Shown here one piece after another: positions 1 through 64,000 of a stretch of 64,000 bases of DNA. The first letter of the stretch is position 1, and the number at the start of each line of letters is the position of its first letter. Where the stretch lies: positions 19,573,483-19,637,482 of the forward strand of contig CP092884.1 of NCBI GenBank assembly GCA_030710605.1, read 5' to 3'. Position numbers and translations under genes: made by a program. This DNA is from Cordylochernes scorpioides (Eukaryota > Arthropoda > Arachnida > Pseudoscorpiones > Chernetidae). The notes beneath the pieces were generated by a model. The model had not been told where the DNA came from, did not search any database, and saw only the letters and a list, made by a program, of their open reading frames with translations.

Positions 1-163
1 TCTATTTAAAAAAATATATATATATATATAAAAATAGCTTTCAACATAATTTTCATTACACCTTCATATATTAACTTGAGATCAAAGCCAAAATGAACTA
101 TATATAAAGCCAGAATGAACTATATATATATATAATGCTTGGTTATATTCTTCATATCTTTTA

Positions 164-1431
164 TACCAGGTCTATTAGTATGAAACGCGAAAATGGCCGC
201 CAGAAGGCGCTGTGCAACTTTATTTTAGCCGACGGTGGCGCTGTTAAAGGCGTTTTGTTTTTTTACTCACATGGCATCAGCACGCGTGCAGTTTAAGAAA
301 AATTCAAATCGTGGAAATTTTCTGGAGCCCGTGGAAAATGGTGATTTTCGAGCCAAAAAGTTCCCATTTGCGGGAAGTTTTGTTGTTCACCTTCAACTGG
401 AAGAAAAGTGCCACTGAAGCCCACCGAATGCTCGAGGAAGTTTACGACGACCACGCTCTGAGCAAATCGCAGTGTTACAGGTGATTTAAAAAATTCCAAA
501 GTGGCGATTTCGAACTTGATAATGAACCACGTGGAAAACCGCCCCAAAAGTTCGAGGACGCTGAACCGCAAGCTTTGTTGGATGAGGACAGTACCCAAAC
601 ACAGGAGAAACTCGTGAAACAGCTCCAGGTGTCTCAAGGTGCTGTTTCCCTACGTTTAAACAGCCTCAGAATGACCCAAAAGCTTTCCAGATTGGTCCCC
701 CACGAGTTGAGCGAAAGGCAGCAAGAACGGCGTCTGGTAACCTGCGAAGGGCTGCTCGCCAGGCATAAAAAGAAGTCATTTTGCACAGAATCTTAACTTC
801 TGATGAGAAATGGATCCACTTCAGCAATCCTACGCGCCAAAAGTCGTGGGGCCTGCCCGGCCAATTTCCAAAACAGACGCCTAGGCCCAATCGCTTCGGA
901 AAAAAGGCAATGCTTTGCGTATGGTGGGACCAGACCGGCGTAGTATATTTCGAGCTCCTGAAACCTGGCGAAATGGTCAATACTAGTCGCTACGAACAAC
1001 AAATGCACAGTTTGAGATAGGCGTTGAATGAAAAAAGACCGGAATGGCATGAAAAGCTGATACTGCAGCATGACAACGCTCCAGCCCACAACGCTACGGT
1101 GGTCAAAAACACCATAAAAGACTTGGGCTGGGAACTCTTACCCCACCCGCCGTACTCACCAGACTTAGCGCCGTCAGACTACCACCTTTTCACATCTTTA
1201 GGACACGCCCTAAAAAACCAAGAATTTTCGAACTCAGACATACTCCGAAAATGGCATGTTGACTGGTTCGACTCAAAAGGAATAGAATTTTTCAGACAAG
1301 GAATTCGAAAATTGCATGAAAGGTGGTCCGAGTGTATAGCTAATCAGGGCAATTACTTTGAATGTTGTATGAAATTGGTGAACTTTTGAATTCACTGAAA
1401 ATTTTTGGGTTTCATACCAATAGACCTGGTA
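164..1431 (+). mobile_element. mariner element 1 (Tc1/mariner, D34D), dead
   Basis: The element is 1268 bp long with inverted ends of about 24 bp: TACCAGGTCTATTAGTATG at 164 matches the complement of the end at 1408-1431 with one difference. A TA duplication flanks it at 162-163 and 1432-1433. The interior encodes a broken mariner transposase on the + strand. It lies upstream of the first visible PPP4R3 exon, presumably in an intron. Confidence 0.9.
271..1389 (+). pseudogene. mariner transposase (broken)
   Basis: Cut-and-paste transposase of the mariner family. The first catalytic aspartate is in TSDEKWI near 800. The second is in HDNAPAH near 1070. The third follows exactly 34 residues later in YSPDLAPSDYHLF, so the D34D signature is intact. 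The helix-turn-helix half (about 570-770) precedes it. The gene is dead: the reading frame shifts before 570 and again near 780, and a TAG at 1018-1020 interrupts the frame just before the second aspartate. The ATG at 271 is only a plausible start because the N-terminal frame is already disturbed. Confidence 0.85.
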
Positions 1432-2341
1432 TAACAAACTACAGTTAGATGGAAAGGGCATCACCTGATGCAACTGAAAGTTTCTTGCACCATCTGTCAA
1501 AATAAATATAAATTCATCTTTGATTTTTAACTATTCCAGAATATTAGCCAAATACCCTGTCTATATAAATAATAATAAAAGAAAATTCTTATGCATTTCA
1601 GACTTTTTGGCTCTCTCTCTCATCATGGACCTTTATTTATTTAACTGCCTGAACCCAGTATAATTTTATATATTTTTATACTATTTTTTCTTCATGATAA
1701 GGAGCAATTTAGATTATAGATTATAAACACAAAGTAATTAAAACTAAAATTAAAATTAAAAAAATTTAAGAATGTTTCAGCTCACAGATTGAGATTTTAA
1801 AATAATAAATTTAGGGGCATTGTTCTATTTCACATTCACGTTCTATTTTTACAGCATGTTTTTTATACATTTTTACACATTATACTTTTATTGAATAGAA
1901 TATTTTTGAACTCAATAAGTTTGAAATAAAAGAAAAAAATGCTAATGGCTTTCAAAATAAAGAAAATGCAAAGAAAGGCGTTCTAAAAAAAAAAAAACTA
2001 AAGTTATTACTAGAAAAAATTCATTATCAAAGCTTTTCAAAATGAAACAAAGCAGGCAAAATTTAAGAACATGTTAAAATAAAAAAAAAAAAAAAAAAAC
2101 TTTTATATAAGAGATAAAAATAGAAGGCTATTATAAATTGTTACAAAGTGGAATCAACCACATTTTTGCCGCGATTGTACCTGTTTGGAATAACCTTTTA
2201 AAAGGTTATATCTAGTTTAACTTTGGTTAAAAAAAGTCCAAATAATAAAGCCAGAAATGGTTTGAATAGCATGTTCAAAATAAAACTAAATCCAGATTTT
2301 GAAAGAGTATGTAGAAACTGGAAATGGAAGAAAAATACTTA
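1432..2341. other. intronic AT-rich sequence, nothing recognised
   Basis: Low-complexity AT-rich DNA with long A runs near 1990 and 2080. I see no coding region or structured repeat. Confidence 0.5.
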
Positions 2342-3090
2342 TTAACCCTTTAAGCATCAGTGACCTGTCTCACAAGCCACAAATCAAATCGGCCTATAAA
2401 TTCTCAGAAACAACCGCTACAGTTCTATTTTTAAAACGGAAGCCTTGTTAGATATATGACTCATTCAGGGTTAGTGGATATTCCTTCTAGCCGCCCGTTT
2501 TACTACTGATTTTGATTTAGTAATTTTGCACTTTTTTGAAGGCAATTTTACTGATATGCTACTGTGTTTACATATTTTAGCGTCTGCTTTTTCAGAATAA
2601 GATACTTTTGATTAATCTTTAATTGATTCAGAATACACAGAAATGTATTCCTTTAGGGGAAAATAACCATATTTTAGACAAATCTTATTATGAATGGGAG
2701 GATGTAACAGATGATAGACTTGCCAAACGTATCATTTTCCAGTCTACCAATGAAAAAACACCCAATATCAAGTAGATCATTTTATAATTTATCTCTATTT
2801 TTACCAAGCCTTTTTGTTTGCAAACAATTGAAACAAATAAATGTGCTCAACAAGAAATCCCCAAAAAAATCCCAGTTCTCCCTCATTTTGACACAAGTGG
2901 TACCAAGTTACAATAAACAAGTTCTATGCATTTCTTGGTGTCATTTTAAACAGGGGAGTGATTTTTATGCCCAGAATTTCTGATTATTGATATCAAGATT
3001 AGATTAACAACACATTGCAAAAATTGGTTTTACAAAATCGTTTCTCCAAATTGTTTCATGGTTGCACCTCTATACTCTAATTAGACACAT
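2342..3090 (+). pseudogene. piggyBac-like element remnant
   Basis: The stretch opens with TTAACCCTTTAAGCATC, the TTAA target plus a CCCTTT-type end seen in piggyBac elements. From about 2800 to 3075, fragments in shifting frames resemble the DDE_Tnp_1_7 domain: a QTIETNKCAQQ-like block near 2825, and near 2930 a block reading FLGVILNRGV followed by PRISDY, as in the usual 'FLG.....G....P...DYW' motif. Stops and frameshifts are frequent and I found no right end, so this is an old truncated copy. A host protein is unlikely. Confidence 0.5.
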
Positions 3091-3419
3091 TTAAAAAAAG
3101 TAAATTTAGTATTATTATATAATGTGATAAAGATGTTCTAAAATACTCTTATATCTTTTAATATATAATTAATAAGGCTTTGCCTAGTATTTGTCTTAAT
3201 TTTTAAATTATACATAGAGGTACATGTATGCTAATGATAAGAACCTATTATCAAATGACTTCTGATATTCAGCATTAATGTAAGGAAAAGGTTAATTTAG
3301 AGAATTGAAACAAAGTGACCATTGTTAAGTGGCTGACTTTTCCTATATACAACTGTCCTTTAATTATACTGTCTAAAAATTTTGAAAAGTAAAAAAAAAA
3401 AAAAAGAAGCCAAACTATG

Positions 3420-3474
3420 GCTATAGTGTACCAAAAGCTCTGACCCATTGGGGTTCACTATAGAGGGGTTTTAC
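3420..3474 (-). repeat. pogo/Tigger-type MITE end
   Basis: On the - strand the sequence begins CAGTAAAACCCCTCTATAG next to a TA, which matches the general style of pogo-family termini. I could not place the opposite end, so this is a fragment. Confidence 0.35.
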
Positions 3475-3594
3475 TGTATATATAGAGATGTCTTGTGTAT
3501 TCCAAAGGAAACAGGAATTTTATTAAGCAAACTTACTTTTTTTTACTTTTTTTTTGCTCTTTGCGTACTGATGTTTGACTGTGTCTTCCAACAG

Positions 3595-3649
3595 AATCAA
3601 CTCATCATCAACATCATCATTGAGCAGATGGTCTGCGACCCTGATCCAG
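3595..3649 (+). CDS. PPP4R3: PPP4R3 (SMEK) internal exon
   Basis: PPP4R3 is the regulatory subunit that directs protein phosphatase 4 to its substrates, largely in the nucleus. This short exon encodes IINIIIEQMVCDPDP, matching the family block '(I/L)IN(L/I)IIE(H/Q)M(I/V)CD.DPE' of the armadillo-like SMEK core. It starts after an AACAG acceptor following a T-rich tract and ends before GTAACT. The last base is the first base of a glutamate codon completed by the next exon at 8255, which restores the conserved P-E-L-G-G. Earlier exons (EVH1-like domain and first part of the core) must lie left of the window. Confidence 0.9.
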
Positions 3650-5384
3650 GTAACTTTCCAAAAACTTCATCTATATATGTTTGGTAGTGGTTGGAGTAGT
3701 TTTGTTGGATACATATAAGCGTAGTTCAACGAGTACATGTTTCTAAAGACAGATAAGGTTTCTAAAGCAAGTTCTAAGTACCACCATACGCTTGCATTCT
3801 TTAAGCAGATGCTGAATTTCATACAAGTTCATGGAAGTGTTTTGATTTGGTAGCCATTTCAGTGAGTCGTTCTGTCTTTAGGCTAAGATGGAGAAGGCGT
3901 ACAATCATTCAATGATTTGGTGGTGGTGGTGGTGTCTTGTCAATGGAGCAGATCAGATCGGTCCATTTACCCTGAACCCAATACTGGCCAACTGAGGTGC
4001 CTTGTCTGTTTTTCAATTTGCCTTCAACTTCTGGATCGATAAACTTGTGAAACTGGATGCTTTTTATGGGAACCCTTTTCTCTATCTACAGTTAGATGGG
4101 GGTTTAATGGGTTAAACATGGCCCAGGATATGGGTTCAGAGAAATTGTATAAAAAGTCCATAACATGATTTTAAACAAACAAAAAAGCGCATGAAAGCCA
4201 GAGGTTTCAGCAGGAACTGCATTTGATATTTCACATGGAAGGTTCTAGATGAAAAGTTGATGGTTCAATGGGTGCTGTGCTTGCTCTCATTTTACAAAAA
4301 GCAATTTTCAACTTCAAAGCAGTGTTTGGAACAATTTAAGTGATGCCCAACATTTTTTTTTTTTTTTTGGCATTGATTTGGAGCCATTGATGAGACTTGA
4401 ATTCACAAATGTACTCTAAAATCAACCACATCAGATGGTCTTATAGACTTAGAAAAAGGAAAAATCTCTCTCTAAACTATACATCCTATGATTAGGATGC
4501 CACTGAAACATAAAGACATTTAAGGTTGGTTATATATCTGTTCTTTTCAACAATGCTACAGTAGGTTATTAGACCACTTCAATAAGAAACATGGCCCCAT
4601 TACACTCATCCGTAGCTGTCACAGCCAAATTACTGACACCCCCCCCTCCCAACCTGGCCCAGTAATCTCTACTGTTCCCTAACAAAGAAATGGCTAGTGG
4701 GAGAGAAATTTTCCTCAAATGAAGTCATCACTAGATGAAGGCTAATTTGAAGACCTTTGACAATTCCTATTTTTTTGGAGGGGTAGAAAAATGGCAGGGA
4801 TGCTGGTAGAAGTGGTTATATCGACAAGAGAAAACTATTCTAAATATAAATAATTTGATTTTGAAAAAAATTGTTTCAATTCTGAACACTGGTACTTATT
4901 GATCCACTTGTACATGGGGCTCTTTGGAAGTGTTGTTGTTTCCATATGTTTACCCAAAAGGCATGGTTGTGGTAGTGTCCTTTATTTTTAGCTGAAGTGC
5001 TCAATATTCAATGTTATCTAGTTCTCCACCTGGTTGTCTTGCCAAGAAACACTCCAGGGATTAAACTTCCAGGAAGGTCGATCATTGATGAGAGCCTTCA
5101 ACAGCTCCTACAACCGATTTAAAAAATTATTTCTTAGAAAGTTGTATTTTAAATAAATTGAAAACAATAAACAACACATTTTTAATGAAAAATAAGGAGG
5201 TAAAAATTCTGACTAATCTGATGAACCCTTGTAAAATCAAAGTTATAATCCAACATTCAAAAAGAGGCTGGAAAATTCAGGAATATTGCCCCTGGGGGGT
5301 ATTACACACACATATATATGTGAAAAAATAATAATAAAATATATATATTTACTTGATTTGTTTCTCCTAAATATAAGTTGAAAT
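3650..5384. other. PPP4R3 intron, nothing firm recognised
   Basis: AT-rich intronic DNA with a T run near 4352-4370 and a C run near 4640. I see no coding exon or complete transposon. Confidence 0.5.
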
Positions 5385-5470
5385 AATACAACAGGTTTAT
5401 GGAGATGAGTTTCTTTTTATTAATGTAATCTCAAGCATTCCTGCCCTTCTACAGGAGTACATAAAATGAA
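5385..5470 (-). repeat. Penelope-type 3' tail fragment
   Basis: Inverted copy of the tail at 7190-7281. Read on the - strand it carries the CTGTAGAAGGGC block, a TGAGATTACATTAATAAAAAG block and GAAACTCATCTCC. The same tail pattern ends the GIY-YIG-encoding Penelope copies at 14.5-15.6 kb, which is why I assign it to that family. Confidence 0.55.
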
Positions 5471-5564
5471 CAATATTAAAATGCTGTCAGATCCTAACTA
5501 ATTATATTAAAAATAAAAAAGGCATAAGCTGGCCAGGAGCACTTGTGCTTTTCATAAGGCACCA

Positions 5565-5740
5565 ATTCTTGATTTATCAAGAAATTGGGTTGGCCAAATA
5601 TCAGGGAACAGGCTAAATCAATAAATAGTTGATTTCTGTTCCATGTGCTCTTGGTCAGGATATGCCTTTTTTATTTTTAATATCAACACCTGACCTTTTT
5701 ATTTTTTCTATTGTTTTTCATATATATATATATGTATGTG
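5565..5740 (+). repeat. arm of inverted repeat, hammerhead-repeat family
   Basis: Imperfect inverted copy of 7285-7475. It shares TTGATTTATCAAGAAATTGG, GGTTGGCCAAATAT, a GTTGATTTCTGTTCCA-like block and ATATCAACACCTGA. The same sequence lies downstream of the hammerhead cores at 7482-7521 (- strand) and 26351-26390, so this is a member of that repeat family. I do not see an intact ribozyme core upstream of this copy. A separate 13-bp inverted pair (TATGTGTTTGGCT and its complement) lies at about 5732-5805. Confidence 0.6.
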
Positions 5741-5822
5741 TTTGGCTAGAGTTACATATCCCTCTTGATGTTAGAATATTTTATTCATTTAGCCAAACAC
5801 ATATACAAACACATACACGGTA

Positions 5823-7131
5823 GGATCAAAAATTTCCAAAACTTTAAAAATATATATAAAATATAACTTTTGAAAAATGTAAAATCAATTTTACAGTAAA
5901 GAACAAAGCCTAAACTATAATTTAATTTAGCAATGCCAGTAAATGCGCATGCGTAGTTTTCATTTTAGGCATATTTTTGTTGTAAGTATTTAGCTCGCGT
6001 CGGTTTCTGCAATGTCATCATTTGAGTAAAGGGCAAATATTAAATTTTGTGTAAAATTAAAAAAGCTTTCACAGAGACATTAGCATTAATGAATGAAGCT
6101 TAAGCTATGAAGCTTATGAAGACGAAAAATTGTCACAAACACAAGTTTATTTCTGGTATAAACGTTTTAAAGATGGCTGTAAGAGCATCGCAGATGATTC
6201 AAGGTCAGGTCGGCCATTGACGTCAACAACGGATTGCAATATTGGACAGGTACGTGATTTAATTGTTCCTGATAGAAAAATTACTATTGATAATATATCA
6301 GAAATACTTGGAATTTCTTATGGTAGTTGCCAAAAAATTATAGGTGAACATTTAAACATGAAAGAATTTTGTGGTTATTTTGTCTCACAAAATTTAACAG
6401 ATCAACAAAGAGAAACCAGATTATCAATTTGCAAAGATTTAATTGAAACTGAAAATATAATTCTGATTTTTTAAAAACAATAATAACTGGTGATGAAACA
6501 TGGTGCTTTCTTTTTGATCCACAAATCAAAAAACAAACACTCGAATGGCACACACCAAGTTCTCCTAGGAAGAAGAAAGTTTGTCTTGACAAGTCCAAAG
6601 GAAAAGTAATGCTTGTAGTGTTTTTCGTTTATCAAGGACTTGTCTATTATGAATTTATTAAAGAGGGGGTTACTATTAATAAACAGACGTACAAAGAAAT
6701 ACTTGTGCGCCTTCGTGATACGATAAGAAGAAAAAGAAACCAACTCTTTATATCAAAACAGTGGAAATTGCTACATGATAATGCCCCTGCTCATAGAGCC
6801 ATTATTGTTCAAGGCTATTTAGCTAAACAACTATATCTTGCCGCATCCTCCTTACTCTCCTGATATCACCCCATGTGATTTCTTCTTCTTTCCAAAACTT
6901 AAAATGACGTTAAAAGGGAGGCACTTTTCATTGTCATCAGAACTAATTGAAAATGCGACGGTGGAGCTAAACAAGCTTAGAAAATTGACTCTGAACTAGC
7001 ATTCCAACAGCTTTTTTCACACTGGAAAAAATGTAGATAACCAAGGCTCCTATTTTGAAAATTTCGATGTTTAAATTACTATACTATGAATAAATAATTA
7101 ATAAAAAAAAAAGTTAGGGAACTTTTTATTC
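5823..7131 (+). mobile_element. mariner element 2, dead
   Basis: 1309 bp with imperfect terminal inverted repeats: GGATCAAAAATTTCC at the left pairs with the complement of GGAACTTTTTATTC at the right. TA duplications flank it at 5821-5822 and 7132-7133. It encodes a + strand mariner-type transposase with frameshifts. It sits between the two arms of the 5565/7475 inverted repeat, so it entered that older repeat. Confidence 0.8.
6100..7005 (+). pseudogene. mariner-type transposase (frameshifted)
   Basis: The N-terminal part from 6130 contains the paired helix-turn-helix and linker (WYKRFKDG, DSRSGRP, then a block ending SYGSCQKI). After a frameshift near 6470 the catalytic domain continues with ITGDETW (first aspartate). 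It then has LLHDNAPAH near 6775 (second aspartate) and, after another frameshift near 6830, LPHPPYSPDITPCDF (third aspartate, D34D-type spacing). At least two frameshifts make it non-functional. Confidence 0.8.
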
Positions 7132-7189
7132 TACCTTTTATATATGTGTGTATATAATTGGTTGTATCTGATGGCGTTGTATTATTCAT

Positions 7190-7281
7190 TTTATGTACTC
7201 CTGTAGAAGGGCAGGGATGCCCGAAAGCTAAGATTACATTAATAAAAAGAAACTCATCTCCCGAAACCTTTTGTTTTATTT
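7190..7281 (+). repeat. Penelope-type 3' tail fragment
   Basis: Contains CTGTAGAAGGGCAGGGATGC, CCGAAAGCTAAGATT and AATAAAAAGAAACTC, parallel to the tail at 15553-15620 that follows a GIY-YIG Penelope reading frame. It ends where the inverted hammerhead-family arm begins. Confidence 0.6.
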
Positions 7282-7284
7282 TAG

Positions 7285-7475
7285 TATATATATGTGAAAA
7301 AAACAAAAAAATAAATGTTCAGGTGTTGATATTGAAAACAAAATTGGCATTTCCTGACCGCTCATGAGCATTTTAGATGGCAGAGCGCCATCTAGTGGAA
7401 CAAAAATCAACTAAACATTGATTTAGCTCGTTTCAAAAATATTTGGCCAACCCAATTTTTTGATAAATCAAGAAA
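7285..7475 (-). repeat. arm of inverted repeat, hammerhead-repeat family
   Basis: Inverted partner of 5565-5740. On the - strand it follows directly after the hammerhead core at 7482-7521. It contains a block ending GATGGCGCTC that also appears, diverged, in the tandem copy at 26.1-26.6 kb. Confidence 0.6.
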
Positions 7476-7481
7476 AGTCAT

Positions 7482-7521
7482 CCACGAACACGTTTCGGGC
7501 TGTTGGCCCTCATCAGCGCAG
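7482..7521 (-). ncRNA. hammerhead ribozyme, type I (near-intact)
   Basis: Read on the - strand: helix I strand CUGCG, core CUGAUGA, helix II GGGC-CAACA-GCCC, core GAA, helix III ACGUGU, cleavage-site U, and helix I strand CGUGG. Every conserved core base is present. Helix I needs two G-U wobbles, so this copy is slightly decayed relative to those at 26351 and 57087. Hammerheads of this type, with a two-base-pair helix III, are known in Penelope-like elements and retrozymes. Confidence 0.7.
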
Positions 7522-7527
7522 GCTGTA

Positions 7528-8254
7528 TGTATCCACCTTCTTGGAGTAGAAATGGAAATTTAAGACATCTACCTCCACCTCCTTGGAGTGGGAATGAAAA
7601 CTTGAACATTTATGTCTCAATAAAATTGCTTCCTATATATGTAGAAGTCTAGGTAGATTTTTTTCCTTCTTAACTAATCCGTATATAAATTGTGTTATTT
7701 ACTTATCAGAAGAAACAATTATAGTTTTTACAATAGAAAATGGACAATCTAATATTAAAGTAATCATAACTTTAGACATTTTTATCAACCACACATTTTT
7801 TTAAACATTCTTTTAACAAATATGTCCAAAATATAAATTTTCTTTCAAATAAGTAGATATTAAGAAAAAGACATTCATTTCTAGAAAGTTGGGAACTTTT
7901 TAACACCTTCGATGATGTTTCCGTTTAGCTTCATCATGTGAAATATTCATGTTAATTTGGAGTTTGCCTACACATCACAATATTGTCACCACTGGTTGTT
8001 GTTCCCATGTCCTTCATCTCTTGCCAGTATTGATCGATGGTTACTGCTAGGTTATTGACTTCCTAGATCAGCCATGTTACTTTCTGAAAACCTGACTGAT
8101 CAGTCTTGGTTTCTGAGGTGGTCATCATCCTTGATTTTGCTAGGACAGAATCTTTCTTTGTGTAACCATTCCTCGCCACAGAAGTGTTGAAATAGAATGT
8201 CTTCGCTGCTCTAACTACACAGTATTCTATTAACGTGTGTGTGTGTTATTGAAG
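7528..8254. other. PPP4R3 intron, nothing recognised
   Basis: AT-rich intronic DNA. A TG-rich run ends in the acceptor of the next exon. I see no coding segment. Confidence 0.5.
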
Positions 8255-8331
8255 AGCTGGGAGGAGCTGTCCAACTCTCAGGGGTGCTCAGACTCATGTT
8301 GGACCCAGACAACATGATCTCATCTGTCAGC
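8255..8331 (+). CDS. PPP4R3: PPP4R3 (SMEK) internal exon
   Basis: Encodes LGGAVQLSGVLRLMLDPDNM and a few more residues, matching the conserved family block 'ELGGAVQLMGLLRTL(V/I)DPENM'. The acceptor is TTGAAG at 8254. The first two bases complete the glutamate split with the exon ending at 3649. The exon ends on a codon boundary before GTAAGT at 8332. The next exon starts KSEKNEF, the family's 'K.EFL' block, so the two join in frame. Confidence 0.92.
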
Positions 8332-8692
8332 GTAAGTTGGATGCCACTTGGGATGGCTGCTCTTGTTACCTCACAAATTACTTTGCTATGTTCAACAAAG
8401 AATAGTTCAAATACTTAATTTACCAAAAAATGTAAAAAAAAAAAGCTGGAATACTTGTCCATCAGCTTCAATTTGGATAATGAAAACTCTTCACTGTAAA
8501 GTCTTATGTTAAAATGTGAAAGCTCAGCAGTTGATCATTTATTGCCTTAATCAGCCTACCATAATATATTGGTAGTTTTCCATATTGCCTCAGAACTGAA
8601 GCTTATTTGAAGTCCCATTTTCATTGGGAAGATCCTATTCTGAATGTCTCCCCCACATCTACACAGTGAAGAAATAATTGGTATTGTTTCAG

Positions 8693-9270
8693 AAGTCTGA
8701 GAAGAATGAATTCCTCAACTTCTTCTACAAGCATTGCATGCACGTGCTGATAGCTCCGGTGTTTGCCAACACATGTGAGAACAAGCCCTGCAAAGAGGAC
8801 CTGCAGACGGCCCAGCTGCTGGGCCTGATCCTAGAACTGCTCACCTTCTGTGTGGAGCACCACACCTACCACATCAAGAACTACATCTACAACAAGGACC
8901 TGCTGCGGAGGATACTCATCCTGATGAAGTCCAAGCACACCTTTGTGGTTCTCTCAGCTCTACGCTTCATGCGCAAGATGGTGGGGCTCAAAGATGAATT
9001 CTACAACCGGTACATTGTAAATGGCAACCTCTTTGAGTACATCATAGAGGCATTCAAAGCCAACAATGGTACCTACAACCTGCTGGACAGTGCCATCATT
9101 GAGATGTTTGAGTTCATCAAGGTGGAGGACATAAAGCCCCTGTGCACCCATGTAGTGGAGAAGTTTGGCAAAGTGCTGGACAAGGTAGACTACGTCCAGA
9201 CCTTCCGCTCCCTGCGCCTACGCTATGAGCAACATCTGGACCGGCAGAGGGAAAGGCCAACTACAGAAAG
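8693..9270 (+). CDS. PPP4R3: PPP4R3 (SMEK) large exon, core domain
   Basis: About 193 residues of the most conserved part of PPP4R3: [57 protein letters not shown] and the helix [12 protein letters not shown], ending in DYVQTF..LR.RYEQ. This helical repeat core follows the EVH1-like domain in the full protein and contributes to the PP4 complex. The reading frame is open throughout, with GC-richer codons than the surrounding introns, so the gene looks functional. The acceptor is TTTCAG at 8692 and the donor GTAAGT at 9271. The last two bases (AG) join the first base of the next exon. Confidence 0.96.
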
Positions 9271-10073
9271 GTAAGTGCTATCAATACAACTGGCTCCTGG
9301 TGTCCAACACAAGGGATCAGTATGTCCAAAGTTTTTAGTTCACTTTCACCATCAATCTATAAATATTTTATTTGTAAATCCCCAAGGAAGAAAGCAAAGG
9401 TTGTGACTTTGTGATAGCATAATTCCTCACAAAATTTTTCACATGACACTTGCCTTATGGTCATCTCCCATGCTGAACAGACTAAGACACATGCTATTGG
9501 TTAGAATTGGCATTTTCACTACAGCCATCATGCGCAGCAATAAGTGTAGATATATAGTGCATCTGCACCGAACATAGCTATTTTTTGTAGGTACTACTTT
9601 CTGCTGCTCTCCGTCACTCGGTGGACATTACCATCCAACCATTACACAACATGCTCAGAACATTGCAGCATGACTATCCCAGCTTAGACAAATACCACTG
9701 GGAAATTAACTACAAAAGTTAAAACTAGGCTAAGTTGTCCATTTTTGATTTTTTTTAGATCTCTTCCTCACTCAGGGTCTAGCTAATTGTGATGAACCTT
9801 ACTTGACAGTTAATTCTCAATTTTTTAGGTAATTAGTTCCCACTGTGTGAAGTGGGAATACTTACTTATGTGGCCTTCTTTTACTAAATTTATTATGGAC
9901 AAAACTAACACATTACACTTCTTGACTATTTTCTCAGCATAATGGCTGTAGCAGTAGTGTGAGAATTTATCAAGCTTCATTTTTTAGGTAGGTTGTATGT
10001 TCAAATTTATGGGGCTAGAATATTTATTTTGGCCACCCCCGCACATAGCTGGAAGATTGCACTGTGTGTCCAG
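9271..10073. other. PPP4R3 intron, nothing recognised
   Basis: Intronic DNA with no recognisable repeat or coding segment. It ends in the acceptor GTGTCCAG. Confidence 0.5.
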
Positions 10074-10359
10074 TGTTGCCTCCCTTCTCCGGAACAACAG
10101 CAGATTCCGCCGGGACCCACGGCAGATGGATGAAGATGAGGAGATGTGGTTTAATGACGAAGATGAAGATGGTGATGTTGCCGTGGATGTGCTGGGCAAG
10201 AAGTTGGAGGATGAGTTTGAGCACTTTGAGAAAATTCTGGACAAGCGGCAGCAAGTTCAACCAGAGAACAAAGATTATGTAAAGACAGTGCGTCTTCTGA
10301 ACAAGCGCAGCCCTCCACAAGCCAACACTGCCCCCCAGTCCCCTGGACTCACTCGGAAG
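10074..10359 (+). CDS. PPP4R3: PPP4R3 (SMEK) exon, acidic C-terminal region
   Basis: Begins with the single base that completes a serine codon from the previous exon, then encodes VASLLRNNSRFRRDPR, matching the family's 'SILR..R(F/Y)RRD' motif. Next come DEDEEMWFNDEDED (family 'EEEMWFN' plus acidic run) and a charged segment with KRSPPQ near its end. The donor is GTAAGC at 10360 and the exon ends on a codon boundary. This region is thought to be disordered and regulatory in the family. The vertebrate serine/glycine-rich insert that normally follows is absent here, so an exon between this and 11827 may have been missed. Confidence 0.93.
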
Positions 10360-10845
10360 GTAAGCACATTGGCATGTCTTACGACCCCTCAAGCTATAGA
10401 GCTTCCTAAATTGTTATTTTGTAAAAGTTCTTTTTGTTGTTAAGTAGAAGTTATAATAACATGAGTATAAAATGCCAAAATTTTTATTTAAAGGGATGGA
10501 TTTATTTCTCAAAAAATTGTTTGGAGCACATTTCAAATCTTTATCCATTTGAAGTATGCAAGAAGCAGTTTGGCTTACACATTCAAATGGATTTTAATGG
10601 TGGATCTGTTTAAAACCCTCATTTAAAGCTTTCCCATGCATAGTAATAAGCTAAATGTATTCATTCTACTCTAGAATTCTGCAAAAAGTAAAACTGGTGC
10701 AACTTTCCATTTGTCTATTTTTTTTACCACACACAATTAAAGAATGAACCATTTTTTGATCAGGTCAATCGGTCAGTCAATAATCAGCTATTTGTCTTCC
10801 TTCTCCAGATATATCTTCATTCAAGCTTCTGTGTAGACATGCAGA
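10360..10845. other. PPP4R3 intron, nothing recognised
   Basis: AT-rich intron sequence up to the Helitron. I see no features. Confidence 0.5.
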
Positions 10846-11334
10846 TCTATATATATAAAAATGAATGTTTGTGTGTTTGTATGTCCGGTATACAAATTCG
10901 CAGTAGTTCACTAATTCAAACCAAAATTTCCATACATAGGTAAAAAAAGTACGAGGAAAACGATAGGCTATTTTAAATTATATATAAATTAAATATTAAA
11001 ACTATATATTTAAATTATTCTACTTAGCTCACAAACAGCGTCCTCTATCAAGGTTATAAATACGTTTAAAATCGATATCTTCTCAAAATTTTATTAATAA
11101 TAGTGTGTGTTCGCTTAATAATTAGAATACTTGATCTAAATCAAGATATTTATAGACGCTCGCTCGATTTGAAGATTTACATATGTGTATATCGTAACTA
11201 ATCTGACTAAAGTTTGGAGCGGGACGTTTCACAAGAGTGACATCCACGGCGCCAAATTTATAATTGTAACGAATAGTGTTTGAATAAAACATTTAATCGG
11301 GTAAACCCGGGTGTTGCCCGGGTCATTCGTCTAG
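10846..11334 (+). mobile_element. non-autonomous Helitron
   Basis: 489 bp beginning TCTATATATATAAAAATG and ending in CTAG. A GC hairpin (ACCCGGGTGTTGCCCGGGT, 11305-11323) lies about 7 bases before that CTAG. This is the usual Helitron layout: 5' TC, a 3' hairpin, terminal CTRR and insertion between A and T (A at 10845, T at 11335), with no target duplication. There is no Rep/helicase reading frame, so it depends on enzymes supplied in trans. Confidence 0.85.
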
Positions 11335-11826
11335 TATTATATATAAAAAAGGATATTTCTGTTGTTTTTTGATCATGTTGAGGATTATGGTAATGGAATT
11401 ATTTGCTGGCTCTTTTTAGTACTATATGGTATTGGTGATGCAGTCGTGGCCAGAATCTTGAGAGTAAAATAATAAAAACAGTTTTGATAAGAGATTGCTT
11501 TAATTGAGCTTTAGGATAAACATAACTTGGTAAAAGTACTGCCTGGCATAAGGCGAGTAAACAAAGAAAACAAAATATTATTTACATAATGTACAAGTTT
11601 TGAGCCGACCAACGGGGAACAACAACAATGAGTATTTATAGAGAAAGCGCGACCTCTGGCGGTCGATTTAAACAGAGTATTTTTATCTATGAAATATATT
11701 TTTAAATAAAACAATATCTTAATATAACATTTTAAATAATACCTTTATATAACATATATATATATATGTACCCTTCCCCATGACATAATCAAAGTGATGG
11801 AATTGTAGAATGTATGTGCGGGGCAG
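11335..11826. other. PPP4R3 intron, nothing firm recognised
   Basis: AT-rich, with a TA microsatellite near 11755. The segment 11500-11700 (with AGCGCGACCTCTGGCGGTCG) has the look of an old repeat, but I cannot assign it. Confidence 0.4.
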
Positions 11827-11922
11827 GTGGGATTGGTTGATTACCCTGATGAGGACTCAGATGACGAGGAGGAGCCCTCGAGTCCCCCCACCACTCCTAA
11901 GCGCCCAAGGATTTCCACATAG
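11827..11922 (+). CDS. PPP4R3: PPP4R3 (SMEK) last coding exon
   Basis: Encodes VGLVDYPDEDSDDEEEPSSP, then PTTPKRPRIST and a TAG stop at 11920-11922. This matches the conserved end of PPP4R3, 'GLVDYP(D)..DDEDEE...KR.R', an acidic run followed by a basic nuclear localisation motif. The acceptor is GGGGCAG at 11826. It joins in frame after the exon that ends at 10359. Confidence 0.93.
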   Translation: MGLVDYPDEDSDDEEEPSSPPTTPKRPRIST

Positions 11923-13210
11923 CATCCATCCTCAGCTGTGGACTCGGGGACCCCACCCCCTCATGACAGAGACCTCTCATGTATTATTTTTATAAATATA
12001 TATATATATATACATATATTATATATATGATGCTAGTTTCCCCCCAGAGGAGTGGAAGACATACCCTCTACTCCTTCTTTTTAACACCATTGGACCTTGT
12101 AAAAAATATATATGAGCAAAAAAACTCAAGCTAAAAACAACCTTTTTTTTTGTAAAAAGTTGACATATATATATATACCACCCTCTCCCCCTTCTATCTT
12201 GTATATGGATGTAGGCGTTCCTTTTTTTTTTTTTTTGGATTTGTTTGAATAAAATTTTTATTTCCTCAGCTTGGTCAAAAATGGAACTCCTCAACTATTG
12301 GGTCTCATGTGTTGTACTCCCCACCTGCCCATTTCTACCTGTCACAAACACACAATTTATCTGTAAATAGTTGTCATTTCTCTCAAATCTAATTTTCTAA
12401 CACCACCTAGTGGACCACCACCTCTATTTGAATGTACAAATTGCTCCTCCTCTACTTTAAGTTGTCGGTGAGCTACCTCTGTATAATTTACATATGGGTA
12501 GAGATATATCACACACACATATATATATATATATATAATTATTTAACTTTTGTTGTTTTTATATAATTATTATTATTACTCTCTATGTAAAAACTATATT
12601 AAAGACGTTTGCCTGTATTAGAAATGGCTTGAGTTTTTACAGACTAGAAATTTAAAATCATTAGGTTTTCCCTCTTTTTTTTTTTCTTCAAAATTTGCTC
12701 TATTCCAATTCACCGGGTAAACAAATTTTGCCATCTTTTATAAAAATCTTTTCAATATTTTAATATATTATTTATAAGTTATATAAACCTTTTTAGTGCT
12801 TTTGTTTTGTTTATTTTCCCATCCCCCCCCTCTTCTTAATGTTATGTGTATATTAAAAAAATATATGTTGATAAAGCATTTTTTTTAAAAGGTTGTGTTT
12901 TTTTTTTTTTTGGAATTTATATATATATATGTCATAATCCTTATCATTTTAAAAGAACTGTATTGGTCTATACATTGCTCTTACAAACACAGATTTTGTA
13001 CAGTTCCTCCTCCACTCTTGCCACTACCACCAAATCTACGTAAGGCTTCCTCTCAGTTGAGAAGATCTCTGGACAATCCTGTACAAAGGAATATTTTTGC
13101 AGCTTGTGGTTTGGATTGAGAGAGCTGCATTGTCTTTGTACTGTACACACCACCCACTTCTCTCGCCTCTTGTACATTGTATTATAAATCCATTGGACTT
13201 ATTAAAAACA
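11923..13210 (+). other. PPP4R3: PPP4R3 3' UTR
   Basis: Untranslated sequence with TA and T-rich runs. AATAAA at 12248-12253 could serve a short 3' end. AATTATAAATC-like and ATTAAA-type hexamers (about 12598 and 13200) could serve longer ones. I cannot choose between them without transcripts. Confidence 0.5.
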
Positions 13211-13295
13211 TCCTGATTTCAATCTTGATAGATGCTTCGCTTTGTTTATCTCTTTCTCTCTCACTTTACACTTATACATCTTACATATAATCCAT

Positions 13296-13608
13296 GGGGG
13301 TCGGTGGAAGGCTGGTTAAACCGTTTGGTTTTCGACCACTAGGACCCAGGTTCGATTCCCGCATTGGACACTTTTTTCTGTTTAAAAAAAAAAAAAAAAT
13401 GCTCCAATGGCCCCCGATTCTTGCAAAAGTCCAACCCCACCAGCGAGTGCAAGTAACCAAATGGGGCTCTGGCATTTGTAAGTGCAAAGTCGAACTGCTT
13501 TTTACATGTGTAGACATGTGGTGCGCTTACAGTAAAAAGCAGTCGCTAACTACCCACCATGATTATCATGGCCTGTACCACGTGTACTAGGGATAAGCAA
13601 AAAAAAAA
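13296..13608 (+). mobile_element. SINE with tRNA-like head
   Basis: 313 bp flanked by a perfect 13-bp duplication, ACATATAATCCAT, at 13283-13295 and 13609-13621. The head contains a plausible Pol III A box (TGGTTAAACCGTTTGG), an anticodon-loop-like segment and a B box (GGTTCGATTCC). An A run at 13383-13399 separates it from the body, and the 3' end is A-rich. It lies just past the PPP4R3 3' UTR. The tRNA-like head is part of the SINE and I do not call it a tRNA gene. Confidence 0.85.
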
Positions 13609-13694
13609 ACATATAATCCATATAAATAGTTTGTGTATTTGTTCCTGCACAATATTTGACCTATCTGGATGAAATTTTGTAAATATATTCCCAT

Positions 13695-14345
13695 GCCTAA
13701 AATTAGGAAAGACAAACTTTAGGATGACAGCAATTTATTTAAGGCACAAGCTAAAATAGATAAAATACAAGAAGAATGAGGGAGTTTTACGCAGAGTAAT
13801 CAAATATATAAACATCAAAATGAATAATCTGTTAATAAATACTTGGCTACATAGCATCTTCCCTATTGTAGCTGCGACCAACAGCTTGCAAAAATTGTAG
13901 ATACTGACATGGATATGATGTGCTTCTTTCAAGAATTTCCTCTGAGTCTTGGAACTCTGTTCCTAGTAGCTTTGCATCCATTCTCTTGCGGCGTGAAGAG
14001 CGGCTTTGTCGTCATATTTTCTTTAGGGACATTGTCATCTTGGAAGGAAGTTTTGGCTTTGACACGTTGGAATCCTGGAGCTAGTCACAGAAAATGTAGA
14101 TCACAGCGGGCCTCTCAGAGAACATCAGTTTGTTTTCCCTAATCTACCCAACATTTCCACCAAAATGCCACGTGGAAAATTAGTCAAGACAAACTTCAAA
14201 ATGGATGACACAGCAATTTATTTAAGGCACAAACCATAATTGATAAACTACAAGAGAAGCAATGAGGGAAGTTTACGCAGAGTAATAAAATATGTAAACA
14301 TCAAAATTAATAATCTGTTAATAAATACTTTGCAACACTACAGAT
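13695..14345 (+). repeat. pair of about 175-bp direct repeats
   Basis: 13695-13870 and 14170-14345 are imperfect direct copies, about 475 bp apart. Both carry GCAATTTATTTAAGGCACAA, TTTACGCAGAGTAAT and AATAATCTGTTAATAAATAC. The 300 bp between them codes for nothing I recognise. They could be the long terminal repeats of a small decayed retroelement. Confidence 0.6.
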
Positions 14346-14774
14346 TGGTCTGGAAAGAGTCACTTCTCATTGTTTTGATCTTGGAATATATAAATAGCCC
14401 TATAATTTTAATATTCTGTTTGTTCTCCGCATGTTTTCATAATAATCACCCAATCAAAATGAAACATATAGAATTAAGACGAGTAATCCTTTCAATATAT
14501 TATAATACGAATAGAATCAAAAAGGATAAGTTTCTTTATTGGTAAAATCGATTCGGGCGCAAGCAGCCCTTCTACAGGAATAATGGAAACAATTTCAAAA
14601 GACATGTATATACACATATATATAAGCTAATTTTTGCATATCTAGGATTATTTATGAAGTTTTTTATTTTATTATTTAAGAAAAAATTATTGCTATGTAA
14701 ATTAGTCAGTTTGTGTGCTGATATTATTAGATGCAAAATTGTAAAATGGTGTGATGAAGAGAAAACGGATAATT

Positions 14775-15065
14775 CTATTTTAGTTTTTGGACCAGCCTAT
14801 CATATGTCTCCGGGATATCTATGTGTCTATTTATACTATTATATTTTGATGAAATCAGTGCTTCCAGTATTAATCTTTTGTATTTACTATTTATGTTTGT
14901 GTAATGAATATTAGGGTTTGCTAGATTGAAATCGTGATCTGTGTTTCTGATATGTTGCACTATTAGAGATTTGGGGTCTTTGTTTTTAATGTTTCTTCTG
15001 TGTTCGTCTATTCTGTCTTTTATATGTCTTCCTGTTTCACCTACATATACATTATTCCATACCAT
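14775..15065 (-). pseudogene. Penelope-like GIY-YIG endonuclease, C-terminal fragment
   Basis: 97-codon open frame. The motif NNVYVGETGRHIKDRI near the start corresponds to the GIY-YIG nuclease signature (Y-V-G in place of YIG) with its conserved arginine. An HRRNIKNKD block and a KSLIVQHIRNTDHDF block follow. In these elements the nuclease lies C-terminal to the reverse transcriptase and nicks DNA for target-primed synthesis. The reverse transcriptase part is missing, so this is a truncated fragment. Confidence 0.82.
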
Positions 15066-15076
15066 GCAACCAATGT

Positions 15077-15358
15077 AATAATGTATATGTAGGTGAAACA
15101 GGAAGACATATAAAAGACAGAATAGACGAACACAGAAGAAACATTAAAAATAAAGACCCCAAATCTTTAATAGTGCAACATATCAGAAACACAGATCACG
15201 ATTTCAATCTAGCAAACCCTAATATTCATTACACAAACATAAATAGTAAATACAAAAGATTAATACTGGAAGCACTGATTTCATCAAAATATAATAGTAT
15301 AAATAGACACATAGATATCCCGGAGACATATGATAGGCTGGTCCAAAAACTAAAATAG
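15077..15358 (+). pseudogene. Penelope-like GIY-YIG endonuclease, C-terminal fragment
   Basis: 94-codon mirror copy of the frame at 14775-15065, identical over nearly its whole length from NNVYVGETG to the final LVQKLK. Codons upstream in the spacer read C-N-Q-C, so this arm keeps slightly more of the original element than the left arm. There is no reverse transcriptase. Confidence 0.82.
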
Positions 15359-15637
15359 AATTATCCGTTTTCTCTTCATCACACCATTTTACAATTTTGC
15401 ATCTAATAATATCAGCACAAACTGACTAATTTACATAGCAATAATTTTTTCTTAAATAATAAAATAAAAAACTTCATAAATAATCCTAGATATGCAAAAA
15501 TTAGCTTATATATGTGTATATACATGTCTACTTGAAATTGTTTCCATTATTCCTGTAGAAGGGCTGCTTGAGCCCGAAAGCTCGAATCGATTTTACCAAT
15601 AAAGAAACTTATCCTTTTTGATTCTATTCGTATTATA

Positions 15638-16592
15638 AAACTTATAGAATGTTGGGTCAGAGTGCCTTGTCTTAGTTTATACCCTGGAATATTCTATTAT
15701 TCTGATAAGATAATATTGGCAAAATGTATTAATAAATTCCTTACCTAATTACTACTACTAGAGGAAACCTCTGTTAACAGAGGCCTCTATGCAAAAGAGT
15801 TTCCTTCACCAATTTTTATCAATTAGCTTCTTTCTGGTAAGAAGACGCTTCTCTCTAAAGGACATTTAAGGACACTGCAACTCATTGGCCTTTAGAGAGA
15901 AGTTCTACCGTGTAGCTGTAAATCTGTTTAAACAACATTGTGGTTGGGCTAAACATCACTCAAAGCCCAGGGGTGTTGTCTTGTATAAAAGAGGCTTCTT
16001 CATTTTAATTGAAAACACACTTGTGTGGACTTTTATGGTATAAGGGCATAGCATCTGTATAGGTAAAATTTTGAACATACTTTTGCCATGATTATCTTGC
16101 AAAAATGTTGACAAAATGAGATATTTCCGACCTACTGCTATAAAAGCTTGCCAATTCCAACCCGAAATCTCCTGGTCCTTAGTTGCCATTGCACCACACC
16201 TAATTGCTGCTTTAAAATGAGATTGGCATATATTCATGTAGGGGCTTCTATTAAAAATGTTGCAGTTCATAAAAACATTTTTAAAAGGTTGCAAGGCAAG
16301 ATTACTGATTTCATTTGACAGATTTTCAAAATTTTATCACTATAAGTCTTCACATTCATTTTTTTAAGGTAACGACCAAATTAATAAATTCTGCGTGGAA
16401 TTTTGGTAAGTTTTATCTTCAGACAAAAGCAGTGAATCGGAAAACATCACAGCATGTTATCAGTTGTATAAACAAAACAAATTCTGAAGAGAGTTGTAAT
16501 ATAAATTCTTTAATGTTATTATTGTTTTTATAAATATGTAAAATAAATCTAGATTTATAATATTAGGTATGTTGCACTTTACACATATTACA
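15638..16592. other. AT-rich DNA, ending in a possible LTR
   Basis: 15770-15960 contains a short inverted block around TCTCTCTAAAGGACA that has a diverged relative at 54550-54640. The end of the stretch, ATATTACA at 16585-16592, is followed by TGGCGCAGTAGACAGC, which looks like an LTR terminus plus primer-binding site. No matching second LTR is present. Confidence 0.35.
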
Positions 16593-16676
16593 TGGCGCAG
16601 TAGACAGCAATCTAAAAGAAAAAGCCAGTTTAAAAGGAATGCCAAAGAAATATGGAATATAATATTATATAATATA
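16593..16676 (+). other. Gypsy leader fragment with primer-binding-like site
   Basis: TGGCGCAGTAGACAGC follows an ...ACA end. The gag-like fragment at 18172-18366 continues on the far side of the Helitron, so the Helitron appears to have split a Gypsy 5' region. Confidence 0.4.
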
Positions 16677-18145
16677 CTAGCGGACCCGCCCGGCTTCGCC
16701 CGGGTTTTACCCGAGTAAAAGTTTGTCTAACGAATCTCTCGATAAAGTGAACATTTTTTTCCCGGTCCCTTGAAAATACTCGATAAGTTGAATAAAATCA
16801 ATATTAATTGGTTCCCTCGGTAATTGGAAGTTAAAGGAATAGTATCTTGCCTTGGAATTGTATCATTATTCTTGTATGGATGTACCCGGCTTCGCCCGGG
16901 TTTTACCCGAGTAAAGGTTTGTTTAACGAATATCTCGATAAAGTGAACATTTTTTCCCTGTCCCTTGAAAAATACTCGATAAGTTGAATAAAATCAATAT
17001 TAATTGGTTCCCTCGGTAATTGGAAGTTAAAGGAATAGTATCTTGCCTTGGAATTGTATCATTATTCTTGTATGGATGTACCCGGCTTCGCCCGGGTTTT
17101 ACCCGAGTAAAGGTTTGTTTAACGAATATCTCGATAAAGTGAACATTTTTTCCCTGTCCCTTGAAAAATACTCGATAAGTTGAATAAAATCAATATTAAT
17201 TGGTTCCCTCAGTAATTGGAAGTTAAAGGAATAGTATCTTGCCTTGGAATTGTATCATTATTCTTGTATGGATGTACCCGGCTTCGCCCGGGTTTTACCC
17301 GAGTAAAGGTTTGTCTAACGAATCTCTCGATAAAGTGAACATTTTTTTCCCGGTCCCTTGAAAATACTCGATAAGTTGAATAAAATCAATATTAATTGGT
17401 TCCCTCGGTAATTGGAAGTTAAAGGAATAGTATCTTGCCTTGGAATTGTATCATTATTCTTGTATGGATGTACCCGGCTTCGCCCGGGTTTTACCCGAGT
17501 AAAGGTTTGTTTAACGAATATCTCGATAAAGTGAACATTTTTTCCCGGTCCCTTGAAAAATACTCGATAAGTTGAATAAAATCAATATTAATTGGTTCCC
17601 TCGGTAATTGGAAGTTAAAGGAATAGTATCTTGCCTTGGAATTGTATCATTATTCTTGTATGGATGTACCCGGCTTCGCCCGGGTTTTACCCGAGTAAAG
17701 GTTTGTTTAACGAATCTCTCGATAAAGTGAACATTTTTTCCCGGTCCCTTGAAAAAATACTCGATAAGTTGAATAAAATCAATATTAATTGGTTCCCTCG
17801 GTAATTGGAAGTTAAAGGAATAGTATCTTGCCTTTGAATTGAATCATTATTCTTGTCTCAAATAAATTGCCGTGTCATCCTGAATTTTGTCTTTCCTAAT
17901 TTTCTACATTACAAAATCATCGTATCATCATGATATTATTTAGAGCAGATTGTTGAATTATAACAGATAAATTAGAATATGTATCTTGATTATATCTAGG
18001 CGAAAAGTTATTTCAAAAATTTTATTTGCTAGAAACCTTCCCAGTACTATACTAAATAACTTCCCAAAGTTTCATGGCGATCCAATGAGTGGTTTGGTCA
18101 GGCATAAAGGACAAACAGACATACATTCATTTTTATATATATAGA
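16677..18145 (-). mobile_element. Helitron with internal tandem array
   Basis: Read on the - strand it begins TCTATATATATAAAAATG (18145) and ends with a GC hairpin, CCCGGGCGAAGCCGGGCGGG, then CTAG (16677). These are the termini of a non-autonomous Helitron closely related in its ends to the one at 10846-11334. It is 1469 bp long because a 196-bp unit is repeated inside. There is no Rep/helicase gene. Confidence 0.82.
16689..17864 (-). repeat. six-copy 196-bp tandem array
   Basis: CCCGGCTTCGCCCGGG recurs at 16689, 16885, 17081, 17277, 17473 and 17669, an exact 196-bp period, with only a few differences between units. Each unit therefore contains a full copy of the Helitron 3' hairpin plus about 175 bp of body. 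Confidence 0.95.
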
Positions 18146-18171
18146 ATATTTTTCAATAGTAAAAAAAAAAG

Positions 18172-18366
18172 GGATTAAAATCTCCTAAGGAATTAGAAAT
18201 ACTTGGTAATTTGTCTGAAAACTGGAAGCGATTAAAACAAAGATTTGAAATTTATTTGTAGGCATCAGGCTTAAACGAAAAAAAAAAAAAAGGATAAAAC
18301 AAAGACCTACATATTTTTAAATATAGCTGGTGAAAATGCAATAGATATTTATAATAACGACTAACG
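18172..18366 (+). pseudogene. Gypsy gag fragment
   Basis: A broken frame reads LSENWKRLKQRFEIYL, then ASGLNEK, then (after a frameshift) a KTYIFLNIAGENAIDIYN-like block. This matches the common Gypsy Gag opening 'L..NW..(F/W)KQ(R/K)F..YL.A.GL..K....LL...GE.A..I(F/Y)N'. Two in-frame stops and A-run frameshifts make it dead. It sits between a Helitron and a GC-rich LINE. Confidence 0.7.
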
Positions 18367-18369
18367 TGT

Positions 18370-19143
18370 CATAACACGCCGCTGGTTGTCATCTCTCTGG
18401 ACCTGAAGTCGGCGTTCGACAACCTGATTAGGAGCTACCTGTTCGCTCTGCTGAAGAAGCTGGGCCTATCATCTACCTTCCAAGGTTGGATTGCTGTCCT
18501 CTACGGGAAGCAGACGCCTCCATCCGGGTCAGAGATGTCTACACCAATACCTTCCCGCTTCTCAATGGGGTGAGGCAGGGCTGCCGTCTCAGTGTCGTGC
18601 TCTTCAGCATCGGAGTTGAACGTCTGCTACGCCGCCTCGAAAGTGTCTTGGGCCGCGGTAGCGTGGTCGTCTATGCGGATGACATTGTACTCTTCATCAG
18701 GGACGACGCTCAGTTTGAGCTCGTGCCCCTGATCTTAGAAGAATTCCGCATGTCCTCCGGGGTGGCCGTCAACTTCAGCAAGATCTGCGGACTCTGGTGC
18801 GGTTCCTGGAAGCACCGGACGAATTATCCTTTATCTCCTACACGTCCGAGTCACTGACTGTCCTGTGCTGCGCAATCTTTGCCCGAAATACCGTCTCCTC
18901 CCACCTGATGGGGCTTCTGGAGCGAGCCATCACGAGGTGGTCACCTGCGGCCTGTCACTGGTGGATCGTGCCCGCGCAGCCAACTGCCTGGTTCTGGGTT
19001 CCATCCTGCACCACCTCCGCGGCTACGTTCCACCTGAAACCACCATCGGCCGACTGCAGGCGCGGCTGGGGCGGTTCGTGTGGGGTATGAGCCGAGTCTC
19101 GTGGCTCCCCGGGCGCATCCTGGCTCGTCCAGTCTCCGAAGGT
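18370..19143 (+). pseudogene. Tx1-like LINE reverse transcriptase, left part
   Basis: GC-rich, 5'-truncated LINE ORF2. Reverse transcriptase motifs are in order: DLKSAFDN near 18400, NGVRQGCRLS near 18570 and the catalytic YADDIVLF near 18680. After a frameshift near 18800 a thumb-like region follows (SLVDRARAANCLVL, RFVWGM, WLPGRILARPVSEG). This pattern is that of L1/Tx1-group elements. The LTR element at 19144-21412 interrupts it, and the frame resumes at 21418. Confidence 0.8.
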
Positions 19144-19311
19144 TGTGATGTAATTGTACATATTCAGATGTAAATATGGTTTTGCATATAGACGCTCGAG
19201 TTAGGATATAAATAGAGACAAATGAATGTTGTCAGTTAGTTAGGAAAGTTCCGTTCTTAAATAAAGAAGTGTTCACCATCGTATCCCGATCCCTTATGAA
19301 GAAACGAAACA
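19144..19311 (+). repeat. 5' LTR of the RING-carrying element
   Basis: 168 bp, TGTGATGTAATTG...GAAACGAAACA. A TATAAATAG box sits at about 19207 and AATAAA at 19260. It matches the 3' LTR at 167 of 168 positions. Confidence 0.9.
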
Positions 19312-19322
19312 TGGTGGCAGCG
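19312..19322 (+). promoter_or_regulatory. primer-binding site (tRNA-Leu)
   Basis: TGGTGGCAGCG directly follows the LTR. It is the complement of the CGCTGCCACCA end of eukaryotic tRNA-Leu. Confidence 0.75.
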
Positions 19323-19422
19323 TAAAAGCGGTATAAGCGTAAAAGCGGTAAAAGCGTAAAAGCAATTTTCAAAATTATAAAGTTGAAATATAAGAATTTT
19401 TTTTTTAAGAAAAGGAAAAAAA

Positions 19423-20538
19423 ATGGCTGATTATAGGCAAGTTGCTGCGGCAAGCAAAGAGAAAGCTGTACCTGTTGAAATTGTGGATCCATCAACAAAG
19501 GATTATCTACAGAGCGGTGAAAAGGCTAAATTATCCCGTTGGAAGCCTATCGATTCTCTGGGGTTAGAAGACTTCAAGGAATCCGAAGACGACGATGGAA
19601 AGTACAGTTCATCGGCATATATGGAATGGCCAGAAATCTTGAAGAAAGAAGTCTTAAGAACCGAAGCTTTAGAAAAGGCAGTCAATCTGGAAGATTCTGA
19701 GAAGGCGGCAGAAAGTCAACAACTCTCCAAAAGACATTTAGAGGAATCGAACAAACAAGGCTCGTGCATAAAAGCTGATTTAAAAACTTGGGAAGATCCT
19801 ATTGAATCCAACTTAGTAGCTGCAGAGTCTGATAATCCAGCAAGTTTCGAAAAAGAGTTGGCCGAAGGATCTGATGGAAATACTCAAGTTAACAAGCAGT
19901 ACGTGTATACACCAGACTATTCTAATATTATACTAAGGCCTTTTACAGACCAGGAAACTATCGAAGAAATGCCTGAAATTATTGAAATGGAAAACCAAGT
20001 GGAGCTCGATCTAACTTATTTAGAAAGCTGTTTAGAATTAAGCACGGTTAAAATTCTATTTACTTTTCGATCTATTTTGGAAGATAAGTATGATAAAATT
20101 GAATTGAAAGGACGTGGCCGTTTAAGTAATTGTTACAAAATCTCTGATACGGAGGTATGCAAATTTGTAATGGTGGCTAAAAATGATGCAAATAAGTATG
20201 CATCCTATTTGTATGCAGCATATAGCTTAGAAGGATTTAAATTTGAAGACGTTTCAAATGGAATTCTTGAATTACTCAATATTGAAGTAGGAAAGGTGAA
20301 ATACAAGGATACGAAATATTGTAGAAAATGCAGGTTAAACAAGGAAGAAATTGGTTTGCCATGTCACAGGCTATGTAAGACCTGCTGGATCGGTCATGTG
20401 AGTGAACATCTTTCTTCTGAGAAACTTGAAGATCCTATAACGTGTCCAAATGAAGAATGCAAAGAAACTTTGAATTCTGAAAAAAGAAAATTGTACAAAA
20501 GTAAAATTGTACAAAAGTGTAATTGTACAAAAGTGTAA
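19423..20538 (+). CDS. RBR RING1-like protein carried by LTR element
   Basis: 371 codons, intact, starting at an ATG 111 bases after the LTR. The first about 150 residues are charged and low-complexity (MADYRQVAAASKEKAVPVEI...). Residues about 210-290 form a compact mixed-charge domain I do not recognise. Residues about 301-350 carry a cysteine/histidine array: C-x2-C-x10-C-H-x2-C-x2-C-W, then C-P-N-E-E-C. This resembles RING1 of RING-between-RING ubiquitin ligases, with one residue missing in the C-x-H step. The reading frame then runs into the 16-bp repeats and stops. The later IBR and RING2 parts, which hold the catalytic cysteine, are absent. It is probably a captured host fragment that could bind an E2 or a target, not a full ligase. 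It is not a recognisable Gag. Confidence 0.7.
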   Translation: MADYRQVAAASKEKAVPVEIVDPSTKDYLQSGEKAKLSRWKPIDSLGLEDFKESEDDDGKYSSSAYMEWPEILKKEVLRTEALEKAVNLEDSEKAAESQQLSKRHLEESNKQGSCIKADLKTWEDPIESNLVAAESDNPASFEKELAEGSDGNTQVNKQYVYTPDYSNIILRPFTDQETIEEMPEIIEMENQVELDLTYLESCLELSTVKILFTFRSILEDKYDKIELKGRGRLSNCYKISDTEVCKFVMVAKNDANKYASYLYAAYSLEGFKFEDVSNGILELLNIEVGKVKYKDTKYCRKCRLNKEEIGLPCHRLCKTCWIGHVSEHLSSEKLEDPITCPNEECKETLNSEKRKLYKSKIVQKCNCTKV

Positions 20539-20940
20539 TTGTACAAAAGTGTAATTGTACAAAAGTGAAATAGTACAAAAGTGAAATAGTACAAAAGTGA
20601 AATAGTACAAAAGTAAAATTGTACAAAAGTAAAATTGTACAAAAGTGAAATAGTACAAAAGTAAAATTGTACAAAAGTGTAATTGTACAAAAGTGTAATT
20701 GTACAAAAGTGAAATAGTACAAAAGTGAAATAGTACAAAAGTAAAATTGTACAAAAGTAAAATTGTACAAAAGTAAAATTGTACAAAAGTGAAATAGTAC
20801 AAAAGTAAAATTGTACAAAAGTGTAATTGTACAAAAGTGTAATTGTACAAAAGTGTAATTGTACAAAAGTGAAATAGTACAAAAGTAAAATTGTACAAAA
20901 GTAAAATTGTACAAAAGTAAAATAGTACAAAAGTAAAATT
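20493..20940 (+). repeat. 28-copy 16-bp minisatellite
   Basis: GTACAAAAGT followed by AAAATT, GTAATT, GAAATA or (once) AAAATA, repeated 28 times without a gap. The variant order is partly periodic (a block of about 9 to 12 units recurs), which suggests growth by block duplication. Because no - strand frame of the unit holds a stop, long - strand frames of FTFVQFYFCTILLLYN-type repeats appear. They are artefacts of the repeat. Confidence 0.97.
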
Positions 20941-21233
20941 GTGGTTCCTGTGGGATTCCTTTGAAGGTGCGGAGTGACAATTCGGATCACTATGGCAAAT
21001 CAAAGGAAGCTTGTTCTGCTCCCTCTATAATAGGTGTTGTGAATGCTATTGAAGAAAGGGAGTAAAGGATTCTGAAGCGAAGCCTAAGGGCGCAGGAGTA
21101 CGAGGACTGCCTCCATTGGAAAGGCCAACCCACACACTTCGGATGCTACTACGGATGTGGCCGGATCATCAACATCTCCTGGAAGAACAGTTCGTCCGCC
21201 CAGACGTTTTGGAGAGGACTGGAGCTAATCTCT

Positions 21234-21244
21234 AAGAGGGGAGA
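21234..21244 (+). promoter_or_regulatory. polypurine tract
   Basis: AAGAGGGGAGA immediately before the 3' LTR, the expected plus-strand primer. Confidence 0.7.
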
Positions 21245-21412
21245 TGTGATGTAATTGTACATATTCAGATGTAAATATGGTTTTGCATATAGACGCTCGA
21301 GTTAGGATATAAATAGAGACAAATGAATGTTGTCAGTTAGTTAGGAAAGTTCCGTTCTTAAATAAAGAAGTGTTCACCATCGTATCCCGATCCCTTATGA
21401 AGAAACAAAACA
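21245..21412 (+). repeat. 3' LTR of the RING-carrying element
   Basis: 168 bp, one G-to-A difference from the 5' LTR near its end, followed by the AAGGT duplication. Confidence 0.9.
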
Positions 21413-21417
21413 AAGGT

Positions 21418-22060
21418 GGCGTCGGCCTGCTTGATATCGCGGGCCAGCTTCGGCTCGCCTGCCTGAAGGGGGTCCAGGCCTCACTGCGCGTCACCGTCAA
21501 CAACTACTCTTGGCTGGTCCGCAGCCGCGCGTGGTTGACCCCTCCGACTCCTGATGTTTAGCTCTCAACGAAGGAACTGCTGAGCCTCTGGGAGGCCGCC
21601 TCAAGTGTCCTTGAGCTGGACCACCGGGTTCTGCGTCCCGCCAGCCTGAGGACCCTGCGATTTCAAGGCGACAACAGATTCCTGCGGCCACCAGGCCTGC
21701 TGGCTCCCGAGCGCTGGCATCTGGTGACCGTCGGTGACTTCTCCGGTGGCGCCCTAGCACGCTCAACGCGGGCCGCGCTTCTGGCCGCGCAGCACCTGGG
21801 GGTCTTCTGCCAGAGTTTCTTGCGGGAAAACGCCAGTCCCAGTACGAGGCGGAGACCATCGTCCTGCGGGGATCGGCTACGCCCATTACTCGCCTCACCA
21901 GCCAGAGCGCGCGCCGGGCACTGGACTCGGCTGCAAGCGCATCCTGTTGCCGAGCTGGCTGCGCGGTAGATTCCTACCGTTGATGTGCCCCGCTCCATTC
22001 CCCGTGCCGACCTGCGTCGCAACTGCTTCTCGGGGAACGACGATGTCGGGCGATGAGAAA
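21418..22060 (+). pseudogene. Tx1-like LINE, right part
   Basis: Continuation of the LINE split by the LTR element. With the insert and one AAGGT removed, the frame runs from PVSEG into GVGLLDI, the usual 'LPV.EGG.GL.D(I/V)' block of Tx1-group ORF2. A TAG at 21559-21561 and later frame breaks follow. GC-rich codons like the left part. A block ending FCQSFLRENASPS is the last recognisable part. Confidence 0.75.
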
Positions 22061-22440
22061 AAGAAAATAGAAAGATCGCGCTGGATATCCTGAACTCACT
22101 ATTGGGAGTGGATATAGCGAGGAAGGATTGTTCCAGTCGGATTAATCAATGAAAAAAAAAACAAAAATGTTCGGCGAACTGGAATCCCTTGGAAGGTAGT
22201 TGGAGGTTTGAAGGATGTGGAAAAGGAGTGGTGGGTGTAAGAGATTTATTGCTGTCAATTTTGATTGTGTCCGGCTTGTGCGGTGAAAAGAAAGAGTTGA
22301 AAAATGAAAAAATGATGAGCCGGACGATGAGAGGAAAAAAAATTTCTAACTGGGTCTCCTGAGCTCACTATTGGGAATTATATAGCGAGGAAGGGTCTTC
22401 TAGTTAGTTTAATCAATAAAAAAAAAAGAAAATGGCTGAC
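22040..22440 (+). repeat. two diverged copies of a LINE 3' end
   Basis: 22065-22165 and 22325-22435 share CTGAGCTCACTATTGGGA (or its close variant), TATAGCGAGGAAGG and TTAATCAATGAAAAAAAA-type ends. They look like a duplicated 3' UTR with an A-rich tail following the Tx1-like frame. Confidence 0.5.
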
Positions 22441-22707
22441 GAACAATAATCTCTTGATGAGTATAAAAAGTTGGGAGGAAAGGTTCATGGGATAGAGTTA
22501 AAGGTTGTAAGGGAAGCGTCAGAAATAACATTTTGAAAATCTTAAAGAAAAAATAAAATGATAAATGTTTTATCTGTTTAAGAAATATTATAAATATTGT
22601 TAGGTGTAGGTTTTTTAAAATGGTGTCTAAAATAGTTGAAGTTGTAAAATTCTAAGTATAAACATGATGAAAAAAAAAGGAAAATAAAAATATTAAAGGT
22701 AATAATA

Positions 22708-23470
22708 CGAGGGGCATCCAATAAATAAGTTTCCCTATTTTGTAACAAATAAACAACTTTATTTACAATTATGCAGTTATTTTATTTTCATTATACAACT
22801 CATAGACTACTTCTCTACATAATCACCATTTCTGTCCAAACATTTTTGGTACCGTTGTAGCGATTTTTTGATACCACTGTTGTACCAAGCCGTGTCCTGT
22901 CTTCGTAGCCAGTGGTTCGCCTCCGCCTGTTTTCAATTCAAATTCAAAACATCTGACATGATTGTTCCAATCGAAGAGCATCCAATTTCGATTCCAGGAG
23001 GCAGTCGAATCATTATTTCGTCAATGGTGACGCGGCGATTTGCTTCCACCACATTCCGAACAGCAGCCACGGCTGCATTGTCCGTAGCAGTAACGGGCCT
23101 GTCGCTTCGCTCGTCATCATGCACGTTTTGCCGTCCTTCCAAGAACCATGAACGCCATCGGCGAACCATTTGGATGCTCATACATCCTTCACCATACACT
23201 GACACTAAATTGCGATGAATATTGACCGCAGTTTAATTTTTCGCTGTGAAAAAACGAATTACAGAACGGAGTTCGCAAGTGGACACGTTCACCAGTGGTA
23301 GCTCCATGGAAACTGAAGCGCTACGGACTTGCGCGTACGAGTAGAGTGATTTTGAAAGGTCACCAGCTTCCAACGCATCCTAGTGACCATTTCTTACCTA
23401 CTAACTAATTTTTACAACGTTTCGTTCGCCGAAAAAAAAAAAGGGAAACTTATTTATTGGATGCCCCTCG
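22708..23470 (-). mobile_element. mariner internal-deletion derivative
   Basis: 763 bp bounded by perfect inverted repeats: ACGAGGGGCATCCAATAAAT (one base in from the left end) and its complement at the right, continuing through AAGTTTCCC. TA duplications lie at 22706-22707 and 23471-23472. On the - strand it keeps the first and last parts of a mariner transposase but not the catalytic middle. It can move only if a full-length relative supplies transposase. Confidence 0.9.
22800..23226 (-). pseudogene. mariner transposase with catalytic core deleted
   Basis: The N-terminal helix-turn-helix part (23205-22933) reads SIQMVRRWRSWFLEGRQNV, then DDERSDRPVT and RVTIDEIMIRLPPGIEIGCS. It runs through a deletion near 22930 straight into the mariner C-terminus, LRRQDTAWYNSGIKKSLQRY (about 22910-22850), ending DRNGDYVEK. 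None of the catalytic aspartates remain. Confidence 0.8.
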
Positions 23471-23472
23471 TA

Positions 23473-25160
23473 TATAAAGGGTTGATTGGTATTTGATGGC
23501 ATTAATGTTGATGGTTAATAAACAAAATGATATTATCGATTAATATTGAAATGCTTTATCTACATCTGTAAGTTAAAAAACAAAGTCCAACACCACAAAA
23601 CTAGTAAAACTGTAAGTCTATTTACAATATATGAGAGAAAAGTTAAAAGAAAACAAAAATATTCGTTCCTGAAAAAAAGGGAACATATTTACACACAATG
23701 TCTAGGTGTAGGTGCAAGATTAATGATGTATTTCTAGTTTGGCCTACGGGGAGGTAATGTGGCCCTATAATTTAGGCAATGTGGCCCTATTGATAGGCAA
23801 GAGTGTTGAAGTAGGAAGGAATATCTCTGCTAATGATGGATACAAAGGTCATTCCACCCCTTTAGAAGTAGGGAGGGAAAGACGAAGTAGAAAAAAAAAC
23901 TAGGGGAAGTTCAGTGCGTCCTTGAGTTTGTTGTCGTTGGGATGATGATTGGAATACCGCCGTGGCGATGGACGCCATATTGGGGATTTAATTGTCCTTT
24001 TAGGAGGCCAAGATGGCGTCTCCTTTGGTCTCATGTACAGGATCGATTTTAGAGATGGCGGGGACCTAAATTTTAAACGGGGTTGACAAAACGATAAATT
24101 ATCCTATAACATTATAAAAATAAGGTTTGCTATAAAAGGGATTTTATATAATTTTCCTATCCGTTTTAATCTGGCAGGTTCCTCTGTTAGAAGGATATTA
24201 AATTTAATCTGTAATATTGAAATCGTGGGTGTGAATAATTGGGAAAAGGTAGGCTATAAAAGAATTAATTAATCAACTAGTGTATAAATAAACGTGTTAT
24301 GATCATGCGAAATGTGTTAATGGGAAATGGGATATGCGAGAGGAATTAAAATTGATGTGAACAATGTAGAAAAGTGCGAAATAAAAATGTATGTTTGAAC
24401 AGGTGACAATCTTAATTAACTTCGTCCACGAGGTTCCGGGATTCTCTAGGTGAAAACCTTAGTTTCCTAGTAAGTTTTGCGTTAAGATGTTCAGACAAAT
24501 CGTTAGATTGGAGATTATTAGCGGTGATTAGGTTTAGAAAAATTATAAAATAATGACTTTTACGAAATTTTTCTAAGAGAAAAGGTTATGGCACGGGTAC
24601 AACACTCGGTAGAGTTTTCGTAAATAACAATTTAACACAGGCAGGAATGAAATGCAATGGGGTATGGAAATTTTATGGTATGATATTTACTTTTCGCATA
24701 TTACATTTATAGTTGTATTTGTAATTGTGGGAAAAATGGGAGGCACATTATGAGATGAGATAATTTAAAATTGATATTTATAAAAATTCAAATCTAGGAC
24801 TAGTTTTTAAAAAACTTTTAAATATTGAGAAATATCAATTGAAATAGTAATAGGTCAAGTAAAATAAAGAGTGTAATAAATTTAATTATGAATACTATGG
24901 CCATAAACAAGGTATTAAAAAAAAACACAATAAGTTTAGAAAATATGATTCTAATATGATTTTTTATGTAAAATTGAAATTAATGAATTAAAATTTAAAA
25001 GTTGCTTAAAATAAAGTAAAAATTGATAAATGAGGGTGTACAAGATTTAAAATTTGAATTGAAATGTTATAAAAATTGCAAAATTTGATTTAAAATGATT
25101 ACAGTGAAAATAAACATTAAATTTATGGAGAATCAAGTTGTTTTTAAAAACTCACAGTTT
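23473..25160. other. AT-rich DNA, nothing firm recognised
   Basis: Short near-duplicate GTGGCCCTAT blocks near 23758 and 23780 and otherwise featureless AT-rich DNA. I found no coding region. Confidence 0.4.
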
Positions 25161-25222
25161 TGAGGATTGTTCAGTCAGGAGACTTGGTCTTTAGTTGTTG
25201 TCCCGCTGATGGGGCCTGGTGG

Positions 25223-25763
25223 TCACTTTTTGCGATGGTTGCCATGGGACATCGTCGATGCTGGTTGGCGGGGCAATGCCAGGATTTCTCGATGAATCTT
25301 GTCTGCCTGTTCGAGCTGAGGGAGGAAGATGTTCGTGGCGCAGGAGATGTTGATGGGGGCGATGATGACCTTCTCGGTGCGAGGTACGGTTAGTCCCCGA
25401 ATGGCGTCTGTTAGGTGGCTTACTCGGTCTTCGCAGTGGGGCTGCATGTTGGTGAGGGCATCCGCGAAGTAGTCGTCTCTGACCTCCGTCATCCTCTGCA
25501 TGCTACTGTCCTCAGTTATCCTGTCGACTTTAACGGGTTCTGTAGTAATCCCGATGTGGAATGTACTGGGCAGTCGTGGTAGTGGGTTCGTGATGGGATT
25601 CTCGCACGGGGACAGCAAGAGACAGAGGCAGGTCTATATGGTAACTCCAAGAAGGTAGAGGTAGACCACGGACGAAGGCAGTCGAACCACGGGCGTCACG
25701 GATGCCTACATCGCAGATAGGGGTGAGAGACCCGACCGTATGACGGCGTCGCTCTGAAAACAA
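25223..25763 (-). other. unrecognised GC-richer reading frames beside a promoter-like block
   Basis: Two overlapping open frames (25530-25763 and 25223-25618) have no motif I recognise. The longer reads TEDSSMQRMTEVRDDYFADA and ends LPRQPASTMSHGNHRKK. On the - strand, upstream (about 25800-25815), there is a CATATAAAAGCCCCCCA block like a TATA promoter. The left-hand boundary could be an LTR, since TGTAACAATGG starts at about 26022 on the - strand. It may be the 5' part of an unrecognised retroelement. No function is proposed. Confidence 0.3.
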
Positions 25764-26122
25764 CTAACTGAACAACTAACTTTTGTCCCATCTTGGGGGG
25801 CTTTTATATGAGACGCCCGCATATATTGGCGAGTTCTGATTGGCTCCCATAATCACGCCACCTGTCAGGCGCCGGGTTGTTTATCACCTCTGGCCACCTG
25901 TTGACGGGGTGATTGAACTAATTATCATAAACACCTGTTCGTCTGGGTTATTGCGTCGTCTGGTCTTTGTCCCCGTCTAGACTACCTTTACCTCTTTGTT
26001 TATTTGTCACTTCCATTGTTACAAGGTCAGTACATAATTTTATATAGATATGGGGTTATGATAAATATTATAAGAAGGTTGTGATCTATCTAACTCAAAA
26101 TATACTACATATATATATATAT

Positions 26123-26590
26123 GAGAATAGTTGATATTTATTCCGATAGATGGCGCAAGCCATCAGCAACTTTCAGTAAGTAGATGCCTTTTTCTTAATT
26201 TATGCACCTTATCCCAGGACAATATTACATTTGTACTATTTTTTTCACATTTTGTAGCGTTCTCACGCAATTCTGGCCTTAACTACCCGTTTCATGATTT
26301 TTCAGGATGCCTTAATGACTATTTTTTTGGTCGTTGAGGTACAGCTTGCACCACGCTGATGAGGGCCAACAGCCCGAAACGCGTCCGTGGTTAGCTTTTC
26401 TTGATTAATCAAGAATGGGTATTTGGCCAATTCTGGAATAATTAAAAATCAACGAGAATAGTTGATATTTATTCCGATAGATGGCGCAAGCCATCAGCAA
26501 CTTTCAGTTGCACGATAAGTAGATGCTTTTTTCTTAATTTATGCACCTTATCCCAGGACAATATTACATTTGTACTATTTTTTCATATAT
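26123..26590 (+). repeat. tandem hammerhead repeat (about 1.4 units of 331 bp)
   Basis: The block GAGAATAGTTGATATTTATT starts at 26123 and again at 26454, a 331-bp period. CCGATAGATGGCGCAAGCC and TTATGCACCTTATCCCAGGA also recur. One canonical hammerhead core lies between the two starts. The structure (short unit, tandem, self-cleaving core) fits an animal retrozyme. Single diverged copies are at 56.6, 57.0 and 57.4 kb and around 5.6 and 7.4 kb. Confidence 0.75.
26351..26390 (+). ncRNA. hammerhead ribozyme, type I (intact core)
   Basis: CCACG, CUGAUGA, GGGC-CAACA-GCCC, GAA, ACGCGU, C17, CGUGG. Helix I pairs CCACG with CGUGG (5 bp) and helix II GGGC with GCCC. Helix III is the self-complementary ACGCGU, which can form only two pairs within one molecule but six between two. 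All invariant core bases are present. Predicted cleavage is after C26385. Confidence 0.85.
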
Positions 26591-26851
26591 ATATATATGA
26601 AATGTAAATAATAAAGTTTATCAAATAAATTTTTAAATCTTAAATATAATTTAAATTAAGTTGATATTATAGAGTGAGTTAACATGGATTTATATATTGA
26701 TATAACTATATTTAAAACTTTTAATAATAGTAATATTTATATATAAAAAGGAAATTCTATTAGATTAGCAAGCTAAATCTAAATTAATTATATAAGATGA
26801 AAGTTGATAATTATTTTTGTGTTTAAGTTTGTTGTACATATTTTAATTATT

Positions 26852-27037
26852 TGTTACCACAGAGTGTGTGTAAGCTCACGGGTAAATAGGCGCTAAAAAA
26901 CAAGAAAAAAAGAGTTCCTTTGTTTCAATATAAGTTTCCCTTTTATATTATATCTCTCTCTTGTAAATCAATAAATATAATGTTTAATTAATAATTATTG
27001 GAATCAGTTTCATTAATAATACTAAGCAAAGTCAACA
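26852..27037 (+). repeat. Copia 5' LTR (left boundary uncertain)
   Basis: Starts TGTTACCACAGAG (or possibly at TGTTGTACA, 26829) and ends GTCAACA. It contains a CTCTCTCTTGTAAATCAATAAA-type poly(A) region. No second LTR remains because the element is truncated at 28484. Confidence 0.5.
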
Positions 27038-27039
27038 AT

Positions 27040-27055
27040 TGGTAGCAGAGCGTGG
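27040..27055 (+). promoter_or_regulatory. primer-binding site (initiator tRNA-Met)
   Basis: TGGTAGCAGAGCGTGG is complementary to the 3' end of initiator tRNA-Met, the usual primer of Copia elements. Confidence 0.85.
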
Positions 27056-27289
27056 TTTATTGATATAAAGCTCAAAAACGAAAATATTCAATCTGAAGAT
27101 TAAGCAAGAAGTTTATTCTGATCGGTAAACTGAAGCACTTATAAGAAGATTAAAGGTATTTATATAGATTAAGTTAAATTATATCTATATATTGCATGTT
27201 TAAAAGCTACCCAATATTTAAATAAATTAAAAATATATATTTGTTTTAAATTATATATTGGTTTGTTTATATTAGCTCAAAAGACGAAA

Positions 27290-28484
27290 ATGGCTGAATA
27301 TAATGTTTTATCCCAAACAAAAATTGAACCATTAACAGGAAATAATTATCAAATATGGGCGTTGAAAATCGGCGCAGTTCTGAGAGGAAGAAAATTATTT
27401 AAATGTGTAATTTCAGATCCAGAACCTGATATGGAAGACAAAAGTTCTTGGGAGATTTGGAGTGATAAAAATGATGAAGCTTTTGGGATAATCATCACTA
27501 CGTTGACAAATGAACAAGCTGGAATGTTCATAGGAGAAACAAATGCTAAGAAAGTATGGGACTCACTGAGAAAAACATACACAGGCAATTTGGAAGATAA
27601 AATTATTGATATAGGCTTAGAATTAAAGAACATTAGAATGAAAGATAATGAAACTGTAGATGAATATATAACAAGGGCAAAAAATATTGCTGCTAGAAGT
27701 TCATCATTAGGGCATCAATTTTCCTCAAGAGAACTTTCATTTCATATTGTCAGAGGCATACATCCAAGGTATGAAAATATTGCTATTGTCTTACGATCAA
27801 AGAGAGAAGCAACAATTGAAGAGATTCAACAAACTCTAAGAGAAGAGGAGTCAAGAAGAAATATGAGATTGAATCAATCGGTTGAGAATGGGCATGAACA
27901 AGCATACAGAATTAAAGATAGAAAAGTTCAACAATCTCAGCCAAAAAGATGTTTTGTTTGTAATAAAAAGGGACATCTAGCTAATGATTGCTGGTTTCGA
28001 GATAAACAGAAACAAGGATACCAAAAGAAATGGAATCCTGGTTATAGAAATCACAAATACAGTAGGGAACATTCAAATAACCTAGTGGATACTATGAAAA
28101 GTGGAATTAATGAGCAAGCATTTGAAACATATGTAAAAGAATTTGAAGATTCACCAGATGAGAGAAATGATAGACAAATATGGTGTATAGATTCAGGATG
28201 CACCGCACATTTAACCCCAAACCTAACTTTGATGGAAAATGTGGTAGATTATGAAAGTGAAATCAACCTAGCTGAGAAGGGCAAAACTACCCAAGCCATA
28301 GCCAAAGGAGATATGAGACTTACTACATGCACAAGTGAAGGCCAAGAAAATATTCGCATCAAAGATATCTTACATGTACCAAGTTTAAGGAATAATTTCT
28401 TGTCAGTATACGAATTAGTCAACAAGGGAAATTCAGTTATTTTCAATAAGGATGGAGCAAAAATTTATAATGAAGGGAACTCTA
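27290..28484 (+). pseudogene. Copia Gag and protease, truncated
   Basis: An open frame from the ATG at 27290. It has the Copia Gag opening (LTGNNYQIWALKIGAVL), the UBN2-type core (VDEYITRAKNIAARSSSLGH), a CCHC zinc knuckle (CFVCNKKGHLANDC) near 27955, then the protease signature IWCIDSGCTAHLT near 28185 and ILHVPSLRNNFLSV. The protease frame ends abruptly at about 28484, where Gypsy sequence begins. Integrase, reverse transcriptase and RNase H are missing. Confidence 0.88.
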
Positions 28485-28499
28485 CAAGAAACCCTTGTC

Positions 28500-29110
28500 C
28501 AAGCGATGAAGCATGAAGCTGCCCAACAAGCTTCAAGAGGAAGTTATTGTGTGGCTAGACTAGTTAAATTGGATAATCCAGAAAGAGAAAAGGGTCGATG
28601 CTGGATCTGTGGAGCCCATGATCAAATGTCTCCAACTTTGCCCCCGTAAAGTAAAACAGCGCAGTGATACAGGTTTCTGGAAATGTGGAAAAGATGACCA
28701 CATAAGAAAAAACTGTCCAGATAACTCTAAGGATAAGCCTGAAGGAAAAAGGGGTCGCTGCTGGAATTGTGGAGCCCTTGATCACATTTCTCCAACTTGC
28801 CCCGAAAAGTAAAACAACGTAGTGATACCGACTGCTGGAGATGTGTACAACATGGCCACATGAGAAGAAACTTTCCGGAAAATTCTAAAACCACCTCAGC
28901 CCCTAGAAAGAACCATGGGAGACGGAACGATAATGCTGATGCCTTATTAAGAAGGCTTTGTGTTCCACAAAGTGGACATTGTGCTCGTGCTAAAGACAGA
29001 TTTTGTATAAGACAAGTTACAGTACAAGAAAGCGATGAAGTAGAAGAGCAACACTGGACTGGCCAAGCTTTAAGAAAGGCTCAAAGGAAGACCGAGATCT
29101 CTTGCCAATG
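28500..29110 (+). pseudogene. Gypsy Gag zinc-knuckle region
   Basis: A Gag C-terminal segment with repeated CCHC-type knuckles: CWICGAHDQMSPT (last cysteine lost), CGKDDHIRKNC with a changed first cysteine, CWNCGALDHISPTC and CWRCVQHGHMRRN. Frameshifts near 28640 and 28800 interrupt it. Such tandem knuckles bind the element's RNA. The segment ends in an HWTGQALRKAQ block near the start of Pol. Confidence 0.7.
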
Positions 29111-29199
29111 ATAAATTGGCAGGAATCAGGTGAAAGACCATCCTGGGAAGATGTGGCCCCGTACAGTCCTAAAACCAAAAGTCTCTGGTCCCTCTGGAA

Positions 29200-30325
29200 T
29201 TCTTTGACCCTGCGAGATGGTGTTACCCAGATCTCATGTACCTTTGGCTCTCCAGGAGATGCATAGCAGTCCCACGGGAGTTCATTTTGGCATCAGAAAA
29301 ACATTGGCCAAAGTTAGAGAAAGATTTTGTTGGCAAGTAGCAAGTCCACTCAGCTGATGTCGGAAAATGGTGCAGAAACTGTACGCAATGTTTAGCGAGA
29401 AAGGGACCGACAACAAGATTCAAAGGAAAGTTGAAGATCTACAATGTAAGTGCCCCGTTTGAACGGATTGCCATTTTGATGTTTTCCAAAAAGCGTCCTA
29501 GGAAATAAGTACATCCTGGTATTAATGAATTACTTTACTAAATGGCCTGTCGCAGTCCCTATTTCAGACCAAGAGGCTTCAACTGTATCCGAGACACTAC
29601 TTCAAGATTGGGTCTGCATTTTTGGTGTGCCCAGAATTCTGCATTCCGACCAAGGAAGGAATTTCGAATCAAAGTTTTTCCAAGAACTGTTAGACGACTG
29701 GGGATTGAGAGAACAAGAACTACACCTTTGCATTCTCAATCTGATGAATGATTGAACGTTTTAACAGGACTCTTACTCAGCACCTAACCATGTTTGTCGA
29801 CAAGAATCAAAGAGACTGGGATCAACATCTTCCCATGCTCCTGATGGCCTATCGATCAGCTGAGCATGAATCGACTGGTTATAGTCTTTCTAGAATGCTA
29901 TTTGGCCATGAACTCCGAATGCCTTGTGAAGTGCTCCTTGGTCGTCCAGAAGAAACCTTCGAAAACACTAATGAGGACATTTCTCACCTGGAAGAAAGGA
30001 TCCTGGCCATTCACCAGTGGGAATGAGAAAATCTTCACTTTTCCAGTGAGAAAATGATAGACAGGTACAACGTCAAGACTTCCCACAAGACTTTCAAAGA
30101 GGGTGAAATGGTTTGGCTCCATAATCCTCAACGGAAGAAAGAACTTTCTCCTTAACTTCAGTATCAGTGGGAAGGACCCTACAAGATCATCATGTGCCTC
30201 AATGATGTCATCTATCGAATTCAGAAGACCCGGAAATCTAAACCCAAAGTGGTGCTTTACAACCGATTAGCACCTTTCAGGGGTACTGTTCCAGAACAAT
30301 GGATTGTTCGGGACGATCAGTCCTA
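29200..30325 (+). pseudogene. Gypsy integrase (broken)
   Basis: The HHCC-type zinc region (VHFGIRKTLAKVRERF, then CRNCTQCLARKG) is near 29280-29400. The catalytic core follows with LMNYFTKWP, VPRILHSDQGRNFESKF (second aspartate) and ERFNRTLTQHL near 29750 (the glutamate region). It continues with AYRSAEHESTGYSLSRMLFG and a chromodomain-less tail. Frameshifts at about 29750 and 30010 and internal stops disable it. The first catalytic aspartate region is damaged near 29510. Confidence 0.8.
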
Positions 30326-30337
30326 AGGAGGGGGCAG

Positions 30338-30840
30338 TGTTACGTAGAAAAAATGGCGCATTACAGAATAGAATGTTTTAGAACGTTCAAGAAAAATGTA
30401 GAGAAATCGGAGAACAACTGATTGGCCAATCAGTAGCGATTGCACAAGGCTCAGCGCTGGCGGCTTTCTGATTGGCTAATCAACCATGACCGTTTTGGAA
30501 AAATCTACTCCGGTATATATAGGGATGAGGAACTCGGGCAAGGGAGTAGAAGAACGAAGATACGTGGTGTACTTTAAGCAAGATGCTTTCTCAAGAGGTC
30601 GGAACGCTGCTTACTGCCGACGCGGTGTACTTCCTGGAAGATTCTACGAACTTCTGTCTCCTGTTCTGCTCCTGCTTTCCCTCACCGTGCTGCAGTTGGT
30701 GAGTTTGTAACTGCTGTTTTCTTTATTGTTGTTTTATTTTTGGACTCTTCTGTTATTATTTTATTGATTAGGCTTAAATAAAGTCCTAAAGATCCTTTGT
30801 AACCACGGAAGTTATTTTTTTGTCAACCAACAACGCAACA
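30338..30840 (+). repeat. Gypsy 3' LTR
   Basis: 503 bp, TGTTACGTAG...CAACGCAACA, preceded by a purine tract. It contains TATATATAGG at about 30513 and AATAAAGTCC at 30778. No partner is in the window. Confidence 0.75.
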
Positions 30841-30857
30841 ATATATATATATATATT

Positions 30858-31312
30858 TGTCACATTCTGCTTGTAAATTATTAATAGATATAAATTTTTG
30901 CGCTGTCAGGAATTATGTAAATATTTGTAAATAAATGGCGCGTGATTGAAATAAAGTTAGTTAGTCAGACGGTTGATTGTTCTCTTTTCTTTACGCAAAA
31001 CAATATCATCTGCATATTGGCGTGTACATATCATAATAGAAACGTTACAGAAGTCAACAGGATCTGACCAGCGATGGGAAGAAAGAGAGCAAACACCTCA
31101 TCAAAGGAAGACTCATTTGAAGAAAGAAGAAATCTGAATCTCCCTTTTGAATTGATCCCGAGATATGATCCTGATGATGGACTTAGCTACGCTAACTGGT
31201 CAATTTTATTTAACCATCAGGCACAACAGCAAGGTCTCTCATCAAAAGAATCCCTGCCCATGATGCCAATGTTATTTAAAGGTAAAGCTCTGGAAATGTA
31301 TGCTTTAATTTC
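30858..31312 (+). pseudogene. second Gypsy-like 5' end with Gag fragment
   Basis: 30858-31050 is LTR-like (TGTCACATTCTGC...GAAACGTTACA) with AATAAAGTT-type signals. From the ATG at 31074 an open frame reads MGRKRANTSSKEDSFEERRN and LPFELIPRYDPDDGLSYANW, then LFKGKALEMYALIS, a Gag-style pattern. At about 31313 it meets the opposite-strand Gypsy integrase and ends. Confidence 0.6.
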
Positions 31313-32048
31313 AGCGTCCCTACCATGGATCAAAAAGAATGGTGTAAAGCCAGTTGATTCATTGTTTTGCAGTATTACATGCGAAAGTTATGAAGAGCAA
31401 GATTTCATCCCAGTTCTTCTGTTCGAGGTCTATATACATCGACAACATATCTGATATGGTTCTGTTCAGTCTTCTCTGTTAGTCCATTGGTTTGGGGATG
31501 GTACGCAGTAGTGGTTCTCTTAATAATTCCGCAACAGCGGGTCAATTCCTGGATAAGTTTCGATTGGAAGTTGCGGCCCGGGTCCGTCACAATCTCTCTA
31601 GGTGCTCCGTGGACCAGAATCACTTTCTCAACTAGGAATTTCGCGACTTCCTGAGCTTCTTCAGATACCAATCTCTCTGTGATCGCATACTTGGACAAAT
31701 TTGTCGGTGCACACTATGATCCATCTCTTATTGTCACGTGATATTGGGAAGCGTCCAAGTAGATCTATACCTACCTTCTGGAATGGTCGATTTGGAGGTG
31801 GTATAGGCATCAGGTGTCCAGGCGGCAGTTGAAGCGTCTTCTTTCTCTGTTGACAGTGACTGACATATTTTCTAACACTCCGATAGAGCCCTGACCAAAA
31901 AATACCTCTTTCTGACTCTATCGTAAGTCTTAGCATAGCCCAGGTGACCTGCCAAGGGTGCGTCGTGCAGTTCGTTCAATATGTCAGCTCTCAGTTGTTT
32001 AGGAATGATCAGCAGTAGGGGAGGACCAAGTGGGTCAAAATTCTTTTT
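31313..32048 (-). pseudogene. outer Gypsy integrase
   Basis: After KKNFDPLGPPLLLIIPKQ at the right edge (a split linker) comes the zinc-binding region with LYRSVRKYVSHCQQRK near 31880. Then come PFQKVGIDLLGRFP and the catalytic aspartate region IIVCTDKF near 31715, VHGAPREIVTDPGRNFQSKL near 31600 (second aspartate), and AYHPQTNGLTEK near 31490 (glutamate). The last part reads STGFTPFFLIHGRDAE to the breakpoint near 31313. Several frameshifts and stops are present. Confidence 0.85.
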
Positions 32049-32059
32049 ATAAAGAATAC

Positions 32060-32385
32060 TTATTACTTAATACTTGAATGTAATTCTACTGTCCTATAAA
32101 CTTATGTCCATAGTTTCCTTGAAAACCATTTCTAAGATTCCATCCTTCAGTGTAGCATATAAAAGCAGAATGATCCAATACAGTATTAGAGCTCTGAGAA
32201 GCGGTCTGGTGGATTAAATTGGCGAAACCGCTGGGAGGGTTCACCACTGATGAGCCAAGCCCTCCCAATATATTTTTTCATCGCAGTAAGGACAGTAGAA
32301 GTTCGTTTTATGTATAAAAGAAACATTCGCGCTTTTAAATCCTTTTATTTTATGTGTATAGATGGCGCGTTATTGCTTTGTGTTA
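32060..32385 (+). mobile_element. retrozyme/SINE-like repeat with strand-permuted hammerhead
   Basis: 326 bp flanked by a perfect 11-bp duplication, ATAAAGAATAC (32049-32059 and 32386-32396). It shares TGTCCTATAAACTTATGTCC, the ribozyme-like core, CATCGCAGTAAGGACAGTAG and an AGATGGCGC block with the units at 61432-62575. It carries no reading frame. It inserted into the integrase linker of the outer Gypsy before the BEL element entered at its right edge. Confidence 0.85.
32199..32258 (+). ncRNA. strand-permuted hammerhead-like core, copy P1
   Basis: In order: AAGCGGU (helix III), C17 at 32206, UGGUG (helix I), linker GAUUAAA, UUGGC (helix II), GAA, ACCGCUG (helix III), linker GGAGGGUU, CACCA (helix I), CUGAUGA, GCCAA (helix II). 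Pairings: UGGUG with CACCA (5 bp), UUGGC with GCCAA (5 bp), AGCGGU with ACCGCU (6 bp). All invariant hammerhead bases (C3, U4, G5, A6, G8, A9, G12, A13, A14, the A15.1-U16.1 and G10.1-C11.1 pairs) are present. Cleavage activity is inference only. Confidence 0.6.
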
Positions 32386-32396
32386 ATAAAGAATAC

Positions 32397-32692
32397 TGTT
32401 TGAAGTTTATATGTTAATATTTTGTAATTATTCCTTTTTTTAATTCATAGAAACATTTTTCTGGCAGACATATTCAAATTTTTATCATAATGATTTTTGA
32501 TATTGTTTTTTTTCTTAATTAGTTATCATTTTGCAACTGTAGTTTCTTTTTTGTTTTGTTGTGTTCCTTTTTAAGTAATAAAATATATAGGAGTAAGGTG
32601 CAATATTCAATTCAAGCATATGGAACCAACATCGATTCATTTTTAAAACAAAGCAAAACCATAAGCTTATACAACTTTCACGTTTTCATACA
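32397..32692 (+). repeat. BEL 5' LTR
   Basis: TGTTTGAAGTTTATATG to CGTTTTCATACA. It contains AATAAAATATATAGG. TTGGTCCCTCAAGCCGG directly follows as the probable primer-binding site. Confidence 0.85.
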
Positions 32693-32737
32693 TTGGTCCC
32701 TCAAGCCGGATAGAAGCCTATAAAGTAATTAAACCTT

Positions 32738-33860
32738 ATGGATACAGAAACAGAAATAAGAAGAATCAAAAGACTAGGTCTTAATTTAGAAAAGTTGGAA
32801 AAGGAAATAGAAAACAACAAAGCCGATTGTTTTGAATTCGATGCAATATTAAAAAAAGGTCGAGAAGATTAAACAGCAGTTGGAACAAGCATATGAATAT
32901 TTTATTACAAAAGAGGAAGTAACCGATAAATATTGTACACTAGAGGTGAAAATTCTTCGGTTTACTCAACATTTTCACAATGATGCAAATTTTCCTCTAA
33001 GTTAATAAGAATTATGCTAATTTTTTGCCTAAAATAAAACTACCAATTTTTGATGGAAAAATAGAAAATTGGATTTCGTTTTCTAATATTTTTAAAACTA
33101 CTATTATTGATAACAGTCAATTAACAAATATAGTTAAATTACAGTATTTAAAGACTTGCCTGAAAAGAAAGGCTTTAGTACTTATTAATCACATACCAAT
33201 AACAAAAAATAATTTTGTTTTGGCTTGGGGTTTGTTGGAAAAAAGATATGACAATAAAAAAAAAAAAAGATATTTAACCTAAATACAAAGAATAATAGAT
33301 CTACCTAAGCTAACAAAGAATCATCTACACAACTTCTATTTTTGGTAGATAATTCATGTGAAATCATTAGATCTCTAGAAACACTTGGTTTTAAGCTAGA
33401 TTAACTTAGTGATATCATAATTGGGAAAATCCTGAGTGATAAACTAGACAAAACAACAAAGCGCAGCTGGAACATGACAATTGACAGTAATCACATACCC
33501 TCCTTTTCATAATTATTGAAATTTTAAGGAAACTATGCAAAGGCACTTAATACGAGTGAAACAGAAAAGGGATTGCCCCTAATTAAACGCTTCATGAAAT
33601 TACAAGTACACAATCTAACAAAGGCCAATTGTTTTCTATGTCAACAGAGGAGCATGGAATCTATCAATGCCCAGCTTTTTTAGGCATGGAGCCATTAGAG
33701 AGAAGGAGAAAAGTTGAACAACTCAAGTTATATTTCATCTGTTTAAGGAACAATCATTCGGTAAATCAATGTAAGTCAGAATTCAAGTGTAGAAAGTGTC
33801 AAGGAAAACATAACACATTGATGCCGCCATTCATCAGTTTAAAGAACATACAATAGAAAT
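32738..33860 (+). pseudogene. BEL Gag (broken)
   Basis: Starts at ATG 32738 with a coiled-coil-like head (RIKRLGLNLEKLEKEIENN). The signature BEL Gag block follows near 33025-33250: PKIKLPIFDGKIENWISFSN, KLQYLKTCLK and a WGLLEKRYDN end. A cysteine-rich knuckle region (CPAFLGM, YFICLRNNHSVNQC, FKCRKCQGKHN) is at 33655-33815. Frame breaks occur near 32865, 33005 and 33270. Confidence 0.82.
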
Positions 33861-33989
33861 TCCCTCAATTGAATAACCAGATAAAAATCAAGCTGAGTCA
33901 AGTGTAAAGGAAAACAATGATGCTTTGGGCGTGACCTCCATTCATAACACCACCTGTTTGATGTCTAACCAAGAGGACTCGTCTACCGC

Positions 33990-36900
33990 AACAATTATGG
34001 TGATGAATCATCAAAGAATATCAGCCTTGTAGAGCTTTAATAGATACAGCAAGTCAAGCCACACTAATAACTCGGGACTGTTTGAAGAAACTGAATTTGA
34101 AACCTTCTAGGAGAAGAGTAGAATTAGCCGGAATAGGAGGACAGATTTTGGAAAGACCCGATGGAGTAATAAATCTCAATTTCACATCCCATTTCAACCG
34201 ATCCAAAGTTTTTAAAACAAATGCTCTTGTTGTGGATAAGGTAAAAAGTTATATGCCATATTCAAAATTTAAAGAACATTAATTTCATCATTTACAAGGC
34301 CTGCAACTAGCCGATCCACAATATCAACATACCGCACTAATTGACATATTGCTAGGCGCAGATATTGCCTTTTCTCTATTCAAGGGAGCCATCAAATATG
34401 GACATGAAGGTCAACCAAAGGCAATCAAAACACTATTGAGATGGTGGCTCTTTAGAGAAATTAACATCTTTAAAAAGAAATCCAGAAACTATCAAAAACT
34501 GCACACATTCAATTTTGTACGCTCAATAAATGGGAATCAATATTTTCCTTATGGGAAGAAGAAATCGAAACCAAACCTGATCCGTTTGAAGATGATTTCA
34601 ATGAAATTCATTTTAATACAACTCATGAGAGAGAAACATCTGGTAGATACATTGTAAGATTGCCCTTTAAGGACCCCAGTTTGCTTGGAGAATAAATCTC
34701 AAGCCATTAACTGTTTTTTGAGAATGGAGCAAATCTTGAAACAACAGCCCCAGGTATATCAGACCTACAAGGATTTCATGCAAAAATACCTGGATTTAGA
34801 CCACATGAATGAGTTGAAGAAAACGGAAATAATCATAAATAATTCTACCTTCCTCATCATCCTATAATCAAAGAAAAAAGCTCTACCACAAAATTGCGAG
34901 TTTTATTCAACGCTTCTTCAAAAACAAAACAGGTTATTCTTTAAATGATGTTTTACATACAGGACCCAAGCTTCAAAAGGACATTTTCCCTTTGTTGTTA
35001 AGATTTCGATCTCACCCTATCGCTATATCTGCAGGCATCACCAAGATGTACAGGCAGATTTTAGTTCACCCAGAAGATACTCCGTATCAACGAATAATTT
35101 GGAGAGATGAATCAGGTAAAGGTTTAAAGGAGTATGAACTTAAAACTTTGACATACGGAACATCTTGTGCACCATTCTTGGCCATATCAGGGTATTGAAA
35201 CAACTGGCTCATGATGAGCAAATTAGGTTTCCAACGGCAGAAGCCATTCTTAAATCAGATTTTTATGTGGATGACTTGTTGACTGGTTGTGAAACTGTAG
35301 AAAATGGGCGCAAACTTATAGGAGAATTAGACCAATTGTTGCAAGCAGGCGGTTTTAAATTACGACAATGAACTTCCAATAAATCTACAGTATTGGACAC
35401 ACTTCAAGAAACAGACAAATCAACTTTCTATGCTAATGTTGACAGTTAGAAAACATTGGGAATGAATCTATTGGGCATTAATTGGACCCAGAAGAATGAT
35501 GAAATAGGACTGAGGAAATTTGAAATAATCAAGAATGCCCCAACTAAGCGAAATATCTTATCACAAATGGCAAAAATATATGACCCCCTTGGTTGGTTTG
35601 CGCCGGTGGTGCTTAAAATCAAGTTGATGATTCAGATATTATGAGCTGCAAAACTAACATGGGATAAGCCTATTCCAGTTGGATTACAAGAATCGTGGAA
35701 GGGATTACAAAGTGATCTAGCATCACTACACCAAGTACAGATACCTCGATGTATAAGACTTTATGAGCTTACAATTTATGAGATGCATGCATTTTCTGAT
35801 GCCTCACAAAGGGCATATGCTGCAATGGTTTATATCAAGATAATCCATAATTCCTCAATACATGATGTATATCTATTGGTAGCGAAAACCCGGTTAGCTA
35901 CTTTAAAAACCACTACGACTCCACGCATGGAATTGTGTGCATCGCTATTGCTAGTTCAGCCGACTAGACTCGTTTGTACGGCTATGTCGTTGAATATAAA
36001 CAAGGTTACATTGTGGTCAGATTCCACCATAGTGCTGAGTTGGTTGGCTTCAGAGCATAGCAGATGGAAACCCTATGTTTCTAATCGGGTAAAGGATATA
36101 CAAGAGCTATTACCATGTCGTGAGATGCACGTCAAAGGAGAGGACAATCCCGCTGATCTTGCATCCAGGGGAATATCATTGGATCAATTGCTCGATCTTG
36201 AGTTATGGTGGCACGGTCCACCATGGTTAAAAACAACATCACAACCCTATAACGACTCTATATAAGTGATAAATGAGCAATGCTTAAGTGAACGAAGAAT
36301 TAAGACTAACCTTTTTGTCAAAAGGAACATATTCATTCATAACAAGATATTCATCATTGAACAAATTAAAAAGGATAACAGGATGGATTTTTCGTTTCTT
36401 CTTTAATTGTCGAAAACCTCTCAAAAAAGAAAAATCCGGAGCATTATCACTTGAAGAAATTGAGACCTCTTTCAACAGAATTATTCGATGTGTGCTCAAC
36501 AAGAGGATTACTAAATAGATTTGAGACAATTAGGGGCCTTACAACCTTTAAGTGGGAGAAGTCCTTTAATAAAATTGAATTCTTTTCTTGATAAAGATGA
36601 ATTACTCAGAATGGGTGGACGATTAAATAATGCCTTTTTGAGTTTTGATCAAAAACATCCAATTATTTTACCTAAGGCACATTATATTACTCAATTAGTA
36701 ATAAGATATTACCATGATAGACTATTAGATGCAGGTGTACAATTAACTCTATCCGCCATCAGAGAAAAATATTGGATACCATCCGGACGATGTCTAGTAA
36801 AACAAATTCTGTTTAAATGCATTAAATATGCTAGATTTAGAACAAAGGCTGTACAACAACTGATGGGCAATTTGCCGACATCACGGATCAATTGAACAAG

Positions 36901-37790
36901 ACCATTCACTAAAACAGGATTTGTTTTGCTGGACCGGTGATTGTGAAAACATCGAATTTGAGAAATGCAAGATGTGATAAGGCTTATATTGCATTATTCA
37001 TCTGCATGTTCTCTAAAGCCATACACATAGAACTCGTTACCAACTTAACAACAGAAGCCTTCCTGACTGCTCTTCGGAGATTTATTGCCCGTAGAGATCA
37101 ACCGGCAGAAATAAACGCTTATATTGCAACTAATTTTTTTCCGGAGCTTACAAAGACTTAAGAAAGTTATTCAATTCAAACATTCATGACTTTGCTTCTT
37201 CAGAAGAAATCAAATGGGATTTTATAGCTCCATCCTCACCTCATTTCGGAGGACTATGGGAGGCAGGAATAAAATCTGTAAAATATCATCTACGTAGAAT
37301 CGTGAGGAAAAATAAATTAACATTTGAAGAATTACCAAATGTTCTAACCCAAATAGAGGCATGTCTAAATTCAAGACCATTGTGCCCTCTAACAGATGAC
37401 CCTGAAGACTTGATTGCGTTGACGGCAGGACATTTCCTCATTGGAATGTAACTGACTGCAGTCCCATCCCTAGTTAGAGATAGCGGTTCCAGTCTTAAAG
37501 GAAGATGGCAATTGGTTGAACAGATCAAGACAGATTTTTGGAAAAGATGGCCACGTGAGTATTTTTCCAGACTACAGAACAAACCAAAATGGTTGAAACC
37601 AGTGGACAACTTCAAGATTGGAACATTGGTTTTGTTAAAAGAGGACAACCTTCCTCCTTTAAATTGGAGAATGGGACGGATCTGTCAGGTGTATCCGGGG
37701 AGAAGATGGGTTGGTACGTGTGGTTTCAGTCAAAATGGCGGATGGAGACCTCAGAAGAGCTGTGGCCAAAGTTTGTCCTCTTCCACTTGA
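33990..37790 (+). pseudogene. BEL Pol (protease, RT, RNase H, integrase; broken)
   Basis: Protease signature ALIDTASQATLIT near 34030. The reverse transcriptase runs from about 34380 to 35370, with KMYRQILVHPEDTPYQRIIW and the catalytic FYVDDLLTGCE near 35265. RNase H begins AFSDASQRAYAAMVYIK at 35788 and continues with RMELCASLL and TLWSDSTIVLSWL. The integrase has its zinc region near 36690-36850 (HYHD-type, then CIKYARF), IALFICMFSKAIHIEL near 36990 (first aspartate) and DFIAPSSPHFGG-like residues near 37220 (glutamate region). Many frameshifts and stops are present. Confidence 0.85.
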
Positions 37791-37890
37791 CTGTCCTACT
37801 ACCTAGACTTGAATCTTTGTTTGCTGATTTTCTTTTCTTTCTACTCCTGTCATTATCAAATGTTGATATTGTAATATCAAGGGGGGAGGA

Positions 37891-38027
37891 TGTTTGAAGT
37901 TTATATGTTAATTTTGTAATTATTCTTTTTTTTCAATTCATAGAAGCAATTTTCTGGCAGACATATTCAATTTTTTATCATAATCATTTCTGATATTGTT
38001 TAGTTTTTTCTTAATTAGTTATCAAAT
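37891..38027 (+). repeat. BEL 3' LTR, left part
   Basis: Begins TGTTTGAAGTTTATATG after a purine tract (AAGGGGGGAGGA). It is cut at 38027 by the LINE, whose 16-bp duplication TAATTAGTTATCAAAT occupies 38012-38027. Confidence 0.85.
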
Positions 38028-38028
38028 C

Positions 38029-38322
38029 TGTCATCGCCTGGGCAGGGTACCAAAGGCGCCTATTCTGATTGAAGTTCCTGATCACGAGTCCAGAATAAGT
38101 CTCCTAAAGAACTCATCCAAACTTCGAATGCTCAATATTTTTATGAGCAGGGATTACAGCCTCCAGATTAGAGAGCAGAGAAAAAGTTTAATAGAAAAGA
38201 GAAAGGAACTTTACAAGAAAGGTATAAGATCTAAGTTGAGGGATAATAAACTTCTCCTAAACGGCATCAACTACATGGTAGTGGAGGGACAGGTGGTGAA
38301 TGCCAAAGGAGAACCAATATAG
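38029..38322 (+). pseudogene. LINE ORF1, C-terminal fragment
   Basis: A basic C-terminal segment reading HRLGRVPKAPILIEVPDHES, then KNSSKLRMLNIFMSRDYSLQ and a lysine/arginine-rich helix up to the TAG at 38320-38322. This resembles the nucleic-acid-binding end of LINE ORF1 proteins ('RLG........ILV......R..ILK....L......I..D...E.R..R'). Confidence 0.6.
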
Positions 38323-38533
38323 CTAGAGGCACACCCGCGGATCTCCGTAAATAGAGAGATGTAAATATTCAGGTAATAAAATACATACAAATGAAGATGC
38401 ACAATCTAGAAACAAAACTCAACTCACAGGAACTTCTCATATTTCACATAGCAAGACTCATACCATTAACGAAAGTCAACTTAAGGGCACAAATCTGAAA
38501 CATAATAAAATTAAGATCGAAAAAATAAAACCA

Positions 38534-39730
38534 ATGGTTGACATAGCTAAAAACGAACGATTCATGTATTGGAATATAAACGGCTTTTTTAGGATAAATT
38601 CTCTCTTCCCACTGTTTGAATATTTGAAACAATTTGAGATGTTCGCGCTTACAGAAACTTGGTGCCACTTCAATATCGACTTGAACCTGGCGAACTTCGG
38701 AATGTATCAATCACCTGCCGTAAAGTCAACAGATAAAGGGAGAAGCTCTGGAGGTATAATTCTTGGCATAAATAAAAAACTACAGCCCCAAATTGACAAT
38801 GTTGAAATTGAAACCTCTTGGATTGCAGTCACACTCAATCCAAATTCAGACAATGACTCACCAGCGATCTGTGTAATATTCGTATATCTACCCCCAAACG
38901 ATACACATGCTACAAACCTTGGACGACTATTTCATTTGATGGAAAATAAGATATATAACGGGCTTGAAATAATACTGGTCGGCGACCTGAATGTCCGTAT
39001 TGGCAATCTGGAGGGTTACCATAATTTGATAGATACTTCAAACCTTATTTCAACTACCCGAAATTCCTGTGATCTAACAAAATCTGCCAAAGCGGAAATA
39101 TTTATTGACTTTCTTGATAAAAATCACTTAACTATAATAAATGGTAGATCCATTAATGATAAAAGTGGTAAATTTACATTCATCTCCGGAAGAGGCTCTT
39201 CTGTGATAGATCTGGCGATTGTCTCACCTGCGGTGCTTGAACACATAGCAGATTTTGAAATTGGTTGTATGCCATATTCGGATCACTTACCAATAATATT
39301 AAAGTTTATCAGCCCAAATAATAAAACTGAAAATTGTTACATGGAGCCTAGTGCTAAGATTAAATTTTCCTGGTCAGTAGATAAAATCCCAACATATATA
39401 GAAACTTTAAAAGAATTAACTCCCGAACATCCAGCTGTGACTCCACAATTGATATCCAGGCTGATAATTTTACTAGTTTAATTCAAACAGCAATGTTACG
39501 CTCGGGGACGCGGATGGAAGCAAAAACAAAAAATATAAAATCTAAGCCATGGTTTGACAAAGACTGTTATTTGGCTAAAAAGGAAATGAAACAAAATCTT
39601 AAATTATACGTAAAACATAATATCTCGGCAGATAAAATTGCATACTTGTCGAGTAAGAAGAAATATTCAGCTATCCTAAATCTAAAAAAAGGGAATATAC
39701 TGACAAAATTCAAGTTATCCTCAGTAATGT
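38534..39730 (+). pseudogene. LINE ORF2, AP endonuclease part
   Basis: Starts at ATG 38534. The apurinic endonuclease motifs are in order: YWNINGF, ALTETWC near 38655, SSGGIILGI, IILVGDLNVRIG near 38965 (catalytic), FTFISGRGSSVIDLAIVS near 39180 and a SDHLPI end near 39280. It nicks target DNA for target-primed reverse transcription. A frame break near 39480 separates it from 39493-39730. Confidence 0.85.
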
Positions 39731-39732
39731 AA

Positions 39733-41530
39733 AAGATTCTTCCCAATTTTGGAAGGCTATTAATTCACTTAAATATAGGAATAACCTACAAGGTGAAATT
39801 TCTATTGCAGACTGGCAGGTCTTCTATCGGGAGTTACTTTGTTCAAATCCAACAAAAGTTGTACAGCTACCACTTGAGATATTGGACATTGACCCCGAAT
39901 TAGATTGTGAAATATCTCTAACTGAGGTCACCACGGAAATTTCCAAATTGGGTAAAAATAAGGCTACAGGACTTGATGAAATTCCCAACGAAGCGATTAA
40001 ATATTTATTAGAAGAACATACAATTTATCTCAGGAACTTATTTAATAAAATCTTAGGGACATCCCAAGTTCCTCAACAATGGACAAAAACGATAATTCAC
40101 CCAATATTTAAAAATGGAGATCCGGGTAACCCGTCAAATTACAGAGGAATATCCCTGATTTCTAACCTATCGAAATTATTTACATCTATCTTGAAGACAA
40201 GATTGAATGATTGGATGGAGAGAAAGTCAATTTTGGCAGAAAATCAGGCTGGTTTTAGAAAAGGCTACTCTTGTCAGGACCACATCTTCACGCTCGTATC
40301 ATTAATTCAAATGACCCTTAGCCGTAGAAGGGGAAAGTTATATGCCTTCTTCATTGACCTAAGGAAGGCCTTTGATACTGTGCCGCACCATCTACTTTGG
40401 AAAAAATTGGCATTAAATGGTCTGAGCTGTCGATTTATTAAACTAATTAAGAACTATTATACCCAAATGACGGCAACAGTCAGATGGCGGGGTTCCTTCA
40501 TGGAGGCTATCAAAATACAAGCGGGAGTATTGCAGGGGGAGCCGTTGTCACCCTATTTATTCATTCTCTTCCTAAACGATCTGGTACCCCTGTTCGATGA
40601 ATCAGAATTGCCAGGCATAAATCTTGAGAATTATGGAACTATACACCTTTTACTGTATGCAGACGACATAGTGATCCTAGGAGAATCGAAAATAAATTTG
40701 CAACTGAAGATTAACTTACTTAAAAAGTACTTAGAAGAGAACTGCCTAACGTTAAACCAAAATAAATCTAAAATAATGGTGTTTAGAAACGGTGGAAGGA
40801 CAGCTCGTTCCTAGACATGGTTTTGAGGTCAGCAACCCCTGACAATAGTAGCTAAATATACATATCTGGGTTACCCTCTGACTACAAAAATCTCGATCCA
40901 ATATGCTTCCTAATACTTTAGAAACAAAGCACTGAATGCAATTAATGCACTTTGGAGAATCCTTACAAAGGCGCGAATAAAGTCCTTTACCTCAGTGATG
41001 AAACTCCTTGACACTATTGTTCTTCCTACGTTACTATATGCGGCACCAATGTGGGCAATTAACCAGCTGAAGACAGTCAATAATACCCAAGATACATTTC
41101 TTCGTCGTCTCTTAGACTTACCAAACTTCACACCAGGATATATCCTCAGAAGAGAATGTGGAAGAATATCAACTGAACTTAATGCTGTAAAACTCACATT
41201 AAAGTTTTGGGCCAGGATCTTAAAAATGGAGACGAGCAGATTACCACATGCTTGCTTAAACTATCTCTGGAAAGTCACCGCGAAAAAGGATATAGAAAAC
41301 AGTTTTACTCAAAATTTAATAAAAATTTTAGACTCTAAGGGATATTCCTTTCTTAAGGGCTGCGAAGACTACTCAGCCATACAGAGAGAATTGCCAGGCA
41401 TAATTAGAACTACCACAGACCAACTAATTCAAAACGATCAGATGAAAATCATTGATTCAACTCACTTTGCTCACTACAAATTTTTGAGTGAATCATTCAT
41501 GACAGAGAAGTACCTACGATTAAATATCTC
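39733..41530 (+). pseudogene. LINE ORF2, reverse transcriptase part
   Basis: The reverse transcriptase frame 39882-40814 contains KNKATGLDEIPNEAIKY, WTKTIIHPIFKNGDPGNPSN, YRGISLIS, FIDLRKAFDTVPHH (catalytic aspartate), AGVLQGEPLSPYLF and LLLYADDIVIL (catalytic pair). After frame breaks near 40815-40990 the thumb region continues (LLDTIVLPTLLYAAPMWA) to the Gypsy insertion point at 41530. Reverse transcriptase motifs are intact but the whole ORF2 is frameshifted. Confidence 0.88.
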
Positions 41531-41652
41531 TGTGCTGAGAAGATGTAAGAAAACATCTACCTATGTTTCCCCACGTGACGCAGCGGAGCGTGACCTCGGC
41601 TGCACGGGTGAGTCAGTTGTTGTTTTGCTCTCTGTGGATGGACATTAAAACA
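41531..41652 (+). repeat. second Gypsy 5' LTR
   Basis: TGTGCTGAGAAGATG to GACATTAAAACA, 122 bp. By eye it is the same at every base as the 3' LTR. Confidence 0.92.
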
Positions 41653-41663
41653 TGGTGGCAGCG
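41653..41663 (+). promoter_or_regulatory. primer-binding site (tRNA-Leu)
   Basis: TGGTGGCAGCG follows the LTR directly. The same site is used by the RING-carrying element at 19144. Confidence 0.8.
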
Positions 41664-41734
41664 ATAACTGGATAAAATACGAACCCGTATATTGCAAAGT
41701 ATCGATTTTTGTGTACCTTGGAAGATAATTCAAC

Positions 41735-43962
41735 ATGGCTCAGATTCAACCTCCAGAAACTTTCGACTTCTCGACTCCCAACGAATGGCCCAAATGGAGG
41801 AAGAGATTCGAACGATACCTCGTGGTCAGTGGAATGAAGAAGAAAGAGGAGGCGGACAAGATCGATTTGTTCATGTACTTGATGGGCGACCGCGCGGATG
41901 ATATATTCAGGACCTTCAAGTTCGAAAAGGAAGAAGAGGCAACGAAAATTGATTCCGTCCTCAAGGCGTTCGACAGCCACTTCTGTGTCAGAAAGAATAT
42001 TATCTACGAACGTGCGAAATTTAATTCAAGAATCCAAGAGGATCGGGAGCCAGTGGACGAATTCATCACTTCATTGTACAAATTGGCTGATAGTTGCGAA
42101 TTTGAGGGTCTTCATGAGCAGTTGATCCGTGACCGAATTGTGGTTGGAGTGAGGGACAAAGCTTTATCTGAAAGAATGCAGTTGGACAGCGAACTGACTT
42201 TGGAAAAGGCGGTGAAGATGGTTCGACAGCAGGAAGCCGTTCGACAGCAGCAAGTCGACCTGCAGCGTCCCTCAACAAGCCAAAAGGTCAATCAGGTGAA
42301 GTTCAACTCGAAGAAGCAATCACCGAAACAACAACAGCAGCCTTCGAAGAAGAAGGAGAAGTCAGCCAAAACAAGATCACGATGTCCAAAGTGCGGAGGT
42401 TTCATCCACAGGGAAGGACAGGCTTGCCGTGCTGAAGGACAAAGATGTAACCTATGTTCAAAAACTGGCCATTTTGCAAATTGCTGCCCAGATAAGCAGG
42501 CGAAGACTGCGGAAGTCAAAGCTGTTTCTGAACTTGATGAAGAAATTGGTTTTCTCCTGGAGGTCTCAGCTGTGGAGGATTCATCTAATCTCGATGATGA
42601 TGAAGACGAGTGCAGGAGGCGATGGACAGCAGAAATCCAAGTGAACGGGAATAAGGTGAAGTTTAAGCTCGACTCCCAGGCGGATGTTACATGTGTTCCT
42701 CTGTGTCTCTTCAAGAAGATAATGGGACAGCAACGACTAATGGAAAGTGATATCAACATTAGAGCTGCTGAATTTTCCGAACTTCAGACTGTGGGTATGT
42801 TTATATCAACGCTGCGAAATGGCAATTATGAAATCAAGGAGAAGATTTATGTCATTCGTCGTTTGAGTGAACCTCTTCTGAGTCGCCGGGCATGTGAGCT
42901 CTTGAACCTGGCGAGGCGGATTGAAGTGGTTGCGACGAGAATTAACCCGATCAAGGAATTCCCTGAAGTATTTGAAGGACTGGGACAGATCGGAAACCCT
43001 TACGAAATCAAATTGAAACCTGGAGCTAAACCATATGCTGTGCATACTCCTCGACGGGTACCAATACCTTTGATGGAAAAGCTCAAAACAAGATTGGAAG
43101 AGACCGACAAAGACGAGATGTTGACGAAGATTTTTGAAGCTCAACAAGAAGATACGACCCTGAAAGCAGTAGTCAACTACCTTGAGCATGGCTGGCCAGA
43201 TAAGAAGAAGATGTCACAGACTCTGCTCTCTTATTGGCATGTCAAGGATGAACTCGGCGTTCAAAATGGACTACTGATGCGTGGCTGTCGTCTTGTTATT
43301 CCAGCAAGTATGAAACTGGAGATCCTAGATAAGTTGCACGCTGGGCACTTCGGGATTACAAAAACAAGACTTCGAGCACGTGAGACGGAATGGTGGCCTG
43401 TAATTTCGGAAGAGATCGCGGAAACGGTCAGAAAGTGCAGTGTCTGTATCCAGGAAGCCGTCTCAAAACATGAACCTTTGATACCAACGAACTTTCCTTC
43501 ACGACCGTGGCAGAAGATTGGAATGGATTTGTTCAAGTTCGAGAATAAGTGGTATCTAGTCGTCATTGACTATTATTCTCGCTTTCCTGAAATGATTCAG
43601 CTGGATCGGCTCACAGCCAGTGTGGTGGTGCGTAGTTGCAAATCCATATTTGCCCGACATGGAATACCAGAAACTGTTGTAAGCGATAATGGGACGCAAT
43701 TTGGAGCTGCTCGTGAGTTTGCAAATTTCGCAAGGCAGTACGGATTCACACATGTCACTTCAAGTCCTCGATTCCCGCAGAGCAATGGGATGGCAGAAGC
43801 AGGTGTGAAAATTGCTAAGTTGATCCTCAAGAAAAATCAAGACCCATCGCTTGGACTCCTGGAGTATCGATCGACCCCTTTGGAGAACGGTTACAGCCCT
43901 GCTGAGCTTCTCATGGGACGTAAACTCCGAACGACCTTGCCAATTGCACCAGAGAATCTTAA
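41735..43962 (+). CDS. Gypsy Gag-protease-integrase polyprotein lacking RT and RNase H
   Basis: One open frame of about 743 codons up to the piggyBac. Gag occupies residues 1-210 (PNEWPKWRKRFERYLVVSGM near the start). Zinc knuckles around residues 215-255 include CNLCSKTGHFANCC. The protease (VKFKLDSQADVTCVP, near 315) has DSQAD where DSGAD is expected. A short stub of the reverse transcriptase entry (VHTPRRVPIPLMEKLK, near 43050) follows. The frame then passes straight into the RNase H-integrase linker. The integrase has an HHCC domain (LHAGHFGITKTR...CSVC), WQKIGMDLF, VVIDYYSRFPE, VVSDNGTQFGA and SPRFPQSNGMAE. Its frame would continue at 46216-46633 without the insert. Confidence 0.9.
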
Positions 43963-46211
43963 CCCTTAACTGGACGGGTGATTTTTTCTTACGTAACTGG
44001 ACGGGGTGGGTAGATTCAACCCACTTATGTACCTTTACGAAATAAGCGCTAAATAATGAATTAAATCAATATTTGAAAGATTATTTAATGATTACAAATG
44101 TTAATATACAGATTTTGACTTCTAAAAATTCTAAATATAATCTATTTACAGTTTTCACAAATAATTAAGAAATGTTTTTTTACAGACGCTTAGTTGACAT
44201 ACAGAGCATAAGGTTTTCACTTTTCCCGCATTTTTTGATGGACATTTGTAGCACCTTTTTGGAGTATCAGATTCTTGTGGCATCGTAGATCCTCTTGATG
44301 TACTAGAACCATCATTATTTTAGAATTTTTTTTATTGTAGTCTGTAATTCCAGCGGGAGGGAATTTAGATTACGTGTGGCCAGATGTTCATCAATCAAGG
44401 ATCTCCCAAGATCAACAATAAAGATACTTCTTTCTTTTTTATCCTTTTTATCAATCTGATAGTTGAAGATGATGTAAGAATTCAGAGCTGTGATATCTAA
44501 GAGGGCATAAAAAAGTGCCAAAGGCCATCTTCTGGATCGACGAGAGGTAGAAAAATTAGAGACCATTTGGTCAATGGTATCTACACCTCCTTTTGTAGAT
44601 TATAATCCATTATAATGTCAGGTTTTCCTGTTGTTTCATCACATTTATTGTCATGATGCATCGAAGATATAAGGATTACTGATTTTCTTTTTTTGGGAAC
44701 ATAGGAGACTAAAGTTTTTGTTCCAGAGAAACCAAAAATAGATGTTCCTGATTCTCTTTTAGGATGCGGTTGAAATTGTGGTGGAATCTGAGGTTTGTTC
44801 TTTCTCATCGTTCCTAAATATGTAAGGCCATGTTCTTTCAACTTATCAACTAATTCTATTGAAGTAAACCAGTTGTCTGCTGTAATATTTCTATTACTCT
44901 TCCAAAGTGGTCGACTAATATCTAAAACTATTTGGGTTGGCAGGGATGTTTCTTTTGACTTTGGAGTTTTAGATTTTCCTGTATATACCATTGCATTATA
45001 CATATAATGTGTTCTTGAGTCTGTTAGTATCACTATTTTTATCCCATATTTATTAGGTTTTGAGGGTATATAAATTTTGAATGGACATTTTCCCCGAAAC
45101 CCTACAAGCATTTCGTCAACAGTAAGGTATTCAGCAGGTGTATAACAACTTTGAAATTTTTCAATAATGGATTGGAAAATATATCTCTTATGGGTGAGAG
45201 TCTATCTTCTTTGCATCTTGTCTTGAAATTATCAAATCTAATACAAAGTAATAGAAAAAGGAAACGCTTCACACTCATTACAGAGCGAAAAATGTCACGG
45301 CCTGTTCCATCTGAGGCAAACAAAGATTCTACATTTTCATGACCTGATTTGTAAACTCCAGCTAGATACAACAAACCTAAGAATGCTCTTATTTCTATTT
45401 CACTTGTAAAATTTGAGTAAGTACTTTTGGTCAAATCTGAAATTCTTTGGCGAAATTCTTCAATTTTTGCATTTGTAAATTCAGATATTTGTTTTATAAT
45501 TGCAGCAGTAAAAAATAAGCTGAATATATCTATGCCACAATTTGGCTTCGGTTTAGCAGGGCCTTTCAGACCAGGTAAGTGTGTAATTATGTTATGAGAA
45601 CAGGTTCTTCCAATTATTGCATGATTCTTGTTCCACTTATAGCCATTTTTCCCAATGAAACAATTACTTGAAGACATTTGAACAGTGGTAAGAATTGAAT
45701 CACATTCCTCATCTGTACTGACATCTGAAGATTCGTTCAATGAATAATTTTCAGTTTCAGAATCATCGTCAAAATTCTTATTCAAAATTTCGTCTTCCAT
45801 TATAAATAGAATTTCAAAAATAAAAAGTCTTACCTTGATAAAAAAAAATTAAGGAAGTTGTTTTTTTTTAATCTAAAAGAATAAATTCTACTTAGCCAAA
45901 GAAAGAAGTCTTATTTTATGAATGGAAGCTAAAAAATGGCGGAAGAAAGCGACTCGAGAATGAGCAATCAGCTATAACCCTAACATGAAAAATTCTCACG
46001 CTTCTGGACGGCATGGGCGGAATCCGCCCACACATGCAAATTTAACCGCCCTCCCAAAACTTATATTTTTAAACGATGAATGGAAATTGTTTGTATCACT
46101 GTAAAATTAGAATACACCAAAGCTGTTAGCTCTCAGTAAACGAAAAATATATTTTTTTCCTATATTAAGTTTATGCATGGGCGGAATCTACCCAACCCGT
46201 CCAGTTAAGGG
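43963..46211 (-). mobile_element. piggyBac element inside the second Gypsy
   Basis: 2249 bp with perfect 16-bp inverted ends (CCCTTAACTGGACGGG and its complement), flanked by TTAA at 43959-43962 and 46212-46215. Its insertion created the stop that now ends the Gypsy integrase frame. It carries one transposase gene on the - strand. Confidence 0.95.
44163..45800 (-). pseudogene. piggyBac transposase (two frameshifts)
   Basis: Starts at 45800 with an acidic head (MEDEILNKNFDDDSETENYS). The DDE_Tnp_1_7 core follows: FTSEIEIRAFLGLLYLAGVY, SVKRFLFLLLCIRFDN, then the first catalytic aspartate in YLTVDEMLVGFRG (about 45120). The second is in ITADNWFTS (about 44895) and the third in VDTIDQMVS (about 44575). 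The C-terminal cysteine-rich domain (CYKCPSKN, then CSVCQLSVC) ends near 44163. One frameshift near 45165 and one near 44620 (a lost base before CTACAAAAGG) break the gene. Otherwise it is well preserved, so it is young. Confidence 0.88.
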
Positions 46212-46215
46212 TTAA

Positions 46216-46633
46216 TCCAAAGTTGGTGGACTCTCAGACCCTGAAAGGAAAGGAGGGGAGAAGGAGAAAGGATATGAAATCCAGATATGATCGACGCTGC
46301 GGAGCTACGGACATGGAGGAGCTATCCGAAGGTGACACGGTTTGGATTACAGATATGCGAACCTGGGGGATTGTAAAGAAGAAAGCATCGACACCAAGGT
46401 CGTATATGGTTGATACTCCAGTTGGGACTTTACGTCGAAACAGGTTCCATCTACGAAAAGGAGTTACAGTGCAATATCCAGCCGACCCATCGACGCCGAC
46501 CTTTTCGGGGGAGGAACTGGTTGAAAATGAAAAGACCCCAGTTGTGGATTATCCCTCTAACGACTCAGAAGACGGCCAGATAAGAACCCGGAGTGGACTA
46601 ATTGTTAAACCTGTGGATCGCCTTCATTATTAA
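46216..46633 (+). pseudogene. second Gypsy integrase, C-terminal part
   Basis: The last 138 codons of the integrase frame displaced by the piggyBac. They include KSRYDRRCGATDMEELSEGD, VWITDMRTWGIV (the SH3-like fold of Gypsy integrase) and a charged tail ending at the TAA at 46631-46633. They join in frame with 41735-43962 when the insert and one TTAA are ignored. Confidence 0.88.
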
Positions 46634-46693
46634 TTATATTATGCATTTAAAGTTTGTAATGTATATATATATTTCAAGTCTTAAAAAGGGGGA

Positions 46694-46815
46694 TGTGCTG
46701 AGAAGATGTAAGAAAACATCTACCTATGTTTCCCCACGTGACGCAGCGGAGCGTGACCTCGGCTGCACGGGTGAGTCAGTTGTTGTTTTGCTCTCTGTGG
46801 ATGGACATTAAAACA
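46694..46815 (+). repeat. second Gypsy 3' LTR
   Basis: 122 bp, same sequence as 41531-41652, preceded by the purine tract AAAAAGGGGGA and followed by ATCTC. Confidence 0.92.
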
Positions 46816-46820
46816 ATCTC

Positions 46821-47178
46821 GCTTCCCAACAAAAGACTAGTTGCACAACATAGAGTTTTATGGCAATTTTTCAGGGAAGAAAGAAAAGACTTCTGGAAAG
46901 AAAATGGCCGGAATTGTTTACTTTGTAAGGATCTCATGGATGATAATTTGGTTCATTATTTCTTCCAATGCCCTCTCTTAACAGAAAAACGCACTGATAT
47001 TTTCCCAAGTCCTAATTTTGGTCAATCTAGATACCATCGCATATGTCAACTTCTCTCTTCAGCTCTGGATGATGAATTACTGATTGTTAGATACTTTAAG
47101 TTCTGCACAGAAGCTGGGCGCATGAGAAAGAATGCAGGGCAAAGGATACTGGAGGATGACCTATCTGTAAATAGGTAA
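46821..47178 (+). pseudogene. LINE ORF2, C-terminal zinc knuckle
   Basis: Continuation of the LINE after the Gypsy. It includes RLVAQHRVLWQFFREERKDF and a CLLCKDLMDDNLVHYFFQC knuckle (C-x2-C-x8-H-x4-C), then an ILEDDLSVNR end with TAG. This Cys/His knuckle near the C-terminus is typical of APE-type LINEs. Confidence 0.8.
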
Positions 47179-47322
47179 CTGAATGTGAGACAAACTTTAT
47201 TTTGTTGTAAATGTTTCCTCTGCCCTCTCCTCTTGTTGATGTGTAAATACGGCGAATCCTGTATGGGGCGGAATGCCCTAAATAAAGGCTTTTGTTGTTG
47301 TTGTTGTAATTAGTTATCAAAT

Positions 47323-47489
47323 CATTTTGAAATTGTAGTTTCATTTTGTGTTGTTGTGTTCCTTTTTAAGCAATAAAATATATAGGAGTAAGGTCTAATA
47401 TTCAAATCAAGCTTATGGAACCAACATCGATTCATTTTTAAAACAAAGCAAAATCATAAGCTTATACAACTTTCACTTTTTTTCATACA
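47323..47489 (+). repeat. BEL 3' LTR, right part
   Basis: Resumes after the LINE with CATTTTGAAATTGTAG and ends TTTCATACA, matching the second half of the 5' LTR. AATAC follows. Confidence 0.88.
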
Positions 47490-47494
47490 AATAC

Positions 47495-49626
47495 CATTAA
47501 CAATCATGAGGCGGGTGTCCTTGGACGAAGGTTCTGCCATCTCATCAGGGATTTTCAAAATATAAGGGTTTTTCTTTTGTTGATCCATGATGTTTCCAAA
47601 GTCATTAAAAACCGGAAATCATCTTCAGTTTTTTTCACCTTTGCTTCTTGAAGGATTACCCGATAGACAATCCGCGTCCGTGTGCGTCTTTCCAGTCTTA
47701 TATGTAATTAAAATATTGTATTCCTGTAGGCGGAGAGCCCATCTGGCCAATCTGCCCGAAAGGTCCTTCAGGTTTGTTAGCCAGCACAGGGAATGATGAT
47801 CAGTCACAACCCTAAAGGGGCGTCCAAATAAATAAGGTCGGAACTTGCCAATTGCCCATACGACCGCTAAGCATTCTCTTTCGGTTGTTGAGTAGTTCTG
47901 CTCGGCTTTTAGTAAGGTGCGAGACGCGTAAGCGATGACTCTTTCTTTTCCATTTTAAATCTGCACTAAAATGGCTCCTATTCCATTCTCGCTAGCATCA
48001 CTGTGAATTTCTGTTGGCGCGTTCTCATCAAAATGTCCGAGCACAGGTTTCGACGTGAGAGCTAGCTTCAGACTTTCAAACGATGTTTCTTGTTTCTCTC
48101 CCCATTTGAATGTATATTTCTCTGACAGAAGTTCATTAAGTGGCCGTGCAATATCGGCATAGTTTTTGATGAATCGTCGGTAGTATGATGATAATCCCAA
48201 GAAACTTCTTACTTGTTGAATGTTATTCGGGATAGAAAATTCGGTTATTGCTTTTATTTATTTTTTCATAATCAGGTCTAATGCCTTCTTGATCCACTTG
48301 ATGCCCCAGGATTTTTATTTGGTCTGACCCAAAGCAGCACTTTTTGGAGTTAAGTCGTAATTCTGTTTTTTGAAACATTCCAGTATTGTGCGTAAACGTG
48401 CGAGGTGCTCCGTGAAGGTATTAGAATATACAACGACATCGTCTAAGTAGCAGAAACATGTTGTCCATCTAAGCCCTTTCAACAGACTATCCATCATTCG
48501 TTCGAATGTTCTCGGTGCATTACAAAGCCCGAACGGCATTACATTGAACTCAAATAAGCCATCTGGTGTGATAAATGCGGTCTTCTCCCTGTCTTCCTCG
48601 CCAATCTCGATCTGCCAGTAGCCCGATTTCAAGTCCATCGTCGACTATAGTTTTTCTCCTCTCAAACAGTCTAAAGCATCGTCAATTCTAGGTAAGGGGT
48701 ACACATCTTTCTTGGTCATTTTGTTCAGGCCTCTGTAATCGACACAATGTCTATAGGAGCAGTCTTTCTTCTTTACTAAGACGACTGGGGAGGCCCACGG
48801 GCTTTCTGATGGCTGAATGATATTTGCCTCTAACATCTTGTCGACTTCATTTGAATGATCTTACGTTCAGCCGGTGACACTCTGTAGGGCATACGCCTGA
48901 TCGGTGTACTACCGCCTGTAATAATTCGATGTCTGGTGGCGCTTTGGGATTTGTTTTTGGCGACGACTGGGTTAAATATTTCTGCATAGTCATCTACAAG
49001 TCTCATTAATTTCTGTCTTTCCTTGGCTGAAGGTTCTGGTGCCACGCAAGACTTGAGGTCGATTTCGGTACTGGTTTGGTCACAAGTTGGAGTTATCATG
49101 GGGAGTTGGGAATCTTCGATTGTGCAAATTCTATGTTCATCAATTTCAGAAAGATAGGCAACACGCAATCCAGAGGGAATCATGTTGGGTTGCCTGCTAG
49201 AATTTGTGATCAAAAGTTCTGCTTTTCCAGACAGTATTGTAACGAGAGAAGCTGGAATTAACATTTCTTTGTCCAGGAATAATTTCTTCGAGCCCTCGGC
49301 AATTAAAGTTTTGATTTCTGTGATTTCAGGTGTTGAAGCCGTAATCATCTTGCTTGTGTTTGGTGAAATCATCTGGTCATCGTTAACAAAAATGTGTCCT
49401 TTAAAATATGCCGACATATTTGAGATTGGCCACAGTCAATAATAGCTTTAGATGCTTCTAAAAAGTTCCATCCTAAAATAACTTCATGGCTACAGCTAGG
49501 AAGCACCAAAAATTCGAATGGCTGCAGGAAATTATTAACCTCTAGTTTGATAGTACACATTCCAATGGAAGAAACAAAACGGTTATTGGCGACTTTTAAC
49601 TTTATATCTGGCCCTTCAAACATCAC
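47495..49626 (-). pseudogene. outer Gypsy protease, reverse transcriptase and RNase H
   Basis: Read right to left. The protease-like segment (49626-49369) has VILGWNFLEAS. The Pol N-terminus (to 48830) has [15 protein letters not shown]. The reverse transcriptase (48836-48315) has [52 protein letters not shown] and the catalytic CYLDDVVVYS. RNase H (48200-47625) has IHSDASENGIGAILVQI and TDHHSLCWL. Stops at about 48640 and 48240 and a frameshift near 48835 disable it. The linker to integrase stops at 47495, where BEL begins. Confidence 0.87.
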
Positions 49627-49783
49627 GATTCTTAATTTTCGATAGAAGGCGAGTATTACCGAGTATGATGCCCCTTGCGGCCTTTGATTATTTCAAGAAG
49701 GTAATTGGAATCTAATTCGGCTTTCATCGATGGAGAGTTTTCGTCTCTAGCGACCTCATCACCCCCTTTGAGGGTCGCGCGAC

Positions 49784-50978
49784 TTAGTTTACCTGGTCCA
49801 TAGACCCAGGGGAGCGGCTAGAGCGCCTGATGGGCGACTGTGATTGGCGCCTTTCATTCGCCCTTCTTCCACGACCTGGGTATGGTGATGGACTTCTGGG
49901 ATAATTGCGTCGTTTGTTATAGAACGGTTGTTCTTCTTCAACTTCAGGGCTATGTGTGTATTCGGCGGGGAAAGGACTATTTTTATTGTAGCAAGTTCGT
50001 TTATGGTTGAAATATTGGGCTGGGCTATTTAAATTATTTTCCTGGTACTGTCGGCGACGTTCTATACAATATCGTACCACATGTCCGGGTCTATTGCAAT
50101 AAAAACAGATTGGTATGTTATCGTGGGTACGAAATAGATCGGTTTTTCTATTTATACGAAGTTTATACTCCCGCTCTTCTACACTTTACCAAATTTTGTG
50201 GCTACCTGTTTGAACTTTCGGGCGCTTGAGAATAACAGATATTGACTTCTCTGTTCTCTGGATTGCCCCCTCTTCCATATTTTCTGTTGAGACGGGATAA
50301 TTCCTTCCAGCTACAACGTTGTTAATTTCCTCTTTCACAACTCTCCGAATGAGAGCTTCAATATCTATATAGCTGTCCGCTGAGATCGGAGCAACATTAG
50401 CAAGTCTTTCAAACTGAGGCCTTCCGATCCATTTCTTAAACAATGCCTCAAGTCTGCGACAGTGTCTGCAAAACTCGCCAACTGTGGCAATTTCTATAAG
50501 GAGAAGGGCTTGGTATAGCTTTTCTGCAACACCCTTCATTGGGTTTGCGACTTTTTGCGCTTCCTCCATATCTCGATTTACATGACGACAGAGGTTGGGT
50601 ACATATTGAATGTAAGAATCTGACGACTCATCGATTTTTTCGGCACCAGTTTTTAGTTTGGGTTCAGCCTTCCGAACAAACAGTTCATTATCGCCAAACA
50701 TTTCTAGGAAGTCATTTTTAAACTTAACCCATGACGTTATATATTCTTCCACATTCTCGAACCAGCATTTAGCAGTTCCATCAAGGAAGAAAATAACGTT
50801 CGCAAAGGCACAGTGAGTCATCCCAACCATTGTATTTGGCTACTCTATCAAAATATTTGAGCCATTGCTGGGGGAAATCAGACAACTTACCATTAAATAT
50901 GGGCGGGTTTCTTGGTTGCTGGAGACAGGTGATGGATGTCCTCGTCTGTAGTCCTTCTTGCTCAGAATTCACAGACAT
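49784..50978 (-). pseudogene. outer Gypsy Gag
   Basis: Starts at ATG 50978 (MSVNSEQEGLQTRTSITCLQ), then PPIFNGKLSDFPQQWLKYFD. After a frameshift near 50825 it continues with AKCWFENVEEYITSWVKFKN and SYIQYVPNLCRHVN. A CCHC knuckle near 50090, CFYCNRPGHVVRYC, is followed by an arginine/serine-rich tail. Confidence 0.78.
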
Positions 50979-51088
50979 GGCTTCTTCTTTGGTGTCAGTC
51001 GGCGGTAATCATCGAAGTCTTAGGCTTTTTCTTAGTTCGTCCAGGTTGTAATTCTCGATGGGATGCTATCCCGGCCTCTCCACCAGAT

Positions 51089-52380
51089 TGTAAGGTAATT
51101 AATTAGACAAATTAAATTTATCGATAAGATAGAATATCTTCTTATATATAAAAGCCAATGTCTGTTGTCTGTTTCGAGATAAACTCAAAAACTACTGAAC
51201 CAATTGGTACCAAATTTTGCATGCCGATTTTTATAAACCTGAGGAAATTTTTCGGCTACATTTTGATTAGTATTTTTGGCTATTTATTTTTTTCATTTAA
51301 AGAACTTTTTTACGCGGAGTAAATACGAGGCGAAGTAACATCACCAGGCCAAATAAACGACCAATTTCTGCTTTCTTTTCAAGTTGCTTGCGTACTTTTT
51401 TTAAAATATCTTTTTATACAAGTGTTACTTTTTTTACAAAAGTATTGAGAGAAATTTATATTACTAACTAAGTTACGGTAAGTGCACACAATGAAATTTT
51501 AAAAAACTTTACAAAATTAGCGTTACTGTATGTAAATAATGACTTTCGTATTTTTTATTAATTTTTGTTTAGGCCCTTTTTATCTCTTAAAAAAATCGTT
51601 TAAAATGCAGTCGCAGTCATTAGCAAACACATATGTTTGCCTAATTTCCATGTGCTCTTTTTATTTTTACAGAAAAATATTTACATGCCAGTATTTGGAT
51701 TAATTTTTATAAACTATTTTTTTATTCTTACTGAGAAGATGGGCATCGCCGTCACTCACTCAACTCAGGCAATTTCAAGGGTTAATGCGTTGGGGTGGGT
51801 ACCTCGGGTGGAAAAGCTGCCATCTATTTAAACTATATTGATTTTGAAACAACTAAATGGATTGAAAAAAAAAAAAAATAAATCAAATACCTAAACACTA
51901 ATATAATACAATTTTTGCCATCACACACACTTTTTGCCTGTGGTTTATGTGTTACTTCTGTATTGCTCTTCTTTGGCTCTTCTACTATTCATTATTGTTG
52001 TACTTTCAGTATGAAGGAAATTGCACTCGGGGGAATTCTCGGGCGAAGCCGGGCCATTCGTCTAGTTTTATTTATAAATCTAAAGATCAAAATTTGAAAG
52101 AAAGGCTAATCACATTCATTAACCAAAACAAAACATACCAGAGTTCTTTTCCTCGTGTGCGCGCGCGCCGAGGCACGCGCACGCGATGAATAAATTAAAT
52201 GTTACAATATAATCAAAAATATTATTTTTTAGGGATATTACGAATAGGGATTTTAGTAAGATTTTGTGTAGGATGGAATAAATGAAATGCAAGGTATATT
52301 TTGAAGGATTAACTTTATTAGAGAGAGTGTGGTGAGACACACGCTAGTTGTTACCAAGAGAAATGGTGTTCCCTACAACA
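51089..52380 (-). repeat. outer Gypsy 5' LTR, split by a Helitron
   Basis: On the - strand it starts TGTTGTAGGGAACACC at 52380 and ends ACCTTACA at 51089. TGGTGGAGAGGCCGGG lies a few bases on (51085 downwards), a likely tRNA primer site. Without the Helitron it is about 366 bp. The boundary call rests on TG...CA ends and position only, because no partner LTR survives. Confidence 0.5.
51140..52065 (+). mobile_element. non-autonomous Helitron in the outer Gypsy LTR
   Basis: 926 bp starting TCTTATATATAAAAGCC and ending with the hairpin CTCGGGCGAAGCCGGG, a short spacer and CTAG before T. No coding region for Rep/helicase. Confidence 0.78.
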
Positions 52381-53857
52381 TCTAGTAGAAGCAAGAGCCT
52401 TGGTCCAAAAATGATAGAAAAATAGATTTGGTTTATAAGTGGAAATAGTTGCTGTTGGCATTTTAGGCATTTTTTTGTGCGTGTGGGAGGTTGCAATTGC
52501 ACAATTCAAATAATTTGTCGAGAGTTAAAATTTATAAAAACTCAAATATAAATTCAAAGAAAAATATCAGAAATTTTAAAACCTCAATTTAAGAAAGCCA
52601 TAAACTACAAATGCGAAACAAGGAAAAAATTACATTTGAAATCAAAATAAATACTTCATCAACTAAGCCAGAGAATGACGAAAAGTAAAAAAAAAAGAAA
52701 AGAAAGATAAACCCACCTTAAATGAAAAGAAAGCCTCCTCAAGGACCCGAAAATCTGAACCCAAAGACACTAATATACAAATATAATTGTAAATGAACCC
52801 TTGTATAAAAAACAACCTTATCCCCCATTGTAAATATTATGATCTAGGTTGCTCCCTTTGAGCAGTACCTAATAAAGGTATTTTGGAACTGAACTTTTGG
52901 AACCCAAATATATAACGTCTCATATTTGTATAATGTACAGTAAATCCAGTCTTAAGCAGTCATTCAAAGAACCGATGCTTGGATAACCCAGGTTAAAGCA
53001 CATGTATTAAGCAAATACAATACCGCATACAACAGGTTTCCTGTACATTTCATAACTTCTTATAATAATGCACACATTTTCTAGGATTTATATATTCAAT
53101 AGATGCAGTTTTTGGTATTCGAGTAGGTTCACATTTTTAAGCTCGTACAAACGGTGGATATATGGTGCGTTCAATCCTAGTTGCACACAACTGGGCGGGG
53201 ACAGTTTAACATTGACTTCCAACACAAGGGAATAAACGAGAAGGCGGGTGGTGTAAATTGTGCAAATCTGATCGCGGTATAGAGTCTAGAAGGGGTGGAT
53301 AGTTGGAGAAGCGAAAACTTCTCAAATGGCACTTCGAGGTCTGCAGTTTGCCGTGCTCATTCCTCCACCTCCTTCTTCTTTTCTTCTGCACACCCAGACT
53401 GACATTGTAGATTTACTTCTTAGATTATAATAATTTTAATTGATTTAGTTCTGATTAATGTATATACAGCCAAACCTATTTAATTTACCACCCCAAGGGA
53501 AAGGTGCTTCCTGTTGAATTAGAGTAAGGACTTTGAGATAGAATATTATAGTCGGCATTTAAGTGAGTAACTTGATTGACATTAACCAGAGGTCGAATTA
53601 AATGAGTTATGCCGTTTGTAACGTACTTATAAAATAAATTAAATCACACATGGGTGTACCCCAAAATCAGCACTCAACTGGAATTTCTCTCTAAATCAAG
53701 CTATTGTAAGACCAAAATGGGGGGGGGGGGGGGGGGGGGGGGTGGGGGGGTAATGCTATCAATTTGAAATTTCAAGTACTTAAATGATGCGATCTGTGAC
53801 GTGAGTGTGTATAAGCATAAAATATTCTCCAGAATTCGTTATTTTACCTTTCATTTA
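52381..53857. other. AT-rich intergenic DNA with pogo-type fragments and a G run
   Basis: TACAGTAAATCCAGTC near 52934 and TACAGCCAAACC near 53465 resemble ends of pogo-type MITEs. At 53719-53750 there is a run of 24 G, one T and 7 G. I see no coding region. Confidence 0.4.
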
Positions 53858-54056
53858 GTAGGCCAGTAATAGGTTTGAGAACTGCGTTGCATATAGTAAG
53901 CCAGTAATAAGTTTGGGAATTGCACTGCCTATAGTAGGCTATTAATATGTTTGGGAATTGCGCTGCATATAGCAGACCAATAGTAGATTTTGGAATTGAA
54001 CTGCATAAAGTAGGCTATTAATATGTTTGGGAATTGCGCTGCATATATCAGGCCAA
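53858..54056 (+). repeat. imperfect minisatellite, about 40-bp unit
   Basis: Five diverged units built on TAGGC(C)A...TAATA.GTTTGGGAATTGC.CTGCATATAG, first near 53858, the last ending CATATATCAGGCC at 54053. Confidence 0.7.
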
Positions 54057-54539
54057 GAACCGGGCAGTACAGAATGGTCTAGGTAACAATTCTGATTGAA
54101 GTATTTATATTACAAGTTCTGAAAATCGTTATAAAGAACCAGGATTATAATAAGGAAAGGAGAAGAATTCCTGGATACCAGTGAGGGGCCAACACACTCC
54201 CCCCAACCAAGATTGTCATGGCATCTGCTATATTATTTATATAATGGTCTCTCTTTGTTTGAAACTGTGAGATCAACTTGTTCTTCCACCTTAGTGTGCG
54301 ACTCTCAGGGTATACTCTCTTCATGCTCTATAAGAAGACTTCTTTAACCAACCCAATTACATGTTGTACATGCCATGTCTCGAGAAGTAGTTCAGTGTGA
54401 ACAATATGAACAGTTTCGTTAAAAACGCAGACACAAAGATTAAACCTTCAAATTCTGCCTTATTATCAAGTATACAGGAGAGCTTCCATGGGAGTAAAAC
54501 TCTAAAAATAACTATTTTCATCACCTAAATGACCATTTT

Positions 54540-54725
54540 TATCAATTAGAAACTCTCCGACAAGAGAATGTCTATCCTAAAGGACAACACCTAGTTGCAG
54601 AGCCAAAGTGTCCATTAGGGAGAGGTTCTACACTGTAGTACAATATCCTAGGCGGTTTAATAGATTAAATTGACCAAACCACTGAAGGGTTCACCACTGA
54701 TAATCCAAGTCCTTCCAATTGATAT
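54540..54725 (+). repeat. decayed copy of the permuted-hammerhead repeat
   Basis: Carries GGCGGT, GATTAAATTGACCAAACCAC, GGGTTCACCACTGATAATCC and CCTTCC in the same order as 32199-32270. The core is damaged (GAA and CUGAUGA both changed). The outer pairing GAAGG with CCTTC is kept by paired changes relative to GGAGG with CCTCC. The preceding block (54545-54640) has a relative at 15843-15910. Confidence 0.55.
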
Positions 54726-55866
54726 TTAGCCTCTTTATGAGTTCGAAAAATTAACACACACAAAAACTACTTTTAAGCGGGATTACACATAGAAAATACT
54801 TAAACATAAAGCAAAAAGTAGCTTAACACACAGAAATGCGTACACTCAAGAGATACAGGGCTAAAGGGAGGACGCAAATAAAAAATGACACGTTATAACA
54901 AAACCTGTACTTATTTTTTTTATTCAAGGTTGATAGGAGCGGACCGGGGCTACACAGGTATGCGAGAAGATCACCAGACACGAACACAGATAACTCTTTA
55001 AGCGTCTCTACACAACAACTCTCAGGAATATTCTTGTATACCCTTTAAACTCCTGTTGTACAATGTACAAACATGACCATATTCGTCCAATGAGAAGGCG
55101 TGGCAGATCAGTTTGCTAATCAAATACAAACCATTTTCCCCATCTAATTCAAACGGTCTGAGATGTTTATATTTGTGTCAAATAATTTGACAAAATATCA
55201 ATGAAAATAATTTATTTCCCCCAATAGATGTCTCTAAATTTTAAAACACTCGACCTTTGCACTTACAAAGAGCCAAGGCACCGTTTGACTCTATGAACTA
55301 GCTCACCAGTGAGGCTGGGTTTGTGAAGGGTAGAATAGGACGACCATTAGGATAATTTATTGCCACTATAATAGCAACATTACTACAATATGGCAATCCA
55401 AAAAATTTGAAAACTAGAAAACATGCCACGCAATAAAAATAATAAGAGACCTAAGATATATACATATTCTCTATTAACTTAGTCAAAATTATAAAAAAGA
55501 AAATGTACTATATAATCCGTGGCTATTATATGAATTTTCCAAAACTGGTATTATTCATGGTATTATCTTTATCACTACCATCACGTTTTGTAATGGGGTG
55601 TTGAACTGAAGAAATTGTTTTGATGCAGTTTTAAAGAGAGATGTTGCTTTTTTGGTACAAATATATCCTCCCGGAAAAAAATTCATCTATGGCCAAAGAA
55701 TTGGCCTAGCAACATTGCAAGTTAAACATATCTTAAAATTCAGAAATTCGGAAGATTCTTGGATTATTTATGTATCTCATGAAATGTATCCGACGTAGCG
55801 CGAAACATTCTGGTGTTGTGGCTTTGTCACCGACCGGAGTCTTGCAGATACCGTCAACAGATGGAG
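54726..55866. other. intergenic DNA, nothing firm recognised
   Basis: AT-rich with no recognisable coding region or repeat boundary. Confidence 0.4.
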
Positions 55867-56167
55867 CTAAATGCATATTTTGACAGGAGAAGTACGGTCA
55901 ACGAATGCTAAAGTACGGCACCAACCTCCGACCACCTCGGCTCTCAGTTTGGCTGCCAGGGTCCGACGGAAGGCTAGGGACTCCTGCTGTGCGGGCGGAG
56001 CGAAGTCAGGGCGTTGGACTAGAGCCTGGGCGGCCTGCGCTGAACGAGGGCGGTCCGGGGACTGCAGTCCCTGCAGCTGCCGCTCGCGTTCCTGTCTCTT
56101 CAGGGCTAGCAGGCGGTCCCGCTGTTCCCGCAGGTACTGGCGCCGTTCCTCAGCCACCTGCGTGCTC
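55867..56167 (-). CDS. CFAP36: CFAP36 (CCDC104)-like last exon
   Basis: A GC-rich open exon. It reads EERRQYLREQRDRLLALKRQ, then a proline/alanine-rich bridge, then RRTLAAKLRAEVV. This parallels the C-terminal helices of CFAP36, 'LR.RE.YLK..RDKL...(R/K)....' followed by 'LLKRRLLAEKLKEEVI'. CFAP36 is a ciliary protein with an N-terminal BART-like domain that binds ARL3. The acceptor is TTAACAGTCAG, with the exon starting at 56167. The frame runs about 18 residues beyond the conserved end (WCRTLAFVDRTSP...) to a TAG at 55867-55869. Either this is a lineage extension, or a donor just after GVGG splices to a shorter end. Confidence 0.65.
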
Positions 56168-56578
56168 CTGACTGTTAAGTTCTGCAGGAGTATGAAATCT
56201 AAGAAAATAGCGCGCCACATTTACATCAAATTTGAAACTATTTAGAGAAATTTCTTTCTTTCTACCACCAAAACAACTCTCTACTGTTCTTTCTCCGATG
56301 GAAAATATTGAAAGAGTCTGGTCACCATTAGGGGTGAAAACTTCCAGTGGTTTCGTCAGTTTGAACTATCCTTACCGAATATTTCTTTCTTTGCCTTCGT
56401 TTCACTAAGACCTCGAATTGATACGTTGAAAGCATCTTTGAAATCTCGAAAGGATAGAAAATGGAAAAAAAGTTATTTATGAATTTATAACGAAAAAGAT
56501 GTATTCTGAAAGATTACATCGATCAACTGGATTTAAGAAAAAGGTATATCCTGATCATGTAAATGAAGGCCTCTGAAA
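56168..56578 (-). repeat. intron with a decayed permuted-hammerhead repeat
   Basis: On the - strand, 56370-56275 reads TTCGGTA, CTGACGAAACCACTGG, CACCCC and a CAGACTC end, a worn relative of the 32199 core. The CUGAUGA box is lost. The rest of the intron shows nothing. Confidence 0.45.
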
Positions 56579-57086
56579 GCCTGCGCCATCTATCGGAATA
56601 AATATGAATTAAACGTTGAATTATTTCATCAGAATATTGGCTAAAACCTTTTTTTGAGAACGTCAACCATGTACCTGTTTAAGGCTATTTGCCCTCATCA
56701 GCGCGGTGCGGGTTGCACCATTACGGACTTCTTTGTTGTCCTAGGCATCATGCCGCAAGACATCAACAACGATCAGTTGCTTGATCAGGAGAGACAATAT
56801 TTTAATATTTTACCACCTGGTCTGGTGCATTCTCCTCCCTATTTTATAGACAAACTTTCGTACAGGCTTAGATCTAAGCTGTCCATCGGCGTTTTCTATA
56901 TATGTTTTTAAATAAATTTATTATTATAGATATAGATAATAACATTATAATAGCCTCTCCTTATCGTTCAACTGAAAGTTGCTGATGGCTTGCGTCATCT
57001 ATCGGAATAAATATCAACTATTCGTTGATTTTTAATTTTTACAGAATTGTCCAAATACCCATTTTTTATTAATCAAGAAAAGATAA
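56579..57086 (-). repeat. diverged copies of the canonical hammerhead repeat
   Basis: Two copies on the - strand. The first, 56579-56740, has CTGATGAGGGC but its second core box is damaged (TTAAAC in place of CGAAAC). The second begins near 56960 and holds CGGAATAAATATCAACTATT and the spacer before the intact core at 57087. Confidence 0.6.
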
Positions 57087-57126
57087 CCACGTACGCGTTT
57101 CGGGCTGTTAGCCCTCGTCAGCGTGG
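57087..57126 (-). ncRNA. hammerhead ribozyme, type I (intact core)
   Basis: On the - strand: CCACG, CUGACGA, GGGC-UAACA-GCCC, GAA, ACGCGU, A17, CGUGG. Helices I and II are perfect. The variable core position 7 is C and the cleavage triplet is GUA, both allowed. Helix III is the self-complementary ACGCGU, as at 26351. Confidence 0.8.
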
Positions 57127-58104
57127 TGCAAGCTGTATCTCAACGAGTTCCAGTTCAAAATAACTTTATTAAGTTCCGCTCAGCAAGAGCAACTTATATC
57201 ATAAATTTACAATCAATAGTTATGTACAGGGGGGTCATCAAATATATACACACATACACATATATACATAAATAGAAATATATACATTAACAAATATTTA
57301 TAATCCGTATTTTGTGGATCCAATCTTGAACCATCTGCTGCATGTTTATATAAATAGGTTTAGGGAAATATTCCGATGACGCAAGCCATCAACAACGTTC
57401 AGTCTCACGATAAGGAGATGACCTTTTTCTTAATTTATGCACCTTATCCCAGTACAATATCACATTTGTACTATTTTTTCACATAATAATAGAAATATAA
57501 TATTGATATTATATGATATATTCCTTTATAAATAAAAAAAAATATTGAGGACAAATTTATTCATTCACTAAACAGAAATTGACACGCATGCCACAACAGA
57601 AATTAATTATATGCAGTTTAAAATATTTATATTTTTTAAAAATAATATATATGCTTACATGACTAGAATTGATTTCTATACCATCAGAATTGTGTGTGTG
57701 AGAGAGATGATTTTAAACAATTTCATTTTAAAAATATTTCGTGCAATTGGTAACTTGAAGTACACCTTCTTCCAAGTACATACATGAGGATCAAACACAG
57801 GCTCAATTAATTTAGAATAAACGATTTATAAAAGTATTTTATAAAAATATCGCAATCCATAAGATTCAACCTTCAAAAACGGCACATCTTGGATATAAAA
57901 ATAAACTGCGTTTTTATTGCCTGGCATTTCGACGATCAGAACGTTGAAAAAGACGAATGTTCTGATGGTTGAAATATCATACAATGAAAACGCAGTTTAT
58001 TTTTCGATCCTAGATTTGCCGTTTTTTATTTGAAAAGTATCTTTGTGCACACAAATATGCATTTCCTTCGTTGAAGTCAGGTTCTGTAGCCCAGTGACAG
58101 TCAC
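57127..58104. other. CFAP36-like intron with repeat fragments
   Basis: 57363-57482 is a + strand fragment of the 331-bp hammerhead repeat (GACGCAAGCCATCAACAAC, CACCTTATCCCAGTACAAT) without a ribozyme core. The rest is AT-rich. Confidence 0.5.
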
Positions 58105-58173
58105 CTCAGGGGAAGGAGTGGCCGCTGCAGGTTTCCCGCCGCTGTCAATACCGGGTGTTTCCTCCGAGGGGAC
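58105..58173 (-). CDS. candidate internal exon of the CFAP36-like gene
   Basis: A 69-base GC-rich segment, VPSEETPGIDSGGKPAAATP and three more residues, between a CTGCAG acceptor and a GAG|GTGACT donor on the - strand. The composition fits the poorly conserved middle of CFAP36. There is no diagnostic motif, so the assignment rests on splice sites, base composition and position. Confidence 0.35.
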
Positions 58174-58389
58174 CTGCAGCCAAACGACATTCACCCTTGT
58201 GTAAGCGCTAGCTCTTCAATTGATTGAAAGAAAAACGGCATGAAGAGAGCTTTTCGTACTAATCTTGATTCTGCAAGTTGAGGCGGGGACTTCCTCTACT
58301 ACTGTAAATATATTCCTGGAAGAGAGGGCCCAGTTATAAGGAAAAATAAGAGCTCGAATCTCATAGTATTGTTTTTACTGAAAATAATA

Positions 58390-59715
58390 TTACCTAAAGA
58401 GAGTACAAAATATGAACAAAACATGTGTGACACGAGAGAAAGAAAATAGAGGTAAGCCGGGTTCTTGGAGTGTAAATCTCCAACTACCTGGACTGTACAG
58501 CAGTCTAGAAGAAATTTCTAGCCATGGGGAGGGCAGATTGCTGCGGTGAACCAGGTAGTTCCAGGCTGGCAGTAAGTAAGGAAGTAGGGGCAGGGCTGTA
58601 TGGCTGAAGTCTTGTACTCCGAGTAGAAGGGCTGTTGGTAACCTGTGTAGCATAAAAGCTGGAAAGAAGAAAAGGAAGTGGTCTACAGTTTGTGACTCTT
58701 CCCGGCAGTGAGGACATGTTGGATCCAGATCTCTATGCCAGAAATCTAGATCTGCAAGAACGTGACCAGTAAGGATGGTAGTGGTGGCCATTCCAAGATA
58801 AATTTTGGACAGGAATGACCTAAGGCGGATAGGAGTGGATGCAAATCTTTTAGTCCGCTGTTTGGGTAATCTTGGGAGTAGACTAAAGTCCATGCTTCTA
58901 TTGCAGATGAGGGGGAACGGCTGCGGGCAAGGCTTTGGGGAAGGATGGAGTAGGACGATTCCAGGTTAGAGATTGCTGTAGTCTTTGCAGCCTGGTCAGC
59001 CAGTGTATTGCACTGTGTATTGTACAAAGACTGACCTGTGATGCTTGGTCTAGCGCAAGAATTATCTCCGCAATTAGAGCTGATTGGGCTGGATCAGGAA
59101 CACATATAGCAGCCAGTAGAGATCTGCAGTCAGATGCTATAGTGACTCATGGGTTGGCTGGCTTCCTTTCCGCGAGGCGAGTTGCCCAAAGAATGGCAAG
59201 TAGTTCGGCTTGGAAAGCTAGCAATCCGGATAGAGTCAGAGGCGTATTGGTTAGTCTTGTGAAGGAAGGATAATTGCGGAACTAACTCCTGCCTCGGATT
59301 TTGATCCATGAGTATGTATAACAGTGGAAGTGACCTTGTCGTATTCTAGGCTGAAAATAATTGAGCGTCGGAAAGGGGGGTATGGAACAGAAGCTGAACC
59401 AGGCCGAAATTCGAACTGGCCCTCCTTAACCGCCTTGAGGTAGGTCATTCGCGCTTTTATTATTATATCAAGCGGATGGCTACCATTTAGAGAAATTGCT
59501 GAAATAGAGGAAGTGCAAGGGCCACCTCGTAATATGCGACGCGGGAAGAGGTATTGCAGACTCCAGAGCTGTCGGATGCCTTCTCTAGAGGAAGCGCGAC
59601 TGCCCAAGGCAGAGACCTCATAGAGGAAGGCCGGGACTACCACAGCTTTGAAAATGAGGATTCCAGTCACAAATGACAGTCCAAATTTTCTCTGGATAGC
59701 ATTCCTGTGTGACAC
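58390..59715 (-). pseudogene. LINE 3' part with RNase H (I/R1-type), broken
   Basis: From right to left: FKAVVVPAFLYEVSALGSRA and RMTYLKAV (the region after reverse transcriptase). RNase H motifs follow: HTHGSKSEAGVSSAII near 59310, AELLAILWATRL near 59200, SDCRSLLAAI near 59115 and NTLADQAAK near 59000. A zinc knuckle, CPHCREESQTVDHFLFFFP, is near 58700. RNase H placed after reverse transcriptase is typical of I, R1 and LOA-type LINEs. Stops and frameshifts are spread through it. It lies in the CFAP36-like intron. Confidence 0.75.
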
Positions 59716-60143
59716 GGGAAATTTAGGGTTAGCAGATAAAAAAAAAAGAAAAACAGAAAATAAACAAAGATAACCGGAAATATAGAGGCCGTGGCGAGGT
59801 CGTAGCGGCTACGACCTGGTGCGAGATTATTTACACCAGCCTGGCATTGATAAGTTTTGTACACATAATAATAAACGTGTGAGCAATAGCTAACCAGAAA
59901 TTATTTGAAAAAGTAAAAATAAACGTATTTTAAAGTAGTTTTCAGGTTCTTTTATTGTGTGTAAGTTAGTTATCTATCTACCCCCACCGTATATGCACCT
60001 AATCTATTTGTTTATTACAAAACACACGCTAGTATCATATAAATCTATCTAAAACTATTGAGAGACACACCAGAACAAAAATAGAGGATATTATGTTTAG
60101 AGACAGAGAGATCAGGTAGCGAGGGTTAGCTAAAACTACATAC
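59716..60143. other. intron, nothing recognised
   Basis: AT-rich DNA with no feature beyond an ACGACCTGGTGCGAG block next to the LINE. Confidence 0.4.
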
Positions 60144-60233
60144 CGGAGCGGCAGATGGCTTGGGTCCACGTAGTGGGGGGAGAGTCTTGGTCCCGTCGTC
60201 CACTACTTTGGGGACCGTCTCTTCCATCGTCAT
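60144..60233 (-). CDS. candidate internal exon of the CFAP36-like gene
   Basis: 90 bases, GC-rich, reading MTMEETVPKVVDDGTKTLPP and LRGPKPSAAP, between a TCTCAAG acceptor and an CCG|GTATGT donor on the - strand. The frame is open and codon-like but carries no family motif. An alternative open frame also exists, so the phase is uncertain. Confidence 0.4.
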
Positions 60234-60986
60234 CTTGAGAGCCTACATCCACCAGCAATCGGCTAACAGACACCATAAACAATCGGGACAATAATAATGC
60301 ATTTCGAACTTTATGCGATTTAATGTGAAGCGACTGATTAGCAAGTTTTAACGTTTCTATATATTTTTAAAATCTCTTCACTTACTATCAGATATCGGAC
60401 TACAACCACTGCCAACTAACGTGTTAGTTGACCTAGTCTTCACCATCACTAAAAATATTCACAGTTACATCGAACAATAACATTCCTTCACCCGCCACTA
60501 GCCACATTCACCACCACCAACAATCGGTCGTCAGTTTCCACAATCACCAATTGTCCCAAAGACACCTCTAACAACCATGAGTCTACAACCAATATCTCCA
60601 ACACCGCTTAACAGTCACGAAAAATGAAACTACAGTCGTTATCAACAATGTATTACTATCACTACCACAACAATGGAGATACCACCATCATCAATCAGCA
60701 TAGAGAAAAAACCATCAACACTCGGCCTAATCACCACCACCAACAATAATCAGCCTACAGTCACTACCAACGATCTGCACAAACATTCACTCTCTTTACA
60801 CCTGCTATCACAATGTTTATTTGCTTTTTTTTATGTTTTCCACGTGTGTTTGTTTATGCCTAGCGAGAGTTCTTTCTTCATCTATTATATAACACACACA
60901 CTCAGTTATTTTAAAGGAGTTCTTCAAACTTATAGTCTTTTGTCCCTCTCCGGTGTTGGTGGACAATTCATAAAAGAATCTGGTAG
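60234..60986. other. intron, nothing firm recognised
   Basis: CA-rich simple sequence (ACCACCA/AACAAT runs, 60480-60760) and otherwise plain DNA. Confidence 0.4.
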
Positions 60987-61523
60987 TACAGTGGTACCTC
61001 GACATACGAGTTTAATTCGTTCCGCAACCTTGCTCGTATCTTGAATTACTCGTATCTCGAAGCAAATTTCCCCATACAAAACAATTGAACTACCATTAAT
61101 CCGTTCCAACCTCCAAAATGTCACCCCAGTTATTTTTGTTACGTGGTTTTAAATAATAAAAACCTATTTATAAATATCAAATATTTATTGAACAAAAACA
61201 AAAAAGAGAATGTCAAGAAATAAATTAGATATCCTCACTTGTCTTTGCCTTTTTCGCTTCATTTTTCTCGCTTTCACCTGTAGGCCGTTTAGAAAAAAAC
61301 ATGTCCAAGGAGGTTTGTTTCTTCCTCCCTGTTTTTGCTTTTCCTAAAATGTTTCTTTCTTCTTCTTCATTATTATTTGTTCTATATGCAAAGCTTTGTT
61401 TTTTGAGACTTGAATAAACAAATTCAAGTTTAAATTATAAAACTATTTTAGAGGCGTAATATTCTTTTTAAAATAAAACAATTTCTACTGTCCTTACTGC
61501 GATGGAAAAATTAAAGGGAGGGC

Positions 61524-61583
61524 CTGGCTCATCAGTGGTGAACCCTCCCAGCGGTTTCGCCAGTTTAATCTACCATACCGCTG
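61524..61583 (-). ncRNA. strand-permuted hammerhead-like core, copy P4
   Basis: Same as P2 (62005): CAGCGGU, A17, UGGUA, linker, CUGGC, GAA, ACCGCUG, GGAGGGUU, CACCA, CUGAUGA, GCCAG on the - strand. All core bases are present. Confidence 0.6.
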
Positions 61584-61894
61584 TTATATTGCATTTTTGG
61601 AACTTCCTTTTATAGGTGACTGTTGTAAGACTCTTGGAATGGGTATTTTAGAAGAACTATGGACATAAGCTTTTAGGACAGCAGAATTAAATATATTTAT
61701 AAATATATAATATGCTTCGAGCAATCGCTCTTCCGCAAATATCAAATTGTGTCTTTTATTAGAACAATAATGTTATGATGTACTAGAGCGCCATCTGTTA
61801 TTAAATTATTAAACTATTTTAGAGGCGTAATATTCTTTTTAAAATAAAACAATTTCTACTGTCCTTACTGCGATGGAAAAATTAAAGGGAGGGC

Positions 61895-61954
61895 CTGGCT
61901 CATCAGTGGTGAACCCTCCGAGCGGTTTCGCCAGTTTAATCTACCATACCGCTG
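61895..61954 (-). ncRNA. strand-permuted hammerhead-like core, copy P5
   Basis: As P4 but with ACCGCUC in place of ACCGCUG, which leaves six of seven helix III pairs. The core is otherwise intact. Confidence 0.55.
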
Positions 61955-62004
61955 TTATATTGCAACAGTCACCTATAAAAGGAAGTTCCAAAAATGCAAT
62001 ATAA

Positions 62005-62064
62005 CAGCGGTATGGTAGATTAAACTGGCGAAACCGCTGGGAGGGTTCACCACTGATGAGCCAG
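62005..62064 (+). ncRNA. strand-permuted hammerhead-like core, copy P2
   Basis: CAGCGGU (62005-62011), A17 at 62012, UGGUA, GAUUAAA, CUGGC (62025-62029), GAA, ACCGCUG (62033-62039), GGAGGGUU, CACCA (62048-62052), CUGAUGA (62053-62059), GCCAG (62060-62064). Helix III 7 bp, helix II 5 bp, helix I 4 bp plus A-C. A rival hairpin GGGAGGG (62039-62045) with CCCUCCC (62066-62072) is possible. Confidence 0.6.
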
Positions 62065-62375
62065 GCCCTCCCTTTAATTTTTCCATCGCAGTAAGGACAG
62101 TAGAAATTGTTTTATTTTAAAAAGAATATTACGCCTCTAAAATAGTTTTATAATTTAATAACAGATGGCGCTCTAGTACATCATAACATTATTGTTCTAA
62201 TAAAAGACACAATTTGATATTTGCGGAAGAGCGATTGCTCGAAGCATATTATATATTTATAAATATATTTAATTCTGCTGTCCTAAAAGCTTATGTCCAT
62301 AGTTATTCTAAAATACCCATTCCAAGAGTCTTACAACAGTCACCTATAAAAGGAAGTTCCAAAAATGCAATATAA

Positions 62376-62435
62376 CAGCGGTATGGTAGATTAAACTGGC
62401 GAAACCGCTGGGAGGGTTCACCACTGATGAGCCAG
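62376..62435 (+). ncRNA. strand-permuted hammerhead-like core, copy P3
   Basis: Same as P2 at every core and helix position. One base differs in the downstream CCCUUCC segment, which weakens the rival GGGAGGG hairpin. Confidence 0.6.
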
Positions 62436-62719
62436 GCCCTTCCTTTAATTTTTCCATCGCAGTAAGGACAGTAGAAATTGTTTTATTTTAAAAAGAATAT
62501 TACGCCTCTAAAATAGTTTTATAATTTAATAACAGATGGCGCTCTAGTACATCATAACATTATTGTTCTAATAAAAAATTCAAGTTTATTATATTTTTGT
62601 GTGCTTTTAAAGGTCCTCCTCATCCACCATGTAGACCAGTAAGAACTCTTCTGTCTCCATCTTTCGCTCCTAGCTCAACTTTTATCTGTTCACGGAACTC
62701 AGAATGTTCCGGAAATGAG

Positions 62720-63049
62720 TTAGGCAAGTGTCATTAAAAAGGTCAGATGCACGACCTGTTGCAACATTTTCTGGGTGTTTTTTACCACGAACTGTGAAAC
62801 TCTCTCCCACATTCCTAAGATCTCCTTTATCTCACTTGTAGAAATAACCTTCTCCTCTGACTCCTCAAAACCAATTACTTGCATAACCTCAGTATGCTGC
62901 TGTGACTGTAACTCTTGTATCTCTTCATTCGTCAGTTCCTGGGTGTGCTCCTCGATGAGCTCGTTCACGTCTCTCTCTTCACGTTTTGATTCAATACTCA
63001 TAATCTTTTTCTTAGCACTTGACTTTTTACAAACTTTCTTCCGATCCAT
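62720..63049 (-). pseudogene. Tigger-type transposase, N- and C-ends fused by deletion
   Basis: A frame of about 110 codons from the ATG at 63049. A basic N-terminus (MDRKKVCKKSSAKKKIMS) runs directly into the C-terminal tail (VNELIEEHTQELTNEEIQEL, then LGMWERVSQFVVKN and a further block with a broken frame reading FNDTC). The DNA-binding CENP-B-type domains and the DDE core are missing. It cannot transpose by itself. Confidence 0.65.
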
Positions 63050-63711
63050 GGTTATAAAAATAAATGACGAAATGAAATAAACAACACAAAACGCGAATAC
63101 AAAACACAACTTATCACAGCGGAAGCACGCTGCTAACTGATCGTGATGGCGCGACTGCGTGTTACTACCTGTTGTGTTTTAACTTTAAAAGCACACAAAA
63201 ATATAATAAACTTGAATTTGTTTATCCAAGTCTCAAAAAACAAAGCTTTGCATATAGAACAAATAATAATGAAGAAGAAGAAAGAAACATTTTAGGAAAA
63301 GCAAAAACAAAACAAAAGTACTGGTAAAAAAAAAAACATTTAAAATCACAGATTAATATCTTCAACACTACCGAACCGAACTCGTATCTCGAATTTCGCT
63401 CGTAACTAAAAGCAAAAAATCACTTGCTCGTCGGCTCGTATCTCGAAAAACTCGTATGTTGGGGCGCTCGTATGTCGAGGTACCACTGTACTTAGATTTC
63501 TCCATTACCTGTGCGATTCATATTCAGCGATATTGGTATCTGAAACATAACAACTAGAATTAAAAAGTAATGACGATCTAGCTTTAGGCTGGTTGGGTGA
63601 ATGAAGACTTGATGTTTTCGTATGAAACGTAACAATTCACATACTAGATAGCGACACATTGTAGACACTTAATGATTTCTAGTTCATTCAGATTAACTAA
63701 ATATTTGCTAC

Positions 63712-63846
63712 AAGGCGGGACTGGTGTGTCTGGAAAGGCCGTCTGCTGCAGAAAACAGATCGATGTTGACCTTATTGATCGGTGGCCGCAGTTTGACCAC
63801 AGCTGGAACGGTAGTCGCCAGGGATCTTTTTGAGTCGAAATGTCTT
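63712..63846 (-). CDS. candidate exon, possibly CFAP36-like gene
   Basis: 135 bases between a TTGTTTAG acceptor and a CTT|GTAGCA donor on the - strand. One frame reads RSLATTVPAVVKLRPPINKV, then NIDLFSAADGLSRHTSPAL, and looks like protein. Its phase does not fit directly onto the 60144-60233 exon, so an exon is missing between them or one call is wrong. No family motif. Confidence 0.3.
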
Positions 63847-64000
63847 CTAAACAATACAAAGAAACATGAGAAGATAAAACTGAATTAAAAGAGATGTTTT
63901 ATTTAAATAATATAATAATTCTTTCACTTATATAGGATGATTCCAATATTTGAGCAAGGAGAGAGAGAGAGAGCTATAGAAACAACAAAAACTCCAAGAT

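What the first reader, a model, noticed from the sequence alone, without database searches (positions are those of the whole stretch)
32199..32258. A hammerhead-like ribozyme core with its strand blocks in a non-canonical order
Seen: within 60 nt there are three blocks. A is helix III strand, U16.1, H17, helix I strand (AAGCGGU-C-UGGUG). B is helix II strand, GAA, helix III strand (UUGGC-GAA-ACCGCUG). C is helix I strand, CUGAUGA, helix II strand (CACCA-CUGAUGA-GCCAA). All three helices pair (5, 5 and 6 bp) and all invariant hammerhead bases are in place. Known: in natural types I, II and III the cyclic block order is A, C, B. Here it is A, B, C, which circular permutation cannot produce. Inference: the core either folds as a pseudoknot through the 7-nt (GAUUAAA) and 8-nt (GGAGGGUU) connectors, or uses A and C of one unit with B of the next unit in a tandem transcript, which would restore the ordinary order. 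Predicted cleavage is after C32206. To my knowledge this topology has not been described.
Basis: partly seen in the sequence, partly recalled or inferred. Interest (0 to 1): 0.92.

Follow-up and report, generated by a model that had tools for sequence, protein, structure and literature searches.

The report
Rearranged hammerhead ribozyme in pseudoscorpion retroelements
A tiny self-cutting RNA whose parts come in a scrambled order, a form described in 2023 from environmental RNA, sits here in tens of thousands of copies of a jumping element in a pseudoscorpion's genome; cutting itself was not tested.

Summary
In detail: window 32200-32266 holds a hammerhead core in the order site block, GAA block, CUGAUGA block. 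The topology is not new: it is the 'type-SGC' non-circular permutation, shown to cleave in 2023 (PMC10085705), found then only in metatranscriptomes.

New is the context. The host is the pseudoscorpion Cordylochernes scorpioides. The ribozyme lies in a non-coding repeat of about 372 nt with target-site duplications and head-to-head inverted copies, whose ends fall at two sites about 33 nt apart, like the 'tail' of Penelope-like elements (PLEs). A conserved part occurs 64,828 times in the genome, the window's exact 67-nt core 10,069 times. Three families show compensatory changes. A fourth, strongly diverged SGC ribozyme with intact helices lies upstream of a GIY-YIG frame in a repeated PLE-like element.

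I conclude: a retrozyme-like animal element using an SGC hammerhead instead of type I. Cleavage and circular RNA were not testable; the PLE reverse transcriptase was recognised by eye only.

The parts
32069..32387 (+). family-1 retrozyme-like copy, 319 nt of a 372-nt unit (unit positions 235 to 181 around the cut site)
   Evidence: 98.7% identical to an array unit
32049..32060 (.). left target-site duplication ATAAAGAATACT (8 nt of other sequence lie between it and the copy)
32386..32397 (.). right target-site duplication ATAAAGAATACT
32200..32266 (+). type-SGC hammerhead core
   Evidence: exact copy 10,069 times in the genome
32206..32207 (+). predicted cut between C32206 and U32207
   Evidence: inference by analogy with PMC10085705; not tested
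32200..32205 (+). helix III 5' strand (partner 32227-32232)
   Evidence: 6 of 6 pairs
32227..32232 (+). helix III 3' strand
32207..32213 (+). helix I 5' strand (partner 32240-32246)
   Evidence: 7 of 7 pairs here; the fifth pair is unpaired in 19 of 40 copies
32240..32246 (+). helix I 3' strand
32219..32223 (+). helix II 3'-side strand UUGGC (partner 32254-32258)
   Evidence: 5 of 5 pairs
32254..32258 (+). helix II 5'-side strand GCCAA
32224..32226 (+). GAA (G12 A13 A14)
32247..32253 (+). CUGAUGA (C3-A9)
32233..32239 (+). helix IV 5' strand (I-II interaction stem)
   Evidence: 7 of 7 pairs
32260..32266 (+). helix IV 3' strand
61430..62576 (.). family-2 insertion: head-to-head inverted copies of a 371-nt unit, TSD AAATTCAAGTTTA at 61420-61432 and 62576-62588
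61514..61584 (-). family-2 SGC core
61885..61955 (-). family-2 SGC core
62004..62074 (+). family-2 SGC core
62375..62445 (+). family-2 SGC core
54649..54718 (+). decayed SGC core
56310..56381 (-). decayed SGC core

Best explanation
A non-autonomous, PLE-mobilised, retrozyme-like element of a pseudoscorpion whose processing ribozyme is a type-SGC hammerhead. Proposed cycle: a locus, often a tandem or inverted multimer, is transcribed; in each unit hairpins III and IV fold locally; their loops pair with each other (helices I and II) and build the hammerhead core; the RNA cuts after C32206, giving unit-length RNA of about 372 nt; a host ligase may close it; the PLE reverse transcriptase/endonuclease copies it, starting about 148 or 181 nt after the cut, into target DNA with 9-17 bp duplications. 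Shown here: structure, covariation, copy number, tandem units, TSDs, two preferred ends, and an SGC ribozyme upstream of a GIY-YIG frame in a repeated element. Inferred: self-cleavage, circularisation, PLE mobilisation.
For: Core and four helices complete; 0 in 30 resamples; 64,828 partial and 10,069 exact copies, controls 0; 92.8% of 917 cells paired against 35-53% for slid structures, 6 of 23 pairs changed on both sides, in all four helices; a strongly diverged SGC core with all helices paired and 8 of 20 pairs changed on both sides when added; tandem units of 371-373 nt; TSDs in 24 of 56 complete insertions, and one short and one long end in 20 of 23 inverted insertions (second figure tallied by hand); PLE tail and inverted-copy precedents; direct copies of the diverged SGC region 5,265 bp apart around a GIY-YIG match; SGC ribozymes with the same four stems cleave in vitro.
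Against: No cleavage, transcript or circle could be tested. In 32 of 56 complete insertions no significant TSD was found, and 3 of 23 inverted insertions lack the two-end pattern. Family-level covariation rests on few events inherited by many copies. Helix I is short or interrupted in part of the copies: its fifth pair is unpaired in 19 of 40, and the inner pair of III in 7 of 40. The RT of the GIY-YIG element was recognised by eye only: no Pfam RT match, no homologue for the piece tested. Of three regions near GIY-YIG frames only one showed the PLE-type SGC. The circular fold of family 1 is no better than shuffles (35 of 100 as low).
Confidence: 0.78

Rival explanations
1. In multimeric transcripts the core is built from A and C of one unit and B of the next: an ordinary hammerhead order, with helix II closed over about 330 nt; the monomer is inactive.
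For: Tandem arrays exist, up to 8.7 copies of 373 nt; helix IV could also form in this fold; axolotl retrozyme hammerheads work better as dimers (PMC7229834).
Against: It needs the local 6-bp hairpin III, present in the MFE fold, to open; single copies keep the full core (window 32069-32387); published SGC monomers cleave in cis.
Confidence: 0.1
2. The structure is conserved but not as a ribozyme in vivo, for example as a binding site for the PLE protein or a replication signal.
For: Expression and cleavage are untested; the Anolis PLE hammerhead showed no cleavage without protein and its mutants still inserted (PMC11167929).
Against: The catalytic bases of hammerheads are kept, and the variable base at the cut (C or A) is one that hammerheads tolerate (rule recalled); a diverged SGC copy keeps the same bases.
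Confidence: 0.09
3. A chance resemblance spread by an unrelated repeat.
For: The genome is large and repeats multiply any accident.
Against: 0 descriptor hits in 30 resampled windows; compensatory changes between families; a second SGC core with largely different helices.
Confidence: 0.02

Closest known systems
Type-SGC hammerhead ribozymes (HRIMA-1 motif and variants), Eckert et al. 2023, PMC10085705 (parts 1-6 of 8 read)
   Same: Block order site-GAA-CUGANGA, conserved core, stems I-III, fourth stem joining the outer sides of I and II, two pseudoknots
   Different: Reported from metatranscriptomes only; here in nuclear DNA of a named animal, in a retrozyme-like repeat and a GIY-YIG element. 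I-II linker here 5 nt (3 nt in the L085 copy; typically 3 in the paper). Their alignments (supplement) were not available to compare
Animal non-LTR retrozymes, PMC7229834 (parts 1-3 of 6 read)
   Same: Small non-coding tandem units (150-450 bp), low G+C, TSDs longer than 4 bp, one hammerhead per unit, coexisting with PLEs
   Different: They carry type I hammerheads; this carries SGC. Circular RNA shown there, untested here
Penelope-like elements, PMC11167929 (parts 1-2 of 4) and PMC3846280 (passages)
   Same: GIY-YIG, repeated flanks (pLTR), inverted copies, optional tail of 30-40 bp at one end, short TSDs, hammerhead near the 5' region
   Different: Their hammerheads are type I-like; the repeat here encodes nothing. 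The coding element here has GIY-YIG at the start of the frame, which I recall from the Naiad group (paper not held)
Pseudoknot hammerhead, PDB 8YDC, PMC11300833 (passages and sections 4 and 7)
   Same: Hammerhead core with an extra helix IV and a pseudoknot
   Different: Pistol-like connectivity; the word permutation does not occur in it; I did not verify its block order

Membership tests
Type-SGC hammerhead ribozyme | Order site block, GAA block, CUGANGA block | tested here: met
Type-SGC hammerhead ribozyme | Conserved core bases (U16.1, H17, CUGANGA, GAAA) | tested here: met
   A32227 follows GAA
Type-SGC hammerhead ribozyme | Stems I, II and III with covariation | tested here: met
   both-sided changes in each of I, II and III
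Type-SGC hammerhead ribozyme | Fourth stem joining the outer sides of I and II | tested here: met
   7 of 7 pairs in the window and in L085; three pairs with both-sided change
Type-SGC hammerhead ribozyme | Self-cleavage at the predicted site | not testable with these tools
   bench test needed
Animal non-LTR retrozyme | Small tandem units of 150-450 bp, low G+C | tested here: met
   372 and 371 nt, G+C 0.37 and 0.34
Animal non-LTR retrozyme | Carries a type I hammerhead | tested here: not met
   the unit carries SGC; a type I descriptor finds 0 in 354,420 bases of fetched own-genome loci
Animal non-LTR retrozyme | Target-site duplication longer than 4 bp | tested here: met
   9-17 bp in 24 of 56 complete insertions, overlapping loci counted apart; none significant in the other 32
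Animal non-LTR retrozyme | Expressed as circular RNA | not testable with these tools
   no RNA data available
Penelope-like element (as mobiliser) | Two 3' ends about 30-40 bp apart (tail), inverted copies | tested here: met
   20 of 23 inverted insertions (hand tally)
Penelope-like element (as mobiliser) | GIY-YIG endonuclease in the SGC-bearing coding element | tested here: met
   PF01541 over cut-off; the 75-aa piece alone 22.5 bits against 22.6
Penelope-like element (as mobiliser) | Telomerase-like reverse transcriptase | tested here: inconclusive
   motifs seen by eye in L088; no Pfam RT match; no homologues of L088:2-1225
Hammerhead types I, II, III | Cyclic order site, CUGANGA, GAA | tested here: not met
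   within one unit the order is site, GAA, CUGANGA; it could be met only across tandem units

The most novel reading that the evidence does not exclude
In this pseudoscorpion the retroelement hammerhead is of SGC type throughout: a GIY-YIG, PLE-like coding element and its very abundant non-autonomous retrozymes both use it as their working ribozyme. SGC hammerheads would then be a functional part of animal mobile elements, and perhaps one source of the SGC RNAs seen in environmental RNA.
Probability: 0.55. Interest if true: 0.85.

Novelty: new variant of a known kind. Interest (0 to 1): 0.72.

Why it matters
[quoted passage not shown] Here they have a named animal host, a mobile-element context and tens of thousands of copies, so their activity, biology and evolution become directly testable. 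It also suggests that ribozymes of PLE-linked elements are not bound to the type I layout, and gives natural material for asking how a non-circular permutation arises, for instance by rearrangement among tandem or inverted copies. Rfam 15 at its gathering thresholds reported no ribozyme in the window or in 120 kb of loci holding many copies, so surveys that rely on it would miss these.

Tried and rejected
Chance: rejected. Canonical hammerheads nearby: none by Rfam and none by a type I / type III descriptor in 354,420 bases of fetched loci (type II not scanned); the whole-genome RF00163 search did not complete, so their absence from the genome is not shown. SGC relatives elsewhere: the pattern in viral contigs gave 7 hits, none with the SGC structure; two more viral scans and one scan of prokaryote genome contigs gave 0. 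Families with a different stem I but G-C beside the core: 6 genome hits, several looking like degraded known copies, loci not examined further. Stable circular fold: family 1 no better than shuffles (35 of 100 as low), family 2 better (3 of 100). Position inside the BEL/Pao LTR: rejected, the right TSD abuts the LTR start. Homologues of L088:2-1225: none at 1e-5 among 3,091 candidates. Rows left out: for, 40 of the 52 distinct cores were used; the 12 others had the site block replaced by an insertion junction or were very decayed. One search's core count (60 of 67) contains a misalignment and is replaced.

Full report
Observation. By coordinate, helix III pairs 6 of 6, helix I 7 of 7, helix II 5 of 5, and U, C17, GAA and CUGAUGA are in place. 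A fourth helix, IV, GGGAGGG/CCCUCCC, pairs 7 of 7 and encloses the CUGAUGA block. Hairpins III and IV are in the minimum-free-energy and centroid folds, leaving two loops of about 20 nt that hold the complementary strands of I and II. A descriptor of this order finds 5 cores in the window and none in 30 Markov resamples.

The topology is known. The order is type SGC of Eckert, Friedrich, Weinberg and Weinberg 2023 (PMC10085705; parts 1-6 of 8 read; part 6 already runs into the references, parts 7 and 8 not seen). [quoted passage not shown] Searches of the held paper library found no later report of genomic SGC ribozymes (listings; host and element terms); that covers only this library.

Host. 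The protein of window 41735-43969 has Cordylochernes scorpioides proteins as its best matches; P0003 is 100% identical over 98% of the query and lies on a contig of 64,579,471 bases, the length of the window's contig C22. It is a pseudoscorpion.

The element. The window copy spans 32069-32387 with a 12-bp TSD. Elsewhere the unit is tandem: 372 nt in L010, 373 nt in up to 8.7 copies in L009. A second family of 371 nt lies at window 61430-62576 with a 13-bp TSD. A third was found elsewhere in the genome, once as a four-copy array of 122-nt short units. The pattern GGCGAAACC-N14-26-CTGATGAGCC occurs 32,411 + 32,417 = 64,828 times, reversed control 0. The exact 67-nt window core occurs 5,122 + 4,947 = 10,069 times, control 0.

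Insertion structure. Of 56 complete insertions (overlapping loci counted apart), 24 have a TSD that at most 1 of 100 shuffles reaches; 32 do not. I tallied by hand the inverted complete insertions in that list after merging overlapping or repeated loci: in 20 of 23 one outer end lies at unit position 136-156 after the cut and the other at 174-193; the exceptions are L018, L044 and L060. This resembles the PLE tail and the two internal reverse-transcription starts of an Anolis PLE (PMC11167929, parts 1-2 of 4), and the inverted pLTR, 31-bp tail and 9-10 bp TSD of rotifer PLEs (PMC3846280, passages).

Covariation. On 40 of 52 distinct cores, 92.8% of 917 cells pair (slid structures 35-53%) and 6 of 23 pairs change on both sides: one each in III, I and II, three in IV; 2 of 500 shuffles reach 6. 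The family-level changes are helix II U-A to C-G in family 2, and helix I G-C to A-U and helix IV G-C to A-U in family 3. These are few events inherited by many copies. Against: the fifth pair of I is unpaired in 19 of 40 rows, the fifth pair of III (columns 7 and 31) in 7 of 40. Single genomic copies of the three families are 62/67, 60/66 and 57/66 identical in the core; flanks are 77-82% of aligned residues, close to the null of that loose alignment (mean 74%, maximum 88%), so the flanks are near unrelated while the core is kept, but the control is weak.

The coding element. The genome has many GIY-YIG domains: 146 matches among 150 scored of 17,015 candidates. Between one head-to-head pair (C1:8987892 minus, 8990875 plus) lie two inverted copies of a strongly diverged SGC ribozyme: III UGGCAGU/ACUGCUG, I AUGGAG/CUUCAU, II GGGCC/GGCCC, IV CUCAGGU/ACCUGAG, core CUGAAGA, linker UAA; in L085 the helices pair 7 of 7, 6 of 6, 5 of 5 and 7 of 7. 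About 950 nt downstream lies the GIY-YIG match, in a frame that opens shortly before it. The 75-aa piece scores 22.5 bits against a cut-off of 22.6; the whole domain is over the cut-off. A later frame (L088:1197-1499) looks like a PLE reverse transcriptase by eye and recall, but Pfam gave no match, and a homologue search with L088:2-1225 gave none. The 301 nt around this ribozyme match 40 of 40 scored places (1,571 candidates) at 95-100%. Two direct copies at C2:100478258 and C2:100483523, 5,265 bp apart, flank a GIY-YIG hit at C2:100479309, as pLTRs would. Of the two other regions read near GIY-YIG frames, L084 held only a degraded family-1 core and L086 no SGC core; neither was certain to cover a 5' end. 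In an alignment of four cores including L085, 96.2% of 78 cells pair (slid 32-58%) and 8 of 20 pairs change on both sides, 0 of 500 shuffles reaching this; helix IV was counted over 4 pairs only, because the automatic alignment put a gap in it.

Mechanism and limits. I propose self-cleavage of monomer units, closure by a host ligase and copying by the PLE machinery, as for animal retrozymes (PMC7229834, parts 1-3 of 6) but with SGC in place of type I. Cleavage, transcription, circles and the RT are not shown. The dimer reading stays possible for arrays.

Noticed in passing
window 32397-38024: BEL/Pao LTR retrotransposon directly beside the insertion (DUF1759, Peptidase_A17, Integrase_H2C2 and DUF5641 matches; LTR-like direct repeats 32397-32528 and 37891-38024). 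The right TSD of the SGC element abuts its 5' LTR.
   Followed up: partly
window 27263-28516: Copia-type gag frame (Retrotran_gag_2).
   Followed up: no
window 41735-43969: 744-aa open frame of a K02A2.6-like LTR retrotransposon, with many close relatives named Cordylochernes scorpioides.
   Followed up: partly
window 20371-21003: Overlapping minus-strand frames of a short repeated peptide (FCTILLLYNFTFV-like), a low-complexity repeat.
   Followed up: no
L072:4805-5286: Four-copy array of 122-nt units that carry the GAA and CUGAUGA blocks of family 3 but not a normal site block: an array of partial units.
   Followed up: no
L086:1-262: A perfect 46-bp inverted repeat at the junction of two head-to-head GIY-YIG-element copies, beside a 345-aa open stretch.
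   Followed up: no
units of families 1 and 2 (sequences): GGACAGTAGAA and TTCTACTGTCC, about 160 nt apart, are complementary in family 1 and kept with a G-U in family 2: a possible conserved long-range stem of the RNA.
   Followed up: no
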